DNA from: Candidatus Vallotiella sp. (ex Adelges kitamiensis)
GTDB taxonomy: Bacteria > Pseudomonadota > Gammaproteobacteria > Burkholderiales > Burkholderiaceae
Direction: 5' to 3'
Assembly: GCF_020342435.1 (NCBI RefSeq)
Contig: NZ_CP080504.1
Span: 697,081 to 761,080, forward strand
DNA: 64,000 nucleotides
A model generated the notes under the pieces. That model saw only the letters and a list, made by a program, of their open reading frames with translations. It ran no database searches and was not told the origin of the DNA. Position 1 is the stretch's first letter. The number at the start of each line of letters is the position of its first letter. Shown here one piece after another: positions 1-64,000 of this stretch. The position numbers and the translations under genes are program-made.

Positions 1-945
1 AGTTAATTTTTTTTAAAAATTTATTTTTAATACAAAAACCCAGTTTTTATATTTGAATATAAATTCAATGTATTATTATAAGTTTTTTTATAAAAACATA
101 CATAATTATTATGTATATGTAATTTTTAATTAAAAAACAATTTTTTGTATGTAAAAATTTATGAAAATATATATGTAATACTTTTACACTAATTATTAGT
201 ATCTAATTTTAATTATTATTTAATATATACTATATTAGTAGTATTAAGTTATTAGCAAGTTCTAGTTATCTTAAATACTTTCTATTGAAGACTAGCATCT
301 TTAATTATATTAAATAATAATTATTCTTCAGAATATCTGATAAAAATTATTATGCTTTTGTAGGGCACATTTATTAAGAATTAAAATAATACATATTATA
401 TTTCTATGTTATTAGAAATATAATATGATGGAACTAGTAATAATCTTTACTTGTGGTGTTAATATCAAAAATATAAAGTAATTTAGTAAATTAACTTTTA
501 AACTAAATTAATAATAAATATTATATATTATACTTATAAAGTAAGTAACATTAAATGTTATAAATAAAACTTTAAAAAGTATTTGATAATATCAATCTTT
601 TTAATATAAAAAGATTATTTAAATATATTGATTATATAGATATAATCTAGTTTTTTTATGCATGAACGTTCAATTTATAAAATATTTTAACAAAATTTTT
701 TGTGGAACTAATTTATATATTTTTGTTAAGCTTTAACTATACTAATTTTTAGATATGTCTAACCTTATTAAGGTAAGTTTAATTACTTAGTATAAAGTAC
801 TGAGTAATAATCACTAAGTATATAGATTAGGAATATTATTATTTTAATAATGATTTTAGATATCGTACTAGCTCAGTTTTTTACTTTAGATTTAATAAAA
901 TCTGTATAGTACACATAAATAAAAGCTACGTATAAAGTAGGGCTG
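1..945. other. Extremely AT-rich gene-free block
   Basis: No credible gene is seen on either strand. The block is dominated by A/T runs and short TA-rich palindromes; for example only 7 of the 60 bases at 61-120 are G or C. It is visibly poorer in G+C than most other gene-free stretches here and ends abruptly where the membrane-protein ORF begins near 946. It could be very old decayed sequence. Nothing diagnostic of an origin, such as DnaA boxes, was recognised. Confidence 0.6.
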
Positions 946-1377
946 TTATATTACTCTAGCTCGGCAAATCGACATCACTATGATGTACAATCCTGGTGAT
1001 ATAATAAACCACCCCCTACTATCGGCTGCCGCGTGGAGTGCTAACTTTAGTCCGGTAGCATGGATAAATTGTCCGATTAACCATACATTAAATAAAAAAC
1101 AAATAAGTGAAAAGCAGTATAATGTCTGCCGCAATAGTTGCGGAAATAGATGAAATGACTGACTAACCTGTGCTTGCACACCGGGCTGTATAATTAGTAG
1201 AAATAGTAGAATAATGTATAGATATGCTAACGGTGATGATATAACGTTAGTTAAGATGAGCGCGAAGCTCATTTGCGACATTACATCTAACCAACGCGCA
1301 AGCAATACTACTCCGATCGCGCGCAGTGCGAAAATTTTTGCAGTGTTTGCCCTAAAATTATGCCTTGGCCGCATCAC
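946..1377 (-). CDS. Small putative inner-membrane protein
   Basis: This is a 143-residue frame that I do not recognise as a named family. It has a basic N-terminus (Arg/Lys at residues 3-15) followed by several hydrophobic stretches, roughly residues 17-27, 36-66, 86-103 and 122-136, so it would be a three- to four-span membrane protein. Composition across the ORF is richer in G+C than the block downstream of it, as expected for sequence still under selection. It lies 150 bases beyond the end of the glycosyltransferase gene on the same strand. No catalytic motif is visible. It could be a real conserved hypothetical protein or a fragment of a larger lost gene. Confidence 0.5.
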   Translation of the reverse strand: MMRPRHNFRANTAKIFALRAIGVVLLARWLDVMSQMSFALILTNVISSPLAYLYIILLFLLIIQPGVQAQVSQSFHLFPQLLRQTLYCFSLICFLFNVWLIGQFIHATGLKLALHAAADSRGWFIISPGLYIIVMSICRARVI

Positions 1378-1530
1378 TTTCGGAAAATTATTCTCCCCGT
1401 TTGTTAAGCAGTCGCCGTTCGGCTACTGCAATTTGCACTAAAAGTGCATTACAAAGATTTTTGGTATACTATATTAGTCACTGTATCAGCAAAACTCTAA
1501 ATATTATAGCTGTAATCGATAAAAGAATAT

Positions 1531-2619
1531 CTAGGCTTTACTAAGCTTCTTTTTTGGCTGGTAATAACTATGTGTACTACTTGTACGATGGCTGTGATGA
1601 AGAAGTTCCTCATACACATGAACGTAACGCTGTGCCATCACCTTTGATGTAAAACGGGCTTCAAACGCCGCCCGCACACCGGCCCGTGATAACGTATGCA
1701 GCTGGTTCACTGCGATAACTGCACTCAACTCGTCTTCAACAATAAAGCCAGATACACCATTCTCGATTACTTCTGGTACTGATCCGCGTTTGAACGCTAT
1801 TACTGGGGTGCCACAGGCCATTGCTTCAATCATTACTAGGCCAAATGGCTCCGGCCAGTCAATCGGGAAAAGTAACGCATGTGCGCCCGATAGAAATTGG
1901 GCTTTTTCAAGCTCAGAGATCTCGCCGATATACTCAACATGTGGTAGTGACATCAGGGGCTTAATCTGTTCTTCGTAATATGTACGATCAGTTTTATCAA
2001 GCTTCGCAACAATCTTAATTTTCATAGCGCACTGTTGCGCGATTCGAATCGCGGTATCTAAACGCTTTTCCGGAGAAATACGACCTAAAAAAGCTAGATA
2101 GCTTGGCTCGATATCGGTATGTGGCTTTAGCAAATCGATAGGTAGACCGTGATGCACAGTTGAGAGCCAATTAGCCTTCGGTAGAGAGTTACGCTGGTTG
2201 TCAGAGATTGATACGACCTTAACATCTTGAAACATATTAAAAATTGGCTGTAGCTCAGGCAAGTCAAGCCGGCCGTGTAATGTTGTCAAATTCGGCACTA
2301 GCTGACGAGAAAATAATGAGAACGGATAATATTCAATATGGAAATGCAGTACATCAAACTCTTCAGACCGCCGCCGCACTTGCTCAAGAAGTAACATATG
2401 TGGTGCCATCGTGTCGCGAATCGATGGATCCAACCGCAAAGCCTGTGGCCATACTGCATCGAGCTTAGCCGATGTCTGCGAATCCCCGCTAGCAAATAGC
2501 GTCACATTATGTCCGAGTTCAACTAGTGCTTCGGTAAGATAAGATACGACGCGCTCGGTCCCACCATATAGCTTTGGTGGAACGGCCTCGTGCAACGGCG
2601 CAATTTGAGCGATTCGCAT
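1531..2619 (-). CDS. Glycosyltransferase family 4
   Basis: The 362-residue product is a GT-B fold glycosyltransferase of family 4, which transfers a sugar from an activated donor to glycans or lipids; donor and acceptor cannot be told from sequence. The N-terminal domain has the Gly-rich acceptor-side loop (PPKLYGGTERV, about residues 14-24). The C-terminal domain carries the family signature with spaced glutamates, EPFGLVMIEAMACGTPVI, near residues 258-275, which binds the nucleotide-sugar phosphates. Length is normal and the frame is intact. It stands alone, with 1.7 kb of non-coding DNA upstream. A role in surface polysaccharide synthesis is an inference. Confidence 0.85.
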   Translation of the reverse strand: MRIAQIAPLHEAVPPKLYGGTERVVSYLTEALVELGHNVTLFASGDSQTSAKLDAVWPQALRLDPSIRDTMAPHMLLLEQVRRRSEEFDVLHFHIEYYPFSLFSRQLVPNLTTLHGRLDLPELQPIFNMFQDVKVVSISDNQRNSLPKANWLSTVHHGLPIDLLKPHTDIEPSYLAFLGRISPEKRLDTAIRIAQQCAMKIKIVAKLDKTDRTYYEEQIKPLMSLPHVEYIGEISELEKAQFLSGAHALLFPIDWPEPFGLVMIEAMACGTPVIAFKRGSVPEVIENGVSGFIVEDELSAVIAVNQLHTLSRAGVRAAFEARFTSKVMAQRYVHVYEELLHHSHRTSSTHSYYQPKKKLSKA

Positions 2620-4384
2620 GTCGGTAAACTCCTAAAAAAGTCAGGCGAAGTGACTGCTGTGGTTTAATATGGGTTAAGAATCCCATTTGCAATCTGGTCC
2701 GCCCTGCTAGCGCCATTAATACGAGCACGTTCCGATTTTTTACAATAGCGCATACAGCTTACTCTCAGCTTGATTTATCTGTCGCGCTCGATAGCTTGCC
2801 TTCGAGTAAAGGGAAAGCTCTAAATACTCTAGAAATGCAGCTATTCACTATTCAGAAAAAATTCCCTAAAGTTCTCCCAGATTTTATTTAAATGGCTATA
2901 TAGCAGAATTTACGCCTGCCTTTAGAGTTTTTACTCTGTAACAATATTTAAGCACCTTACAAATCTTGCTCTATAAATCTGTTTTAGAATATTTTAGAGC
3001 TAGCAATGCAATCTAGGAGGTTGAGCTATGTGATTTAGCGTAATGCAACAAACATTTATTACAGACTAATTTTCATTGTATCTTAAAATATTTTGTTAAT
3101 AGCATGGATGCGATCTTGATAACTTTCTCGGTTAACTATTTTTATGCTTAATTATGCTAGTAGAAATCTCCGACATTCTGACGTGCGCACTACTTAAGCT
3201 TGTTTAGTGAGAGAGCCATTGCATCATTAGCCTTTTGCAATATGCAACTCATCAATAAATGATGAGCTAGACAACATGCTAAAAGGACTATAGCTGCAGT
3301 GCATAGTAATTACACCTATCACTCTCAACTGCATTACTTACCTAAACTGTACTACTACACAGAGACAGCGTGCTGGCTAGTGAGCTTACTGATTTTTAAG
3401 ACTGCAGGGACATACAAATCTTTCTGTAGTGCTGATAAATGTTATGCATCACATGTATGATATATGACAAGTCTGTCCGAAGCGGTGTAGTTACTCGCTT
3501 GAGCTGTATATTTTACTGTATCAACAATGACGATTCTTTGGAGAAAAACCTAAATAAGAATTCATCAATTTTAAGCGTGTTTTTTGTATCGATGATACAT
3601 CTGATTCTCGATTATTCTCCGTTAAATATCCAATAGTATTAATGGGATCCGACTGCCAGGCAAGTTCAGCGTTAATAAATCTGCTATACCAGATCTGGTA
3701 TAGCACTTCCATAAGGCATCATTAACTCAATCAAGAAAGATTATTTCTTTGTTATATTAAACTCTATATAAATACATAGCCTATAGCTAACCTGCTGTGT
3801 GAAATTTTCTATAGAACTTTAGACCCCTCTTCTACATGAGGGCTTTGTTGAAGCGATACTAAGGATATAACTAGAGATATAATTAACGATATACACAGGC
3901 TTCTATCTTGAAGCAAGATAGCACTGTTTTCTATATAAAAAGACAGTCAATAGCAAGCACACAAGAGAGATAAAACATTAAAACGTAGCCACTTTGATAA
4001 AATAAATATTAAGGCTATTTTCTGCATTAGATAATCGCATAAAATAGCACAATATAGGGGCAAGTAGCGGCTTATCAAAGAATAAGAGACTGAGCAGTTG
4101 CTTTTTTAAGAGATATATTTATCTTGATACATGCGCTTTATGCGCATCACACTTTCTTTAGCCAAAGAAAGTGTGTTTGAGTTTTATAACTCACGGTAAC
4201 GCATACCGAAGAATTTAGATTAATTGTATTAACTCTTTGCAGTATTTTACCTATTCTACAAAGCTGCGGATAGCACACATCTAAATATACGTTCACTATA
4301 TGCTACATTAATAGTAGATAGAAAAGCATAGCCCCGTGTATTACACTTTTTTAAAATGCTTGCAATTGAATTAATAAAAGTTTT
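2620..4384. other. Gene-free stretch, 1.7 kb
   Basis: No ORF here resembles a known protein; the 60- to 70-codon frames at 3439-3712 look random. I could not align decayed frames to any expected Burkholderia gene. One perfect inverted repeat is present (4148-4175, listed separately). It is probably eroded coding sequence. Confidence 0.5.
4148..4175 (+). terminator. Orphan 12-bp perfect hairpin
   Basis: Arms cacactttcttt (4148-4159) and aaagaaagtgtg (4164-4175) are perfectly complementary around a 4-base loop, with a T-rich stretch following on the plus strand. It has the form of a Rho-independent terminator, but no intact plus-strand gene precedes it. It may be the terminator left behind by a lost gene. 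Confidence 0.45.
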
Positions 4385-4458
4385 TGGAGGCGCGAGCCGG
4401 AGTCGAACCGGCCTAAACGGCTTTGCAGGCCGCGGCATAACCGCTTTGCTATCGCGCC
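4385..4458 (-). tRNA. tRNA-Cys (GCA)
   Basis: The minus strand folds as a complete cloverleaf: acceptor GGCGCGA pairs with TCGCGCC, the anticodon loop reads CTGCAAA (anticodon GCA), a GTTCGACTC T-loop is present, the discriminator base is U73 as usual for cysteine tRNA, and CCA is encoded. It is co-oriented with tRNA-Gly, 8 bases downstream of it, an arrangement that follows pgsA in Burkholderia. Confidence 0.97.
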
Positions 4459-4466
4459 GTAATATT

Positions 4467-4542
4467 TGGAGCGGGAGACGAGTCTCGAACTCGCGACCTC
4501 AACCTTGGCAAGGTTGCGCTCTACCAGCTGAGCTACTCCCGC
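4467..4542 (-). tRNA. tRNA-Gly (GCC)
   Basis: The minus strand gives a complete tRNA: acceptor GCGGGAG with CTCCCGC, D-loop AGCTCAGCTGGTAGAGC, anticodon loop TTGCCAA (GCC), T-arm GAGTTCGAGACTC, and encoded CCA. It lies between pgsA and tRNA-Cys on the same strand and probably shares a transcript with them. Confidence 0.97.
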
Positions 4543-4669
4543 ATAATTACATTCCCCACTAATGCGTTTACAGGAAAACTTTGACAGTATGCGAGTAGTA
4601 AAACACAGTGTCAAGAATTAAGGTCAACGTAAATATTTGTGCGATCAGAAAAATTAGCTGGCAGTCCTA

Positions 4670-5260
4670 TCAGCAAGATGTTCGATCGCGAATCTGGGGC
4701 CAGGCTAATTTCATATAATATAGCATTGAGCAGATTGTTAGCAATGCTGCTAGGTAGAGCAGCATTGCTCCTAGAACACGTGTGTTAACTGCAAACCACC
4801 CCAGTATGCTAATCGGTGCATAGTACAGTAACATCGGGATTGCAATCATCTGGCATACAGTCTTAAACTTACCCAAAAAGTTAACGGCGACTCTCTCGGA
4901 TGCGCCAACATGCGCCATCCATTCACGCAGTGCAGAAATCGCAATTTCACGCCCCACGATTACCAGAGCAACCGCTGCATCAAGGCGAAACAACTGCACT
5001 AGGATCAATAGTGTGGCAGTTACCATTAGTTTATCCGCAACCGGATCAAGAAAGGCGCCGAATACTGATGTTTGATTTAGTTTGCGCGCTAAGAATCCAT
5101 CAAACCAATCGGTTAACGCTGCTAGAGTGAAGATGGCCGCAGCTATCTTATTCTTGTTTTGCAGGGTGCATATTATATTGGGAAGATAGTATATACCAAC
5201 GATTAACGGGATCAGAACGATCCGTAACCACGTTAGGAAAATCGGTAAATTAAGGGGCAT
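4670..5260 (-). CDS. pgsA: CDP-diacylglycerol-glycerol-3-phosphate phosphatidyltransferase
   Basis: PgsA makes phosphatidylglycerophosphate from CDP-diacylglycerol and glycerol-3-phosphate at the inner membrane, the first committed step to phosphatidylglycerol and cardiolipin. The 196-residue product has the full CDP-alcohol phosphatidyltransferase signature: D51, D54-G55, A58-R59, G68, D72 and D76. Several hydrophobic membrane segments flank it. Length is normal and the frame is intact. It is followed by tRNA-Gly and tRNA-Cys as in Burkholderia, and upstream the ancestral uvrC is a ruin. Its activity complements plsX and the fab genes elsewhere in the window. Confidence 0.96.
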   Translation of the reverse strand: MPLNLPIFLTWLRIVLIPLIVGIYYLPNIICTLQNKNKIAAAIFTLAALTDWFDGFLARKLNQTSVFGAFLDPVADKLMVTATLLILVQLFRLDAAVALVIVGREIAISALREWMAHVGASERVAVNFLGKFKTVCQMIAIPMLLYYAPISILGWFAVNTRVLGAMLLYLAALLTICSMLYYMKLAWPQIRDRTSC

Positions 5261-5284
5261 CGAAGCAAACTAGCGATAAAAAGT

Positions 5285-7330
5285 TACGCACAATTGATAT
5301 TGTGCCGCGTGATCGAGCGCCTCACAAGCAAGCATCGGATATTGGCTATTCTTAGTACAATTAACGTGTGTCTTGGACGCGTTTATGACGCATACCGTGA
5401 TAGCAACATGATAAATCTCATCGCGAATCTGAGGAGCTAGCATTAGTACACACGCTCTTGGCTCAAATCAAGCGATGAGCAACCACCCGCGAAATCTAGG
5501 GTCTCTAGACAAACTTTGTGACTTTCATTTTCATGATACCGACTAACACGCTAGCGTCCAACATTAGTTCAGTGAAAATCTAGCGACCGGTCTCGATCTG
5601 CTGTTTACAGCTGTAAATTAAGATAATATGTAGTAGAAAACTAGTACTTTCAACTATCTGAACTATGAGCTGAACACCATAGTCAGATGTAGCATCAGAA
5701 GCTGTTTAGACCTTATTAGGCAAAGATGTGATGCGCTAGCCAACTACGATATTCTCTTCTTATAGTTCTTATAGCGTTGTATAAGCACCCGCTGTATAGC
5801 AGTGGCAGTCATTCTCGGTGTGACCCCCATGGTATTCAGTAATGGTGCTCAACGGGCTGCATACCGTACTAATGATAGTAAACAATATTAAAGCTTAGGT
5901 TGCTTCGCACTATCGTATTCAAAATACTAAAATATTTAATGTGCAATGGTGATAAGTCCTCTAACCTAATTGATAGCACATGAGCAAGCGCGTGCTTTCT
6001 AAGCATCCTGTTAGGATAGTAGATAAACTATTACAAGTTGCGCATTTTTCGCTATCAAAATCTGTATGCTTCTGATTTTATGTCTACTAAATCAATAAGA
6101 CTGCATGCCCGTACTGATCTTCTAAACGTTCATTAGCTTATTTATCAGCGGTACATAGCCGATGACAATCACCAGTGGAACCGAATGGCTAAGATAGTAA
6201 CCTATGCAATGTGCGCTTGGACCTTTGCTTCGATACAATTCCACTCTTTCTTCTATATGCTATAGCTCGCTATCAAAACAGTGTCTTCCGCAGCCTTGCA
6301 TATCGAGGTAAGGTACCACCCTTCAGATTCATCGACGTCCTTAGGACAATTACCGTTTTCTAAAGCAATTTCCGAGGCTTTCAGGGTCTTTTCTAAACCA
6401 ATTTCATCTGAATATAGCCGGTGCGATCTTAACGAGGGATTGAAAATCAGTCTTGTCAGTAAGATAACGTCTATCACGTACCATAGCTAATTTATGCATA
6501 CATGCCCCATTTACAAAACTACCGCAAGGATATACCGGCATCGCCGCTTCCAGGCTTTTCTTTAATATTAAACTCTTACTAGTACAGCACATACGATAGT
6601 GAAGTAATCTGATTGCGTACCGTTACGCTTATTCAAATTTTAAGTATGGCACGCATAACTATGCGTTTTATTTTTCAGATCTTTTATCGTCTCATGTTAG
6701 CTTTCCTCAAGAAAGCGTACCGTATTTTCACGTCTCGCGCATGGTCTTCATATCAGATGCACCGATACAGAGCGCAGTACAGCAGATAATCTAGTACAGC
6801 AGACTGGGTCGAGTCTGTTTGCCAAATACTGATGTAAGTGTATAATCTAAATTTGTATTAAAAGGTGCTGATACTTCCTCGCACACTATATTCCCTCAGG
6901 AATAGTTTGAAATACTACGCCATTCTTGTTGACGTGCCAGGACAGTATGGCATACGTAGGAGGCAATACCCAGTAAGTTTTAATACGGATACGATTTGGC
7001 ACCGAGAAATAAGCTACTATAGCTCGTCTTTAATTCTGTAATGACTTTATTACTCTAGAAATAACGCCTCTGCTTTAGATAAAAGCGCTGTGATTGTGGT
7101 GTGCATAATACACCGGATTATTAATTAATTCGATACACGGGGTAATTAGCGTTTTTCAAAAAGAGATCTAGATGTACGCTTTTTTAAAGTTCCTTCTTTA
7201 CTCATATACAACACAGTACGTTGTACGTTGTAATAGCGATATACGCTAAGAAAATACAAAAACTATAATGATATATTTAAGATCGCAACTCATATCAGGC
7301 TCATCATCGAATTGATGAATAAATAATTAA
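5285..7330 (-). pseudogene. uvrC: Decayed uvrC (excinuclease ABC subunit C)
   Basis: The 2.1-kb gap between pgsA and earP still holds a readable uvrC, broken by many stops and frameshifts. Reading the minus strand from high to low coordinates, blocks aligning to UvrC appear in correct order: TVLYMSKEGTLKKR (near 7190-7235; family has VLYVGKA..LKKR), SKAEALFLE (near 7055-7080; family SEAEALLLE), KSYPY (near 6985), TRPSLLY with following CCTA (near 6790-6815; family TRPCLLHQIGRCTA) and LAMVRDRRYLTDK (6452-6490; family LAMVRGGRHLGDK). The length is close to an intact uvrC, so decay was mostly by point mutation and small indels. Boundaries are approximate. The gene precedes pgsA in Burkholderia, which supports the call. 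Nucleotide excision repair by UvrABC cannot work from this copy. Confidence 0.9.
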
Positions 7331-7426
7331 GTTATGTAAAGAATGTTAGATGCAACTTGCACGTTGTATAGAACTTGTGTTTTAAGATAAGAAGCCTAGA
7401 TTATTCGTCAAAAACCCGCTAGTCAT

Positions 7427-8650
7427 GTGCATTCTTCTATATCCTCCTGCCTAAATATACTCGTTAAATCTCGTGCGCCACTCGTATGCCACATTTTTTG
7501 CAAAGTTATCGACAATTTTGGCGATGCTGGTGTCTGCTGGCGGCTTGCTCGGCAGTTAGCGAGCCAATATAGATGGCAAGTGCACCTATTTATCGATAAA
7601 TTAGCTACACTAGCGTGCTTAGCGCCGGGGTTAGATACTACGTGTGATCAGCAGGTGCTAGCCGGCGTTTTTATTGAACGCTGGCATAAATTTCGATTTA
7701 CTAAGCCCCGCGCGTTTTCAATAAATAATGCTGATGTTGTGATTGAGGCATTTGCTTGCCACTTGCCGCCGTTATATCTTGCTGCAATAGCACAACGCCC
7801 GTCGCGGGTGGCTTGGATTAACCTTGAATACCTGTCATCAGAAAACTGGGTAACAGATTTTCATTTACGCACGTCGCCCCATCCTTACTATGCTCTGACC
7901 AAAACGTTCTTCTTTCCTGGCCTTAACGCCCACTCTGGAGGAGTGCTTTGTGAACAAAACTTAGACGCACAACGTCGTGCTTTTATAGAATCGGAATCTG
8001 AAAGATCATGCTGGTGGGCAACTTTTGGGATACCAAAGCCCGATCCGACTGCGATAATCGTATCCCTATTCTCCTATGAAAATCTTGCCCTTGACGGGCT
8101 ACTTGAGCAATGGCGTGATGGAACAGATCCCCTGGTACTACTTATTCCAGAGGGGCAGGTATCTAAGTCTACGGCCCGGTTTTTCAACCGCTCTGCGGGA
8201 CTTTCAACATTTACAGCAGGCACGAGCGTAAACGTATGCGCGCTGAGCGCCTATGTGTTGCCGTTTATCAGTCAGATTGACTACGATAAACTATTATGGA
8301 GCGCCGATGTGAACTTTGTGCGTGGCGAAGATTCGTTTGTGCGCGCGCAGTGGGCACGTAAACCATTCATCTGGCACGTGTATCCACAGACGAATAATGT
8401 ACACTTATTAAAATTAGATGCAGCCCTTTCATATATCGGATCGACACTAGAACCATGCCCTCGCGATGCATTAATACGCTTCTGGCATGCATGGAATGGC
8501 AATATAACCTATGGTTTACCAGATTGGAGAGATTTTATCCAGTATCGAGAGGCTTTTGAGTCACGTGCACATACATGGGCAGATGAGCTGTCTTCTATAG
8601 GTGACTTAGCTGAACATCTATCTGTATTCGTCCAAAATATATTAAAATAA
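7427..8650 (+). CDS. earP: EF-P arginine rhamnosyltransferase EarP
   Basis: EarP transfers rhamnose from dTDP-rhamnose to an arginine of elongation factor P, activating it for rescue of ribosomes stalled on polyproline. The 407-residue product carries the diagnostic N-terminal segment FCKVIDNFGDAGVCWRLARQ (about residues 24-43), in which the acidic residue of the NFGD loop is catalytic in the family. The C-terminal GT-B nucleotide-sugar site is represented by the FVRGEDSFVRAQWARKPFIW region. The gene is intact and is followed at 96 bases by efp, whose target arginine is present. Start: the first in-frame Met precedes the conserved domain by about 20 residues. The presence of a dTDP-rhamnose pathway elsewhere is inferred. 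Confidence 0.95.
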   Translation: MHSSISSCLNILVKSRAPLVCHIFCKVIDNFGDAGVCWRLARQLASQYRWQVHLFIDKLATLACLAPGLDTTCDQQVLAGVFIERWHKFRFTKPRAFSINNADVVIEAFACHLPPLYLAAIAQRPSRVAWINLEYLSSENWVTDFHLRTSPHPYYALTKTFFFPGLNAHSGGVLCEQNLDAQRRAFIESESERSCWWATFGIPKPDPTAIIVSLFSYENLALDGLLEQWRDGTDPLVLLIPEGQVSKSTARFFNRSAGLSTFTAGTSVNVCALSAYVLPFISQIDYDKLLWSADVNFVRGEDSFVRAQWARKPFIWHVYPQTNNVHLLKLDAALSYIGSTLEPCPRDALIRFWHAWNGNITYGLPDWRDFIQYREAFESRAHTWADELSSIGDLAEHLSVFVQNILK

Positions 8651-8745
8651 TAGGTTTAGGGGTCTAAATTGATTACCAGACTACCCAAGTGCAGGGCATG
8701 CGGTTAGTCTATTCGTCGTACCTATTTATCAGACAAGACAATGTT

Positions 8746-9303
8746 ATGAAGACTGCTCAAGAGCTGCGTACTGGGAACGTTATAATACTCACTGGTAATC
8801 CTATGGTTGTTCAAAAGACTGAGTATAATAAATCAGGCCGCAATGCCGCAGTCGTCAAGCTAAAGCTTGAAAACTTATTGACCGGAGCTATAAACGAATT
8901 AGTTTACAAAGCTGACGACAAGTTTATCGTAGTCGTTCTTGACCGAAAAAAAGTTACATATTCGTATTTTTCTAATCCAATGTATGTCTTTATGGATGCC
9001 GACTATAATCAGTACGAAGTTGAAGGCGAGATGATGGGTGATGCGTTACTCTATCTTAAAGATGGCATGACATGTGAGATTATATTCTATAACAACAAGG
9101 CAATCTCAGTGGAGTTGCCGACCATGCTAGTACGTGAAATTGTCTACACAGAACCGGCAATCAAGGGTGATACCTCTTCTGGAAAAATACTTAAGAATGC
9201 CAAACTGGCTACTGGCTTTGAACTGCAAGTTCCGCTATTTTGTAATATCGGTGACAAGATTGAGATTGATACACGTACTCATGAATATCGCAGCCGCGCA
9301 TAA
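8746..9303 (+). CDS. efp: Elongation factor P
   Basis: EF-P binds between the ribosomal P and E sites and speeds peptide bonds at consecutive prolines. The 185-residue product starts [12 protein letters not shown], matching the family; a longer frame opening at 8689 adds 19 unrelated residues and is rejected. All three beta-barrel domains are present. The exposed loop has NKSGRN with arginine at position 32, the residue EarP rhamnosylates in Pseudomonas and Burkholderia, rather than the lysine used by the EpmA/EpmB system. The C-terminal signature ([17 protein letters not shown]) is intact. It sits directly after earP, so modifier and substrate are probably co-transcribed. Confidence 0.97.
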
Positions 9304-9720
9304 TAGAGTCTTGATTATTCTTAAATCTAGGTCGCACCGAATTGCCGATACTATCAGCCCGGTCCCTAAAAAGATACATTAGTATTAATTTTCTCCATGT
9401 TGCCGGGAATGAAACATTTATATGATAAGTTTCCAAAGAACTTACATTCTGCTGGATAGGTGGTACCCGGCATCTATAAATCTCTAAGCACTAATTCCCG
9501 AGTTATTGATAACATTTCTGCTATTTGGCAGATTTAGCAAGAGTATCAAAGCGATAACTATTTATTTTGAGGACTAAAACGCACTAAATAAGTACGATAA
9601 AATTACTTAAAATGGGATCATTCATTCTTTAGAATGAGTAGTTCTTCTATATAGAATTGACTATAAATCGCAGAAAAATAATAAGTTTCAGTAAAAAAGA
9701 ATCAGGCCGATTTACCCTGT
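9304..9720. other. Intergenic, convergent efp / nagZ
   Basis: These 417 bases lie between two converging genes. Overlapping short frames near 9134-9436 are shadows of efp. I see no clear terminator hairpin and no recognisable fossil. Confidence 0.4.
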
Positions 9721-10758
9721 TTACTCTAGGCTATCAACTAGCTTTCGTGCTTGACAATAATCGGATTGACACATTAAGTCATTCCATTTCAGGAATTTAC
9801 CTTGTGGTGTTATTCCCTTAATGCGTCTCTGCGAGACATTATCAATAACACGTGTACGCAAACACTGCAACACATCATCAGTTTCCTCCGGATGATTGCA
9901 AACGAGAACCATACTACATCCGGCATCGAGCGCCGCATGCGCGGCCTCGGCAGTAGTTCTAGCTTGTCGAGCTGCTTCCATTGATAAATCGTCGCTAAAA
10001 ATTACACCATTAAATCCAAGTTTACCCCGTAGAATCTTCTTCAGCCAAATAGACGAAAAACCAGCTGGCTGAGTATCAACAGTCGGATATACAATGTGCG
10101 CAGGCATCACCGCATCCAGCGATAGTCCAGGCCACTGATATGGCTGTGCATCGTAAGCAAGAATCTCGTCGAGCGTACGGGTGTCAACGGGTGCTGAAAC
10201 ATGTGAGTCCGCTTTTACGTAGCCATGTCCCGGAAAATGTTTGCCGCAGGCTGCCATCCCAGCTAGTGCCAGACCATGTGCGATGCCTTGAGCCAGGAGC
10301 GCAACGACTCGAGGATTCGAATGGAGCGCACGATCTCCAATTACTTTAGAATATCCATAGTCTAGATCAAGAACAGGTGTAAAGCTTAAGTCAACGCCGC
10401 ACGCGCGCAGCTCCGCTGCTATTATATAGCCAATCGCCTTAGCTATTCTCATTGCTGAAATCGCATCGTTATTCCATAACGTACCAAGGACGCGCATTGG
10501 AGGCAACGACGTAAACCCATCGCCCTGGAAACGCTGTACACGCCCGCCTTCCTGGTCTACTGCAATAATTACATCATTGCATACATCGCGAATAGCGTGA
10601 GTAAGCTCGAGCAGTTGCACACGGTTAGCATAATTACGAGTAAACAGAATTACCCCACCGGTCAGAGGATTATGGATCCGGCGGATATCATCATAACTCA
10701 ATGAAGTATTCGAAATGTCGAGCATCACTGGAGTATATTTATACTTGTGATTGTTCAA
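9721..10758 (-). CDS. nagZ: Beta-N-acetylhexosaminidase NagZ
   Basis: NagZ is a cytoplasmic family-3 glycoside hydrolase that removes GlcNAc from anhydro-muropeptides during peptidoglycan recycling. The 345-residue single-domain TIM barrel has the NagZ hallmark loop CGKHFPGHGYVKADSH at residues 171-186, with K173-H174 for substrate binding and the Asp-His general acid/base pair, and the nucleophile Asp in FSDDLSMEA around 255. EGGRVQRF (70-77) is also typical. The frame is intact. In Burkholderia nagZ follows pdxJ-acpS; here only about 180 bases separate it from pdxJ, so acpS has gone. Retention suggests that cell-wall turnover still occurs. Confidence 0.96.
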   Translation of the reverse strand: MNNHKYKYTPVMLDISNTSLSYDDIRRIHNPLTGGVILFTRNYANRVQLLELTHAIRDVCNDVIIAVDQEGGRVQRFQGDGFTSLPPMRVLGTLWNNDAISAMRIAKAIGYIIAAELRACGVDLSFTPVLDLDYGYSKVIGDRALHSNPRVVALLAQGIAHGLALAGMAACGKHFPGHGYVKADSHVSAPVDTRTLDEILAYDAQPYQWPGLSLDAVMPAHIVYPTVDTQPAGFSSIWLKKILRGKLGFNGVIFSDDLSMEAARQARTTAEAAHAALDAGCSMVLVCNHPEETDDVLQCLRTRVIDNVSQRRIKGITPQGKFLKWNDLMCQSDYCQARKLVDSLE

Positions 10759-10779
10759 CTTAGGTTTCTGGGGTCAGTT

Positions 10780-10935
10780 ATATACAGCTCCATCACAACA
10801 TCGAGGTTTATTTATCGATGTATTAATTGTAGTAGGTGATGAAAGACGCCGTATTAGTGCATTTACTACTAATAGACATTCACTAAGTTCGGGGTCGTCG
10901 AGTTTCTGCTTTGGATCACCGCATGTGATGATTGA
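10780..10935 (-). pseudogene. acpS: Possible acpS remnant (holo-ACP synthase)
   Basis: Burkholderia has acpS (about 140 codons) between pdxJ and nagZ. Only 177 bases remain here and no ORF of that family exists. One minus-strand frame near 10870-10905 reads QKLDDPELS, resembling the EK-L-GP-EL-S stretch of AcpS, with no catalytic region detectable. The assignment rests mostly on position and is weak; most of the gene is deleted. AcpS attaches phosphopantetheine to acyl carrier protein, which is retained in this window. Confidence 0.4.
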
Positions 10936-11739
10936 CTAGTTCTTTATGGGGCGACGGTTTTTCGAAAAATGGCTCTGTGCATACTCTATCTGCCCGCGCG
11001 CCGCAACGATGATCGCCTTCATCTCACGCACGGCATTCTCCCACCCTGCAAAGATTGCATGCGCAACGATAGCATGGCCGATATTTAGTTCAGTAATACC
11101 ATTAAGCGCAGCGATAGGCTGTACGTTAGTGTAGTGCAGACCATGACCAGCATTAACTTTCAAGCCTAGAGACTGCCCTAGGTCAACACCCATAGCAATC
11201 CGCTCCAATTCTTTTTCCTGAGCGCTATCAGCCGCGTTAGCGTAGCATCCAGTATGAAGCTCAATTACACCTATACCGCTTTCATAAGCTGCCTGAATTT
11301 GCTCTGGCTCCGCGTCGATAAATAATGATACCTGCGTGCCTACATCTGCTAGTTGCCGTCTTGCTGCCTTAACTGCGTTAAAGTGCATAACCACGTCTAA
11401 TCCATTTTCAGTAGTTAACTCAGCGCGTTTTTCTGGTACCAAGCAAACGCTATAAGGGCGCACATCACAGGCGATATCAAGCATTTCTCTAGTTAATGCA
11501 CACTCTAGATTCATTCGCGTCTTAAGCAAGGGTTGCAATGCTCTCACATCGGCATCAATAATATGGCGGCGATCTTCGCGTAAATGCAACGTGATTACAT
11601 CCGCACCAGCGGCCTCAGCCCGAAGTGCTGCCCGAAGCGGGTCAGGATATGAAGTGCCACGCACATTACGTAATGTGGCAATATGATCGATGTTAACACC
11701 TAACTTAAGCGAGGGTTTTAGCGATAAAAAAACGTTCAT
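10936..11739 (-). CDS. pdxJ: Pyridoxine 5'-phosphate synthase
   Basis: PdxJ condenses 3-amino-2-oxopropyl phosphate with 1-deoxyxylulose 5-phosphate, the last ring-forming step of DXP-dependent vitamin B6 synthesis. The 267-residue TIM barrel has the family N-terminus [17 protein letters not shown], the [11 protein letters not shown] strand and loop with catalytic residues, the ELHTGCYA loop and [10 protein letters not shown] near the C-terminus. The length is slightly above the usual 240-250 because of a short N-terminal lead ([11 protein letters not shown]). The start overlaps the recO stop by 4 bases, so translation is probably coupled. Intact; it supports B6 supply in the cell. Confidence 0.96.
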
Positions 11740-12629
11740 AAATTTTTAAGAGCGATCAGGATATGACGCGTCGAAAGCGGTGTACCGCCAAGATAAGTAT
11801 TCAATAAAAAACGCATTAAGGCTTTACTTTGAATAATAGTTTGCGCACGAGAATAATCATCACGCTCCATATCGAGTAGCGTTTGTCCAGAAATAACTGG
11901 ACCTCGTAACGCATCCTTCCGAGATTCAAGCATCTCTACGTCGCATAAACCTCGTTCTGGATCAAACACATATGATCGACCGGTTACAACATTTTGTTTC
12001 GTTGCAGTCTGATCAAGTGATGAGGCATAGCCAATCTCACGCAGTAATAGAAGCTCGAAGGAGCGTAATACCTGCACAGCTGGTTCTTTATGCGCGAGCC
12101 GTGTCAACGTTAACAAATAATGATCGAACAATACAGTATACGGATCTTCTGGTGCACAAAACCTGACAAGCAACTCATTGACATAAAAGCCGTACAGTAG
12201 TGCATCTCCGGTGAGTGGGTACATGCCGCCAACCCATTCAGCTTTAGTAAGTGTCCGAATTTCAGACTTTCCAGCCCATGACAGCGTAAGCGGCTGGAAA
12301 GTCTGAAGCACGCCGCGTAATGCTGAGTGTGGTCTCTTAGCCCCTTTAGCGATGAGCGCAAGACGACCATGTGAGCGGGTAAATGCATCGATGATGAGGC
12401 TCGTTTCCCGATAAGGGTGGGTATGCAACACGAAGCCTAACTGCTCAACTATACGATTAGCTGAGTACGGCGTATTAGTACGGTAACGCATGAGCGCAGT
12501 ATAATCTGTCCTGGACTGTTGTGCGAGATCGCCTGATGACATCTCCAACGGCACGCTATTAGGCAATGGGCTAGCGTAAGTTGGTTTATCTTTATCTGGA
12601 TAGCCTGGACACATCTCATTTCTACTCAT
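11736..12629 (-). CDS. recO: DNA repair protein RecO
   Basis: RecO anneals single strands and loads RecA with RecR in the RecFOR gap-repair pathway. The 297-residue product has the N-terminal OB-fold ([20 protein letters not shown], then [15 protein letters not shown], residues about 66-102) and the helical C-terminal domain ([15 protein letters not shown]). The first 50-55 residues are unlike the core and may be a Burkholderia-type extension or a wrong start; a later start, for example at Met47, cannot be excluded. The stop overlaps pdxJ and the start overlaps era by 8 bases, so this is a tight operon. It persists although excision repair (uvrC) nearby is lost. Confidence 0.93.
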
Positions 12630-13506
12630 AAGCGCGTGATATCGCCTTTATGTCTGCCCGCTTTCTCTTAATTTTCACGAACGTCTCTAGATAAACCGGG
12701 GTATCAAAAAGCTTTATCATATTCATTCGTGCTTCGGTGCTAATCTTTTTTAACTTTGCGCCCTTTTTCCCTATGATCATTGCTTTATGGCTTTCACGAT
12801 CGACAAGAATTGTCGCGAAAACTCGACACAGCTCGTTTTTTTTCTCGAACTTATCAATCAACACTGAACTTGTGTATGGTAACTCGTCTCCAGTCCATCG
12901 GAATATTTTTTCTCGTAATATCTCTGCCGCTAAGAATTGATCACTGTGGTCAGTTATCTTATTCTTACTATAGCTTGGTTTACCAAGTGGTAGTAACGAC
13001 CGTAGAATCTTTAATAACCGTGTAATATCGGCGGGTCGCCTGGCGCTTATCGGTATAACATCAGAGAACATATGTAGTGTTTCTGTATTTCTCAAAAATG
13101 ACAGCAGCGTGCTTTTATTTAAAAGCTTATCGACTTTGTTTACAATTAATACTGCTTTTACTGTCTTTGGAATTAATTCTTGAACGCGCTGATCGTTCAG
13201 CCTATATAGGCCCGCCTCAATCACAAATAATACGATGTCTACCGAAGTCAGCGTTGAAATAAGAGTACGGTTTAGTATTGAGCTATATTGAGTCTGGAAA
13301 CCAGGGGTATCACTAAAAATAAATTGTGCATCATCTAACGTCCGAATACCGATAATTCGGTGCTGCGTAGTTTGTGATTTTCGCGAGGTAATGCTAACTT
13401 TTTGACCAATTAGAGCGTTCATAAGCGTTGACTTGCCGACATTTGGACACCCGATAATTGCTATCGTGCCGCAACGGAAACCAGTTTGTTCGAGAGTCAA
13501 ATTCAT
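12622..13506 (-). CDS. era: GTPase Era
   Basis: Era is an essential Ras-like GTPase that binds the 3' end of 16S rRNA during 30S subunit maturation. The 294-residue product has G1 CPNVGKST near residues 20-27, the effector region [10 protein letters not shown]3 DTPGFQ, G4 NKVDK, G5 SA, and a C-terminal KH domain with [14 protein letters not shown]. It is a standard full-length protein. It lies in the order rnc-era-recO-pdxJ on one strand, with recO overlapping; a 335-base gap separates it from rnc, where Burkholderia has a longer RNase III tail. Confidence 0.97.
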
Positions 13507-13841
13507 GGTAAGTGGACCCGCAACTCGCAGGAAATACCTACTAATATACGCACATGATACGCGTCTACGCTTGTTAAGTTTCAGTCAAAGTAGAATGAAG
13601 CAGATTATGCTGTAATAAAGAACTAAGTGCTGCTAGTCACGCATTAGAATCGCGCCTTATACGCGCGCGGGGGTCTATATAGGGGGCTCATAGAGCGTCT
13701 GTAGCGACCCGATTGATTATCGGGCGAAGCAGTTGTGGTGAGTGTCGAAGCTACCGTAGTCAATACAGCATTAGATATTTTAGCCGCAGTGAGATCTTTA
13801 TCAGGATATTTAATACGCATAATCTCACCGGCGTTTGGACT
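13507..13841. other. Intergenic between era and rnc
   Basis: These 335 bases carry no ORF of note. Burkholderia RNase III has a long Ala/Pro-rich C-terminal tail, absent from the retained rnc, so this stretch may include the eroded end of that tail. I could not align it, so this is inference. Confidence 0.35.
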
Positions 13842-14726
13842 CTATGCACTATTCACACACTTATAGTGATGACCTACCCGTACTTGCACTACTTGTTCGG
13901 CAAGTTTCTCTAGACGCTTAGCCTTACGGCCTAAAACAGGGGGGGGAATTAGTGCATTTTTTAATTCAGCGCTGCGTAATTGTACACTATTAGACTCTAA
14001 ATTGGCAATGGGTTCCGTTTTCTGAAATCTCTTTAGCTGCCTGAGCAAATGTGGTGTCATCTCTATCACTTCTTCGAGCGCCTCTTTTGCGGCAGCTTGC
14101 TCGGCTGCACGCCGACTGATGCCAGTGCCGGATACCCTGACCTCGAGCTGAGGCACTGTGCATTCGACTTTAAATTCCTGTTTATGGGCAGCGCCCGAGA
14201 TTGAGATTACCGCATAGCGCGGTAACGCAATTTTATTGCCCTGCAAATACTCTTGCAATAGCGTTTTAGCATCCTTGCCTAAAGTGCGCAGGTCAATTTT
14301 ATCTAAAATTGGGACGTATAATTGCTTGATCACTGCCTGTACCGGGTAGAAGCCTCCATCCAGAAAAATTGCGCCAAGCACTGCTTCAAACGTATCAGCT
14401 AGAATTGATGGCCGTTGAAAACCGCCGCTACGGAGTTCCCCCTCACCGAGCCGCAACGCCTCTGCAATATTTAGAATTTGAGCAATTTCGTATAGAGACT
14501 GTTCTTTGACTAAGTTTGCCCGTACTCGAGACAAATCACCTTCATCAAGCCCACTAAAACGCTGAAATAAAAGAGACGCTACTACGCAGTTGAGAATCGA
14601 ATCTCCAAGAAATTCGAGCCGCTCGTTATGCGTAGCACTGTGGCTTCGATGGGTTATAGCCTGCTGCAGTAATTTCGCATTGCGAAATTTGTAGCACAGT
14701 CGGCTTTCCAGCAGTAATAAAGACAT
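13842..14726 (-). CDS. rnc: Ribonuclease III
   Basis: RNase III cleaves double-stranded RNA in rRNA precursors and mRNA leaders. The catalytic domain carries ERLEFLGDS at residues 35-43 (E38 and D42 in the metal site) and [15 protein letters not shown]; the dsRNA-binding domain has [14 protein letters not shown] and [14 protein letters not shown] start at Met 14726 because [14 protein letters not shown] aligns end-to-end with the Burkholderia start; an upstream GTG at 14750 would add 8 residues. At 294 residues it keeps both domains but has a much shorter tail than Burkholderia homologues, ending in a basic segment of about 50 residues. It belongs to lepA-lepB-rnc-era. Confidence 0.94.
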
Positions 14727-14775
14727 AGATGAAAGTATAGCGTAGGCCACAGCCTAAGTGGAATAACTCTTTGCT

Positions 14776-15687
14776 TTATTCAAAGAAGCCAATGCGCTTC
14801 AAGCTTGAAAAGTTTAGCCAGATAAAAAAAGCACGACCGATAAGATTGCGATCAGGTACAAACCCCCAGTAACGACTATCTGCACTATTATCTCGATTAT
14901 CGCCCATCACAAAATAGTGGCCAGCTGGCACCTTACAAATCATACCGTAGCTGTTATAGTAACAATTGTTGCGATAAGGATAATCGTTAGTTTTAATCAA
15001 AAAAGGCGGTGCAGACGGATCATGTAGCAATGCATGGCGCCTATTCCCGAGCGTCTCGACATACTGCTTAATGTACTTATCCGGCTGCCCGGGCAATATT
15101 AGGCTATTATCTAAATAATCTGAAAACGGCGTTTCTGGCACAATCTTACCATTGATTACTAGGCGCTTATTCTGATACGCGATTATATCTCCGGGTAATC
15201 CGATAATGCGTTTAATATATGCAATAGACTCTTTCTGGGGAAAGCGAAATACAATAACGTCGCCTCGCTGTGGGTCTCGGCCAGAGATAATCTTTTTGTT
15301 TATAATCGGCAAGCGGATCCCATAATTGTACTTATTAACTAGAATAAAGTCACCGATAAGCAGCGTAGGCGACATCGAGCCGGATGGAATCTTAAACGGC
15401 TCAATAATAAAGGAACGCAGCAAGAAAACAAGCAGGAGCATCGGAAAAAAGCTCGCTGAATACTGAAGCCATAACGGCTGACGTAGCTTTTCTTGGAAAA
15501 GCTTTGCTCGTGCGCGGTAGACATCCTCGCTAAGCAAATTTTTATCTAGTTGCTCTTGATGTTGATCAAACTCATATACTACAGCATTTGCGGCGCGCTG
15601 GCGTTGAGGTAGAAAAATGAGTTTGTCTGCTGCCCATGTAATACTCGTCAACACGACTAAGATGAAAAAGATAAGCGTAAGATTCAT
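14776..15687 (-). CDS. lepB: Signal peptidase I
   Basis: LepB is the inner-membrane protease that removes signal peptides from exported proteins. The 303-residue product has an N-terminal membrane span (about 2-20), a cytoplasmic loop, a second span (about 80-97), then the catalytic serine in PSGSMSP (S104) and the general-base lysine in YIKR (K159). Box E, MGDNRDNSADSRYWG, is present near the C-terminus. It is intact. lepA lies 20 bases upstream and rnc follows. Its retention fits the presence of exported proteins such as DegP and MltB. Confidence 0.96.
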   Translation of the reverse strand: MNLTLIFFILVVLTSITWAADKLIFLPQRQRAANAVVYEFDQHQEQLDKNLLSEDVYRARAKLFQEKLRQPLWLQYSASFFPMLLLVFLLRSFIIEPFKIPSGSMSPTLLIGDFILVNKYNYGIRLPIINKKIISGRDPQRGDVIVFRFPQKESIAYIKRIIGLPGDIIAYQNKRLVINGKIVPETPFSDYLDNSLILPGQPDKYIKQYVETLGNRRHALLHDPSAPPFLIKTNDYPYRNNCYYNSYGMICKVPAGHYFVMGDNRDNSADSRYWGFVPDRNLIGRAFFIWLNFSSLKRIGFFE

Positions 15688-15707
15688 AGAGAATTCTATT
15701 TTTAGGA

Positions 15708-17501
15708 TTATTTATCTTCAACTTTTAGGATAGCTAGAAATGCCTCTTGAGGAATCTCAATACTGCCGACTCGCTTCATTCTCTTCTTACCCTCTTTTTG
15801 CTTTTCGAGAAGCTTCTTCTTGCGAGTAATATCACCGCCATAGCACTTAGCTAATACGTTTTTACGTAACGCTTTAATGTTTTCACGCGCAATAATGTTC
15901 GAGCCGACGACTGCCTGTATTGCTACATCGTACATCTGCCGAGGAATGATTTCGCGCATCTTTGCAGCTACATGATGGCCTCGAGACTGGGATTGCGATC
16001 GATGGACTATCAATGATAGCGCGTCGACATTATTACCATTGATGAGCATATCGATCTTTATAACATCTGATATCCGGTATTCCTTAAACTCATAGTCCAT
16101 AGATGCATAGCCTCGTGATACAGATTTAAGGCGATCAAAAAAATCTAGGACAATTTCGGCCATTGGTATTTCATATGTTAGCTGTACTTGGCGACCGCGG
16201 TATAACATATTAATTTGATTGCCACGCTTACCTATGCATAGTTTAATAACTGCACCGATATAATCTTGAGGCATATATAGATTCATAGTCATGATCGGCT
16301 CACGAATCTCAGAAATCCTAGATGGCTCAGGCATCTTCGCTGGGTTTTCAACCGTTACTATCGAGCCATCTTCGATCAGAACCTGATAAATAACGGTTGG
16401 CGCGGTCGTAATTAGGTTCATATTGAATTCACGCTCGAGTCGCTCTTGCACGATTTCCATATGTAGTAAGCCTAAGAAGCCACAGCGAAAGCCACAGCCT
16501 AGCGCTTGAGAAACTTCAGGTTCATATTGCAGTGACGCATCGTTAAGCTTGAGTTTTTCAAGCGACTCGCGCAGCATATCGTACTGGTTGGCATTGACTG
16601 GATATAGTCCAGCAAATACCTTTGGCTTAACTTCCTTAAATCCAGGCAAAGGTTTAGTTGCTGGTTTTTTCAAATGAGTAATTGTGTCGCCGACCTTTGC
16701 GTCTGTTAACTCTTTAATTCCAGATATTATGAACCCGACCTCACCTGCAGATAAGATATTGCGATTTTGTGACTTTGGCGTAAACACGCCAACACGCTCA
16801 ACTAGATGTTGTGCACCGGTTACCATCATCCGAATCTTATCCTTCTGGCGCAACACGCCATTCATAATTCGCACTAACATCACAACACCAACGTAATTGT
16901 CGAACCATGAGTCAATAATTAGCGCTTGCAGCCGCGCCTGAGAATCTCCGCGGGGCGGTGGTACTTTAGCGATCAACGCTTCAAGCACATCTCGCACACC
17001 TAGGCCAGTTTTTGCGCTGCACTGAACTGCGTCCGCAGCAGGGATGCCAATTACATCCTCAATTTCAGAAATTGCGTTATGTGTATTCGCCGCTGCTAAA
17101 TCGATCTTATTAAGTACGGGCACAACCTCTATACCTAACTCAATCGCGGTATAGCAGTTTGCAACGGTCTGTGCTTCAACTCCCTGGCTTGCATCAACGA
17201 CCAGAAGCGCACCCTCACAGGCAGATAATGAACGACTTACCTCATATGAAAAATCAACATGACCAGGGGTATCAATTAAATTTAGGTTATAGATGCGACC
17301 ATCTTGTGATTGATAAGTTAATGCGGCAGTCTGCGCCTTAATCGTGATACCACGCTCCCGCTCCAGGTCCATTGAGTCGAGTACTTGCGTTTCTATTTCG
17401 CGAGCCGATAAACCTCCGCACAGCTGAATAATACGGTCAGCCAGCGTCGACTTACCGTGATCGATGTGCGCAATAATTGCAAAATTACGAGTATCATCCA
17501 T
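15708..17501 (-). CDS. lepA: Elongation factor 4 (LepA)
   Basis: LepA is a translational GTPase acting on ribosome back-translocation and 30S assembly. The 597-residue product has G1 [10 protein letters not shown] (11-20), the switch I RGITIKAQ segment, G3 DTPGHVDF, G4 NKID, the EF-G-like domains II, III and V, and the LepA-specific C-terminal domain ([20 protein letters not shown], then [16 protein letters not shown]). Length is typical (about 600). It leads the lepA-lepB-rnc cluster. The upstream space to degP is 414 bases. Confidence 0.98.
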
Positions 17502-17915
17502 TTAATGCCAATGAAGCAAAAAGCAGGCGCAAACAAAAACGGATTACGCGTTGCGATAAAATCAAGGATCACACATTTACTAAATGTGCATCTATCCAAG
17601 CTAGATAAGCAATATATTACCCAGTATTGAAGCTAGATAAATAGCGTCTTACTTCATTCAGAAAGGTTAAATCGGAAGCGACTTCCTTAAATTTCCTAAC
17701 AGCAATAGGAGTACTATTTTCTTATATTTTACCTATATTAATAGATCCCTGAATTGATGCGTCTACACTGATAGCTCTAGCTATTTTTTGCTTAACTATA
17801 GAATTCAAGTGACGCCTAGTGTTTTAGCATAGAAGCAACTAGGTACAACCCTGTACAGGGTCAATCGAAGCCGATAGTGCCACAAATCTCAATCTATAAT
17901 ACTCAATTATCTACG
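17502..17915. other. Intergenic between degP and lepA
   Basis: Burkholderia has a small thioredoxin/glutaredoxin-like gene here. The minus strand shows only vague similarity to such a protein (a TPIAVRKFKEV-like stretch near 17680) with stops, too weak to name as a pseudogene. No intact gene is present. Confidence 0.35.
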
Positions 17916-19409
17916 TTACTTCTGCACTGGCTCGGCGGGCGGCCGAACGGGGATAAACTGTGTGTTATCTCCACGGCGGACTAGTAAAGCAATGCTCTTC
18001 TTGGAATCAAGTTGCCGTATAAGTAACTCAAATTGTTTGGTATCTAAGACGTCTGTATCGCCAATGCGCAGAATAATATCACCGCGCTGCAACCCAGTAC
18101 GAGTCCCCGGTCCATATAATTCATCAATCTGTACACCTCCTTTCAGGTGCATCAATTTAAGTTGCTCTGGCGACAGGTTACTAATCGCTAAACCCAGCTG
18201 ATTAAATGTGCGCTCGTGCGCTGGAGCGGGCCGGCTTGTTTTTACTTTCATCGTCATATCCGGCTGCATTTCAGCTATAAAAACCAATAAATTTTTTGTT
18301 TTACCCTTACGCCAGATAGTTAGTGTTGCCCGAATACCTGGCTTAGTTTCACCAACCATCCGCGGTAGGTCTGTTGTCGTATCTACATTGCGCCCATTAA
18401 ACTTCAGGATAATATCCCCGGGTTGCACTCCGGCATTATCGGCCGGGCTGTTTCTCTCGACGCTAGATACTAGTACACCCTTCACTTTTGCTAGACCTAG
18501 CGCATCTGACACTTCTTTAGTCACTTCAATAATTGCTACCCCAATCCGCCCTCGAATGACACGCCCGTTAACTTTAAGCTGGTCTGCAACGCGCATCGCC
18601 TCATCAATCGGGATAGCAAAAGAGATTCCCATATAACCGCCGGTACGGCTGTAAATTTGCGAGTTAATGCCAATTACTTCACCCCTCATATTAATCAAGG
18701 GCCCACCTGAATTACCGGGATTAACTGCAACATCAGTTTGAATAAACGGTAAATAATCACCAGTATCACGCCCTTTCGCGCTGACAATACCCGCAGTAAC
18801 TGTGTTTTCTAGCCCAAAAGGAGAGCCAATCGCTACGACCCATTCCCCGACTCGGACTTTATTTGAATCGCTGATCATCACGGTCGGCAGATTTTCCGCA
18901 TTAATCTTTACAAGCGCTACATCGGTGCGTTCATCTACGCCGATCAACTTTGCCTTAAACTCACGCTTATCAGTTAGAGTGACATAAATAGTGTCCGCAT
19001 CATGAACCACGTGTGCATTAGTCATTACATAGCCATTAGATGACAAAATAAAACCAGAGCCTACGCCGCTACTCTGCTCCGAATCTGAAGGATCTGCTGA
19101 CTTTCCGTCGCCTCCGTGAGAAGAATCTGGTTTCTCCTGCTGTTGTGGCAGCGGAATACCAAAGAAGCGCCTAAAGAATTCGGACATGTCGCTGTCCTCT
19201 AATCCTAGAGGCGGACTCGTCAAACCCTGTTTCTGCGCATGCGTTACGGTATGAATATTAATAACTGCTGGGCCCACCTTATCAACTAGGTTAGTAAAAT
19301 CTGGTAAGTTAGATGCGGATGGCGTACCAGCCGCGCACAGGTACACCAACGGAATACAGATGGTTACGGCAACCGCGAGCAGGAATCTGCGCACAGGATA
19401 AATACTCAT
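17916..19409 (-). CDS. degP: Periplasmic serine protease DegP/MucD
   Basis: This is a DegP/HtrA-family (MucD-type) periplasmic protease and chaperone that removes misfolded envelope proteins. The 497-residue product has an N-terminal signal segment (hydrophobic about 8-27), the trypsin-like triad H133 (TNAHVV), D163 (RTDVALVKI) and S234 (NPGNSGGPL), a Q/S-rich linker near 88-115, then two PDZ domains (about 270-365 and 405-490). It is intact. In Burkholderia it ends the rpoE-rseA-rseB-mucD cluster; here rpoE and rseB are fossils, so its control by sigma-E is presumably lost and it must use another promoter. Confidence 0.96.
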   Translation of the reverse strand: MSIYPVRRFLLAVAVTICIPLVYLCAAGTPSASNLPDFTNLVDKVGPAVINIHTVTHAQKQGLTSPPLGLEDSDMSEFFRRFFGIPLPQQQEKPDSSHGGDGKSADPSDSEQSSGVGSGFILSSNGYVMTNAHVVHDADTIYVTLTDKREFKAKLIGVDERTDVALVKINAENLPTVMISDSNKVRVGEWVVAIGSPFGLENTVTAGIVSAKGRDTGDYLPFIQTDVAVNPGNSGGPLINMRGEVIGINSQIYSRTGGYMGISFAIPIDEAMRVADQLKVNGRVIRGRIGVAIIEVTKEVSDALGLAKVKGVLVSSVERNSPADNAGVQPGDIILKFNGRNVDTTTDLPRMVGETKPGIRATLTIWRKGKTKNLLVFIAEMQPDMTMKVKTSRPAPAHERTFNQLGLAISNLSPEQLKLMHLKGGVQIDELYGPGTRTGLQRGDIILRIGDTDVLDTKQFELLIRQLDSKKSIALLVRRGDNTQFIPVRPPAEPVQK

Positions 19410-19859
19410 ATTGTCGACAAGAAGAAAAAACCGTGCGAGACCTCAATCGAGGAGCTTTGTATTCTATAGTAGAAATGAACTATGGAAGCATTCTTATCAG
19501 CACTCCGCCTAACACGGTAATCTAATAATTATCATTACGTCTGACTAGGATATATGTGACCTGACTCTCATCGGAGGTTTTATTGGGGGAATTATGCTCA
19601 CATAGATCGATAGAAATTAAGGTTCCATGAATCCTATCAGAAAATACTACCTAATTAGCAGAAAGAGGTAATACTGACAGATCGGGTAAGATTGTCACCG
19701 GTGAGTTTTCACCGCTTTTCAAAATTCTGGAATCTCCCTACATGTTCTACGACTTATAACGAATTTTTGTTTTTTAATGCTCGAACATATATAAGCCTTA
19801 AATCGAGTACAAAGATATAGACTTTATCTTTATGCCACAGTACATGATGTGCTCTGCTA

Positions 19860-20060
19860 TCTATACTTTCTAAGTATTCGTGTTGTCGTCAATATAATCA
19901 GTGAAATACGCGATAGATTTATCATTAAATTACCCTTATAGACAAAAGCCATTTGTGACCTTACAGCTATGGCACTCGAGACACATGTGTTGAGATATAT
20001 GTGATTCAAATAAATTGGCCGCCTTATGTCGATTAACAACGCGCATTAGTCTTTACAAGA
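19860..20060 (-). pseudogene. rseB: Probable rseB remnant
   Basis: The position between rpoE and degP is that of rseB (periplasmic regulator of anti-sigma-E) in Burkholderia. Minus-strand frames here show scattered similarity to its middle region: a C-x7-R-x4-(F/Y)-x-Y pattern (CVSSAIAVRSQMAFVYK), GFCL in another frame matching GYRL, and LIILTTTRIL resembling VQTLD-x3-RVI. Stops and frame changes break it. The rest of 19410-20820, including any rseA, could not be aligned. Boundaries cover only the recognisable core. Confidence 0.45.
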
Positions 20061-20823
20061 AGCTAAATGTGTGTGATTTCAGGAAGAATGAAATAAATAA
20101 TTCTACGATGGACATCTTTTTATGTAACTATTTCTATGTGTTTTAGTCTTGATTAATAAATCCTAAGCAGTTTTTAAACTTAAAAATAGTACATGTTGAT
20201 CGCAAACCGTATTACAATAGTATCCATATTTTTCACTCTTTTTATAAGAGTATTCAACGGAGTTAAAGCTAATTCAAACGTCTTATTGTATCTATACCTG
20301 AGTTCCTAACTAAAGTGCTTTATCCTGGTATACTGCCACTACTTAGCACACTAAATTTTGCACGGCCGCTGAACTTAACAGCGCAGTACTAGCGGCAACT
20401 ACAAGATATACAGTGACAGTGCCATAATATTAATTCAAGTGATATATACTCCGCAATGTCAACGGTGCCAATGCGATCGGATTATTGGAAAGTCTACTTG
20501 AAAATCGCACGAAGAACGGCGTTCTCTTGCTGTATCTTTATCTACCTCTACGAGGTTTGGGGAGCATCACCAATCAAATAATGTACAGCCCGTAAAGTTT
20601 GTCTTTAACATCCAGTCTTAATAAGAAATCTATAAATCTGTACGACATGCGCGCGCTTGTTACGCATCCACTTCTTCTAATGGCTCATTATCTGGAGCAA
20701 AAGAAAAATGCTCGGCAAGCGCAACGTAACTCTCTAATTCATTTATTTACAATGATATATATCTTAAAAATTCCTTTATTCTAAATAATCAAATCATTTT
20801 GATGAGTCCTGTACGTCTTTGTC

Positions 20824-21330
20824 CTACCATCGCTTTCTTATAAAAATTTCCAGAAATAGTCTTAATCTTACCGCGATAGCTTCACGAGCTCTAAAAATAC
20901 GAGATCGAACAGTACTGATTGAATAACCGATCATCTTAGTAATTTCTTTATAACTTAATCCTGCAATATCGCGTGGCGTGATTGCTATTCGTAACTCCCC
21001 GGGGTAACGCCGCTATAACGGTGTTGACTATTTGTGTAATTTGCTTGCCCATTAACACTGATTCAGGCAGATAAAAATCACTGGATAAAATTTCAGCTTT
21101 TTCTACATTATTTCGGTAGAAACTAACCTATCTAGCCTCTGTGTTGAAAGATAATTATTGGCGGTGTCAATAGCAATCTATGCGGTCACGTATAGGATTT
21201 AATTGTAGCTAGATCGTGTACAAGGCGCGCAATTAACCCGATAGTCTTATCGTTAGTAAATAGAATTTCAATGTGGCTTTTCACTTTTCTGTATGGGATC
21301 GACTAATTGGGTCGCTACCAAACAAGATGT
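20824..21330 (-). pseudogene. rpoE: Decayed rpoE (sigma-E, ECF sigma factor)
   Basis: Directly upstream of degP and downstream of fabF, where Burkholderia carries rpoE, the minus strand encodes broken pieces of an ECF sigma factor in correct order: FTNDKTIGLIARLVHD (near 21215-21265), RIAIDTANNYLSTQ (21140-21177), LMGKQITQIVNTVIAALP (near 21003-21060), then in another frame ELRIAIT, AGLSYKEITKMIGYSIST and VRSRIFRAREAIA (20860-20990), ending in KRW and a stop at 20824. The sequence coding for the core-binding segment between the first two blocks is deleted, and frameshifts separate the others, including one in the LPEEL motif. The sigma-4 helix-turn-helix is still legible. It cannot yield a functional sigma factor. 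Confidence 0.93.
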
Positions 21331-21564
21331 TTAATTGTGTCTACTTAGATTGGTATCTTAACTTAGTTTAGCATTGCTCTGTATTGCCTGTGCGTCAGCT
21401 TGTACTAAGCACAGCATTAGGAAGACAGCATATTCAGCATTGCAGTAATATTGAACTAGCACCTACTTATTGATGACGCTTAGTGCCGAGAAATATCATC
21501 TAAAAACATAGAAAAATGAGTGATAGCATTAATATGCTTTTCAGAGCGCAGTCACGATATGTTG

Positions 21565-22803
21565 TTAAACTCGCTTGAATACTAATGTTCCATTCGTGCC
21601 ACCGAAGCCGAACGAATTCTTTAGCGCAACATCGATTTGCATATCCCGTGCGGTATTTGCACAGTAATCTAAATCGCACTCTGGATCCTGATTGAAAATA
21701 TTAATTGTCGGAGGCGATACCTGGTAATAAAGAGCTAATACAGTAAATACTGACTCTAGTCCACCTGCACCACCCAGCAAGTGGCCGGTCATCGATTTTG
21801 TAGAGTTTACAACCATATGCTTCACGTGGTCACCAAACGCGCGCTTAATGCCGATAGTTTCCGCTAGATCACCTAATAATGTTGATGTGCCATGGGCATT
21901 CAGATAGTGGACTTCATCCAAATTTATACGAGCGTTCTTCAATGCTGCCAGCATACAACGACGTGCGCCGTCGCCATCCTCGAGCGGCGACGTTATATGA
22001 TAAGCGTCAGAGCTCATGCCATAGCCAGCGACTTCGGCATAGATCTTCGCGCTTCGTGCCTTCGCGCGTTCGTATTCCTCAAGCACCATGACTCCAGCGC
22101 CCTCACCCAATGCGAAGCCGTCACGATCTCTATCCCATGGACGACTAGCAGTAGCCGGATCATCATTGCGGCGCGACAACGAGCGAGCGGCAGCAAATCC
22201 ACCAATGCCCAGTGGAGAAACAGCCGCTTCAGCGCCGCCGGCTAGCATCACGTCAGCATCGCCATATTCAATTAACCGCGCCGCCTCACCTATGCAGTGC
22301 AGTCCAGTCGTACATGCAGTCACAATCGCCAGGTTTGGTCCTTTAAAACCATAATATATTGATAAATGACCAGAAATCATATTAATGATTGAGGCTGGAA
22401 CAAAAAATGGGGAAATCCGTCGTGGCCCACGTCTAAGCATTTCAGTTTGCGTAACTTCAATCATTGGTAAGCCACCAATTCCTGAGCCAACTACGACGCC
22501 GATACGTTCCAGGTTCTCGCTTTCCGTGTTGATACCAGCATCCGTCATAGCCTGAACACCAGCTGCAAAACCGTAGTGTATGAAAGTATCCATATGGCGG
22601 GTTTCTTTAGCTACGATATAATCCTCAATGTTAAAGTTCTTAACTTCGCCAGCGAAACGCGTCGAAAAATTCGACGCGTCAAACTTTGTGATGTTTGCAA
22701 TTCCTGATTTACCAGCGACTAGGATCGCCCAACCGTCGGCAACGTTATTGCCAACGGGCGAAATTAGCCCCAGGCCGGTAACTACTACACGACGACCGCT
22801 CAA
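21565..22803 (-). CDS. fabF: 3-oxoacyl-ACP synthase II (FabF)
   Basis: FabF extends acyl-ACP by condensation with malonyl-ACP in fatty acid elongation. The 412-residue thiolase-fold enzyme carries the catalytic triad C164 (VTACTTG), H304 (NAHGTST) and H341 (TKSMTGHLLGGAGG), plus the C-terminal GFGGTNGTLVF glycine loop. Intact and of normal length. It ends the plsX-fabH-fabD-fabG-acpP-fabF cluster; a terminator-like hairpin lies between acpP and fabF, so fabF may receive reduced read-through. Confidence 0.97.
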   Translation of the reverse strand: MSGRRVVVTGLGLISPVGNNVADGWAILVAGKSGIANITKFDASNFSTRFAGEVKNFNIEDYIVAKETRHMDTFIHYGFAAGVQAMTDAGINTESENLERIGVVVGSGIGGLPMIEVTQTEMLRRGPRRISPFFVPASIINMISGHLSIYYGFKGPNLAIVTACTTGLHCIGEAARLIEYGDADVMLAGGAEAAVSPLGIGGFAAARSLSRRNDDPATASRPWDRDRDGFALGEGAGVMVLEEYERAKARSAKIYAEVAGYGMSSDAYHITSPLEDGDGARRCMLAALKNARINLDEVHYLNAHGTSTLLGDLAETIGIKRAFGDHVKHMVVNSTKSMTGHLLGGAGGLESVFTVLALYYQVSPPTINIFNQDPECDLDYCANTARDMQIDVALKNSFGFGGTNGTLVFKRV

Positions 22804-22832
22804 GATCTTATCCTTTTATAGATAACTGACAA

Positions 22833-22877
22833 TTAAAAGCCACAGAAGCTTCACGAAAATCCGTAAGTCCTGTGGCT
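22833..22877 (-). terminator. Hairpin between acpP and fabF
   Basis: On the minus strand AGCCACAG (22877-22870) pairs with CTGTGGCT (22845-22838), with further pairing of CTTACG against CGTGAAG inside, followed by TTTTAATT. This is a Rho-independent terminator form just after acpP. It would raise acpP mRNA relative to fabF, as is common for ACP genes. Confidence 0.7.
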
Positions 22878-22900
22878 ATAACCTGCAAAGATACAAATAC

Positions 22901-23140
22901 TTAAACCTTAATATTTGTTTTAGCGTAGTCAATTGCTTGCTGGACTGTGGTGATATTCTCGGCCTCTTCATCTGGAATCTCGATATTGAACTCGTCTTCC
23001 AGAGCCATTACGAGCTCAACAGTATCTAGAGAATCAGCTCCTAAATCGTTGATGAAAGAGGCTTCGCTCTTTATTTCTGATTCAGATACGCCAAGTTGTT
23101 CTGCGACGATCTTCTTAACACGCTGTTCCATGTTGTCCAT
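22901..23140 (-). CDS. acpP: Acyl carrier protein
   Basis: ACP carries growing acyl chains on a phosphopantetheine arm. The 79-residue acidic four-helix protein has the modification site Ser37 in GADSLDTVE. It is nearly identical in form to Burkholderia AcpP. A strong Shine-Dalgarno (GGGAGGG) stands about 5 bases before the ATG, fitting the high expression normal for ACP. The modifying enzyme gene acpS is missing from its usual place next to nagZ, so another phosphopantetheinyl transferase must exist elsewhere if this ACP works. Confidence 0.98.
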
Positions 23141-23273
23141 GTATCCCTCCCAGGGAAAGTGAGTTCAAAAATACAAGTTCGCGCATTTTATCAGGTTTAG
23201 TCGGCATAAAATGAGGCGCGATTATTCCTCACAATGTTTGCGAGCATTGTAGTAAGCGCCCCGGTATCTGTTA

Positions 23274-24020
23274 TCACATGTACATACCACCATTAACATG
23301 CAAAGTTGTACCCGTAATGTATCCCGCTTTCTCTGAGGCAAGAAATACAACTGCGTGAGCGACGTCTTCTGGTGTACCTAGCCGGCCTAATGGAATATAG
23401 GTATCGAGCGCTGCTCGCTGGACTGCTGGCATTATACGAGTCATATCTGTGTCAATAAAACCTGGTGCTACACAATTAACGGTAATGTTACGACTGCCGA
23501 TCTCGCGTGCTAGCGCCCGCGTCATACCAGATACCCCCGCTTTAGCCGCTGCATAATTGACTTGCCCTGAATTACCGGTTGAGCCAACAACTGATGTAAT
23601 GCTAATAATGCGTCCGCTACGCGCTTTAATCATCGGCCGCAGTACAGCACGTGATAAGCAAAATACGGCCTTAAGATTAGTGTTAATCACTGCATCCCAC
23701 TCATTATTCTTCATCCGCATCGCAAGTTGGTCCTGCGTAATTCCAGCATTATTTACAAGGATATTTAATCCCCCAAACTCTTTAACTATAGAATCGACTA
23801 ATATATCGACTGCGCAGTCATCGTTGACATCCAGTACAGCACAATGACCAATAATGTTCTCGGCACGCAACATATCATTAATTAGTAATGCACTATTATT
23901 GGACCTAGTAGTACCGATTACCGTCGCGCCAGCGCGACCAAGCATAAGTGCAATCGCGCGGCCAATGCCGCGCGACACGCCGGTGATTAATGCAATCTGT
24001 TTATCGAGTAATTTTCCCAT
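23274..24020 (-). CDS. fabG: 3-oxoacyl-ACP reductase (FabG)
   Basis: FabG reduces 3-oxoacyl-ACP with NADPH in each elongation cycle. The 248-residue short-chain dehydrogenase has the cofactor loop TGVSRGIG (13-20), NNAG (90-93), and catalytic S143, Y156 and K160 (VNYAAAKAG). The C-terminal YITGTTLHVNGGMYM is typical of FabG. Intact; it lies between fabD and acpP on the same strand. Confidence 0.97.
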   Translation of the reverse strand: MGKLLDKQIALITGVSRGIGRAIALMLGRAGATVIGTTRSNNSALLINDMLRAENIIGHCAVLDVNDDCAVDILVDSIVKEFGGLNILVNNAGITQDQLAMRMKNNEWDAVINTNLKAVFCLSRAVLRPMIKARSGRIISITSVVGSTGNSGQVNYAAAKAGVSGMTRALAREIGSRNITVNCVAPGFIDTDMTRIMPAVQRAALDTYIPLGRLGTPEDVAHAVVFLASEKAGYITGTTLHVNGGMYM

Positions 24021-24067
24021 TTTGTCTTAGCTCCGAGTTGATGTTTCATCCTGAGGATAGATTAAAA

Positions 24068-25000
24068 TCAACTCTGCAATAGTTTCAACATATTGTTGAG
24101 CAACGCTAAATCAGCGATTGAACCAGCCACTAGGCTGGTATCAATGCATCGTGTCATTCTAGTCAATATCCTTCCAGGCCCGCATTCGATCATATGCGTA
24201 ATATTCTGTGCAGCAATCGCACGTACACATTCGACCCAGCGAACCGGCGAAGCCGCCTGGCGCACAAGAGCATCTTTTATACTCTCTGGATTCGAAACAA
24301 TTGCTACATCGACATTATTAATCACTGGAATTTGAGGCACACACATGCTGACATCAGCTAGATACTCTCGTAAACGTTCAGACGCTGGTTTAAGTAGAGA
24401 TGAATGAAAAGGTGCTGATACCGGTAGTAATACCGTGTGCTTTGCACCTTTAGCTTTAGCGATCTCGCATGCCTTTTCTACGGCCGTCATATAGCCCGCA
24501 ATAACGACTTGTGCTGGCGTATTAAAGTTGACTGCCTCGACGACCCCAGCAGACCCCGCTTCAAAGCAAGCGTCGAGCACAGCATCATCATCTAACCCTA
24601 AAATTGCTGCCATGCCCCCAACCTGCGTCTGAACTGCTTGTTGCATCGCCTGCGCACGAAAGCGAACCAGTAGAACCGCATCACGAAATGTAATGGCGTT
24701 TGAAGCGACTAACGCTGTATATTCGCCAAGACTATGACCGGCAACAATGTCCGGTACTGCCCCCCCGGACTGCTGCCACACGCGATAAATTGCATATGCA
24801 GCAGTAAGCATTACCGGTTGCGTATGAGTGGTAAGGTTCAGTTGGTCGATCGGCCCCCGCTCTATTAAGCGGCCGATATCCTGTTGTAATGCATCGGACG
24901 CTTCTTCAAGCGTCGCCTTTACAGCAGGGTGATCTCGAAATATATCGAGCATACCGACTGATTGCGAACCTTGACCTGGAAAAACAAACGCGAATTTCAT
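24068..25000 (-). CDS. fabD: Malonyl-CoA:ACP transacylase (FabD)
   Basis: FabD moves malonyl from CoA to ACP, supplying the elongation unit. I start at the Met at 25000 because MKFAFVFPGQGSQ is the family N-terminus; the open frame upstream to 25120 only overlaps fabH. The 310-residue protein has the nucleophile S90 in the GHSLGEY motif, an arginine downstream (VRFRAQAMQ) that binds malonate, and the catalytic His in SAPFHSS near residue 199. Intact, between fabH and fabG. Confidence 0.96.
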   Translation of the reverse strand: MKFAFVFPGQGSQSVGMLDIFRDHPAVKATLEEASDALQQDIGRLIERGPIDQLNLTTHTQPVMLTAAYAIYRVWQQSGGAVPDIVAGHSLGEYTALVASNAITFRDAVLLVRFRAQAMQQAVQTQVGGMAAILGLDDDAVLDACFEAGSAGVVEAVNFNTPAQVVIAGYMTAVEKACEIAKAKGAKHTVLLPVSAPFHSSLLKPASERLREYLADVSMCVPQIPVINNVDVAIVSNPESIKDALVRQAASPVRWVECVRAIAAQNITHMIECGPGRILTRMTRCIDTSLVAGSIADLALLNNMLKLLQS

Positions 25001-25076
25001 GGCGGACTCGAATAAAAAGTAGCGAAACAGCATGTAGTGGAGCGGCACAACAAACATCTTACTGTCATGTATGCAA

Positions 25077-26063
25077 CTACATACAAATGATTGCTGCGCC
25101 CCAAGTAAATCCGCCGCCAACGCCTTCGATTAGTATTCGATCACCAGCCTTAACACGTCCATCACGCACCGCTACGTCTAGTGCTAATGGAATCGATGCA
25201 GCCGAAGTATTACCATGCTCACCAAGCGTTACAACCATACGTTCTAATGGTAAACCCAACTTGCGGCATGTGCCACGCATAATCCGGATGTTGGCCTGAT
25301 GCGGAATCAACCAATCGATCTGGTCCGCAGACATGTTAGCCTTAGCCAGAGCTTCGCGTGCTACCTTTTCAAGCACGTTCACTGCAAGCTTAAATACTGC
25401 GGGCCCGTCCATATGCAACAATGCACTACCTTGAACAATACCACCATTAACATTGCCTGGCGCGCATAGGATATGCGCATAGCTACCATCTGCGTGGAGC
25501 GCACTAGCTAGCAATCCCGGATAATCCGATGCAGTAAGCACAACAGCACCAGCGCCATCGCCGAACAACACGCAGGTAGTTCTATCCTTAAAATCGAGCA
25601 AACGGGAAAATGTTTCGGCGCCCATCACTAGGGCATTTCGATACGTGCCACCACGAATTAACCCATCGGCTACCGCTAATGCATAGACGAACCCAGAGCA
25701 GACCGCTTGCACATCGAATGCTGCGCTTCCATTACGGATGCCAAGTTTATCTTGAACCAGGCAAGCTGTACTCGGAAATACGAAATCGGGTGTTGATGTG
25801 GCAACGATAATCAGCTCGATCGCCTGTAAATCCATTCTAGCTGCCTCGAGTGCGCGGCGTGCGGCTATCAGTGCAAGATCGCTAGTAGCTTGCTCGGGGG
25901 TGGAAAAGTAGCGCGAATGAATCCCCGTGCGCGCTACAATCCATTCATCATTTGTCTCAATTCCATACTGCGCAAGGCGCTCAGCTAGCGTCTGGTTAGT
26001 GATGCGAATCCTGGGAAGGTAGCTACCAGTGCCAAGTACACGCGAGTAGGAGTGAGCCATCAT
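25077..26063 (-). CDS. fabH: 3-oxoacyl-ACP synthase III (FabH)
   Basis: FabH starts fatty acid synthesis by condensing acetyl-CoA with malonyl-ACP. The 328-residue product carries C122 (VCSGF), H255 (PHQANIRI) and N285 ([10 protein letters not shown]), the full KAS III triad, with the [10 protein letters not shown] loop at the C-terminus. The ATG at 26063 overlaps the plsX stop as ATGA (a second ATG follows at 26060), indicating translational coupling. Intact. Confidence 0.97.
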
Positions 26064-27202
26064 GCGTTCGATGATAGCGCGCCCAACAGCCGAATCGCGA
26101 ATCTTGCAGGACGACCAGTAGTCGCATTAAACAGCACTTGTGTGCTAGATATATCAGATTCGCTAGAATCGGTATTCTCAGAACGAGTAAGCGGATTAGC
26201 ATTTTCCTCTAAAGCCCACTTTAGACGCTGGAGGACGCCGTTCTTGACGGCATCATACCCGCGCTTTATAGCCCATTCAAACGCGTACGCATCAGCTGAA
26301 CCGTGACTTTTAATTACTAGGCCGCATAGTCCAAGTAGCACGGCGCCGTTATACTGGCGTGCATCGATTCTCTTTTTAAAGCGAGATAGTACTGGAAGTG
26401 CAATTAGCGCCATTAGTTTCGTAGCCCATGAGCGATTAAACTCTTCGAGAATCATATCGGCGAGCATCCGCGCGAGTCCCTCGGATGTCTTCAATGCGAC
26501 GTTGCCAACAAAGCCATCACAAATGATTACGTCGACTATGCCTTTATAAATGTCGTTTCCTTCAACATTGCCTCGAAAATTAAGTGTACTTGCCCTCAAT
26601 AGCTCGCCAGCACGCTTAATAGTATTGTTTCCTTTAATTACCTCTTCACCAATGTTTAGCAATCCAATAGATGGACGATCTTTACCCTCGATCGCAGACA
26701 CGAGTGCATGCCCCATTTCAGCAAATTGCAATAAATTCTGCGGTCCGCAGTCGACATTCGCACCCAAGTCAAGCATTGTTGTATACCCAACCTGATTCGG
26801 CAGGGCAAAAGCGATCGCAGGTCGATCAATGCCGGGCAATGTTTTAAGAACGTACCGCGACACCGCCATCAACGCGCCCGTATTACCTGCTGAAATACAT
26901 GCTTGCGCGCAACCTGCCTTAACTAGATTCAAAGCGACACGCATCGACGAATCTCTCTTCTTCCGTAGCGCGATCTCAACGGAGTCGTCCATTGCAACGA
27001 CTCCGCTTGCCCTGATGATCGACAGCGTTGGTATATCAGACATCTTATATCGCTTGAGCTGCGCGCGGATTGCCTCATACAATCCTACTAGTACAAGTTG
27101 CGCGTCTGGATGCGCCCGCGCAAAACTAACTGCGGCAGGAACCGTCACAGCTGGGCCGTGGTCACCCCCCATGCAGTCGATTGCGATCTTTATTATAGTC
27201 AT
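26060..27202 (-). CDS. plsX: Phosphate acyltransferase PlsX
   Basis: PlsX converts acyl-ACP to acyl-phosphate for the PlsX/PlsY route to lysophosphatidic acid, linking fatty acid to phospholipid synthesis. I start at the ATG 27202 ([17 protein letters not shown]), matching the family; a TTG four codons upstream is less likely. The 380-residue protein has the GGDHGP loop, [10 protein letters not shown] and [15 protein letters not shown] motifs. The last 35-40 residues are less conserved. It heads the fab cluster, with rpmF upstream and an intervening terminator-like hairpin at 27227-27254. Confidence 0.95.
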
Positions 27203-27226
27203 GGAATACAACAAATCTTAGATACA

Positions 27227-27254
27227 AAAAAGCGGCAGATCAATGCCGCTTTTT
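27227..27254 (-). terminator. Terminator/attenuator between rpmF and plsX
   Basis: Perfect 11-bp arms aaaaagcggca (27227-27237) and tgccgcttttt (27244-27254) surround a 6-base loop. On the minus strand the stem ends in TTTTTT, a classic Rho-independent terminator. It lies between rpmF and plsX, so L32 mRNA can end here and only some transcripts may continue into plsX and the fab genes. The symmetric A/T flanks would also allow use from the opposite direction. Confidence 0.85.
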
Positions 27255-27315
27255 GACAAAGCCAGAGTAATAGAATCGTAAGAAGACGAGATAGGCGGCC
27301 ATTTCAACTAAACAC

Positions 27316-27495
27316 TTAGTCGCTCTTAGTCTTAACGACTTTTTTTCCTCGATAGTAGCCGTTTGGACTGATATGATGACGTAGATGAACTGCACCAGTG
27401 CCTGGTTCAATAGCCAGAGGGGACGCATCTAGAAAATCGTGTGAACGGTGCATACCACGTTTTGATGCGGATTTTTTATTCTGCTGAACTGCCAT
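27316..27495 (-). CDS. rpmF: Ribosomal protein L32
   Basis: L32 is a small protein of the 50S subunit. The 59-codon frame begins ATG at 27495 with [20 protein letters not shown] and ends [10 protein letters not shown] before TAA at 27316-27318. It is full length for beta-proteobacteria, basic, and lacks the zinc-ribbon cysteines, as other proteobacterial L32s do. It is immediately upstream of plsX as in most proteobacteria, and its usual upstream partner yceD is a fossil. Confidence 0.96.
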
Positions 27496-27629
27496 GGAAT
27501 CTCCGGAAAATTTGGTTCATTTTAACACAACCTGCTTATTCACTTGCTAAACAGGCCATATTAGCATGGCGGATTAGACTGGTCGAGCTACCGAAACACA
27601 TCCACCTACTCAAGGTACAGTATAGAGTA

Positions 27630-28180
27630 GCGCTTATCGCCTCTAAGTGCCTCGAGTGTAAAGAACGGGGTGCGCACGCTCTAGTCTATTACTAGAGGTC
27701 AATCCGCCCATATTTATAGAAGAGATTTAATATATCTGGCGGGGCAGATCTTATTTTTCAAATAAAGATAACAAAAACAGATTCTTTATTTTATCTTTTT
27801 CAAGAAATCAAGCTAACCTAGCTCTAATGCACCATCAGAGCACTTAATAGTGATTAGGCAAGTAGCTATTAGCTTTTTCAAAAATTCAGTATTAATTGAC
27901 AGGTAAATCATACTATACATGCCCCTATCAGTGCTTACTTTTCAGTACAAAGCATTAACTCATCTGCAGTACTTTATTTAAAAACTGGTTTAATCTGAAA
28001 ACATATAACCTTTATATTACTTGTTAACCCATTGGCTCAAAATTCAATAAAAATAGATCCGGTTTACGATAATTGATCATCACCTCATAATCCATTATGA
28101 GTTCTACTCATTTGTTCAATTTTTCGCTTACGCTTAGACCCTCTATTATTAACAAACAGAATCATTGATAAAAACCGATA
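27630..28180 (-). pseudogene. yceD: Decayed yceD (DUF177)
   Basis: YceD is encoded before rpmF in most proteobacteria, including Burkholderia, and is linked to 23S rRNA metabolism. The minus strand keeps its C-terminus, PFFTLEALRGDKR (27630-27670; family NPFAALEALK), preceded by FLLSL followed by K-x-D-x-CP across a small gap (27741-27780; family LLLSLPLVPKHDVCP), and a DLIEEE-like stretch near 27795-27820. Stops and frameshifts interrupt all of it. The N-terminal half is unreadable, so the upper boundary is a guess from the usual length. Confidence 0.75.
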
Positions 28181-28277
28181 TCGTTTTTTGCCTTTTACGT
28201 ACCGAAAACTTCAATGACATCTGGTAATGTACTAGATGCTATCCGTACTCATATCATATATTCCGACCGCCTTACCT

Positions 28278-28913
28278 ATGCAGCTTATAACTCATTCACT
28301 TACCGATCACCGGCTAATTCTCGCTTCCAGCTCACCATACCGGCGTGAGTTGCTTAAGCGGTTACGCATACATTTCGAGATCGACGTGCCAGATATCGAT
28401 GAAACTGCTCTCCCAAATGAGAAGCCATCTGATACCGCCCTACGACTAGCCGAGGCTAAGGCCCGTGCGATAGATTCAAGCCGTCGCGATGCACTAGTAA
28501 TTAGCGCAGATCAGGTTGCCACGCTTGACGGACGACAAATTGGTAAGCCAGGAGACCATATGAGCGCGCTAAGACAGCTTTGCATGATGCGAGGGCGCTG
28601 CGTTGACTTTCATACTGCGCTGTGCCTCTATGATCAACAGAACGACATACCACGCTGTGTGGATGTCGTCACACGAGTACGCTTTCGAAGCTTGTCTGAT
28701 ATTGAACTAGACTCTTACTTGAGGATAGAACAGCCCTACGACGTCGCTGGAAGTGCTAAATCTGAAGGGCTCGGGATCGCCTTACTAGAAGAGGTCAATA
28801 GCGACGACCCCACTGCCTTGATGGGCCTGCCGTTAATCGCATTAACTAGTATGCTATGTGAGGCCGGTATATCGCTGTTTAATACTATCGATACCGCCCG
28901 GAGGACTAGATAA
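28278..28913 (+). CDS. maf: Maf-family nucleotide pyrophosphatase (YceF type)
   Basis: Maf proteins hydrolyse modified or non-canonical nucleoside triphosphates; the YceF type prefers 7-methyl-GTP. The product (211 residues from ATG 28278; an alternative ATG at 28236 adds 14) has the N-terminal LILASSSPYRRELL motif, the DIDE(T) acidic loop, SADQVATLDG with the catalytic Asp, GKPGDHMSAL, and the C-terminal DVAGSAKSEGLGIALLE segment. Intact. It is divergently oriented to rpmF, as in Burkholderia. Confidence 0.94.
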   Translation: MQLITHSLTDHRLILASSSPYRRELLKRLRIHFEIDVPDIDETALPNEKPSDTALRLAEAKARAIDSSRRDALVISADQVATLDGRQIGKPGDHMSALRQLCMMRGRCVDFHTALCLYDQQNDIPRCVDVVTRVRFRSLSDIELDSYLRIEQPYDVAGSAKSEGLGIALLEEVNSDDPTALMGLPLIALTSMLCEAGISLFNTIDTARRTR

Positions 28914-29124
28914 AGATTTATGAGCTCGCCTTTTCTAATGAATGGGCCTTTATTAAAAAGGTTAGATAATACTGTAGAACTAGCGAGTTGCTTGCACTTA
29001 GGCAGACCGTGCAGTGTGCGCTAAGGTGTGTAATTAAAATTAAAAAAACACACGGTATTTTCCTGAGGAAACAGGTATCGACATTCTTATATGAGATATA
29101 GATATTAGGCAAGTTGGTTAATAT

Positions 29125-29195
29125 CTAGCGAGTGTCGGTAATGCATTAATAAGCGTATCAGACGCAGAATCAGCACATCCCCGTGATACCGATGG
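29125..29195 (-). pseudogene. sppA: Possible sppA fragment (S49 peptidase)
   Basis: In Burkholderia an S49 signal-peptide peptidase gene lies between maf and the Rieske gene. One minus-strand frame here reads SRGCADSASDTLINALPTLA, resembling the EIASGANASA-x-INAALE-AF segment before the SppA catalytic core. No catalytic region is found. Assignment leans on position. Confidence 0.35.
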
Positions 29196-29489
29196 TCGCA
29201 GCTAGCTTCGTTTCCTATTAAGGTTGATAGGCTCTAACCTTAATAACCAGAGTTTTGCTTGCATAGTTTTCTTTTAGAAAGTATTAATTTTGCCTGCTCG
29301 TATTTGCGTTTATCTTAATCGCACCTTCTTAGTAAAAACCCACTAAGAATAGGCGTATAACTATAGGCGAATGTTTACTAAAAAGCTAAACATACTTCAG
29401 TATAGAAGCAATTAACATGCCTAGTCTGTCAATCATATTTTTTAATCTAGAGTAGTCGTAGCTGTAAATACTATCTAGCGATGGTATAC

Positions 29490-29640
29490 ACTAAACCACG
29501 TCTTACCCTATATGCACCAAGTGCACCCGGAACCACCGAAGAACGCGCTCTCAGATGACTCTCACTCCATCTGTATATGTATTGTTCAGATAGAAGTAAG
29601 CTATACTGTTATAGTTCACAAAACGGTTATAGATGTAATA
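29490..29640 (-). pseudogene. Fragment of a Rieske [2Fe-2S] protein gene
   Basis: The minus strand at 29581-29630 reads NRFVNYNSIAYFYLNN, matching the FVVRYNGVVHAYLNRCAH segment of the small Rieske protein encoded beside the HAD phosphatase and rluC in Burkholderia. The following Cys-His box is lost; a short T-GAY-like piece near 29520 may mark the second box. Stops and indels follow. Non-functional. Confidence 0.6.
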
Positions 29641-29744
29641 ATTGGTATACAGTTTGTATACTGATGGATTAAGTTCAGCGTTCTCGTAGCGAATTCGTTA
29701 GCAATGCAACATTTTCAGCGAAAAAGGACGGCTCTAGTTTACTA

Positions 29745-30290
29745 GTTTCTCGGGCTGGATGATAAGCTGCGGCTACTACTAATAGTAGTAGTAGCGATTT
29801 GTTAATCGCATGTTGTATCATCGATCATCAAAGTTTGCATAGAAGTCTTCCTCAATTCCTATGCCAACTTATGTAACATTGCTGAATGTAGTTCTAAAGA
29901 CGACTCGTCTATGCAGCGAGTTGCATCGAACATTGTCATTCACTGAACCAAATCTAACGCACGGTTCAGCCTACTCTTGATTTTCAAGTCACTATTGCGA
30001 TCAGGTGGTTTGCACTATATAATTGCTCTAGCATTTCGCGCGCGCGTGGATAGTTTGATATGAAATAACCACTCATATAATAAAACCGAATGCGCTTCGT
30101 AAGGAGAAAATATGTAGGCAGATCAAGATTAGGTACAGCGATATATAGCACATCATGTAATCCTAATCTAATAATATATCTCGTTGATGATGAATAAAGC
30201 ACCTAACAGTTAGTGTCCTGATACACTTGCTAGATATTATATATGATGTGTGTGGCCGAATGCTCACGTTCGATCCCAATCAAACATGAG
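29745..30290 (-). pseudogene. Decayed HAD-family phosphatase (Gph-like)
   Basis: This lies directly before rluC's 3' end on the same strand, where Burkholderia has a phosphoglycolate-phosphatase-like HAD gene. In order on the minus strand: motif I FDWDRT followed by a stop (30268-30284), TRYIIRLGLHDVLY (30140-30185), RAREMLEQLYSANHLIAIVT (29984-30045), then after a stop KSR-GLNRALDLVQ, FDATRCIDE, LHSAMLHKLA, and MIDDTTCD (29800-29830). These align with family motifs including ATGKSRRGLDRAL and MIGDTTHDLQMA. At least three stops and one frameshift break the frame. Confidence 0.92.
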
Positions 30291-30294
30291 CAAG

Positions 30295-31302
30295 TTAAAA
30301 TGTTTTCATATTATTTATACTCGACATATCCGTTAATTGTTGCAAAAAAATACAGCACTCCGACGGCAAAGGCGCCTCAAATGCTAGTGGCATACCATTA
30401 GCTGGATGCTTAATATTTAGTCGCCACGCATGAAGGAACATACGACTTAATCCTGGCTGAACGCCAGGACGAGCATGATGCTTATTCAATAAAAAATTGC
30501 CGTATTTGTCATCACCAATAATTGGTAAACACAGATGCGCAAGATGCGCACGAATCTGGTGTGTTCTACCAGTCTTTAGTTCTCCCTCTAATAATAAATA
30601 ATTACCTAAACGCTGCCGCAGGTTAAAGACTGTATAGGAGGTTAACCCATCTAACTGAACGCGAACACGCCGCTCGCCGTTAGCATTCAAGTACTTGAAC
30701 AGCGGTGCTTTTACCGCATGGCGCACACCCCACGCTACCGGCCATGAACCATATACACACACCAGGTAGCGCTTATCCATCCGACCTTCGCGAATCTGCT
30801 TATGTAATCCAATGAGTGCAGCACGTTTCTTGGCTAGCAACAGCACACCAGATGTTCCCCGGTCGAGTCTGTGCACTAGTTCGAGCATATTAGCCTGGGG
30901 ACGCGCCGCTCGCATTTGCTCGATAACACCAAAATTTACTCCACTGCCGCCGTGTACTGCAATGGTTGCTGGCTTATTCAACGCAATCAGGTGATCGTCC
31001 TCATATAGCACTGGAAATGTTGCAGCTGGAGCGCTTACTATGGAGTTAGATGGCTGAACCCATATTGGCGGCACACGCACAATGTCAGAGAACTTAAGCC
31101 GGTATGAGGCGTCGATCCGGCTTTTATTAACTCGTACTTCGCCGCTTCGCAAAATTCGATAAATATGACTTTTGGGTATTTTTTTATATATGCGTATGAG
31201 GAAATTGTCGATGCGCTGGCCAGCTGACACGTCATCTACGCGCAGGCATGAAACACAGTTGCCGGCTGAAGCATCTCTCGAAATTTTGCCTAACTTATTC
31301 AT
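30295..31302 (-). CDS. rluC: 23S rRNA pseudouridine synthase RluC
   Basis: RluC isomerises uridines 955, 2504 and 2580 (E. coli numbering) of 23S rRNA. The 335-residue product has an N-terminal S4-like domain (about 28-75: RIDNFLIRIYKKIPKSHIYR and GEVRVNKSRI) and the RluA-family catalytic domain with HRLDRGTSG at residues 144-152, catalytic D147, then GRTHQIRAHLAH. Intact. It is divergent from rne across a 718-base leader region, the usual rluC/rne arrangement in proteobacteria. Confidence 0.96.
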   Translation of the reverse strand: MNKLGKISRDASAGNCVSCLRVDDVSAGQRIDNFLIRIYKKIPKSHIYRILRSGEVRVNKSRIDASYRLKFSDIVRVPPIWVQPSNSIVSAPAATFPVLYEDDHLIALNKPATIAVHGGSGVNFGVIEQMRAARPQANMLELVHRLDRGTSGVLLLAKKRAALIGLHKQIREGRMDKRYLVCVYGSWPVAWGVRHAVKAPLFKYLNANGERRVRVQLDGLTSYTVFNLRQRLGNYLLLEGELKTGRTHQIRAHLAHLCLPIIGDDKYGNFLLNKHHARPGVQPGLSRMFLHAWRLNIKHPANGMPLAFEAPLPSECCIFLQQLTDMSSINNMKTF

Positions 31303-32020
31303 TCTGAATATAATTTATAAGATGGGCAGCACGCTGATAGCGATGTGCCCAGTAAGCCACGGGGTATTTCAGTGCAAGAGCCCGTGCATTATTCTATCTC
31401 GCACACCAGGCCAGCTGCTCGCCTGGAAGATGAGAGCAGCAAGTTGCACGCATGTCGTTGCACGGTGCAGGGATATCGCCCACAGGTGGATTCGGCATCG
31501 TCGATGATAAGCTGGTAACGGAAATTTTGGTTATAAAGAATTTTGTGTCTAGATCACAGTACTCTATATCAGCTAATACGCCATGCGCAGGCTTAGGTAG
31601 ATTGTGAAAAGCATACGAAAAGCAGTTAGACGAGCTGCACGCTCGAACGAGAAAGACATTGAGGTTACGGAATTAATTGTCTGAAACCCCGAAGAAATCT
31701 TTTCCGCGTGCATTTTTGTTCAGGCTGCCGACGGGCAGAAGTAGCTGATACGCTTTGATGCTGGTCTTCAGGCGTTTAATTGCATAATGCGCCGTTGCAC
31801 CACCTACCGGGTTTTGCTGTGCTGTACTTTTGAACTATTCGCAGAAAATTCCCCCGGGACGCTACTTTTACGTTTAGACGCGAGTAGGTCAAGGGAATTC
31901 CCGCCAGACAAAGTTTCCCGCTCCAGCGTGCTTTTTTGACAAAAAGAGGTGGCGTGCTGCTGCTCGTCCGGTTTTAATCTGGAACTGCGGACGGGATGCA
32001 GAGCCGCACTGGAGCCGTTA
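31303..32020 (+). promoter_or_regulatory. Long rluC-rne divergent leader region
   Basis: No protein is encoded in this 718-base region. Both divergent promoters must lie within it. Unlike the eroded gaps, it retains a G+C-rich composition, especially at 31690-31990, which suggests selection on an untranslated leader rather than decay. I could not fix -35/-10 boxes with confidence. Confidence 0.5.
31847..31899 (+). promoter_or_regulatory. Stem-loop in the rne 5' leader
   Basis: AATTCCC (31847-31853) pairs with GGGAATT (31893-31899) and CTACT (31862-31866) with AGTAG (31883-31887), giving a long interrupted hairpin about 120 bases before the rne start. The surrounding stretch 31690-31990 is clearly richer in G+C than other non-coding DNA here. 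In E. coli RNase E controls its own mRNA through structured leader RNA; a similar role here is inference. Confidence 0.5.
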
Positions 32021-35000
32021 ATGAAACGTATGTTGTTCAACGCAACGCAGCAGGAAGAGTTGCGTGTGGCGATCGTCGATGGACAAAAACTAATCGACAT
32101 TGATATTGAAACCGCCGGACGCGAGCAGCGTAAGGGCAATATCTATAAAGGAGTGGTCACACGAATTGAGCCGTCGCTTGAAGCATGCTTCGTCAATTAC
32201 GGCGAGGATCGACATGGTTTTTTGCCATTTAAAGAGGTTGACCGACAATATTTTAAGAATTGCACCGCAATACGCTCTATACGTATCCAAGACGCTCTAC
32301 GCGAGAGTCAGGAGCTAATCGTCCAGGTTGAAAAAGAAGAGCGCGGTAATAAAGGCGCTGCACTGACCACTTTTATCTCATTAGCCGGCCGTTATTTAGT
32401 ACTGATGCCTAACAATCCACGGGGTGGTGGTGTATCCCGACGTATTGAGGGCGATGATCGAAAAGAATTACGAAAAACGCTGGCACAGCTCGAATTACCA
32501 AACGGTATGAGCATGATCGCGCGAACCGCGGGCATCGGTCGTTCTGCTGAAGAACTTCAGTGGGACTTAAATTACTTATTGCAATTATGGCGTGCTATTG
32601 AAACAACGGCAAACGGGTCGCGCGCGCCACTGCTTATCTATCTTGAATCAAGCTTAGTAATCCGTGCAATTCGTGATTGCTTCCAGCCTGATATTGGCGA
32701 GATCCTAATTGATACACAGGATATCCATGATCAAGCTCGCTCGTTTATGGAAGTGGTAATGCCGGATAATCTTGGTAAGATAAAACGCTATCATGATGAC
32801 GTGCCTTTGTTCTCTCGATTCCAAATTGAGCACCAGATCGAGACCGCATATTCTCGTATCTTGCCTCTACTATCAGGCGGCGCTGTTGTAATCGACCACA
32901 CGGAAGCATTGGTAGCTATTGATGTAAACTCGGCTCGAGCAACTAGGGGTGCCGATATCGAAGAAACAGCATTGCGCACAAACCTAGAGGCGAGTGATGA
33001 GATAGCACGCCAGTTACGACTACGTGATTTGGGTGGACTAATTGTGATTGATTTCATCGATATGGAGTCTTCTAGAAGCCAGCGTGAAGTCGAGCAACGG
33101 TTTAAGGACGCACTTAAGCATGACCGAGCCCGCGTTCAAATGGGCAAGATTTCGCGTTTCGGACTCATGGAGCTGTCACGTCAACGGCTACGTCCAGCCT
33201 TATCCGAGAGCAGCCATGTAACCTGTCCGCGTTGTAACGGAACTGGCCACATTCGCGATACTGAATCGTCTGCACTACAAGTATTGCGACTTATTCAAGA
33301 AGAGGCGATGAAGGAGAATACTGCAGCAATCTATTGCCAGGTTCCAGTCGAGGTGACAGCCTTCCTGTTGAATGAAAAACGTCAGGAAATTAATAGAGTT
33401 GAATCGCGTTTTAAGGTTAACGTATTGCTTATTCCAAATAAACATCTCGAAACACCACACTATAAACTCGAACGGCTACGTTATCATGACACGAGACTTG
33501 ACGAACCGCGTGCGTCGTGGCGCATGGCTGAAGAGGCGGCTCGCGAGTTAGAATTGGAGACTGGTTATAGCAAGCGCGATAATGATATGAAGCCAAAACA
33601 GGAAGCCGCTGTCAGGGGCATCACTCCAGAAGTTCGTGCACCTAGACCTAGCACCGCACCATGCTTAATATCAGAGGTAGCACCGTATACATCGATTTCA
33701 CTGTCAACCGCAGAAAGCGGAGGACTAATCAGATGGCTCAAGCGCATTTTTAGTAAAAAGCTTGCTACTAGATCGACTCAACCTATTAGTGCAAGTACTC
33801 CAATACAGACTCTTAAGAAACATGTTAGTAGTGGGGCTCATCAGAGCACAGAACACAATTTACTATATCAACGCGGTTATTACCCTAGTAATTGTAACGA
33901 GCCGAAATCTCATATTGCCGATCAATCAGGCCGTGAGACTCATCACGATGAACTCGATATAAAAGAGACCGAACACACAGACGGAAACAAGCGGGATGTG
34001 TGCAATATGCAAACCTCTTACCAAGAGCATCAAGCTGAGATTCGCGCAAATGAAAAACAATCGGCGTATATTAAACAGGCAGCGCCCTCCGCTTATATAG
34101 AGCGTACTGAATGGGCTGATCATAATGAGAATAGTAATGAATGTACAGATCGTCGCGAACGCGACGAGCAAGTCATGCATAAGAGATTAGAGCAACTTCC
34201 TGTTAATTTATTACGCGATAAGCAGACGGTCGAACAAGATCAGAGAAAATCAATAAGGGCAACGAATATTAGCGTCACATCAGGAACTAATCTTGTGCGT
34301 GACAGCGAGGAACGTCGACGGCGACGGCGTGGGCGCCGTAGTGTGCGCCGCGGCGAGCACGGCGAGGAAAACCTCAACATGACTCATACTCCAGAAGTAG
34401 CTGAAAGAAAAGAAAAAATAAATCACGCAGCACTGAGCTCTGTAACGAATGCTTCCACTAAATCGATAGATGACGCAGTGTCGACTCGCCAGAATATCCC
34501 TAGATCAGGAGCGGTAGTTGAACATACAGATCGATCTATCACATCTATAAATGCCAATCAATCTTGTGGATATCGCCCAGTACCACCCGCATCTATAGTC
34601 ACTACCCAGCAAGAAGCGTTCATAGGACAGCCTCTTGTTATCGATTCAAATACAGGCTGTCGCATGACCGGTGAAATTTCACGACAACAAGCTCGAACAG
34701 TGCCAACATCAAGAGTAGCAATAACTACTACGACATCAGATCCATTAGCATTAGTAGAATGTGATGAGTCGGTTCTGGTACGAAGTGATAAACTAGAACC
34801 AGCAAGCTCAAAGAGCTCAGACACGTCGACATCAATAATATCAACTCACGCCAACACGTCTGTTGTATCAGATCAAGCCCCAGACACACAATCGAAGGAT
34901 ACAGTGACTAGATACGCTGGAACGTGCTATAGCAAAACTACTGTCGGCAATACAGTGACAGGTGTGCTATCAATCGACACTCTAGCCCCAGTCCTGGAGT

Positions 35001-35164
35001 CTGTTGGACTGGTATGGGTTAATACAGATCCAGATAAGCTACGTGCAGCGGAGAAAGCCCCTAAACCGTCTCAAGAACTATTGGGTACCAGCCGTAAACG
35101 TAAGCCGTTATTTATGCCATCTATAGAATTTATGCAACAAGTTGAGACTCGGCCCAGACCGTGA
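32021..35164 (+). CDS. rne: Ribonuclease E
   Basis: RNase E is the endonuclease that starts mRNA decay and matures rRNA and tRNA, and it scaffolds the degradosome. The start is the ATG at 32021 ([17 protein letters not shown]) with GGAG 7 bases upstream; an earlier in-frame ATG at 31949 lies in the leader. The 1047-residue product has an S1 domain (about 38-120), 5' sensor, DNase I-like site with D301 (AIDVNSA) and D344 (VIDFIDM), and the zinc-link CPRCNGTG (C402, C405). From about residue 510 it is low-complexity and polar, with an arginine-rich RNA-binding patch ([17 protein letters not shown], about 765-780) and a conserved C-terminal tail. The long scaffold half is kept despite genome reduction. 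Confidence 0.97.
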
Positions 35165-35199
35165 TGAATAGCCCTTGCTTCGGCAAGGGCTATTCATCA
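35162..35199 (+). terminator. rne terminator overlapping the stop codon
   Basis: A perfect 17-bp inverted repeat, tgatgaatagcccttgc (35162-35178) and its complement (35183-35199), closes a TTCG tetraloop. The first three bases of the stem are the rne TGA stop codon. A weak T-rich tail (gttatttag) follows. This is one of the strongest hairpins in the window. Confidence 0.85.
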
Positions 35200-36038
35200 G
35201 TTATTTAGAAAGCTCGCTTTTCGCCCGTAATACAATAAAGACATTATGCTTTAGTAAAACTCTTTCAGACTCATCATATTTAATTAGTATAAAAAATATA
35301 AATTGATATAATTACCCTAGTACACGATTTTATCGCTATGCGAATATATATCGCTTTTACTAACATATAATTTTTACTAACTGTAGTACATCAGCCTAGC
35401 CTAGGCCTTTCATACAAGTTGCGCTCACTACCGCTTAAGCACACGGATATTCTAGGCTCGCGAATAATTCTAACTCTTTCCTTATTTTAAGGAATATCAA
35501 TACTAGGTTGATTGCCGCGAGAAAACACAGTCTATTTATGTTTCTAACGAATAATTTTATCTATTTTCCTTGGCGATAATAACTAATATACTAATTTTAT
35601 GTACCACCTTTTTACTATTATTCTACTAGGCATATTAGCGGTATTTATATACAACAGTATTATTAATACTCTATTAATATAGTCACATGCATTAGTACTC
35701 AATATATACTTAGTTTACCCATTTGAATTATATGTTATACCTACTAGGTAGTACCGCACTGCTTTTTAATAAAAACAAAATTGTGTGCTAAATACGATGA
35801 AGGAAAAATAATTTCTTGGTTAGGGGGTATATATATTAAGTAATACAAGTATTTTACTACGCTCCCTTAACTAAAATAGTCTATAACTAGTGATGGACTA
35901 CTACGTGCGGCATATGAGGTAGCGTTGCTACTGAGTGCACGTCATAGGCGTAAATAGAAGCCTAGTATTAGCTTGCGGGGATCCGTGCATACAATGGGCG
36001 GTACCACTGGTAGAACTAGTATGCACGGCTGAATTAGC
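35200..36038. other. AT-rich gene-free stretch
   Basis: Between rne and rmuC no gene or readable fossil is recognised. Most of it is very AT-rich, like 1-945. The last 100 bases are richer in G+C, but I could not assign them to any family. Confidence 0.45.
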
Positions 36039-37538
36039 TTATTCGTCGCTATTATCTTTTAGAGTTTCAGGCACTTGTTCATCATCGCCCAGAAGTTCTG
36101 AGACCTGCTCTTCAGGCAGTGCTTCGACAACTCGCAGCTTCTTGTTCATCTGCCGTGTCCGGGTTTCAGCTAATTCAATAGATCGAGCAACGGTCGCAAG
36201 CTGATTCTTTGTTTTTGTTAAAACGTCACCGAATTTTCTGAATTCAGTTTTCACTGCACTGAGCACCTGCCATACTTCGCTTGAGCGTTTTTCAATCGCC
36301 AGCGTATGGAAACCCATCTGTAAGCTATTTAATAACGCGGCTAGTGTAGTAGGTCCTGCAATCATGACCCGGTAGTCACGCTGCAATACATCAGTTAGCC
36401 CCGGCCGGCGCAAGATTTCCGCATAGAGCCCTTCTGTCGGCAAGAATAAAATGGCGAAGTCAGTCGTATGTGGCGGTGATACATACTTATCCGTAATCGA
36501 CTTGGCTTCTAGCTTGACGCGCGTTTCTAGTGCTCTAGCAGCCTCTTCAAGGCCAATAGGGTCGGATCGATCCTGCGCTTCGATTAATCGATCATAGTCT
36601 TCACGAGGGAATTTTGCATCGATCGGCAGCCATACTGGCTGTGCATTATATTGATCGCTTGCGTTCCGACCCGGTAACCGAATTGCGAATTCAACACGCT
36701 CATTGCTGAGCGGCACCGTAGCTACATTTTTTACGTATTGATCGATCGTAAGAATCTGCTCAAGTAAAGCCTGAAGTTGAACCTCGCCCCAATTGCCTCG
36801 CATCTTGACGTTTGTCAATACTTTTTTTAGGTCACCGACACCTATAGCGAGGGTTTGCATCTCGCCTAAACCACGATGGACCTGTTCAAGTCGGTCTGAT
36901 ACTAGCTTGAACGATTCACCTAGGCGCTGTTCCAACGTGGCGTTAAGCTTTTCATCAACAACGCATCGCATCTCGTCAAGCTTAGTTGCATTATTTGCCT
37001 CAATATCTTTGAGCTTTTTCTCAAGAGTTGCCCGCACCTCAGTAAGACGTCGCTCATTGCCCTCAGAGATCATGGATAATTGCTGATTCAGCGTATCGCC
37101 GAATCGCTTCCATGCAATCGCCTGTTCCTCGCGCGCATATTGTGCCTGCTGTTGACCAGACAAACGAAACGTATCAATTTGCTGTGCATTACTCTGCGTA
37201 AGTTTACTTAGTTGCTGTGAAAAAATATCAATCTGATTATTTTGCACCGTAGCAATACTGGAGAGTTGTGCTGCTAGTGCCCCTTGTAGTTGGGTAACAC
37301 CGGCACCTATATCTGTTCGGGATACGCTAGCGTTTTCGATTAACTGTGTGCGTAGCTCGCGCTCTAGCCTTTCCTGGGATCGCGCGTTGACATCGCCCAA
37401 TTCACGTAGTCGTTCCGAGAGCGCTTGAAGTATTGCCTGAGTTATCTTACCGGCATCGCCCCGCCATATCGCAGACGCGAGAGTAAATAACGTAATAGTC
37501 AATACCATCACTATAACTACTAAAATAACCGTTAACAT
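36039..37538 (-). CDS. rmuC: DNA recombination protein RmuC
   Basis: RmuC family proteins limit DNA inversions at short inverted repeats and contain a PD-(D/E)XK-like nuclease fold. The 499-residue product has an N-terminal membrane anchor (about 1-23), a long coiled-coil region rich in Q, E and R (about 35-215), and the conserved C-terminal domain with GNWGEVQLQALLEQIL, PIDAKFPREDY, FAILFLPTEGLYAE and TTLAALLNSLQMGF. The acidic C-terminus is variable. Intact. The precise substrate is not known from sequence. Confidence 0.94.
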   Translation of the reverse strand: MLTVILVVIVMVLTITLFTLASAIWRGDAGKITQAILQALSERLRELGDVNARSQERLERELRTQLIENASVSRTDIGAGVTQLQGALAAQLSSIATVQNNQIDIFSQQLSKLTQSNAQQIDTFRLSGQQQAQYAREEQAIAWKRFGDTLNQQLSMISEGNERRLTEVRATLEKKLKDIEANNATKLDEMRCVVDEKLNATLEQRLGESFKLVSDRLEQVHRGLGEMQTLAIGVGDLKKVLTNVKMRGNWGEVQLQALLEQILTIDQYVKNVATVPLSNERVEFAIRLPGRNASDQYNAQPVWLPIDAKFPREDYDRLIEAQDRSDPIGLEEAARALETRVKLEAKSITDKYVSPPHTTDFAILFLPTEGLYAEILRRPGLTDVLQRDYRVMIAGPTTLAALLNSLQMGFHTLAIEKRSSEVWQVLSAVKTEFRKFGDVLTKTKNQLATVARSIELAETRTRQMNKKLRVVEALPEEQVSELLGDDEQVPETLKDNSDE

Positions 37539-38289
37539 ATAGTGTATGTTCCTAGGAATTCAAGATTAATTGGTATCGGCAAGCTTTGTACGTGGGTAAA
37601 TAGATAATTATCTCGATTCACATCAACTTGATGATACGCTTCAAACGTTTCGAATATATCTAGGAAGCATATCCGCCATACTAAACTATTTAGTTCATTA
37701 CTACTCCAGTCTAAATGTATATATAATGTTTCATGCCATGAAAAACTTTATCTTCATCATAAATATCGACATATCATGTCGGATTAACCTTTAAATAAAA
37801 TCTAAAGTATTAGCCTTGGCGTGTGAGAAACACAGTATTCCATCAATCTAGAAAGAAGTATAATAAAATTATGGAAATGTAAATAGCAGCAATTAATTTA
37901 AACTGAGTTTTAGGATATTAGTATAAATTGTCTGAAATTACATTCATTCTAAATAAATGATAAAGCGTAAAATCTGTATATATCCGACATAATATTTCAT
38001 GCTATACAGCACTAAACATTTGAAATTAGCTTGGCTAAGCGCAATCGTGTTATATTCATCGATCAAAACACAGGCACTCAAAATCATCTATAATACTTAA
38101 CTTTAACATATTAGAATATGCGATTGTAAATTGTAGAGAGTTTATGCTTGTGGGGTGGTAGAATAAACACCATAAAAATAGCATCTACTAAGCCCATAAA
38201 CGCACATTATAGTACAGGCTTTTTTAGTTCGAAAACTCCCGGATGTACTGCGCACCAAAATCTCGGTAAGCGCGTCGGGCAATGCCGCG
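37539..38289. other. Gene-free stretch between rmuC and pncB
   Basis: This 751-base AT-rich stretch shows no ORF of note and no fossil I can align. The last 80 bases before pncB's end are richer in G+C without a clear hairpin. Confidence 0.4.
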
Positions 38290-39489
38290 CTATGCGTGCT
38301 TACTCTCCGCTAATGGCACATTAATCTCGAATACCTGACGCAGGTATGTAATGTACGCGGGATCCTCACACATATTTTTTCCCGGCGAGTCAGAAAATTT
38401 TGCAACAGGCTGGCCATTACAGCGGACTATTTTCATCACGATCTGAAGCGGTAAGTAGCCTAAATCATTGGTCAAATTAGTGCCTACACCAAATGCTAGT
38501 TGGCATCGCCCTCGAAAGCGCTCATACAACTTTAGAACCTTTGGGATATCAAGTGCATCAGAAAAGACTAGGATCTTAGTGCGAGGATCGCAGCGATTTA
38601 CTTCGTAGTGTTTCAATAGCTGCTCGCCCCACTTAAAAGGATCTCCTGAATCATGGCGCGCACCATCAAATAGCTTGCAAAAATACATATCAAAGTCGCG
38701 CAGAAATGCGCTCATACCATAGACATCGGACAATGCAATACCTAGATCACCTCGATATTCCTTGGACCATATCTCAAAACCAAAGATCTGAGAATCGCGC
38801 AAACGGGTCCCCAGTGCTTGACATGCCTGTAGATACTCATGCGCCATCGTACCAAGTGGCTTTAACCCATATTTCATCGCGTAGTAGACATTGCTCGTTC
38901 CGGAAAGCTGCTGTCTGAGCCCTGACATCAGCGTTAGGATAACCTCCTCGTGCCACTTCTTCGAAAAACGGCGGCGTGTACCATAGTCCGCAATCTTGCA
39001 ATCGGTATAGTCAGACCTAGAGTTAAGCATTACTATCTTACCTACCAGGCGCGCGCGTCCATCATTGTATGCTGGTGAGCGCTGCGTATTGCGAAAATAG
39101 ACCTCGTTAACAATTGCTAGTACGGGAATCTCGAACAGGATTGTATGTAGCCATGGCCCGCGCACAACGATCTCGATCTCGCCGTTAGCCTTCAGGGAGG
39201 GTTCAATGCGAATATATTTTTCCTTGAGCTCGAATAGTGCAAGGAAATCAACAAAATCGCTCTTAATAAAGCGTAACTGACGCAAGTAATCGAGCTCGTC
39301 ATCAGTGAATTGTAACTGGCATAAATGCCTGATTTGCCCCCGAATCTCGTCGATATATAATGCCAAATTAATACCTCGAGTGCGACAATGGAACCGGTAC
39401 TCGACGCTGGCAGCAGGAAAATGATGCAGCACGACCTGCATCATCGTGAATTTATAGAGATCAGTATCGAGCAACGAAGTGATAATCAT
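38290..39489 (-). CDS. pncB: Nicotinate phosphoribosyltransferase
   Basis: PncB joins nicotinate to PRPP to make nicotinate mononucleotide, salvaging NAD precursor. The 399-residue product has the family N-terminus [21 protein letters not shown], the [15 protein letters not shown] segment with the autophosphorylated-type histidine, [11 protein letters not shown], and [12 protein letters not shown] near the C-terminus. Length matches the bacterial short form (about 400). Intact. If de novo quinolinate genes are missing in this organism, it would make NAD depend on host nicotinate; that cannot be judged from this window. Confidence 0.96.
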
Positions 39490-39681
39490 AATCGCTTAGA
39501 CAAAGATAAACAGTAGGGTGGACGCACTGCGTACAAAACATATTAAAGTGTATAACAAACAGATTAGATTAGAGGGGGCTAAATAAAAGCGCAGTAAGCT
39601 ATAAAATACGGATCATGTAGAATAGCGGTGTTTTTATCTTATGCTTGCCAAACCGGAAATACATAGAGTGCAGGAGCTTTC

Positions 39682-40005
39682 ATGACTCACGTTGTAACCG
39701 AAAACTGCATTAAATGCCGCTATACTGATTGCGTTGACGTATGCCCGGTTGACTGTTTTAGAGAAGGTCCGAACTTCCTTGCGATCGACCCAGATGAGTG
39801 CATTGATTGTGCTGTTTGTGTGGAAGAATGTCCGGTTAATGCAATCTATTCAGAAGAAGATATACCCGTAGACCAGCAACAATTTATTCAATTGAACGCG
39901 GAGCTAGCAAAGAATTGGCCTAGCATCACGCGGACTAAGCTTGCTCTACCAGACGCGGAAATGTGGAAAGATGTAAAAGATAAACTGAAACTTCTTGAGA
40001 AATAA
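39682..40005 (+). CDS. fdxA: Seven-iron ferredoxin FdxA
   Basis: This is a small electron-transfer protein with one [3Fe-4S] and one [4Fe-4S] cluster. The 107-residue product has the expected cysteine ligands: C9, C17 and C50 with the 3Fe site, C21, C40, C43 and C46 with the 4Fe site, plus C12 and C25. The C-terminal tail ([17 protein letters not shown]) matches the FdxA family of proteobacteria. An AGGAG ribosome site stands before the ATG. It is followed by tRNA-Asn. The redox partner is unknown. Confidence 0.95.
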
Positions 40006-40115
40006 GCGTAACGGCATGCATAGAGAGCGAGTACATTGATAGAAGTTAATACCCCACTTCCATTTTTGTCTTTGACAAAACGACAATATTCTTAGAGAAT
40101 AGATTTCTATCTTTT

Positions 40116-40191
40116 TCCCCGATAGCTCAGCTGGTAGAGCGTCGGACTGTTAATCCGCAGGTCCCTGGTTCGAACCCAGGTCGGGGAGCCA
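40116..40191 (+). tRNA. tRNA-Asn (GTT)
   Basis: The sequence forms a full cloverleaf: acceptor TCCCCGA with TCGGGGA, D-arm AGCTCAGCTGGTAGAGC, anticodon loop CTGTTAA (anticodon GTT), T-arm CTGGTTCGAACCCAG, discriminator G and encoded CCA. It stands alone about 110 bases after fdxA. Confidence 0.97.
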
Positions 40192-41623
40192 AAACTACTT
40201 AAATAGTATCTAAGTCAATCGTTGTAGCGTTATCGTCAATGTAAACACAAGCATTCATAGCAATTCTTTTTTTACAAAGAGCTTCGACTAATATTGAGCA
40301 TGATCTGTTGTTATGACCCTACTTCAACCGCATGTTGTGCAGCGTATTTTGAGTAAAGTAATAATTAACTATGAGCACTTAAAAATAAATTTTAATTGGC
40401 GTTTTTCGCATAATATAGTCTAGAATATTCCTATAGTGAGCAGATGCTGTAAATCGATACGATACCGTGTAATAGGCCAATCATTAAAGCATTAGTAGAA
40501 AATAGGATGCTAAACCAGCACCTTGTTATGGCGGGCGACTATTTTAGATAGATAGTCTTACTATCTTGATTTTGGTGCCGTGTGTTATTTTGCCACGTAA
40601 TCGCCTAATATTTATACTATAGACTTAGGTAGACGTACGGGTGACTCATCTAGTTACTAGCGTACCACACTAACGCGCTTTATTTTCGAAAGCTTACATG
40701 TGAGCATATATAAATCTCCGATTATTAACTTGTGGGTAAGGCTTTTTCTGATCTAACCATGAATTATATTGTTTATTATATATCTAGCCCGCATACAAAA
40801 AAGAGTCAGAGGCGCGATTAACTTTGCTAAAGATCCAAACTAAAACGTTAATGCCCTGCTAATAAGTTACCTTTTTAAGGTAAGAGCGCTATTGCTATTG
40901 ACAACCGATGTTTTCTTCTTACAACAAAGAATACTAACCTCTTATTAAGATAATGTATGTTGTATGTATGCTTACCTGAAAACATCATTCCATCTTCTCC
41001 CACAGTAATCTTGCTGTATCAGTTAAGTAATAATTGACCAAATTATTTTAGTGTTCAACATTACTGGGGAATCCCACTTAACTTACTGGATTGAGTAGAT
41101 TATTAATTATAAAACTCGGCGGTAATTTATTGCCGCTTTTATAACCTGAACTCTATAGGGTACCTACTCCAGTCGTCTAGATGAATAGTTAATATAAGCA
41201 AACGGTACTATGTAAGTTATTCGTATCATCTATTTACCATTGCTATATAGGTACCTTGGAGGTTGTAGCTAGCACTAGCGCTTATAGAGTTTATGCTGCT
41301 AAGCCTCATAACATTGCTACGTGTAAAAGCAGGTTACACCATATGTAGGTGTAGCTTCACCTACCTAGACCGCCACAACGACAACACTAGTATCAAACTT
41401 ATACAGTTCCGTATAAGGAAACTAACGTCCAGCCCCCTTTCTGAAGCATATGACTTTGCATACTACGGCAAATCGTATAAATACTAACGATAACTTTATA
41501 CTAATAATAGATGAACGAGTAAGAATTCTCTCCTAGACTAAGACAGTCTATTATTATTTAGAATAATGCACTCGCTATTTATAGTTACTATTCTACTTGG
41601 TAAGTAACTCTAGGTGTTAGACC
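40192..41623. other. Gene-free stretch between tRNA-Asn and thyA
   Basis: These 1.4 kb are AT-rich with no recognisable gene. The frame at 41293-41487 looks random. A terminator-like hairpin at 41119-41136 suggests a lost neighbour gene, but I could not identify a fossil. Confidence 0.45.
41119..41140 (+). terminator. Orphan terminator-like hairpin
   Basis: GCGGTAA pairs with TTGCCGC (one G-T wobble) around a TTTA loop, followed by TTTT on the plus strand. It has no intact gene upstream within 900 bases, so it may be a relic. The stem is short. Confidence 0.45.
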
Positions 41624-42460
41624 ATGGATGTATCATACTTATCTCTTCTTAAGAATTTACTCGAACATGGTGTAATTAAGAGCGATCGCACTGGGACAGG
41701 TACACGCTCGTTGTTCGGCGTGTCATATCGACATAATTTATCTACTAGCTTTCCGTTACTGACTACTAAGAAACTGCATGTACGATCAATTCTTCACGAA
41801 TTATTATGGTTCCTAAAAGGCGATACGAATATTCGCTACCTAAATGAAAACGGCGTGACAATTTGGGATGAATGGGCTACATCTGACGGAGAGCTTGGGC
41901 CTGTTTACGGTGCACAGTGGCGCTCCTGGCGCAATCCTGACGGCACTTGGACCGATCAGGTGCAGGCACTACTCGACTCACTGCGTACGAATCCAAACAG
42001 CCGACGGCATATTATTAGCGCATGGAATGTATCATTTCTGCCAGACGAGTCGCAATCTCCTATACAAAATGCTCTAGAGGGTCGTATGTCACTACCGCCA
42101 TGCCACATCTTATATCAGTTTTACATCGCTAATAATAAGCTAAGTTGCATGCTTACTCAGCGATCAGGAGATTGGTTCCTTGGTATTCCATATAATTGCG
42201 CGTCGGTAGCATTTCTAACTCATATGATCGCGCAGCAACTTAGCTTGCAACCTGGCGAAATAATTCATTCAATCGGCGACGCGCACTTATATTTAAATCA
42301 TATTAATCAAGCTCAACTTCAACTTACTCGTACGCCACGATCTCTGCCTCGGCTAATCATAAAGCGACGCCCAGAAACTCTGTTTAATTATAGATTTGAA
42401 GACTTTGAGATTGCCGGCTACGACCCTCATCCCTACATTGCTGCACCTATTGCAATATAG
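41624..42460 (+). CDS. thyA: Thymidylate synthase
   Basis: ThyA methylates dUMP to dTMP using methylene-tetrahydrofolate. The 278-residue product has the dUMP-binding [12 protein letters not shown] loop (21-32), [11 protein letters not shown], and catalytic C160 in SLPPCH. A segment of roughly 12-15 extra residues ([11 protein letters not shown]) precedes the active-site loop compared with E. coli ThyA, and the usual QRS-D-FLG-PFNIAS signature reads [16 protein letters not shown]. The C-terminus ends in IAAPIAI, close to the usual form with a hydrophobic last residue. Intact; 135 bases before folA, with which it forms the dTMP cycle. Confidence 0.95.
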
Positions 42461-42595
42461 CCTAGTACCACTAAAGAACAAATCATATCAACAGCTATTG
42501 TCATCTCCATATTTACTTCCGATATCCGACATTTAGCTATAACTAACCTATAAATAAGAATGTAGGACCTATCTTATCTCAATCTATAGTGAATT

Positions 42596-43093
42596 ATGAC
42601 AACTCTTTTCTTAATCGTCGCGCATGCGCGTAATGGAGTGATTGGGCTCAATAATAAACTTCCATGGAAACTGCCTGAGGATCTTGCTCATTTCAAGCGT
42701 AAAACGATGGGTATGCCACTCATCATGGGGCGTAAGACTCATGAGTCTATTCAGCGCGCACTACCGGGCCGTAGGAATATCGTCGTGACCCATGATACAA
42801 GTCGGCGTTTTGATGGTTGTAATACAGTCACAAGCCTGGACGCAGCGATTGCGTTATGCGAAACGCTGAACGCGCCTTTTGCATACCTGATCGGTGGCGC
42901 CCAGTTGTATCGGGAGGGAATTCGGTATGCTGAACGATTAATTATTACTGAGATCGACTACATATTCGAGGGTGATGTAACGTTTCCCGCGCCGTCTCTA
43001 GAGCAATGGCAAGAGGTGTCACGCGAAACCTGTCGAACGCATTCACCAAATAACTTCGTTTACTCTTTCGTCGAATACGAAAGAATCTGCTAA
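42596..43093 (+). CDS. folA: Dihydrofolate reductase
   Basis: FolA regenerates tetrahydrofolate consumed by ThyA. The 165-residue product shows the DHFR N-terminus with the [21 protein letters not shown] active-site region split over residues 14-34 (Asp at the catalytic site in the PEDL stretch), MGRKTHESI, the LPGRRNIVV loop and IGGAQLY. Intact, co-directional with thyA. pmbA converges only 12 bases beyond its stop. Confidence 0.96.
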
Positions 43094-43105
43094 TTTCTCG
43101 GGGGC

Positions 43106-44464
43106 TTATTGGCCAGCAATCATCATCTGCTCGATCAGCACTGAGCCAGTTTCTTTCGCTCCCTGCACTACTCTATCGGCACCAATTGCGATGATTTGTG
43201 AAAACATTTGTTGCAGCGTACTAGCGACTGTAATCTCCTCAACCGGATATTGGATTTGGCCATTTTCTACCCAGAATCCGAATGCACCGCGCGAATAGTC
43301 GCCTGTTACAAGATTTACGCCTTGCCCCATCAGCTCAGTTAACAATAGACCCGTTCCGAGTTTGCGTAACATCGCCCGGAAATCATCATCCTCGCGTGTC
43401 AGCATACTAGTTAATGATAGATTATGCGAACCGCCGGCATTACCGGTAGTTTTCAGACCAAGCTTTCGAGCAGAATACATCGATAGGAAATATCCCTGTA
43501 CAATACCGTTTTGCACGACATCACGCTTAGTAGTGCGCACGCCCTCTGCATCGAATGGGACACTGCCGAGTCCTCGAGGTATATACGGGTCTTCATAGAT
43601 TCGTATATGCGGTGCGAATATAAGTTCGCCTCGCGAATCAGTTAAGAAACTCATATTACGGTACAACGCTCCACCACTAGTCGCCTGTACGAAAGCACTA
43701 AGTATGCTAATGGCGAGCGGTGCTTCGAATAATACCGGACACTTTCGGGTATTAAGCTGGCGGGCTCCAAGACGCGCGAGCGTACGTTCGGCGGCATAGC
43801 GGCCTATAGCCTCAGGCATAGCTAGTTCAGCCGAACAGCGGCACGTCATATACCAATCATCACGCTGCATTTTCTGACTACTGCTGGCAATTGGTACACA
43901 GGAGATGCAATGACGGGAATACGGATAGCCGCCAACAAAGCCGCGTGAAGTAGCTAGGACGAATTGTGAATGCTCTGTAGATACGCCTGCACCTTCGCTG
44001 TTACAGATCCGTGGGTCTGTATCAAAAGCTGCCTGTTCAGCGCGCTGCGCAATCTCGACGGCGTCTTCAGTATGGAGCTCCCACGGATGAAACAAATCTA
44101 AATTCAGCGGATATGTCTCCAGTAATTCTTCTTCAGCAAGCCCGGCACAGCTATCCTCTGCCGTGAACCGAGCAATGTTATACGCGGCATCTACCGTATC
44201 GCGTAATGCTGCTGGAGAGAAATCGGAAGTGCTCGCATTACCACACTTTTTTCCAATGAAAAGGGTTACCCCTATTATCTTGTTTCGGCTATGCTCGATC
44301 GTCTCAACTTTACCTTGCCGTACCAATACTGATAAGCCATCGCTCTCTGAGATCTCGGTTGCTGCATCGGTTGCACCAAGCATTTTTGCATATTTCAAAA
44401 TATCTGACGCGATATTCTGTAATTGCGCTTGAGTGTGTAGAAACACGTGCTGCTGTACTGCCAT
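43106..44464 (-). CDS. pmbA: Metalloprotease PmbA/TldE
   Basis: PmbA (TldE) forms a heterodimeric protease with TldD that trims peptides such as microcin B17 and CcdA; PmbA itself lacks the metal-binding HExxxH of TldD. I start at ATG 44464 (MAVQQHVFLHTQAQLQ), matching Burkholderia; an upstream start at 44500 adds 12 residues. The 452-residue product has GASTSDFSPAALRDTVDAAY-like features near 95-115, ICNSEGAGVS, LYRNMSFLTDS and the C-terminal GDYSRGAFGFWVENG. Intact. tldD is not in this window. Confidence 0.94.
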   Translation of the reverse strand: MAVQQHVFLHTQAQLQNIASDILKYAKMLGATDAATEISESDGLSVLVRQGKVETIEHSRNKIIGVTLFIGKKCGNASTSDFSPAALRDTVDAAYNIARFTAEDSCAGLAEEELLETYPLNLDLFHPWELHTEDAVEIAQRAEQAAFDTDPRICNSEGAGVSTEHSQFVLATSRGFVGGYPYSRHCISCVPIASSSQKMQRDDWYMTCRCSAELAMPEAIGRYAAERTLARLGARQLNTRKCPVLFEAPLAISILSAFVQATSGGALYRNMSFLTDSRGELIFAPHIRIYEDPYIPRGLGSVPFDAEGVRTTKRDVVQNGIVQGYFLSMYSARKLGLKTTGNAGGSHNLSLTSMLTREDDDFRAMLRKLGTGLLLTELMGQGVNLVTGDYSRGAFGFWVENGQIQYPVEEITVASTLQQMFSQIIAIGADRVVQGAKETGSVLIEQMMIAGQ

Positions 44465-45224
44465 ATCAGTTCGATCCTCGTTTTTTAAAAATGCGATCAT
44501 AGCAAGCTAGCTGCTTAACCATGAAATAACCTACCAAAATACGCGAGTAACACGTAAGATACGAATCGCGACGGTAATGCGGCCGAAATCGCTCTCCAAC
44601 TGCATAATTTACCGCCGATTATACAATCGTCGAGTACCTGTCTTGACATACTATGCATAAATTTATCATTTAAGCGCATACTGTTACTTGAAGGATCTAA
44701 CTAACGCGCTAAAAGAAACACACAATATCATTGTCCTATAAAAGAAGGCACTATAAGTTTGTAATTATATGGGGTACCATCTAATCCTCAACTTAAAAAT
44801 ACTAGTATAGTAGCGTTGTGTACCATTCTAGATATATTAAAGCAAGAGTAAAACTGGGACAGAACAATTACATATGGCTAAACGTAAACAATACGGAGCG
44901 TCATTCAATCTAGCACCACCTATTGTTTTAAAGGGACTACTTCAGTATACCTAAAATAATTAATCATAGTTTAATTAAGCTATGATGTGCTGCCTTTCAT
45001 TCTTCTAGTAAGAAGTGTAGTCTGTTACATTCCGCTGATCATGAATTTAGTATCCAGCTAAAGTTAACCTATAAACTCCCGTAAGAATTAGTAGCTTTAC
45101 AGTAACACCAGATCTTGGTGTAGGGAGGCACATTTTAGCCCTCAAGCGCGATCTATAAATACTGGATGCCCAGTATATGGGCTACGAAATTCTGGTTAGC
45201 TTGCTCTATGCTTGCTAAATTATT
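44465..45224. other. Gene-free stretch between pmbA and orn
   Basis: Burkholderia has yjgA (DUF615) and mog here on the plus strand. I could not align any plus-strand frame to either with confidence, and no intact gene exists. A short frame starting at 44874 (MAKRKQYG) is not recognised. Confidence 0.4.
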
Positions 45225-45821
45225 TTAGGCGGTGTCGGGTATGCGTAAGAAATGCTGTCGGTAGTACCTTAACTCGTCAATTGACTCATAAATATCAGCG
45301 AGCGCTGTGTGTAATGCACGCTTTTGGAATCCTTTATAAATCACTGGATGCCATCGTCGGCACAATTCCTTCAGTGTGCTTACATCTAAATTACGATAAT
45401 GAAAAAATATTTCTAATTCTGGCATCCAGCGCGCTATAAAACGACGGTCTTGGCAAATAGAATTGCCACACATCGCTGACTTTCCGGCTGGAACATATTG
45501 AGATAAAAATATGAGCAATTGCGAAGCTGCATCAGCTTCGTTAATCAACGAGATACGAACTCGATCGATTAGGCCTGAGCGACTATGCATCTTTTTATTC
45601 CATTTATCCATCGCATCTAAAGTTAAATCTGATTGATAAATAGATAATACTGGACCTTCGAGAACTACTGATAAGTTCGAATCAGTGACTACTACAGCAA
45701 CCTCAAGAATCCGATCGGTATTCGGAGTTAATCCAGTCATCTCCATGTCCAGCCAGATCAAGTTAAATTCACTCTTGGCCAAGATAGGCTGGCTATCCGG
45801 TTGTTTAAATTTGAAGCTCAT
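45225..45821 (-). CDS. orn: Oligoribonuclease
   Basis: Orn degrades 2- to 5-mer RNAs, the essential last step of RNA turnover in many proteobacteria. The 198-residue DEDDh exonuclease has D25 and E27 in WLDMEMTGL, the third acid in the [11 protein letters not shown] stretch, and the His-Asp pair in [17 protein letters not shown]. The N-terminal 18 residues precede the fold. Intact and full length. Confidence 0.96.
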
Positions 45822-46821
45822 TTAAACGCTTTAAAAAAGTATATTACTATTTTGATAGAAACGAAGTAGTGACAAGATTTATTTCGAATAATACAACTAT
45901 AAGCATATTATATGCGTTCTCATGAATAAAAAATGTTGAAGATTTTATTATAATTACACGTCGCTTAGCTATAATGCATAGAGCCGACAAACTTATCACT
46001 TTGCCTGCTATCATAAAATAGTTCTAGCAAATCTTCTCGACACTATCTCACTATATACCTATAAGCAAGCAGCTAAAGTATCGCTTAATCATTACCATGC
46101 TAGAGTGCAGTGTTGTAATAGTATTTCTGCTAGAGTTGACTGTATCTATAGCTTTCAATAATCAAGTCTTCTATTTATTAGAATGTCTTTGAATCACAGA
46201 TATTCAGATTAGTTAAATGGTGTTAGAAGCCGTTCTCTCTACCATTCTTATTTTGGTTAGTTTACGAGTAGACTACTCGTAGTGCTTTGCTATCAAAGCA
46301 CGGTTCAACCTCAGATATTTTGCAAGCTTTTTCTTGTCTAGAACAGGTAAGATTTTTCAGTCTTCAGCTTTGATACGCTTTTCTGCTAGCTTAAGCCCAA
46401 TAGGTACGAGTAGGACCCTAGTACGCGCATTTTTCGTTCTAAGAATAGGCACGTGCTGAAGTACATAATTATTATATTTTACGTTACTCGCTCTCTTCGT
46501 CTAAAGCCCGCTTCTACATAGCCCTCGGACCGTATGATGCTGATGAACAGGTCTAACAATGCCTCCGTATTGATTTTTGCTCAGATTCTATTTTTATTTT
46601 TTGGATACTCCTAACAGTCTGCTTTTGAGGGAGATAGGTTCGAAATCTGCATTTCCCACAATGCAGGCATACGAACAGGCTCTAATATAAGCACGCTGGT
46701 TAATTAAGTCCTGTCAAGATAATATATCGTTACCAATACCCAACTAAATTGATTCTAGATTCTATTACCTTAACCCGTGCCGCGATGAGATATATCGAGC
46801 CGCTGCTGAGCGTAAGTAAAT
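45822..46821. other. Gene-free stretch between orn and rsgA
   Basis: Burkholderia carries an M48-family metallopeptidase gene here. I looked for an HExxH region and the membrane segments on the plus strand and found none readable. The 79-codon minus frame at 46730-46969 is a shadow over the rsgA start. Confidence 0.4.
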
Positions 46822-47784
46822 ATGAGAAGTTATGCAGACCCAGTAATAGAACTTTGTGACAATTATGCTCAAAAAGAAGACCTAAGAAAAGGTAGAGTCT
46901 TCGCCGTACATGGCTGGCATTATATGGTTCAACCTGATAGGGGCGATTCGCTACTACAGTGCTTTTCACGTGGGAAAAAGAGCGAAATCGCTGTTGGTGA
47001 CCGTGTCAGCTTTAAGATAATATCTGCAGACCAGGGAATCATTGTTGCGACTGATGTACGACGTAACCTACTTTTCCGTTCTGACCAGTTAAAATTAAAA
47101 CGCTTTGCCGCTAATTTTGATCAATTACTAATTGTACTAGCCACCGAACCGTATTTCAGCGAGGATTTACTCAGTCGAGCATTAGTGGCTGCCGAAGCTC
47201 ATCAACTCCAGTCAGTGATACTGCTGAATAAAGCTGACTTACCTGACGCGCTACCGCTTGCCAGAGAGCGTGTCGCATTCTATGCTAAACTCGGCTATTG
47301 GGTCATCGAGGTATCTGCAACAAATGCTGCTGATGCGACCCGAGCTACGCTCGCGCCGCTACTTGCTCGGCGAGCTACTTTGCTTCTGGGCCAATCTGGT
47401 ATGGGCAAGTCAACCCTAGTAAATCTTCTAGTACCTAATGCAAATGCTGCAACGCTCGACATTTCGTCTGCGTTGAACAGCGGCCGCCATACTACTACTT
47501 TCACTCGCTGGTATGAGTTAACAAATGGCGGGGCATTAATCGACTCGCCAGGTTTTCAAGAATTTGGACTATATCATTTAACAGAGAAGCAACTTAAAGG
47601 CGCGTTTCCTGAGTTCCGCTCACTGCTAGGCGCTTGTAGTTTTTACAATTGTCATCACTTGTACGAGCCGCGCTGCGCGATACTAGATGCGCTAGAGCAA
47701 GGACGCATTACACCAATGCGTTATAAGTTATACACACAACTTCTGCGCGAAGCAAGGCAATCTATCGTACGTCGAACTCGTTAA
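46822..47784 (+). CDS. rsgA: Ribosome small-subunit GTPase RsgA
   Basis: RsgA is a circularly permuted GTPase that checks the decoding centre during late 30S maturation. The 320-residue product has an N-terminal OB-fold (about 22-85), then motifs in permuted order: G4 NKADLPDA (136-143), G1 [10 protein letters not shown] (190-199), G3 DSPGFQEFG, and a C-terminal zinc motif [14 protein letters not shown] with Cys/His ligands. Intact. The exact start is uncertain within the first 20 residues. Confidence 0.95.
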
Positions 47785-48507
47785 TTAATGAATGCAATAA
47801 GTGACTTGCTTAAAAATTTTCCGCTTGTTTAATAATGATAAGCAGTGTTGCTATTTTCTAGGGGTAAGATCTTGATAAGATATTTACGCTGTTCGAGTAG
47901 CACGGCGGCATATTTTGATCCACGTCAGTAAGGCTATCCTAAAAATAGCACAATGCCTCAGCACAGCGAGCTGAAATCTATAAATAGATAACGCCAACTG
48001 CTACGCTAGCATAACCTAATACAGATTAAGCATACGTCTAATAATACCCAGGGTTAGATCTTTGCCTTAAGCTATTTAGTAGACTTAGATCTATGAGGGA
48101 TAAGTCCTACCTTAAAATAAGTGGACTGATATAAGAAAGAATTAACACAAAATTCTATACTGATTTAATAGTCAGGCAACATCTTTAATACCGAGATATG
48201 TACTCATATTTTTTAGTTTGTATTATTGATGCTAGCAAACTAATCTTTTATATATGATGAGATTACATATCTTTGCGATGCATCAATACCACACTGCTAC
48301 ATAGTAAACTACCCACGATCCCGGAATCTGGGTCTACTTTAGTTAGCTATCTTGCTTGATGTACTTTATTTAGAATAACTAAAGTTTAACTAGGTTTTCG
48401 AGAGAACTTTTCAAAATGCTGATCTATACATCTGCTTAACTTAATTATCAATGGATAATCATTAAAAGTCAGATAGCCTCTACTGTAGCGGCATGCTTAT
48501 CAATAGC
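47785..48507. other. Gene-free stretch between rsgA and rplS
   Basis: No gene is recognised in these roughly 720 bases between converging genes. A CoA-pyrophosphatase (NUDIX) gene is expected after rplS in Burkholderia; a QI-PG-like string near 48320-48330 on the minus strand is too short to support it. Confidence 0.4.
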
Positions 48508-48527
48508 AAGCACCTTCAGAGGTGCTT
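48508..48527 (-). terminator. Hairpin downstream of rplS
   Basis: AAGCACCT (minus strand 48527-48520) pairs with AGGTGCTT (48515-48508) around CTGA, 16 bases after the rplS stop. It fits the operon terminator position, but the T tract expected after the stem is eroded to GCTATTG, so it may end transcription poorly. Confidence 0.55.
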
Positions 48528-48542
48528 TGCCCGGCTGTGCGC

Positions 48543-48929
48543 TTACTTATTAGGCATTGTACGCTCCTTATATAAAAGCTTTTCTTTAATGCGAGCAGAC
48601 TTTCCTGAGCGATCGCGTAGATAGTATAGCTTTGCACGTCGCACAGCGCCACGGCGCTTCACAATAATGCTAGCAATCAGTGGTGAATACATTTGAAACG
48701 TCCGCTCGACGCCTTCACCTGAAGAAATCTTGCGGACGATGAACGAGGAATTCAAGCCCCGATTCCGCTTTGCGATTACTACGCCTTCATAAGATTGAAT
48801 ACGCCTACGATTACCCTCGGCTACGCTGACGTTCACTATGATTGAATCACCTGGCGTAAAGCCCGGGATACTCCTTCCGGCAAGTACACGCTCAATTTCT
48901 TCCTGCTCGAGTTTTGCAATCAGATTCAT
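48543..48929 (-). CDS. rplS: Ribosomal protein L19
   Basis: L19 sits at the 30S-50S interface of the large subunit. The 128-residue product begins [14 protein letters not shown] and shows [18 protein letters not shown], the family's [13 protein letters not shown] and [13 protein letters not shown] segments, and [20 protein letters not shown]. The C-terminal lysine-rich tail is a few residues longer than in E. coli, as in Burkholderia. It is the last gene of rpsP-rimM-trmD-rplS, 104 bases after trmD. Confidence 0.97.
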
Positions 48930-49033
48930 AGTTGGCTCCTATAACCATCTTGCTGCTTTTTTCTTGCCTTGATTATGATCGAGGTCTCAGTAGAGGATGG
49001 GTTAACTTCTAGCAGCCGGATTTGGCTACTGCT

Positions 49034-49837
49034 TTACCCCGTATACCGGCTATCAATATTCCGATCTACGAGAGTTGCAAGCCACGCTTCATCAGCATGG
49101 CTCAACATATTGTTACGTCGCGCGAGCTGTATAAGGTCTGGACGCTTGACTAGCGTATTGCGTAGTGCCTCGTGGCGGCGCCAACACTCAATCTGAGTAT
49201 GATGCCCTGTAATTAGAACGTTAGGTACCCGCATGCCTTGGTATCCATATGGACGCGTATAATGCGGACAATCAAGCAGTCCATTAACGAAACTTTCTTG
49301 GGCGACCGACTTAGAATCATTCAATACGCCAGGCAACTGCCGAATTATCGCATCCATTAAGGCCATTGCAGGTAACTCACCACCAGACATTACGAAATCA
49401 CCGAGACTTACTTCATCATCTACTTCTCGATCAACCAACCGCTGATCGATCGACTCGTATCGACCACATAACACGATTAAACTAGGTAGTGTCACATATT
49501 CAACTACCTTTGCATGATCTAGCGGGCGACCCTGCGGCGACATCAGGACAACCCGAGAATAACCTGGTGATGATTGAACTGAATCTAAGCATTGGGCCTC
49601 TCGGGCAGCGGCTATCGCATCAGCGAGGGGCCCGGCTAGCATTACCATACCTGGCCCGCCCCCGTAAGGACGGGCATCTATTTTCTGGTGGTTGTCTCTC
49701 GTAAAGTCACGGGGATTCCACGTGCGTAGTGTATAACGCTGTTGCTTAGCGGCTCGACCAGTGATCCCCCAATTAGTCAGAGCATGAAACATCTCAGGGA
49801 AAAGTGTGATGACATCAAACCGAATTTTGTGTTGCAT
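49034..49837 (-). CDS. trmD: tRNA (guanine37-N1)-methyltransferase
   Basis: TrmD methylates G37 of tRNAs with a G36, preventing +1 frameshifts. The 267-residue SPOUT enzyme has [11 protein letters not shown], the [13 protein letters not shown] loop, the trefoil-knot segment [24 protein letters not shown], and [15 protein letters not shown]. Its start shares one base with the rimM stop, so translation is coupled. Intact. Confidence 0.97.
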
Positions 49838-50466
49838 TAATAGTCGATCTCCCAGTCGACCACAATACAGCGATCTGACAGATTAACCGTCTTCACGTAA
49901 GCATCAACAAATGGAATTAGCCGCTCCGCCTTTTTGATTCGTCCATTTCGTGCGACTTTTTCGTACTCTACGCATAGGATTGAGTGTGCACCGTTATTAA
50001 CTAGGTTCACAACATAACCTAGCACATCATTAGAAGTAGTGATCACCGCTAAACCAATTAGATCAACCCAATAGTACTCGTTATATTCTAGCACTGGAAA
50101 ATCTGCGCGCCGCACATGCACCGTAGCACCGCGCAGCGAAAGTGCCTGATCTCGATCCGAGTATCCGGTAAGTTGAGCTATTACAGCGGCGCCATGTTTT
50201 TTCCTTGATATAACTCGTGCTGCACTATAGACCCCGCTCCTAATAAGCCACCATGATGCAGCACTCAGTAATGCACCGCTATTTAGATCAACACAGGCAT
50301 ATGGTGTGATTTTTAACCAGCCTTTGATGCTGTAAGCGTCAATGACTACGCCGACCTCGATTGCGTCATCTGGAAACAGCTCTACTCTATTAACACTAAA
50401 CTCGGACGAAACCACACGCTCTCTTTTCACGGGAAAACGCATAGAATACACAGAATAGCTAAACAA
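49837..50466 (-). CDS. rimM: 16S rRNA processing protein RimM
   Basis: RimM binds S19 and assists maturation of the 30S head. The 209-residue product has the N-terminal barrel ([20 protein letters not shown], about 37-56) and the C-terminal PRC-barrel ([15 protein letters not shown] and [14 protein letters not shown]). The first 30-35 residues are variable, and Met9 is another possible start. It is more diverged than its neighbours (for example AYSIKG where the family has a glycine-rich A-G-x-K-G-like stretch) but uninterrupted. Confidence 0.93.
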
Positions 50467-50493
50467 ATATAGGATAGGTTAATACATAAATGT

Positions 50494-50736
50494 TTACGCA
50501 ATTTTAGATTTCTTAACTAAGCGAGCCACAGTTGTCGAAAGCTGTGCGCCGACTCCTATCCAGTATGTTAAGCGGTCTTGCGCAATGCGCAAATACTCGC
50601 CTTTTGTCGACAGTGGATTGTAAAAACCGATACGCTCGATAAAACGACCATCTCGTCGATTGCGCGAGTCAGTTGCAACGATGTTGTAGAATGGGCGCTT
50701 TTTCGAGCCGCCACGAGCAAAGCGGATGATAACCAT
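50494..50736 (-). CDS. rpsP: Ribosomal protein S16
   Basis: S16 is an early-binding protein of the 30S subunit. The 80-residue product starts [20 protein letters not shown] and includes ERIGFYNP, both diagnostic. Full length. It is the first gene of the rpsP-rimM-trmD-rplS operon, with an AGGT ribosome site before the ATG; the promoter should be within the 577-base gap upstream but is not clearly seen. Confidence 0.97.
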
Positions 50737-51313
50737 GTTATTTTTACCTAATAACCCGTAGAAAAATAAAAGTTTTTAATTTAGCGAAAACTGATTATAA
50801 CTTGAAATGGCCTATTAATACTTGTGCTTACATGCCTACCTACTGAAGCACTTCTCTAATAGATAAAATCTAGGTGAAAATCGGTATTGTTAAGTACTAT
50901 TAATGCAAATAACATTTTGGAAATATTATGGGGCTCTGCGCTCGCAAGACGCATGAGTTGCTATTAGCTCAGCTTGCCTTATCATACTGTAATATGGTGA
51001 GGCAATGTTGAGAATAGCTATGACTGCTGGACTCTAGCATATTGATCATTAGCTGAAGAGTAGTATTTATCTCCTATAATACCGATTAGTTAAAGCGCCC
51101 TTAGCTGGGTTACGTCACGCAGATTATAAAAGTTATACGCTTAGAATTATCTACATATTACTTGTTCTGAGAGGAACCGGTATGTAAGCACAGTTAGAGC
51201 ATAACACATCATCATCTGACCAGTAAAAGTAGCATTTTACAAATGCATAAGCAGAAAAAAGAACAAATGTGTTTTCTTGCTATGCATCTATGATATGTAT
51301 TGTTTTATAGTGC
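50737..51313. other. Gene-free stretch between etfA and rpsP
   Basis: These 577 bases hold no recognisable gene or fossil. The rpsP operon promoter is expected near 50740-50850; no convincing -35/-10 pair stands out. Confidence 0.4.
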
Positions 51314-52249
51314 TCATAAAGCATCAACTAGTTCTGGGACAAGTATGAATAGATCGCCTACTAAGCCATAGTCGGCAATGCTGAAAATAGGTGCCTCTGG
51401 ATCTTTGTTAATTGCCACAATAACTCTACTATCCTTTATTCCAGCTAAGTGCTGGATCGCGCCAGAAATTCCTATAGCGATGTATAGCTGCGGTGCAACA
51501 ATTTTGCCGCTTTGTCCTACCTGATAGTCGTTAGGTGCGTACCCTTCTTCGACTGCTGCACGTGAAGCGCCTAGTGCAGCGCCTAGCTTATCGGCTAGCG
51601 GCTCAAGCATTTTCACATAATGTTTTCTGCTTCCCAGCCCTCGGCCGCCTGATACGATCATCTGTGCGCTCGTTAGCTCAGGACGCTCCAGCTTAGTTAA
51701 CTCACGGCGTATAACGCTCACGCCAGGTGCTGCTGGTGCGGCTTCAATTATATGAATAAGTGCACTACTCCCGCCGTTAGAAGAAACTGGATCAAAAGCT
51801 GCGCATCGTATCGTAATAACCTTGATTGGATCTATAGATTGCACAGTTGCGATAGCATTACCAGCATAGATTGGTCGCTCAAAAGTATCTATGTTTACTA
51901 CTGCTGTAATATCGCTCACTTGCGCAACGTCTAACTTAGCAGCAAGACGAGGTGCTATGTTCTTGCCGTATGCAGTTGCAGGTAGCACAATATGTGTATA
52001 TTGGCGCGCAATCGGGGATACTGTTGCCTCAATATTTTCTGCTAATCCTTTATCTAGTTGTGGTGCATCAGCTAAAAGTATCTTCGCGACTCCAGCTATG
52101 TTCGCCGCAGCAGTAGCTACGCCGAGTGCGTTGTATCCTGCTACTAGTATATGGATCTCGTCGCCTAGTTTCTGTGCGGCTGCTACTGTGTTTAATGTCG
52201 CTGTCTTGAGGGCCTGGTTATTATGTTCTGCAATGACTAGTATTGTCAC
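51314..52249 (-). CDS. etfA: Electron transfer flavoprotein alpha subunit
   Basis: EtfA binds FAD and with EtfB passes electrons from acyl-CoA and related dehydrogenases to the quinone pool through ETF-quinone oxidoreductase. I choose the GTG at 52249 as start, because GAGGT lies just before it and TILVIAEH then aligns with the family start; an ATG at 52267 would add 6 residues. The 311-residue product has the C-terminal FAD domain with [36 protein letters not shown] and [19 protein letters not shown]. Intact, directly after etfB. Which dehydrogenases feed it is not visible here. Confidence 0.93.
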
Positions 52250-52273
52250 ATCTACCTCTTTTCGCATTGAGCG

Positions 52274-53023
52274 TTAGAGTACTTTTGCTTCACTTGTAAG
52301 CTTATTGATCAGCGTGGCGATATCAGGCACCTTTATGCCTATTCCTCGCTTGTGAGGCTCGACTACCCTTAGCGTTTTAAGGCGCTTCTCTATTTTCACA
52401 CCTAAGGTTTGGGGTGTCAGGCGCTCAAGCGGTTTTTTTTTCGCTTTCATAATATTAGGCAATGTTATATAACGCGGTTCATTAAGTTGTAGATCGGTAG
52501 TCACCACCACCGGTAGTGTTAATGAAAGCGTTTCAGTGCCGTCGTCTACTTCACGAGTCACCGTGGCACAGCCATCCCTGACTATTACCTGCGAAGCAAA
52601 TGTAGCTTGCGACCATCCGGCTAGTGCAGCTAGCATTTGCCCAGTTTGATTCGAGTCATCGTCGATTGCCTGCTTACCAAGGATTACAAGTTGAGACCGC
52701 TCACGCGCGACGACTGCGTTAAGTAATTTAGCAACTGATAGAGGCTGTAACTCCTCCTGAGTTTCGATTAGGATCGCTCTATCCGCACCAATCGCTAGCG
52801 CAGTACGTAGTGTTTCTTGGCATGCGGACACCCCTGCAGATACAGCGATTACCTCCATAACTACACCCGCTTCTTTTAAGCGCACCGCTTCTTCTACAGC
52901 AATTTCATCGAACGGGTTCATCGACATTTTTACGTTTTCTATGTCCACGCCTGTGCCGTCTAATTTCACGCAGACTTTCACGTTATGGTCTACAACTCTT
53001 TTGACGGACACAAGAACTTTCAT
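52274..53023 (-). CDS. etfB: Electron transfer flavoprotein beta subunit
   Basis: EtfB is the AMP-binding partner of EtfA. The 249-residue product starts [20 protein letters not shown] and shows [17 protein letters not shown], the nucleotide-binding [21 protein letters not shown]-type loop (read in two parts), and the ETF-beta signature region [20 protein letters not shown] followed by KAKKKPLE. Intact. It precedes etfA by a few bases, forming a two-gene operon. Confidence 0.95.
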
Positions 53024-55173
53024 TTCTTTTCTCTAAAACCAAAAATACAGCAGCGCTATTAGCAACTATTATAACAGTGAGCGGGTGTTTCTTCGAAGAA
53101 GAAAAAAGACTAAAGAGCAATTGCTATCTTAGCCTGGACTTTTAGTCTAAAAAGCTGAGATTATATAATACCGAGCACGCTCGGCTAGCATAGATTTATT
53201 ATGCTGCTTTCGAAAAGTGTACGCTGTTTATCTGACTACATCTTATAGCTGTGTCGCTGCTGTAAGATTAACATTAGAAGTTTTCTAAAAATTATTACCT
53301 GGAAGCTATAATATCAAAGTGCGATTATTAATGTGACGCTTAATATATAGTAAATTATCTGTATTAATAAGCCTCCTAATCTGTAACTTACTGTACTTAA
53401 ACCGTTATTTTAACTAGGATAGCTATACATAAACTATCGGCATCTTTTAAAGACAATAGTATTTTCTTTTATTGAAGTTTATATCTCTATTGCGTAGTTC
53501 TTCTATCGAAGAATTTGTATTTATTACGGCTATATCAATATCGGCTGGCGAGCGTCAGATTCTCTTCTAGATTTTGATAGTGCTTAGCTACAAATATTTT
53601 GGTAAAAACAACCACCAGTGCGCTTTTAGTCAAATTATTAAGCGCTAAGTATTCGCCTACGCTATTAGGTAGGTTCTTCATTGATTTAATCTCTGTATAG
53701 GTTTTCCAGCGGTGATTTAGCAGTTGGTTATAGCTATTCAATATATTGAACGCAATTTAGAGGCTTCGAATATCTATGGATATAATATACTCTATTGTTA
53801 ACTTACTGTATAAGAAATTAGATATAATCATCAATACTTAGCCGCAGTGTTCTGTTGCCAATCTAGAAAGTTGTTTATAATATAGTTTTTGACAATTATT
53901 TTATATATTACCTTATCTTCATATTGAAGCACGCTAGGAATATGTCATGCATGTCTGCGCTGTGTCTTTATATGCCCGGCAAACATTATCCTAGCCGAGG
54001 AAGATAGAAAGTAATAAATCGTTCATGATCAAGCTGCTTTCGGCTCTAGAGATACGATAGCTTTCTTTAGCAATCTTTAATTGGTAGAAAACTGATTGAA
54101 GTGATCGAAAGCGGTAATCTAAGCAGGAAAATATTTAGGGTTGTACGAAAGCTCTAGACTATCAATAACGCATCGATTTATGTAACGCATACCTATATCA
54201 CACAGTTTCTGTGTAATTCATGTTTTTAAGAAACTCATGTTTCTAAGTGTTTGCTCTCACAGTATGGTACACCGCAAAACTAGTCCATATAGATATTATC
54301 TTATCTGTGCTATGCACGTGTCGTGTCGGTCATATCAAAGTGAGTTTCATATATCTCTATGTCTCTCCGCAAGGCTGAGGTAGCTAGACTCACTATTTGT
54401 ACTTAATTCTTTTGGGCTAACGAGCATAGAAGAACAATTCCAAGAGAAGCTCTATATAGTTACCTGTTAAGCTGCGGTAAATGCCGCTCTAGTTCTATTG
54501 CTATAGTAAATATTAAATTTATGAGATACCCTGCGTGCTAGCTTATTAACGTTTAATGATAGCGCGCTGCAAACGCAAGGTTATTAAAACAAAATAGAAT
54601 TTAGTATATTAACCTAGAGCTCAGGCCGCAATTTTTAAATCTAGATCTCTACTGAAATACTAACGCCAAGGAGCATATAAGTGTTCGTCTACATATCAGT
54701 ATCAATTTTCGGGTAGTTAATCCACACGAGCATCGTCTCATCTCTGAAAAGAGCAAGATTGAGAATTTTCTAGGCGGAATTAGTACTAGTAATACTCAAC
54801 TGATGTTAGGTCGTAAACAAGCTCATTAGACATTCTAAGATCTAGTATCCTATTTCATAGGAAAAATCCATGTGGACGAAGAAATCTATTGCTATCGCAA
54901 TAGAATAATTGTTTCGAAACAAAGTCCTCTTACGATGCATCGCTTTTATTAAGGCTTGCATACCATATGTAGCGACTTTTTAGTTAAATATCACACCACT
55001 ATCAGTTATACTAAGCTAATCTCATCTAATCCTGACAGAATGCTCTTCATACCTCAGCTGTACTAGGGTAGCGCAATATCCCGTCCTTATTTTTCTATGC
55101 TTTGCGAGCGTCGTTTTTTGATCTTACTGTCTTGCTACTATTCTTTCTCCGCTGATAATTAAGACTTAACTAA
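53024..55173. other. Largest gene-free stretch, 2.15 kb
   Basis: No intact gene is present. The 68-codon minus frame at 53535-53741 is not recognised and probably random. I searched by eye for fossils of genes that could flank mltB and etfB (for example a histone-deacetylase-like protein) and found no ordered motif series. Homology search of six-frame fragments is the way to resolve it. Confidence 0.45.
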
Positions 55174-56313
55174 TTGATGACTTGCTGGACACCGTTTCTA
55201 TTGTTTATTCTCGCTATTTCCTCGCATAGCGTTATGGCAAGGGGCTCCTGCCGTATGATCGCCTCTGAAATGCAACTAGAGGCATCGTCGCTACAAGGCC
55301 AGACATTTGAAGAAGAAATTGTACCCCAGCGCTATGCTGATAACCCGAATATCGATGCATTCATCAATAATATGGTTGCTCAGTACGATTTCGATGTGAA
55401 AGCATTGAAAGTGCTGTTCAACCAAGTTGCATATTCAAAAACTGCTGTTAAGTTGACTCTTTCTACTCCAACGTCAGCACTCAAGAGTTGGCAGGCATAC
55501 CAGGCACAGTTCATTGAACCGCTGCGCATTAACGCGGGTGTAAAATTCTGGAAACAGAACAAGTCTGCACTGCAACGGGCTAGTGAAGAATTCGGTGTTC
55601 CACCAGAAGTAATCGTTGGTATTATCGGGATTGAAACAATATATGGGCAGCACATGGGAAACTTCCACGTGCTAGACGCGTTAACTACTCTCGCATTCGA
55701 TTATCCGGAAACTTCTAATCACGCACGCCGCTCAGCTCTATTCCGTAAGAACCTAGAAGATTTCTTGCTCTGGACACAGAGTACCGGCATTGAGCCAACT
55801 ACAGTACTAGGCTCCTACAGTGGGGCAATCGGCATCCCACAGTTCTTACCGAGCAGTATCATTGAATACGCGGTTGATTACGAAGGTGATCATCGTATTG
55901 ACTTACGTAATAGTCCGGCCGATGCAATCGGTAGCGTTGCGAACTATCTTAAGCAGCATGGCTGGGAAAGCGGACGACCAGTCGTATGGCGGATTCTTGG
56001 AGATGCTGGAAGCAGTGGCATTGCGCAAGCTGCTGTAAATAGTCAGGCTGAGCCTCGCTGGGCGCTCCAAAAACTGTTGCAAGCCGGTATGCTTCTCGAT
56101 GAAGATAGCGTTGATATAGCAAGAGAAGCCGGAACACTCGTAGCCGTAATCGAACTGCCTACCCCTGAACAGCCTACGCAGTACATACTCGGGTTACAAA
56201 ATTTTTATGTGTTAACCCGATACAATCGCAGCTTTTTTTATGCACTAGCAGTGCATCAACTAGGCGAACGGATAAAGACACAGATGCAAGCCTTTTCTTC
56301 AGCAATGCCTTGA
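55174..56313 (+). CDS. mltB: Membrane-bound lytic transglycosylase B
   Basis: MltB cleaves the glycan strands of peptidoglycan, forming 1,6-anhydromuramic ends that feed recycling via NagZ. The 379-residue product has a hydrophobic export signal (about 5-22) with no clear lipobox, then the SLT-B domain with catalytic E154 in IIGIETIYGQHMG, SYSGAIGIPQFLPSS (a core motif) and DAIGSVANYLKQHGW. Length is normal. Intact. In Burkholderia it neighbours cysM, which here is a fossil. Confidence 0.95.
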   Translation: MMTCWTPFLLFILAISSHSVMARGSCRMIASEMQLEASSLQGQTFEEEIVPQRYADNPNIDAFINNMVAQYDFDVKALKVLFNQVAYSKTAVKLTLSTPTSALKSWQAYQAQFIEPLRINAGVKFWKQNKSALQRASEEFGVPPEVIVGIIGIETIYGQHMGNFHVLDALTTLAFDYPETSNHARRSALFRKNLEDFLLWTQSTGIEPTTVLGSYSGAIGIPQFLPSSIIEYAVDYEGDHRIDLRNSPADAIGSVANYLKQHGWESGRPVVWRILGDAGSSGIAQAAVNSQAEPRWALQKLLQAGMLLDEDSVDIAREAGTLVAVIELPTPEQPTQYILGLQNFYVLTRYNRSFFYALAVHQLGERIKTQMQAFSSAMP

Positions 56314-56839
56314 CTGAGGAATCCGGCGCACTAGCTATACTATAAGTAGTTACGCCTAAAATATATCTATTGTTAATAAGTATAAGTGCTGGTCTCTAAG
56401 TATTGAAAATACTAACTGCGTTTCGCGTTTATTTCGCGATACGCATCAGAACTTCGCAGGCTTGACTTAACATAAAACTCATCAATGCTTTCGATATTGA
56501 TTTTATGTTATTCTCTACGGGCCTGATTAGCATATAGTCTCGAAGCAGTTTACACATTTTCCCTAAAATGTTGGGTTGATATGTATCTGTTAACTTAAAA
56601 ATATCGAGTGTATGATACATGTATTTGCTACTTTATATTTTTCGAAACACCTGTAATCCTGTAGATTACAGAAATATAGTGTGTTAATTTCTTGGACTTA
56701 GTAAGTTTTAGAGTATTGTCAGGCGATCTAAATCTAGAAATTAGTCGAGCGCATACACCGCAGCACTTCCATACGTCTCTACAGACGACCCGCCTAATAT
56801 TCTAGCATTGATCTAATCACTACTACTATTAGTAATAAT

Positions 56840-57250
56840 AACTTCTAGAATATTCGGATTTCGCTGTAACAGCAGAGTTCTTTTCTAACTCTAAGCGGAT
56901 TATTTTATAAGGGTTTAATTAAAAGTTGAATTACAGATTATTAATAATCTTCTCTATAAGAGAAGTCGAAATATCGTTTTTAATCAGAAGCTTACTCGTA
57001 TATTGCTATAATGTAAGTTGTTTCTAGATCGTTTGCATGTATTGCCTGTAATGAGAGTACCGTATTGAAGCTACGCCTCAGTTTATCACTCTATGTCATA
57101 TCAGATTGTACTTACCTGCGCAGATTATCTATACAGCGGACCCACTGATTCCCTAGTTGCCTATAATATAGTATCACTCACAAAGTCTACTATCCCTATG
57201 CAGGGTAATGCAGTAGTTGAACTACGTTAAACTAGCATGTCACTATACAT
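56840..57250 (-). pseudogene. cysM: Decayed cysM (cysteine synthase B)
   Basis: Between hldD and mltB, where Burkholderia has cysM, the minus strand shows ordered remnants of an O-acetylserine sulfhydrylase: GN-GIS (near 57145-57160; family GNTGIAL), YGT-LIT (near 57045-57065; family YGAELILT), IHANDLE (57021-57041; family EYARDLAE), a Q-x3-KP-x2-NNPL string (near 56890-56930; family DQFANPDNPLAH) and SEIR (near 56855; family PEIW). Stops and frame changes separate them. The full 56314-57361 gap is about the size of cysM plus spacers; the remainder is unreadable. Confidence 0.7.
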
Positions 57251-57361
57251 GGTAGTGTTCGAACCTATAATACGCACCTACTATCTCTTTTTAACTTATA
57301 TTTAAGTGACTAATTCTAATTAGAGGAGATCAGTTTATAAAAACTAGTATGCCGGCTGTAG

Positions 57362-58348
57362 TTATCTATTCAGCCAACGCACGTATCGTGCTACGCCTTT
57401 TTGCACACTCAAAAAAGGAGCTTTGTAGCCGGCTCTACGTAGCTTAGTAAGATTAGCCTGTGTAAAACACTGATACTTACCGTGCAGTGCAGTTGGAAAT
57501 GTAATGTACTTTATTGTGCCGTTTTTGATTAGCTCAGAAAGTAGCAACGCTGGCTTTTTATCAAGTTCTCGCAGCGTATTTACGACAGTTACTGCAATAT
57601 TATTAAACGTTTGCGCGCGACCTGTACCAAGATTAAAAATGCCTGACTTCTCAGGATGATCGAAGAAAAATAGATTTACTTTAACAACATCTTCAACAGA
57701 TATAAAATCCCGTGTTTGCTCGCCGGCAGCATAGCCGTTATATTCTCCGAATAGTTTAACAGAATGTTGTGTGCGAAACTCATTGAAACTATTAAATGCC
57801 ACCGATGTCATACGTTTCTTATGTCTCTCGCGAGGACCATAGACATTAAAATATCGCAAGCCAACAATCTGGCTTGTTGCATCGGGCAGGATATGTCTTA
57901 CGATTTGATCAAATAGAAATTTCGAATAGCCGTAAATATTTAATGGGCTTTCTGAACTCCGCTCTTCGATAAAACCTGTTAAGCCACCATAAATCGCAGC
58001 GGATGATGCGTATAAAAAGCGTACACCCAGCATAATGCTGGCTTCTAATACTGTGCGGGCGTATGTGAAATTATTGTACATTATATAGCGTCCGTTTGTT
58101 TCCAATGTGTCAGAACAGGCGCCTTCATGGAATATCGCACGCACTTTTCCAAAGTCACGGCGGCGTAAGCGCTCGATAAATTCATGCTTATCGATATAGT
58201 CATCAATCTCGCAATCGATAAGGTTATGGAATTTTTCTGCGTGTGTCAGGTTATCGACAGCGATGATTCGACGTTCTCCGCGCTCGTTTAATGCTTTAAC
58301 GATATTACTTCCGATAAAACCTGCAGCGCCGGTAACGATAATAGTCAT
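57362..58348 (-). CDS. hldD: ADP-L-glycero-D-manno-heptose 6-epimerase
   Basis: HldD makes the final heptose donor for the LPS inner core. The 328-residue extended short-chain dehydrogenase has the NADP-binding loop [11 protein letters not shown] (6-16), [11 protein letters not shown]-x-AIYGG at the active site, and Y139-x3-K143 in [22 protein letters not shown] is diagnostic of the family. Intact and of normal length. It follows hldE by 58 bases on the same strand. Confidence 0.97.
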
Positions 58349-58406
58349 AAACTCTCACCCACAAAACGTGTTTAGGTATGTATCGCAATCAAACATATTT
58401 TATCGG

Positions 58407-59330
58407 TTATTGGAAAAGCTCTTTGTAGCTTACGGTAGCGATGCCAAGTTTTCCAACCACAATACCAGCGGCTCGGTTCGCATAATGAACTGCCTCAGTA
58501 AGCGGAATACCAGCCCCGGTCATAGTCGCTAACGTCGCAATGACCGTATCGCCTGCGCCGGATACATCATACACTTCGCGCGCAAGGGCTGATTCATACA
58601 ACACACCAGCGTCACTGAACAGTGTCATACCCTCCTCTGAGCGAGTTAGTAATAATGCAGAGAACTGTAATGAGGAGCGCAATGCCTCTACACGCGTATG
58701 CAGGTCTGCCTCAGATTTCCAGTAGCCAACAGCTTTAATTAATTCCCCCTGATTTGGCGTAATCAATGTCGCGCCACGGTAGCGATCCCAGTTATTTCCC
58801 TTAGGGTCGACTAGCACAGGTTTTCCAGCTGCGCGTGCAGTTTCGATCATCCGCCTCACGTATGTGAGGCTACCTTTCGCGTAGTCGGATAGTAATATGA
58901 CATCATAGTCTGGAAGCAGTGTCTCGAACTGTAACAACCCAGCTAGCAATATTTCTTGCGCTGGCGTCTTCTCGAAATCGATACGTAGCAATTGTTGCCG
59001 GCGAGATAGTATGCGAAGTTTAATTGTCGTCAGCAACGATGGATCGCGTTCCAGATATGCGTGTACGTCGCTCTCTTTCAGAAGCTCAACGATGCGGTCA
59101 CCCGGTTCATCATATCCTACTACGCATAGCAATCCCGCCTGAGCGCCGAGTGTAGATACATTGCACGCAACGTTAGCCGCGCCGCCTAGACGATCATCAG
59201 TGCTCTGCACATGGACAACGGGCACCGGTGCCTCTGGCGAGATTCGCGTTACATCGCCAAACCAATAGCGATCTAGCATCACATCGCCTATAACTAGCAC
59301 ACGAGAGGCAGAGACTTGTGGTGGTCGCAT
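58407..59330 (-). CDS. hldE: Heptose-7-phosphate kinase (HldE kinase-only form)
   Basis: This PfkB-family kinase phosphorylates heptose-7-phosphate at C1 for ADP-heptose synthesis. I start at ATG 59330 (MRPPQVSASRVLVIGDVMLD), which matches the family; the open frame up to 59507 merely overlaps the ugd 3' end. The 307-residue product has RLGGAANVA, DPKGNNWDRYRG, and the catalytic DVSGAGDTVIA with the anion-hole and base Asp. It lacks the C-terminal nucleotidyltransferase domain found in E. coli HldE, as in Burkholderia where that activity (HldC) is separate and must be elsewhere. Intact. Confidence 0.94.
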   Translation of the reverse strand: MRPPQVSASRVLVIGDVMLDRYWFGDVTRISPEAPVPVVHVQSTDDRLGGAANVACNVSTLGAQAGLLCVVGYDEPGDRIVELLKESDVHAYLERDPSLLTTIKLRILSRRQQLLRIDFEKTPAQEILLAGLLQFETLLPDYDVILLSDYAKGSLTYVRRMIETARAAGKPVLVDPKGNNWDRYRGATLITPNQGELIKAVGYWKSEADLHTRVEALRSSLQFSALLLTRSEEGMTLFSDAGVLYESALAREVYDVSGAGDTVIATLATMTGAGIPLTEAVHYANRAAGIVVGKLGIATVSYKELFQ

Positions 59331-59415
59331 AGTGGGCGTCTGCTTCAACTCGAATGCTCTACCAACATCGGCAGCTTTACTCTCTATATGCGGCACTAAG
59401 CGCACAATCGACTTT

Positions 59416-60816
59416 TTAGACACGACGCGAATCGCTAGACGAAACATTAGTGAGCACAGAAGCGCGTCCAATCGCATAGTATTCAATACCAAACTCGGCC
59501 ATCTCATTAGGTTCGTAGAGATTACGTCCGTCGAACACTAGCGGTACCTTTAATGCACGTTTGAGTGCACTAAAGTCCGGACTTTTAAAAGCTTTCCATT
59601 CAGTCATAATTGCGAGCGCATCCGCACCAGATACTGCCTCAGCTTGCGTAGAAACAAACGATAACCGTGCCTGTACTTGTAATTCATTTCGTAGATCTAA
59701 TGCAAATACGCGTTGCGCCTCTTGCATCGCTACCGGGTCATAAGCACGCACCATTGCCCCTCGTCTAAGCAGTGCTATAATCAATCTACGGCTTGGTGCC
59801 TCGCGCATATCATCTGTATTTGGTTTGAACGCTAGCCCCCATACTGCGACCGTGCGCCCATTTAAATTGGGTCCCAGACGTGCTGTAATCTTGTTTACGA
59901 GCACGCTTTTTTGTGCTTCATTCACTGCTTCTACTGCTTCTAAAATTTTCAGTGGGCGTTTATACTCTTCTGCTGTACACATTAATGCTTGTATATCTTT
60001 TGGAAAGCATGAACCACCATAGCCTGCTCCTGCGTATAGAAAGCCATAACCAATACGGGGATCTGATCCAACCCCGCGGCGTACTGCTTCTATATCTACC
60101 CCAACCTGCTCCGCTAAGTTTGCTAACTCATTCATAAATGATATCCGCGTAGCCAGCATCGCATTGGCTGCATATTTAGTAAATTCTGCGGAGCGAATAT
60201 TCATGTACATTGTGCGCTCATAATTCTGATTAAGCGGTTTATATAGCCGTCTCATCTGTTCACGAGCGTACTCACCAGCTTCATCATCTTCACTACCAAT
60301 CACGATCCGGTCAGGATGCATAAAATCATCCACGGCTGCACCTTCCTTTAAAAACTCCGGATTCGAAACTACTGAAAAACTATGCTCGACCTCTCGTTGA
60401 GATAACTCTTTAGCTACTACTGCAGCTACCCGCTCAGCTGTGCCTACTGGTACTGTGGACTTATTTACAATCACTTTAAAGTCCTGCATATATCGCCCAA
60501 TATTACGTGCTGATGTTAATACATAATGTAGATCTGCTGAGCCAGCTTCGTCTGCTGGTGTGTCCACTGCGATAAACTGTATATCTCCATGAGTTACGCT
60601 TGTCTCTATCTGTGTTGAGAACTGTAATCGCCCCGCTGCACGGTTTCGATCAATCAGGTCTTTCAGACCTGGCTCGTATATCGTCACCCCCCCAGTGTTT
60701 AAGATCTCAATCTTATGTGGATCTATATCTAGGCAGAACACATCATTACCCAACTCCGCTAGGCACGCGCCAGTGACAAGACCAACATAGCCAGTGCCGA
60801 TGATAGTGGTTTTCAT
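59416..60816 (-). CDS. ugd: UDP-glucose 6-dehydrogenase
   Basis: Ugd oxidises UDP-glucose to UDP-glucuronate, precursor of the 4-aminoarabinose that decorates Burkholderia LPS and of some polysaccharides. The 466-residue product has the NAD loop [15 protein letters not shown] (7-21), [22 protein letters not shown], catalytic C270 in GGSCFPKD, and [16 protein letters not shown]. Intact. It sits between lapB and hldE; the order is that of Burkholderia. Confidence 0.97.
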
Positions 60817-60889
60817 GTTAAGTTGGATAAAGTTTACGGTCCTTTTTGTCGGGGCCGAGAGCGGATTAGAAGCGGTAGATTACGCGCTG

Positions 60890-62065
60890 TCAGCGTATTA
60901 CTGTGACCGGCTCAGGCTGCTGTGGTACATAAGTTTCCCATCCGCTGCAGCCGGGGCACTGCCAATAGAATAATCTTGCCCGGAAACCACAATTCCGGCA
61001 TATATATCTTGGTAGGTTTTTCGCATGTTGGCAGATTAATGTACGCATTAGCACTAATTCGCCCCTACGAGGCTCTTCAGCAACTATAATATGCGTCTCA
61101 AGTAGTCTCTTCATGCTTATTAAGTTTGGTAACTTTAGCATTTGCATACGTGCTAGCGCATGTGCAGCATCTACGCCATGTAACTCAGCAATATGCTTAT
61201 AAGCAACGTCAAGTAGATCGTTTGAGTAGTACGTTTTAACATAGTAGGCTAATAACGAAGCACCTTGCTGTGACTGACCTGTCGTTATATATGCTTGCAT
61301 TAGTTTATGAGCGACTAGTGGCAAGCAGGCAGGATTCTTTTGCTCAACCTGCCGCCAATGACTAATAGCCTGCATCGGCTCGTTACAAGCCAACTCGATA
61401 TCGCCGCTTAAAAGCGTTGCGCGCACATTCTTTGGGTTAGACTGCAGCGCCTGCTGTAATGCTTCACGTGCATCATCTATTCGCTTATGCCGTAATGCTT
61501 CTTGCGCAAGCTCGCAGTGAAATTGAGAAATTTCTTTTCCAAGGGATAATGCTCCTATTTCTTCGATCTTTTTTGCTGCTATGATTGCTTTATGCCATTC
61601 TTTTTCAATCTTGAAAATAGTTAGTAATGCCTGTAATGCTCTGAGTGCGTAGTCGCTACCATGCAACTGCCGAAAAATCTCTTCAGCCCGGTCAAGCAGC
61701 CCAGCTTTTAAGAAGTCCTGGCCAAGTTCATACAGCGCGTGATTTTGTTCATTCGCCCGCAAGTTTTCACGCGCAAGCAAGTTTTGGTGAACTCGGATTG
61801 CCCGCTCCATCTCGCCCCGTCGGCGAAATAAGTTTCCTAGAGCAAAGTAAAGTTCAGTTGTCTCTGGATCTAGTCTCGCTACTTCGATAAGTATATTGAT
61901 TGCCTGATCCGTTTCCTCATTAAGCAAGAAATTCAATCCCTGTAGATAAGAGCGCGACCGGCGTGCGCTCTTAGACAAAAAGTGTTTCAAGTCATAGCGG
62001 GCAGCACTCCAGCCTAGCCCGAAGACTACCGAGATAATAAACAACCAGCAGAAATCAAAATCCAT
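60890..62065 (-). CDS. lapB: LPS assembly protein LapB
   Basis: LapB (YciM) is an inner-membrane TPR protein that directs FtsH to degrade LpxC and so balances LPS synthesis. The 391-residue product has an N-terminal membrane span (about 3-19), about nine TPR-like repeats (for example residues 45-80, 110-145 and 205-240), and a C-terminal rubredoxin-type metal motif CRNCGF...CPGC near 357-376. Intact. Its usual partner lapA, encoded immediately upstream, is a fossil, yet lapB keeps its own membrane anchor. Confidence 0.95.
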   Translation of the reverse strand: MDFDFCWLFIISVVFGLGWSAARYDLKHFLSKSARRSRSYLQGLNFLLNEETDQAINILIEVARLDPETTELYFALGNLFRRRGEMERAIRVHQNLLARENLRANEQNHALYELGQDFLKAGLLDRAEEIFRQLHGSDYALRALQALLTIFKIEKEWHKAIIAAKKIEEIGALSLGKEISQFHCELAQEALRHKRIDDAREALQQALQSNPKNVRATLLSGDIELACNEPMQAISHWRQVEQKNPACLPLVAHKLMQAYITTGQSQQGASLLAYYVKTYYSNDLLDVAYKHIAELHGVDAAHALARMQMLKLPNLISMKRLLETHIIVAEEPRRGELVLMRTLICQHAKNLPRYICRNCGFRARLFYWQCPGCSGWETYVPQQPEPVTVIR

Positions 62066-62189
62066 GAATGTGCTTTATTAAGCATACATATGCTAGAAGT
62101 CGATTAGATCGATTGTTGGCATCTAAGACTTATCTATTAATTATCGGCACTAACTATTCGTTTTTTAATCTAAGCTTAAACTATCGATT

Positions 62190-62349
62190 TCATAGCTCAA
62201 CACCGTTAGTAGTATTGATATTTGCCTAAGCAAAAATGCCAAACATTAAGTATACGAGCCTAATCACGATCAGCAACGTATGCCATATGCAGCTAGCTAG
62301 GAAGTTTAGTGTTATATAATGACATAATGAGCCATATAATGCGCTTCAT
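62190..62349 (-). pseudogene. lapA: Decayed lapA (LPS assembly protein A)
   Basis: Just upstream of lapB, as in Burkholderia and E. coli, the minus strand starts at an intact ATG (62349) with MKRIIWLI, matching the LapA N-terminus, then NT and, after a deletion and stops, IWHTLLIVIRLVYLMFGIFA (near 62205-62265), matching the second membrane span (W-APL-LIG-VF--G--AG). Sequence between the two spans is shortened and out of frame. Not functional. Confidence 0.7.
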
Positions 62350-62595
62350 CAATAAGCTTAATAGCAGCGGTAACTAGATAGTAAATCGCTATAAATTGAT
62401 ATCAATGACTTAAACTCATATTTTATCTGGATAAGCTGCAGGCGAGAGAAGAACGCACTTACGCATTGATGCGCTTGAAGCGGCATATATTTTGTTATAC
62501 ACAGTTACGTAGGTTATTAGTATATTAATTTCAGAAAAAGTGAAGAATAATATTTCTACAGCACTAAATAGTAGGCTTTGTCTAGATTATTGCTT
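62350..62595. other. Spacer between ihfB and the lapA fossil
   Basis: About 250 bases without a recognised gene. It contains no clear hairpin and may be decayed operon sequence. Confidence 0.3.
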
Positions 62596-62925
62596 TTATA
62601 CATTACCCGATAAATCGCCTATATTAGACTTTGTCAGTTGGTTCACTTTGCTATTAACCCGCTCGCGTAATTCTTTACCCGGCTTAAAATGAGGCACCCA
62701 TTTTTCTAAGACCCGGACACTTTGACCAGACTTTGGATTGCGTCCGATCCGGGCTGGACGACAATTTAGCACAAAACTACCAAAGCCGCGTATCTCGATA
62801 CGATGATTAGTAGCAAGCGCGTCAGACATCGTATCCAGCATTGTCTTAACTGCCAGATCTGTATCTTTTAAGACAAGCTTTGGAAATCGCAGCGCTAGTT
62901 GAGCGACCAACTCGGATTTGGTCAT
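62596..62925 (-). CDS. ihfB: Integration host factor beta subunit
   Basis: IHF is a DNA-bending nucleoid protein (heterodimer with IhfA). The 109-residue product has the HU/IHF fold: [11 protein letters not shown], then [20 protein letters not shown], and the intercalating proline in the beta arm ([10 protein letters not shown]). The C-terminal extension beyond [12 protein letters not shown] (about 17 residues) is longer than E. coli IhfB but usual in Burkholderia. It follows rpsA by a few bases, the standard rpsA-ihfB order. Confidence 0.97.
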
Positions 62926-62931
62926 ACTGCT

Positions 62932-64000
62932 TTACTGATTTTGTTGCCCGTCCAGCTTTGCTTTGAGCAACGCGCCAAAGTTGGTCGTGCCGCTAGTCGC
63001 CACGCTGTTGTCAGCTTGCGAGCCACGTATCACCTGCTGTTGTTCTGCAGAATCTTTGACCTTAATCGATAGTTGAATACTGCGTGACTTGCGGTCAACA
63101 TTAATAATTATTGCATTGACTTTTTCGCCCTCTCTTAGAATATTGCGCGCATCCTCCACGCGGTCTTGCATAATTTCTGATGCCCGCAGATAGCCCTCTA
63201 CTTCAGTGCTTAACTGAATTACAACCCCTTTTGCATCAACAGCTTTGACAGTACCGTTAACAACAGAGCCTTTATCATTTAAGGCTATAAAATTACTAAA
63301 TGGATCGCCCTCCAACTGCTTGATACCTAGCGAAATACGTTCTTTCTCGACGTCGATACCAAGTACTGTGGACTCAACTTCGTCCCCCTTTTTATATTTT
63401 CGGACCGCCTCTTCACCAGATTCATTCCATGATAAGTCTGATAAATGCACAAGACCATCAATCCCGCCTGGTAAGCCAACAAACACGCCGAAATCGGTAA
63501 TAGATCTAATTGCGCCGGTAATCTTATCACCTTTCTTAAAATTGCGACTGAAGTCATCCCAGGGGTTCGGCTTACACTGCTTCATACCAAGGCTGATACG
63601 TCTGCGAGCTTCGTCAATTTCAAGTACCATAACTTCAACTTCGTCACCAAGCTGTACTACTTTATTCGGCGCGACGTTTTTGTTAGTCCAATCCATCTCT
63701 GACACGTGCACGAGACCCTCGATGCCAGATTCAACCTCAACAAATGCACCATAGTCAGTAATATTCGTAACCTTACCAAATAGCCGTGTGCCTGACGGAT
63801 AGCGCCGGGAAATGCCTTCCCACGGATCATCACCAAGCTGCTTTATACCAAGCGACACTCGATTCTTCTCCTGGTCAAACTTTAAGATTTTTGCAGTCAC
63901 TTCTTGGCCTACAGACAGTACTTCGCTCGGGTGACGCACTCGCCGCCACGCAATGTCGGTAATATGTAACAAGCCATCAATACCGCCAAGATCGACGAAT
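62932..64000 (-). CDS. rpsA: Ribosomal protein S1, 3' part (runs off the window)
   Basis: S1 binds mRNA to the 30S subunit through repeated S1 domains. Only the C-terminal 355 or so residues are inside the window; the frame stays open to base 64000 (FVDLGGIDG precedes the first internal TTG), so the start lies outside. Four S1 repeats are visible, beginning around [46 protein letters not shown] and [19 protein letters not shown]. The end [12 protein letters not shown] matches Burkholderia S1. Intact over the visible part. Confidence 0.97.

Follow-up and report, generated by a model that had tools for sequence, protein, structure and literature searches.

The genes considered here form a single rpoE-rseA-rseB-degP operon in beta-proteobacteria such as Bordetella, as described in passages of PMC8263021, and Mycetohabitans, where degP follows rseB. 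The closest known sequence of events to the one proposed below is that of Pseudomonas aeruginosa in cystic fibrosis lungs, where, according to passages of PMC5874919, mutation of mucA frees AlgT and algT mutants appear later as nonmucoid revertants. In that case, as in our proposal, damage within a host begins with the gene for the anti-sigma factor that restrains an RpoE-type sigma factor, and the sigma factor gene (algT, also called algU) breaks later; however, the Pseudomonas changes are mutations within infections and concern alginate, whereas the changes described here are fixed between symbiont species and RseP is missing as well. The RpoE protein of the symbiont Vallotia lariciata matches both 1or7 (a sigma-E factor, presumably from Escherichia coli; residues 1-191, E 1e-63) and 6in7 (a sigma-H factor, presumably from P. 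aeruginosa; residues 4-191, E 6e-63); unlike in those systems, no relative of RseA was found in the genome of the Vallotia symbiont. Other insect symbionts likewise keep few sigma factors: passages of PMC3914690 report rpoD, rpoH and rpoS in SOPE and rpoE in Sodalis glossinidius, and these passages say nothing about what became of the anti-sigma factor.

The window analyzed here is a 64,000-nucleotide stretch of the genome of a Candidatus Vallotia-type symbiont; the hosts of such symbionts are adelgids. This genome (G000, hereafter V0) comprises 1,172,651 bp (1.17 Mb) in two contigs of 1,105,254 and 67,397 bp. It was compared with three other genomes that we call Vallotia-type, namely V2 (G002), V4 (G004) and V5 (G005), and with four that we call Mycetohabitans-type, G001, G003 and G007 among them. 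By synteny, the ancestral gene order is fabF-rpoE-rseA-rseB-degP-lepA. The window retains this order in the following form.

15708-17501, minus strand: lepA, intact, the downstream neighbor.
17916-19409, minus strand: degP, an intact open reading frame for a Do-family HtrA serine protease of 497 amino acids.
19410-19539, minus strand: conserved degP leader, the 130 bp that precede the ATG; candidate region for a promoter and translation start of degP itself.
19447-19885, minus strand: rseB (mucB) fossil, in two pieces (19885-19760 and 19683-19447) found by tblastn.
20448-20758, minus strand: rseA (anti-sigma factor) fossil, in two pieces (20758-20675 and 20654-20448) found by tblastn.
20824-21306, minus strand: rpoE fossil, with its start lost, deletions, frameshifts and in-frame stops; the sigma-4 part is best preserved.
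21307-21329, minus strand: approximate junction at which the rpoE start and the upstream promoter-like block are missing; break points approximate, from alignments read by eye.
21565-22803, minus strand: fabF, intact, the upstream neighbor and an evolutionary yardstick.

Compared with the Bordetella and Mycetohabitans operon, only degP is alive in V0, and rpoE, rseA and rseB stand before it as fossils, in ancestral order. The gap between fabF and degP, both on the minus strand, is 2,155 bp long, has a G+C content of 36.5% and contains no open reading frame of 80 codons or more.

This interval was searched by tblastn with RpoE of V. lariciata and of Mycetohabitans and with RseA and RseB of Mycetohabitans, and all four scores lay beyond those of every one of 300 dinucleotide shuffles. 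The best single RpoE match reached 73.9 bits (shuffle maximum, 21.9; 0/300). The RpoE pieces are collinear on the minus strand and lie between fabF and degP, as expected of the rpoE ortholog, and the frame changes between them: a region-2 piece of 17 residues at 21248-21198, weak alone (E 5.4), a linker piece at 21079-20999, and a sigma-4 piece at 20997-20827 that is 68% identical to V. lariciata RpoE over 57 residues. The stop codon occupies positions 20826-20824, in agreement with the start coordinate of 20824 given in the preliminary description of this DNA. In alignment, the fossil carries five single-base frameshifts and deletions of 6, 15 and 66 bp, the largest in region 2, with the exact lesions depending on the alignment, and the start codon is gone together with at least the first 26 coding bases. 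Alignments read by eye also place a TACAAT-like block upstream of rpoE in relatives that is missing before the fossil. The rpoE genes of V2, V4 and V5 align without gaps. Frameshifts, stops and deletions thus leave no open frame with regions 2 and 4, as a working rpoE would have. The preliminary description had called both the sigma-4 and the region-2 pieces legible but frame-broken; we recovered the sigma-4 piece and the broken frames, but much of region 2 has been deleted.

An assembly or sequencing artifact is hardly credible as the source of these lesions. One single-base insertion does sit in a C/G run, but there are eight lesions and a lost start, and one of the eight is a 66-bp deletion. 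Substitutions also speak against an artifact: where V2, V4 and Mycetohabitans agree, V0 rpoE departs at 50/255 sites in codon positions 1 and 2 and at 21/57 sites in position 3, compared with 21/326 and 14/68 for V2 and 21/326 and 17/71 for V4, each on its own site set, and the rise in positions 1 and 2 over V2 is significant (p 2e-6). By a rough estimate, rpoE of V0 evolved neutrally over about one third of its branch.

We also considered whether the sigma-4 end might still be expressed as a small DNA-binding protein, which we judge very unlikely. The 171-nt sigma-4 stretch (20827-20997) has no indel, unlike the 5' part of the fossil, and it has changed at 16/30 third positions compared with 14/102 first and second positions (p 2e-5); in the 5' part, the corresponding counts are 20/53 and 42/178 (p 0.05). 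However, the contrast between the two parts is not significant (p 0.06), the sole ATG, GTG or TTG of the 62-residue open frame falls within the helix-turn-helix, and a remnant without region 2 cannot be a sigma factor. The asymmetry between codon positions is, moreover, what would be expected if rpoE died late on its branch, and such a late death is probably why the sigma-4 piece has kept it.

No second sigma factor of this type was found to replace the lost one: searches of the genome with the PF08281, PF04542 and PF04545 profiles and with RpoE protein revealed no other ECF sigma factor or rpoE, and the intact copy elsewhere that the preliminary description had suggested looking for did not appear. 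The PF08281 profile matched one place, the fossil. PF04542 (region 2) matched two places, in open frames of 718 and 328 codons, and PF04545 matched the same two frames and the fossil; from their lengths, we take these sigma-70-type frames to be rpoD and rpoH. The RpoE query had its sole match at the fossil, with 47% identity over query residues 89-211 and four TAG codons and one TAA codon inside.

The regulators of RpoE have decayed in the same interval. The Mycetohabitans RseA query gave linked pieces with stops inside (E 2e-6; best score, 32.3 bits; shuffle maximum, 23.1; 0/300), and RseB gave two pieces, also with stops inside (E 5e-11 and 3.6e-4; best score, 55.8 bits; shuffle maximum, 22.3; 0/300). 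Among the 18 genomes searched with the RseA_N and MucB_RseB profiles, all 4 of the Mycetohabitans-type genomes were matched, compared with 0 of the 4 Vallotia-type genomes. Remnants of rseB were detected in the fabF-degP interval of V2 (E 6e-7) and weakly in those of V4 (1e-3) and V5 (2e-3), and tblastn gave no significant rseA match in these three intervals. From the rpoE fossil down to the last 340 bp before degP, V0, V2 and V4 share only 55-58% identity along the decayed rseA-rseB stretch; therefore, rseA and rseB have long been dead. A full-length RseP-type M50 site-2 protease was found in 2/2 Mycetohabitans-type genomes searched and in 0/4 Vallotia-type genomes; a different and shorter M50 protein occurs in V4 and V5. 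In Mycetohabitans, rseP lies between dxr and bamA; in the Vallotia-type genomes, 480-753 bp separate the matches to these two genes, which is too short for rseP, and a significant rseP remnant was found there only in V5 (E 4e-20). V0 therefore has RseA as a fossil only, and neither an intact RseB nor an RseP was found in it. The loss of rseA, rseB and rseP may have been one ancestral event, or the losses could be parallel. Shared inactivating changes in rseA were considered as an ancestral mark and set aside: among the stops seen by eye in the listed alignment columns, one is shared by V2, V4 and V5 and absent from V0, another is shared by V0 and V5, and the DNA is too decayed to decide.

The three sister genomes suggest an order for these losses. 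V2, V4 and V5 encode intact RpoE proteins of 199 residues from the conserved start, which score 288-294 bits against the RpoE equivalog TIGR02939 (cut-off, 236.15). These proteins are under purifying selection: dN/dS is 0.187 (V2-V4), 0.105 (V2-V5) and 0.097 (V4-V5) by NG86 and 0.15-0.29 by YN00, values that average whole branches and may partly reflect time spent with RseA. For V2-V4, the RpoE range of 0.19-0.29 exceeds those of degP (0.08-0.10) and fabF (0.03-0.05), a rise that would also fit a slowly decaying RpoE; by NG86 among all four genomes, degP gave 0.075-0.097 and fabF gave 0.031-0.042. In a protein tree of fabF, degP and lepA, V0, V2 and V4 group together (support, 100) and V5 joins next (support, 98, or 96 without lepA); the order of V0, V2 and V4 among themselves is weak (56-57). 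Since V0 groups with V2 and V4, then with V5, and all three have intact rpoE, the gene was lost on the branch of V0 itself. Passages of PMC12696581 describe Vallotia as a clade distinct from Mycetohabitans. As a separate observation on these genomes, PMC8857208 gives plasmids of 61 kb for V. cooleyia and 67 kb for V. lariciata; the V. lariciata chromosome CP047399 pairs with the 61,393-bp second contig of G004, the second contig of G000 has 67,397 bp, and the species labels may be swapped.

The sisters keep an intact rpoE without RseA, RseB and RseP, and the stress-responsive circuit was therefore probably broken before rpoE was lost. The preliminary description was right that an intact degP survives beside a dead rpoE; degP is also under selection, and no rpoE was found elsewhere in the genome. 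Its premise that the sigma factor was the first part to die is not supported, and is probably wrong, given the rseA and rseB fossils found here and the live rpoE of three sisters in which RseA, RseB and RseP were not found. An origin of the whole decay in the death of the sigma factor, which would have taken the circuit with it, is accordingly improbable, although the window by itself, with rpoE dead and degP intact, would fit it and the losses in the sisters might have occurred in parallel.

It is considerably more probable, and the reading that we prefer, that the sigma-E operon in the window shows the final stage of an ordered series of losses, in which the brake went before the sigma factor. 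In the ancestor, RseA would have held RpoE at the membrane, and proteases that included RseP would have cut RseA upon envelope stress. The first losses in the Vallotia lineage would have been those of the brake, RseA, of RseB, which partners it, and of RseP, the site-2 protease. RpoE would then have been left without RseA, presumably always free, and would have evolved faster under purifying selection until, in the species of V0, rpoE was broken. The degP gene would survive because its product is still needed. Its transcription would presumably begin in the conserved region upstream of it, with the housekeeping sigma factor, or else reach it as read-through from the fab genes.

A survey of 150 genomes of the family extended the comparison beyond Vallotia. 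The RseA profile matched 110 genomes and RpoE matched 117, and all 110 genomes with RseA had RpoE. RseA without RpoE was found in 0/150 genomes, compared with six genomes, of 1.1-2.8 Mb, that have RpoE without RseA: V2, V4, V5, G008, G024 and G060. In G008, rpoE follows fabF, and rseA, rseB and degP were not found within the 10 kb fetched. G024 and G060 belong to genus g18, which we take to be Mycoavidus; in both, rpoE is followed directly by degP with no rseA or rseB, the absence of RseB from G060 applying to its 10-kb locus. A third g18 genome, G074, gave no RpoE match, and at its locus a degP open frame of 509 codons is preceded by no more of rpoE than approximately the final 19 codons; G074 is thus a second case of the end state seen in the window. 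RpoE without RseA is accordingly known from about three lineages, Vallotia, g18 and G008.

G041 (2.0 Mb), the seventh genome with RpoE but no match to the RseA profile, was counted among the genomes with RseA, as a divergent rseA-like gene (201 codons, at the position of rseA) and rseB (a 358-codon RseB relative, 27.6% identity) adjoin its rpoE. Its rpoE-rseA-rseB cluster is very divergent (RpoE, 54% identity) and is preceded by a gene that is presumably folD-like; no fabF or degP match was found within the 10 kb fetched.

These counts bear on the possibility that there was no set order, with regulatory genes lost at random under relaxed selection and the genomes with rpoE but no rseA being mere snapshots. 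We consider this the less probable account, though one that deserves some weight: the brake-first order rests on about three lineages and might have arisen by chance, and the raised dN/dS of RpoE would suit slow decay equally well. Against random order stand the survey counts of none and six and the state of the three sisters, in which RpoE is intact and selected beside an rseA-rseB stretch that has decayed.

Divergence measured against Mycetohabitans endofungorum adds a shift in the rate of RpoE evolution. In 74 genomes with RseA, the RpoE/FabF divergence ratio has a mean of 0.33 and a maximum of 0.49; without RseA, it is 2.98 (V2), 2.59 (V4), 2.36 (V5), 1.13 and 1.21 (g18) and 1.39 (G008). 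Four of the 74 genomes, which we assume from their names to be leaf-nodule symbionts, have ratios of 0.22-0.47. Of 170 RpoE sites that are invariant in 78 genomes with RseA, each of the six proteins from genomes without it has substitutions at 20-58, and region 2, the linker and region 4 all contain such changes. The set comprised 89 loci, from which L058, L060, L070 and L077 were dropped (cut contigs); the ratio excludes the four Mycetohabitans loci, which reduces 78 genomes to 74, and L002 repeats L083, so that seven rows without RseA represent six genomes. These genomes are not independent, and the p-value for their complete separation ignores kinship and is not relied upon. Part of the shift could be a general acceleration in reduced genomes; that explanation is weakened because the DegP yardstick shows the shift too, with an RpoE/DegP ratio that has a mean of 0.16 and a maximum of 0.23 with RseA and is 0.67-1.46 in the five genomes without RseA that have degP at the locus.

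The surviving gene, degP, is intact, as the preliminary description had stated. DegP scores 495 bits against TIGR02037 (cut-off, 416.2) and has the Trypsin_2 and PDZ domains of the Do family, and its dN/dS of 0.08-0.13 between V0 and V2, V4 and V5 indicates purifying selection. A second HtrA of about 400 amino acids, which might be the site-1 protease of the circuit in this group, is intact in V4 and V5 and is a fragment in V0 (C1:59743-59934, L162) and V2 (C1:1019513-1019731).

The preliminary description had reasoned that degP needs either constitutive expression or a different promoter, which would follow logically from a dead rpoE. The 130-bp leader of degP is 101/125 (81%) identical to V2 and 108/129 (84%) identical to V4, compared with 265/431 (61%) and 526/921 (57%) for the decayed DNA that separates the leader from the rpoE fossil (p 4e-5 and 1e-9, respectively, by Fisher's test). 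The last 34 bp before the ATG are 100% identical to V2 and 91% identical to V4, and a TAGAAT hexamer in the leader is, as judged by eye, kept in the six aligned sequences. This conservation fits a candidate leader or promoter of degP itself; the other simple possibility would be that transcripts of the fab genes, which share its strand, run on into degP. No recognizable sigma-70 promoter for degP was found: no site in the leader passed the standard scan, and between 19380 and 21600 there were three promoter-like sites compared with 9.2 expected in shuffles, none of them within 690 bp before degP on its strand. The scan of the fab genes (22700-27400) was likewise uninformative, with six sites compared with 7.6 expected.

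Each gene of this locus is ordinary; the interest lies in the order of loss and in its repetition in a second genus. That symbionts with small genomes lose regulators is well established; the sequence in which a single circuit is taken apart can rarely be seen. Here, four Vallotia-type and three g18 genomes display stages in between, among them a sigma factor that has outlived its anti-sigma factor and changes several times faster relative to FabF. They thereby allow the idea that inducible responses are locked in the "on" state before their regulators vanish to be tested directly. We suggest, tentatively and with less confidence than the order in the window itself, that freeing sigma-E from its anti-sigma factor may be an early, repeated and favored step as Burkholderiaceae become host-bound. 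An always-on response would shed its brake and sensors first and pass through a long phase with a free, readapting RpoE; targets such as degP would then pass to housekeeping transcription and the sigma factor would be dropped, with Vallotia and g18 as parallel runs. A limited literature search, by title and abstract opening and with subscription papers mostly outside it, found no earlier account of this order. The terms rpoE, sigma, degP and rse have no occurrence in the main text of PMC8692619 or PMC8857208, nor do rpoE, sigma, degP and anti-sigma in that of PMC12696581.

A further motif was noted upstream of rpoE in the wider family. GTAAC-N4-GTAAC was absent from the three sister Vallotia-type genomes, from L049, L052 and L071, and from the whole window. 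It occurs within 400 bp before rpoE in 11 of the 17 loci checked (L004, L010, L024, L037, L076, L078, L085, L088, L096, L098 and L132, the last being the G074 stub), and its two boxes, 9 bp apart, look like a response-regulator site.
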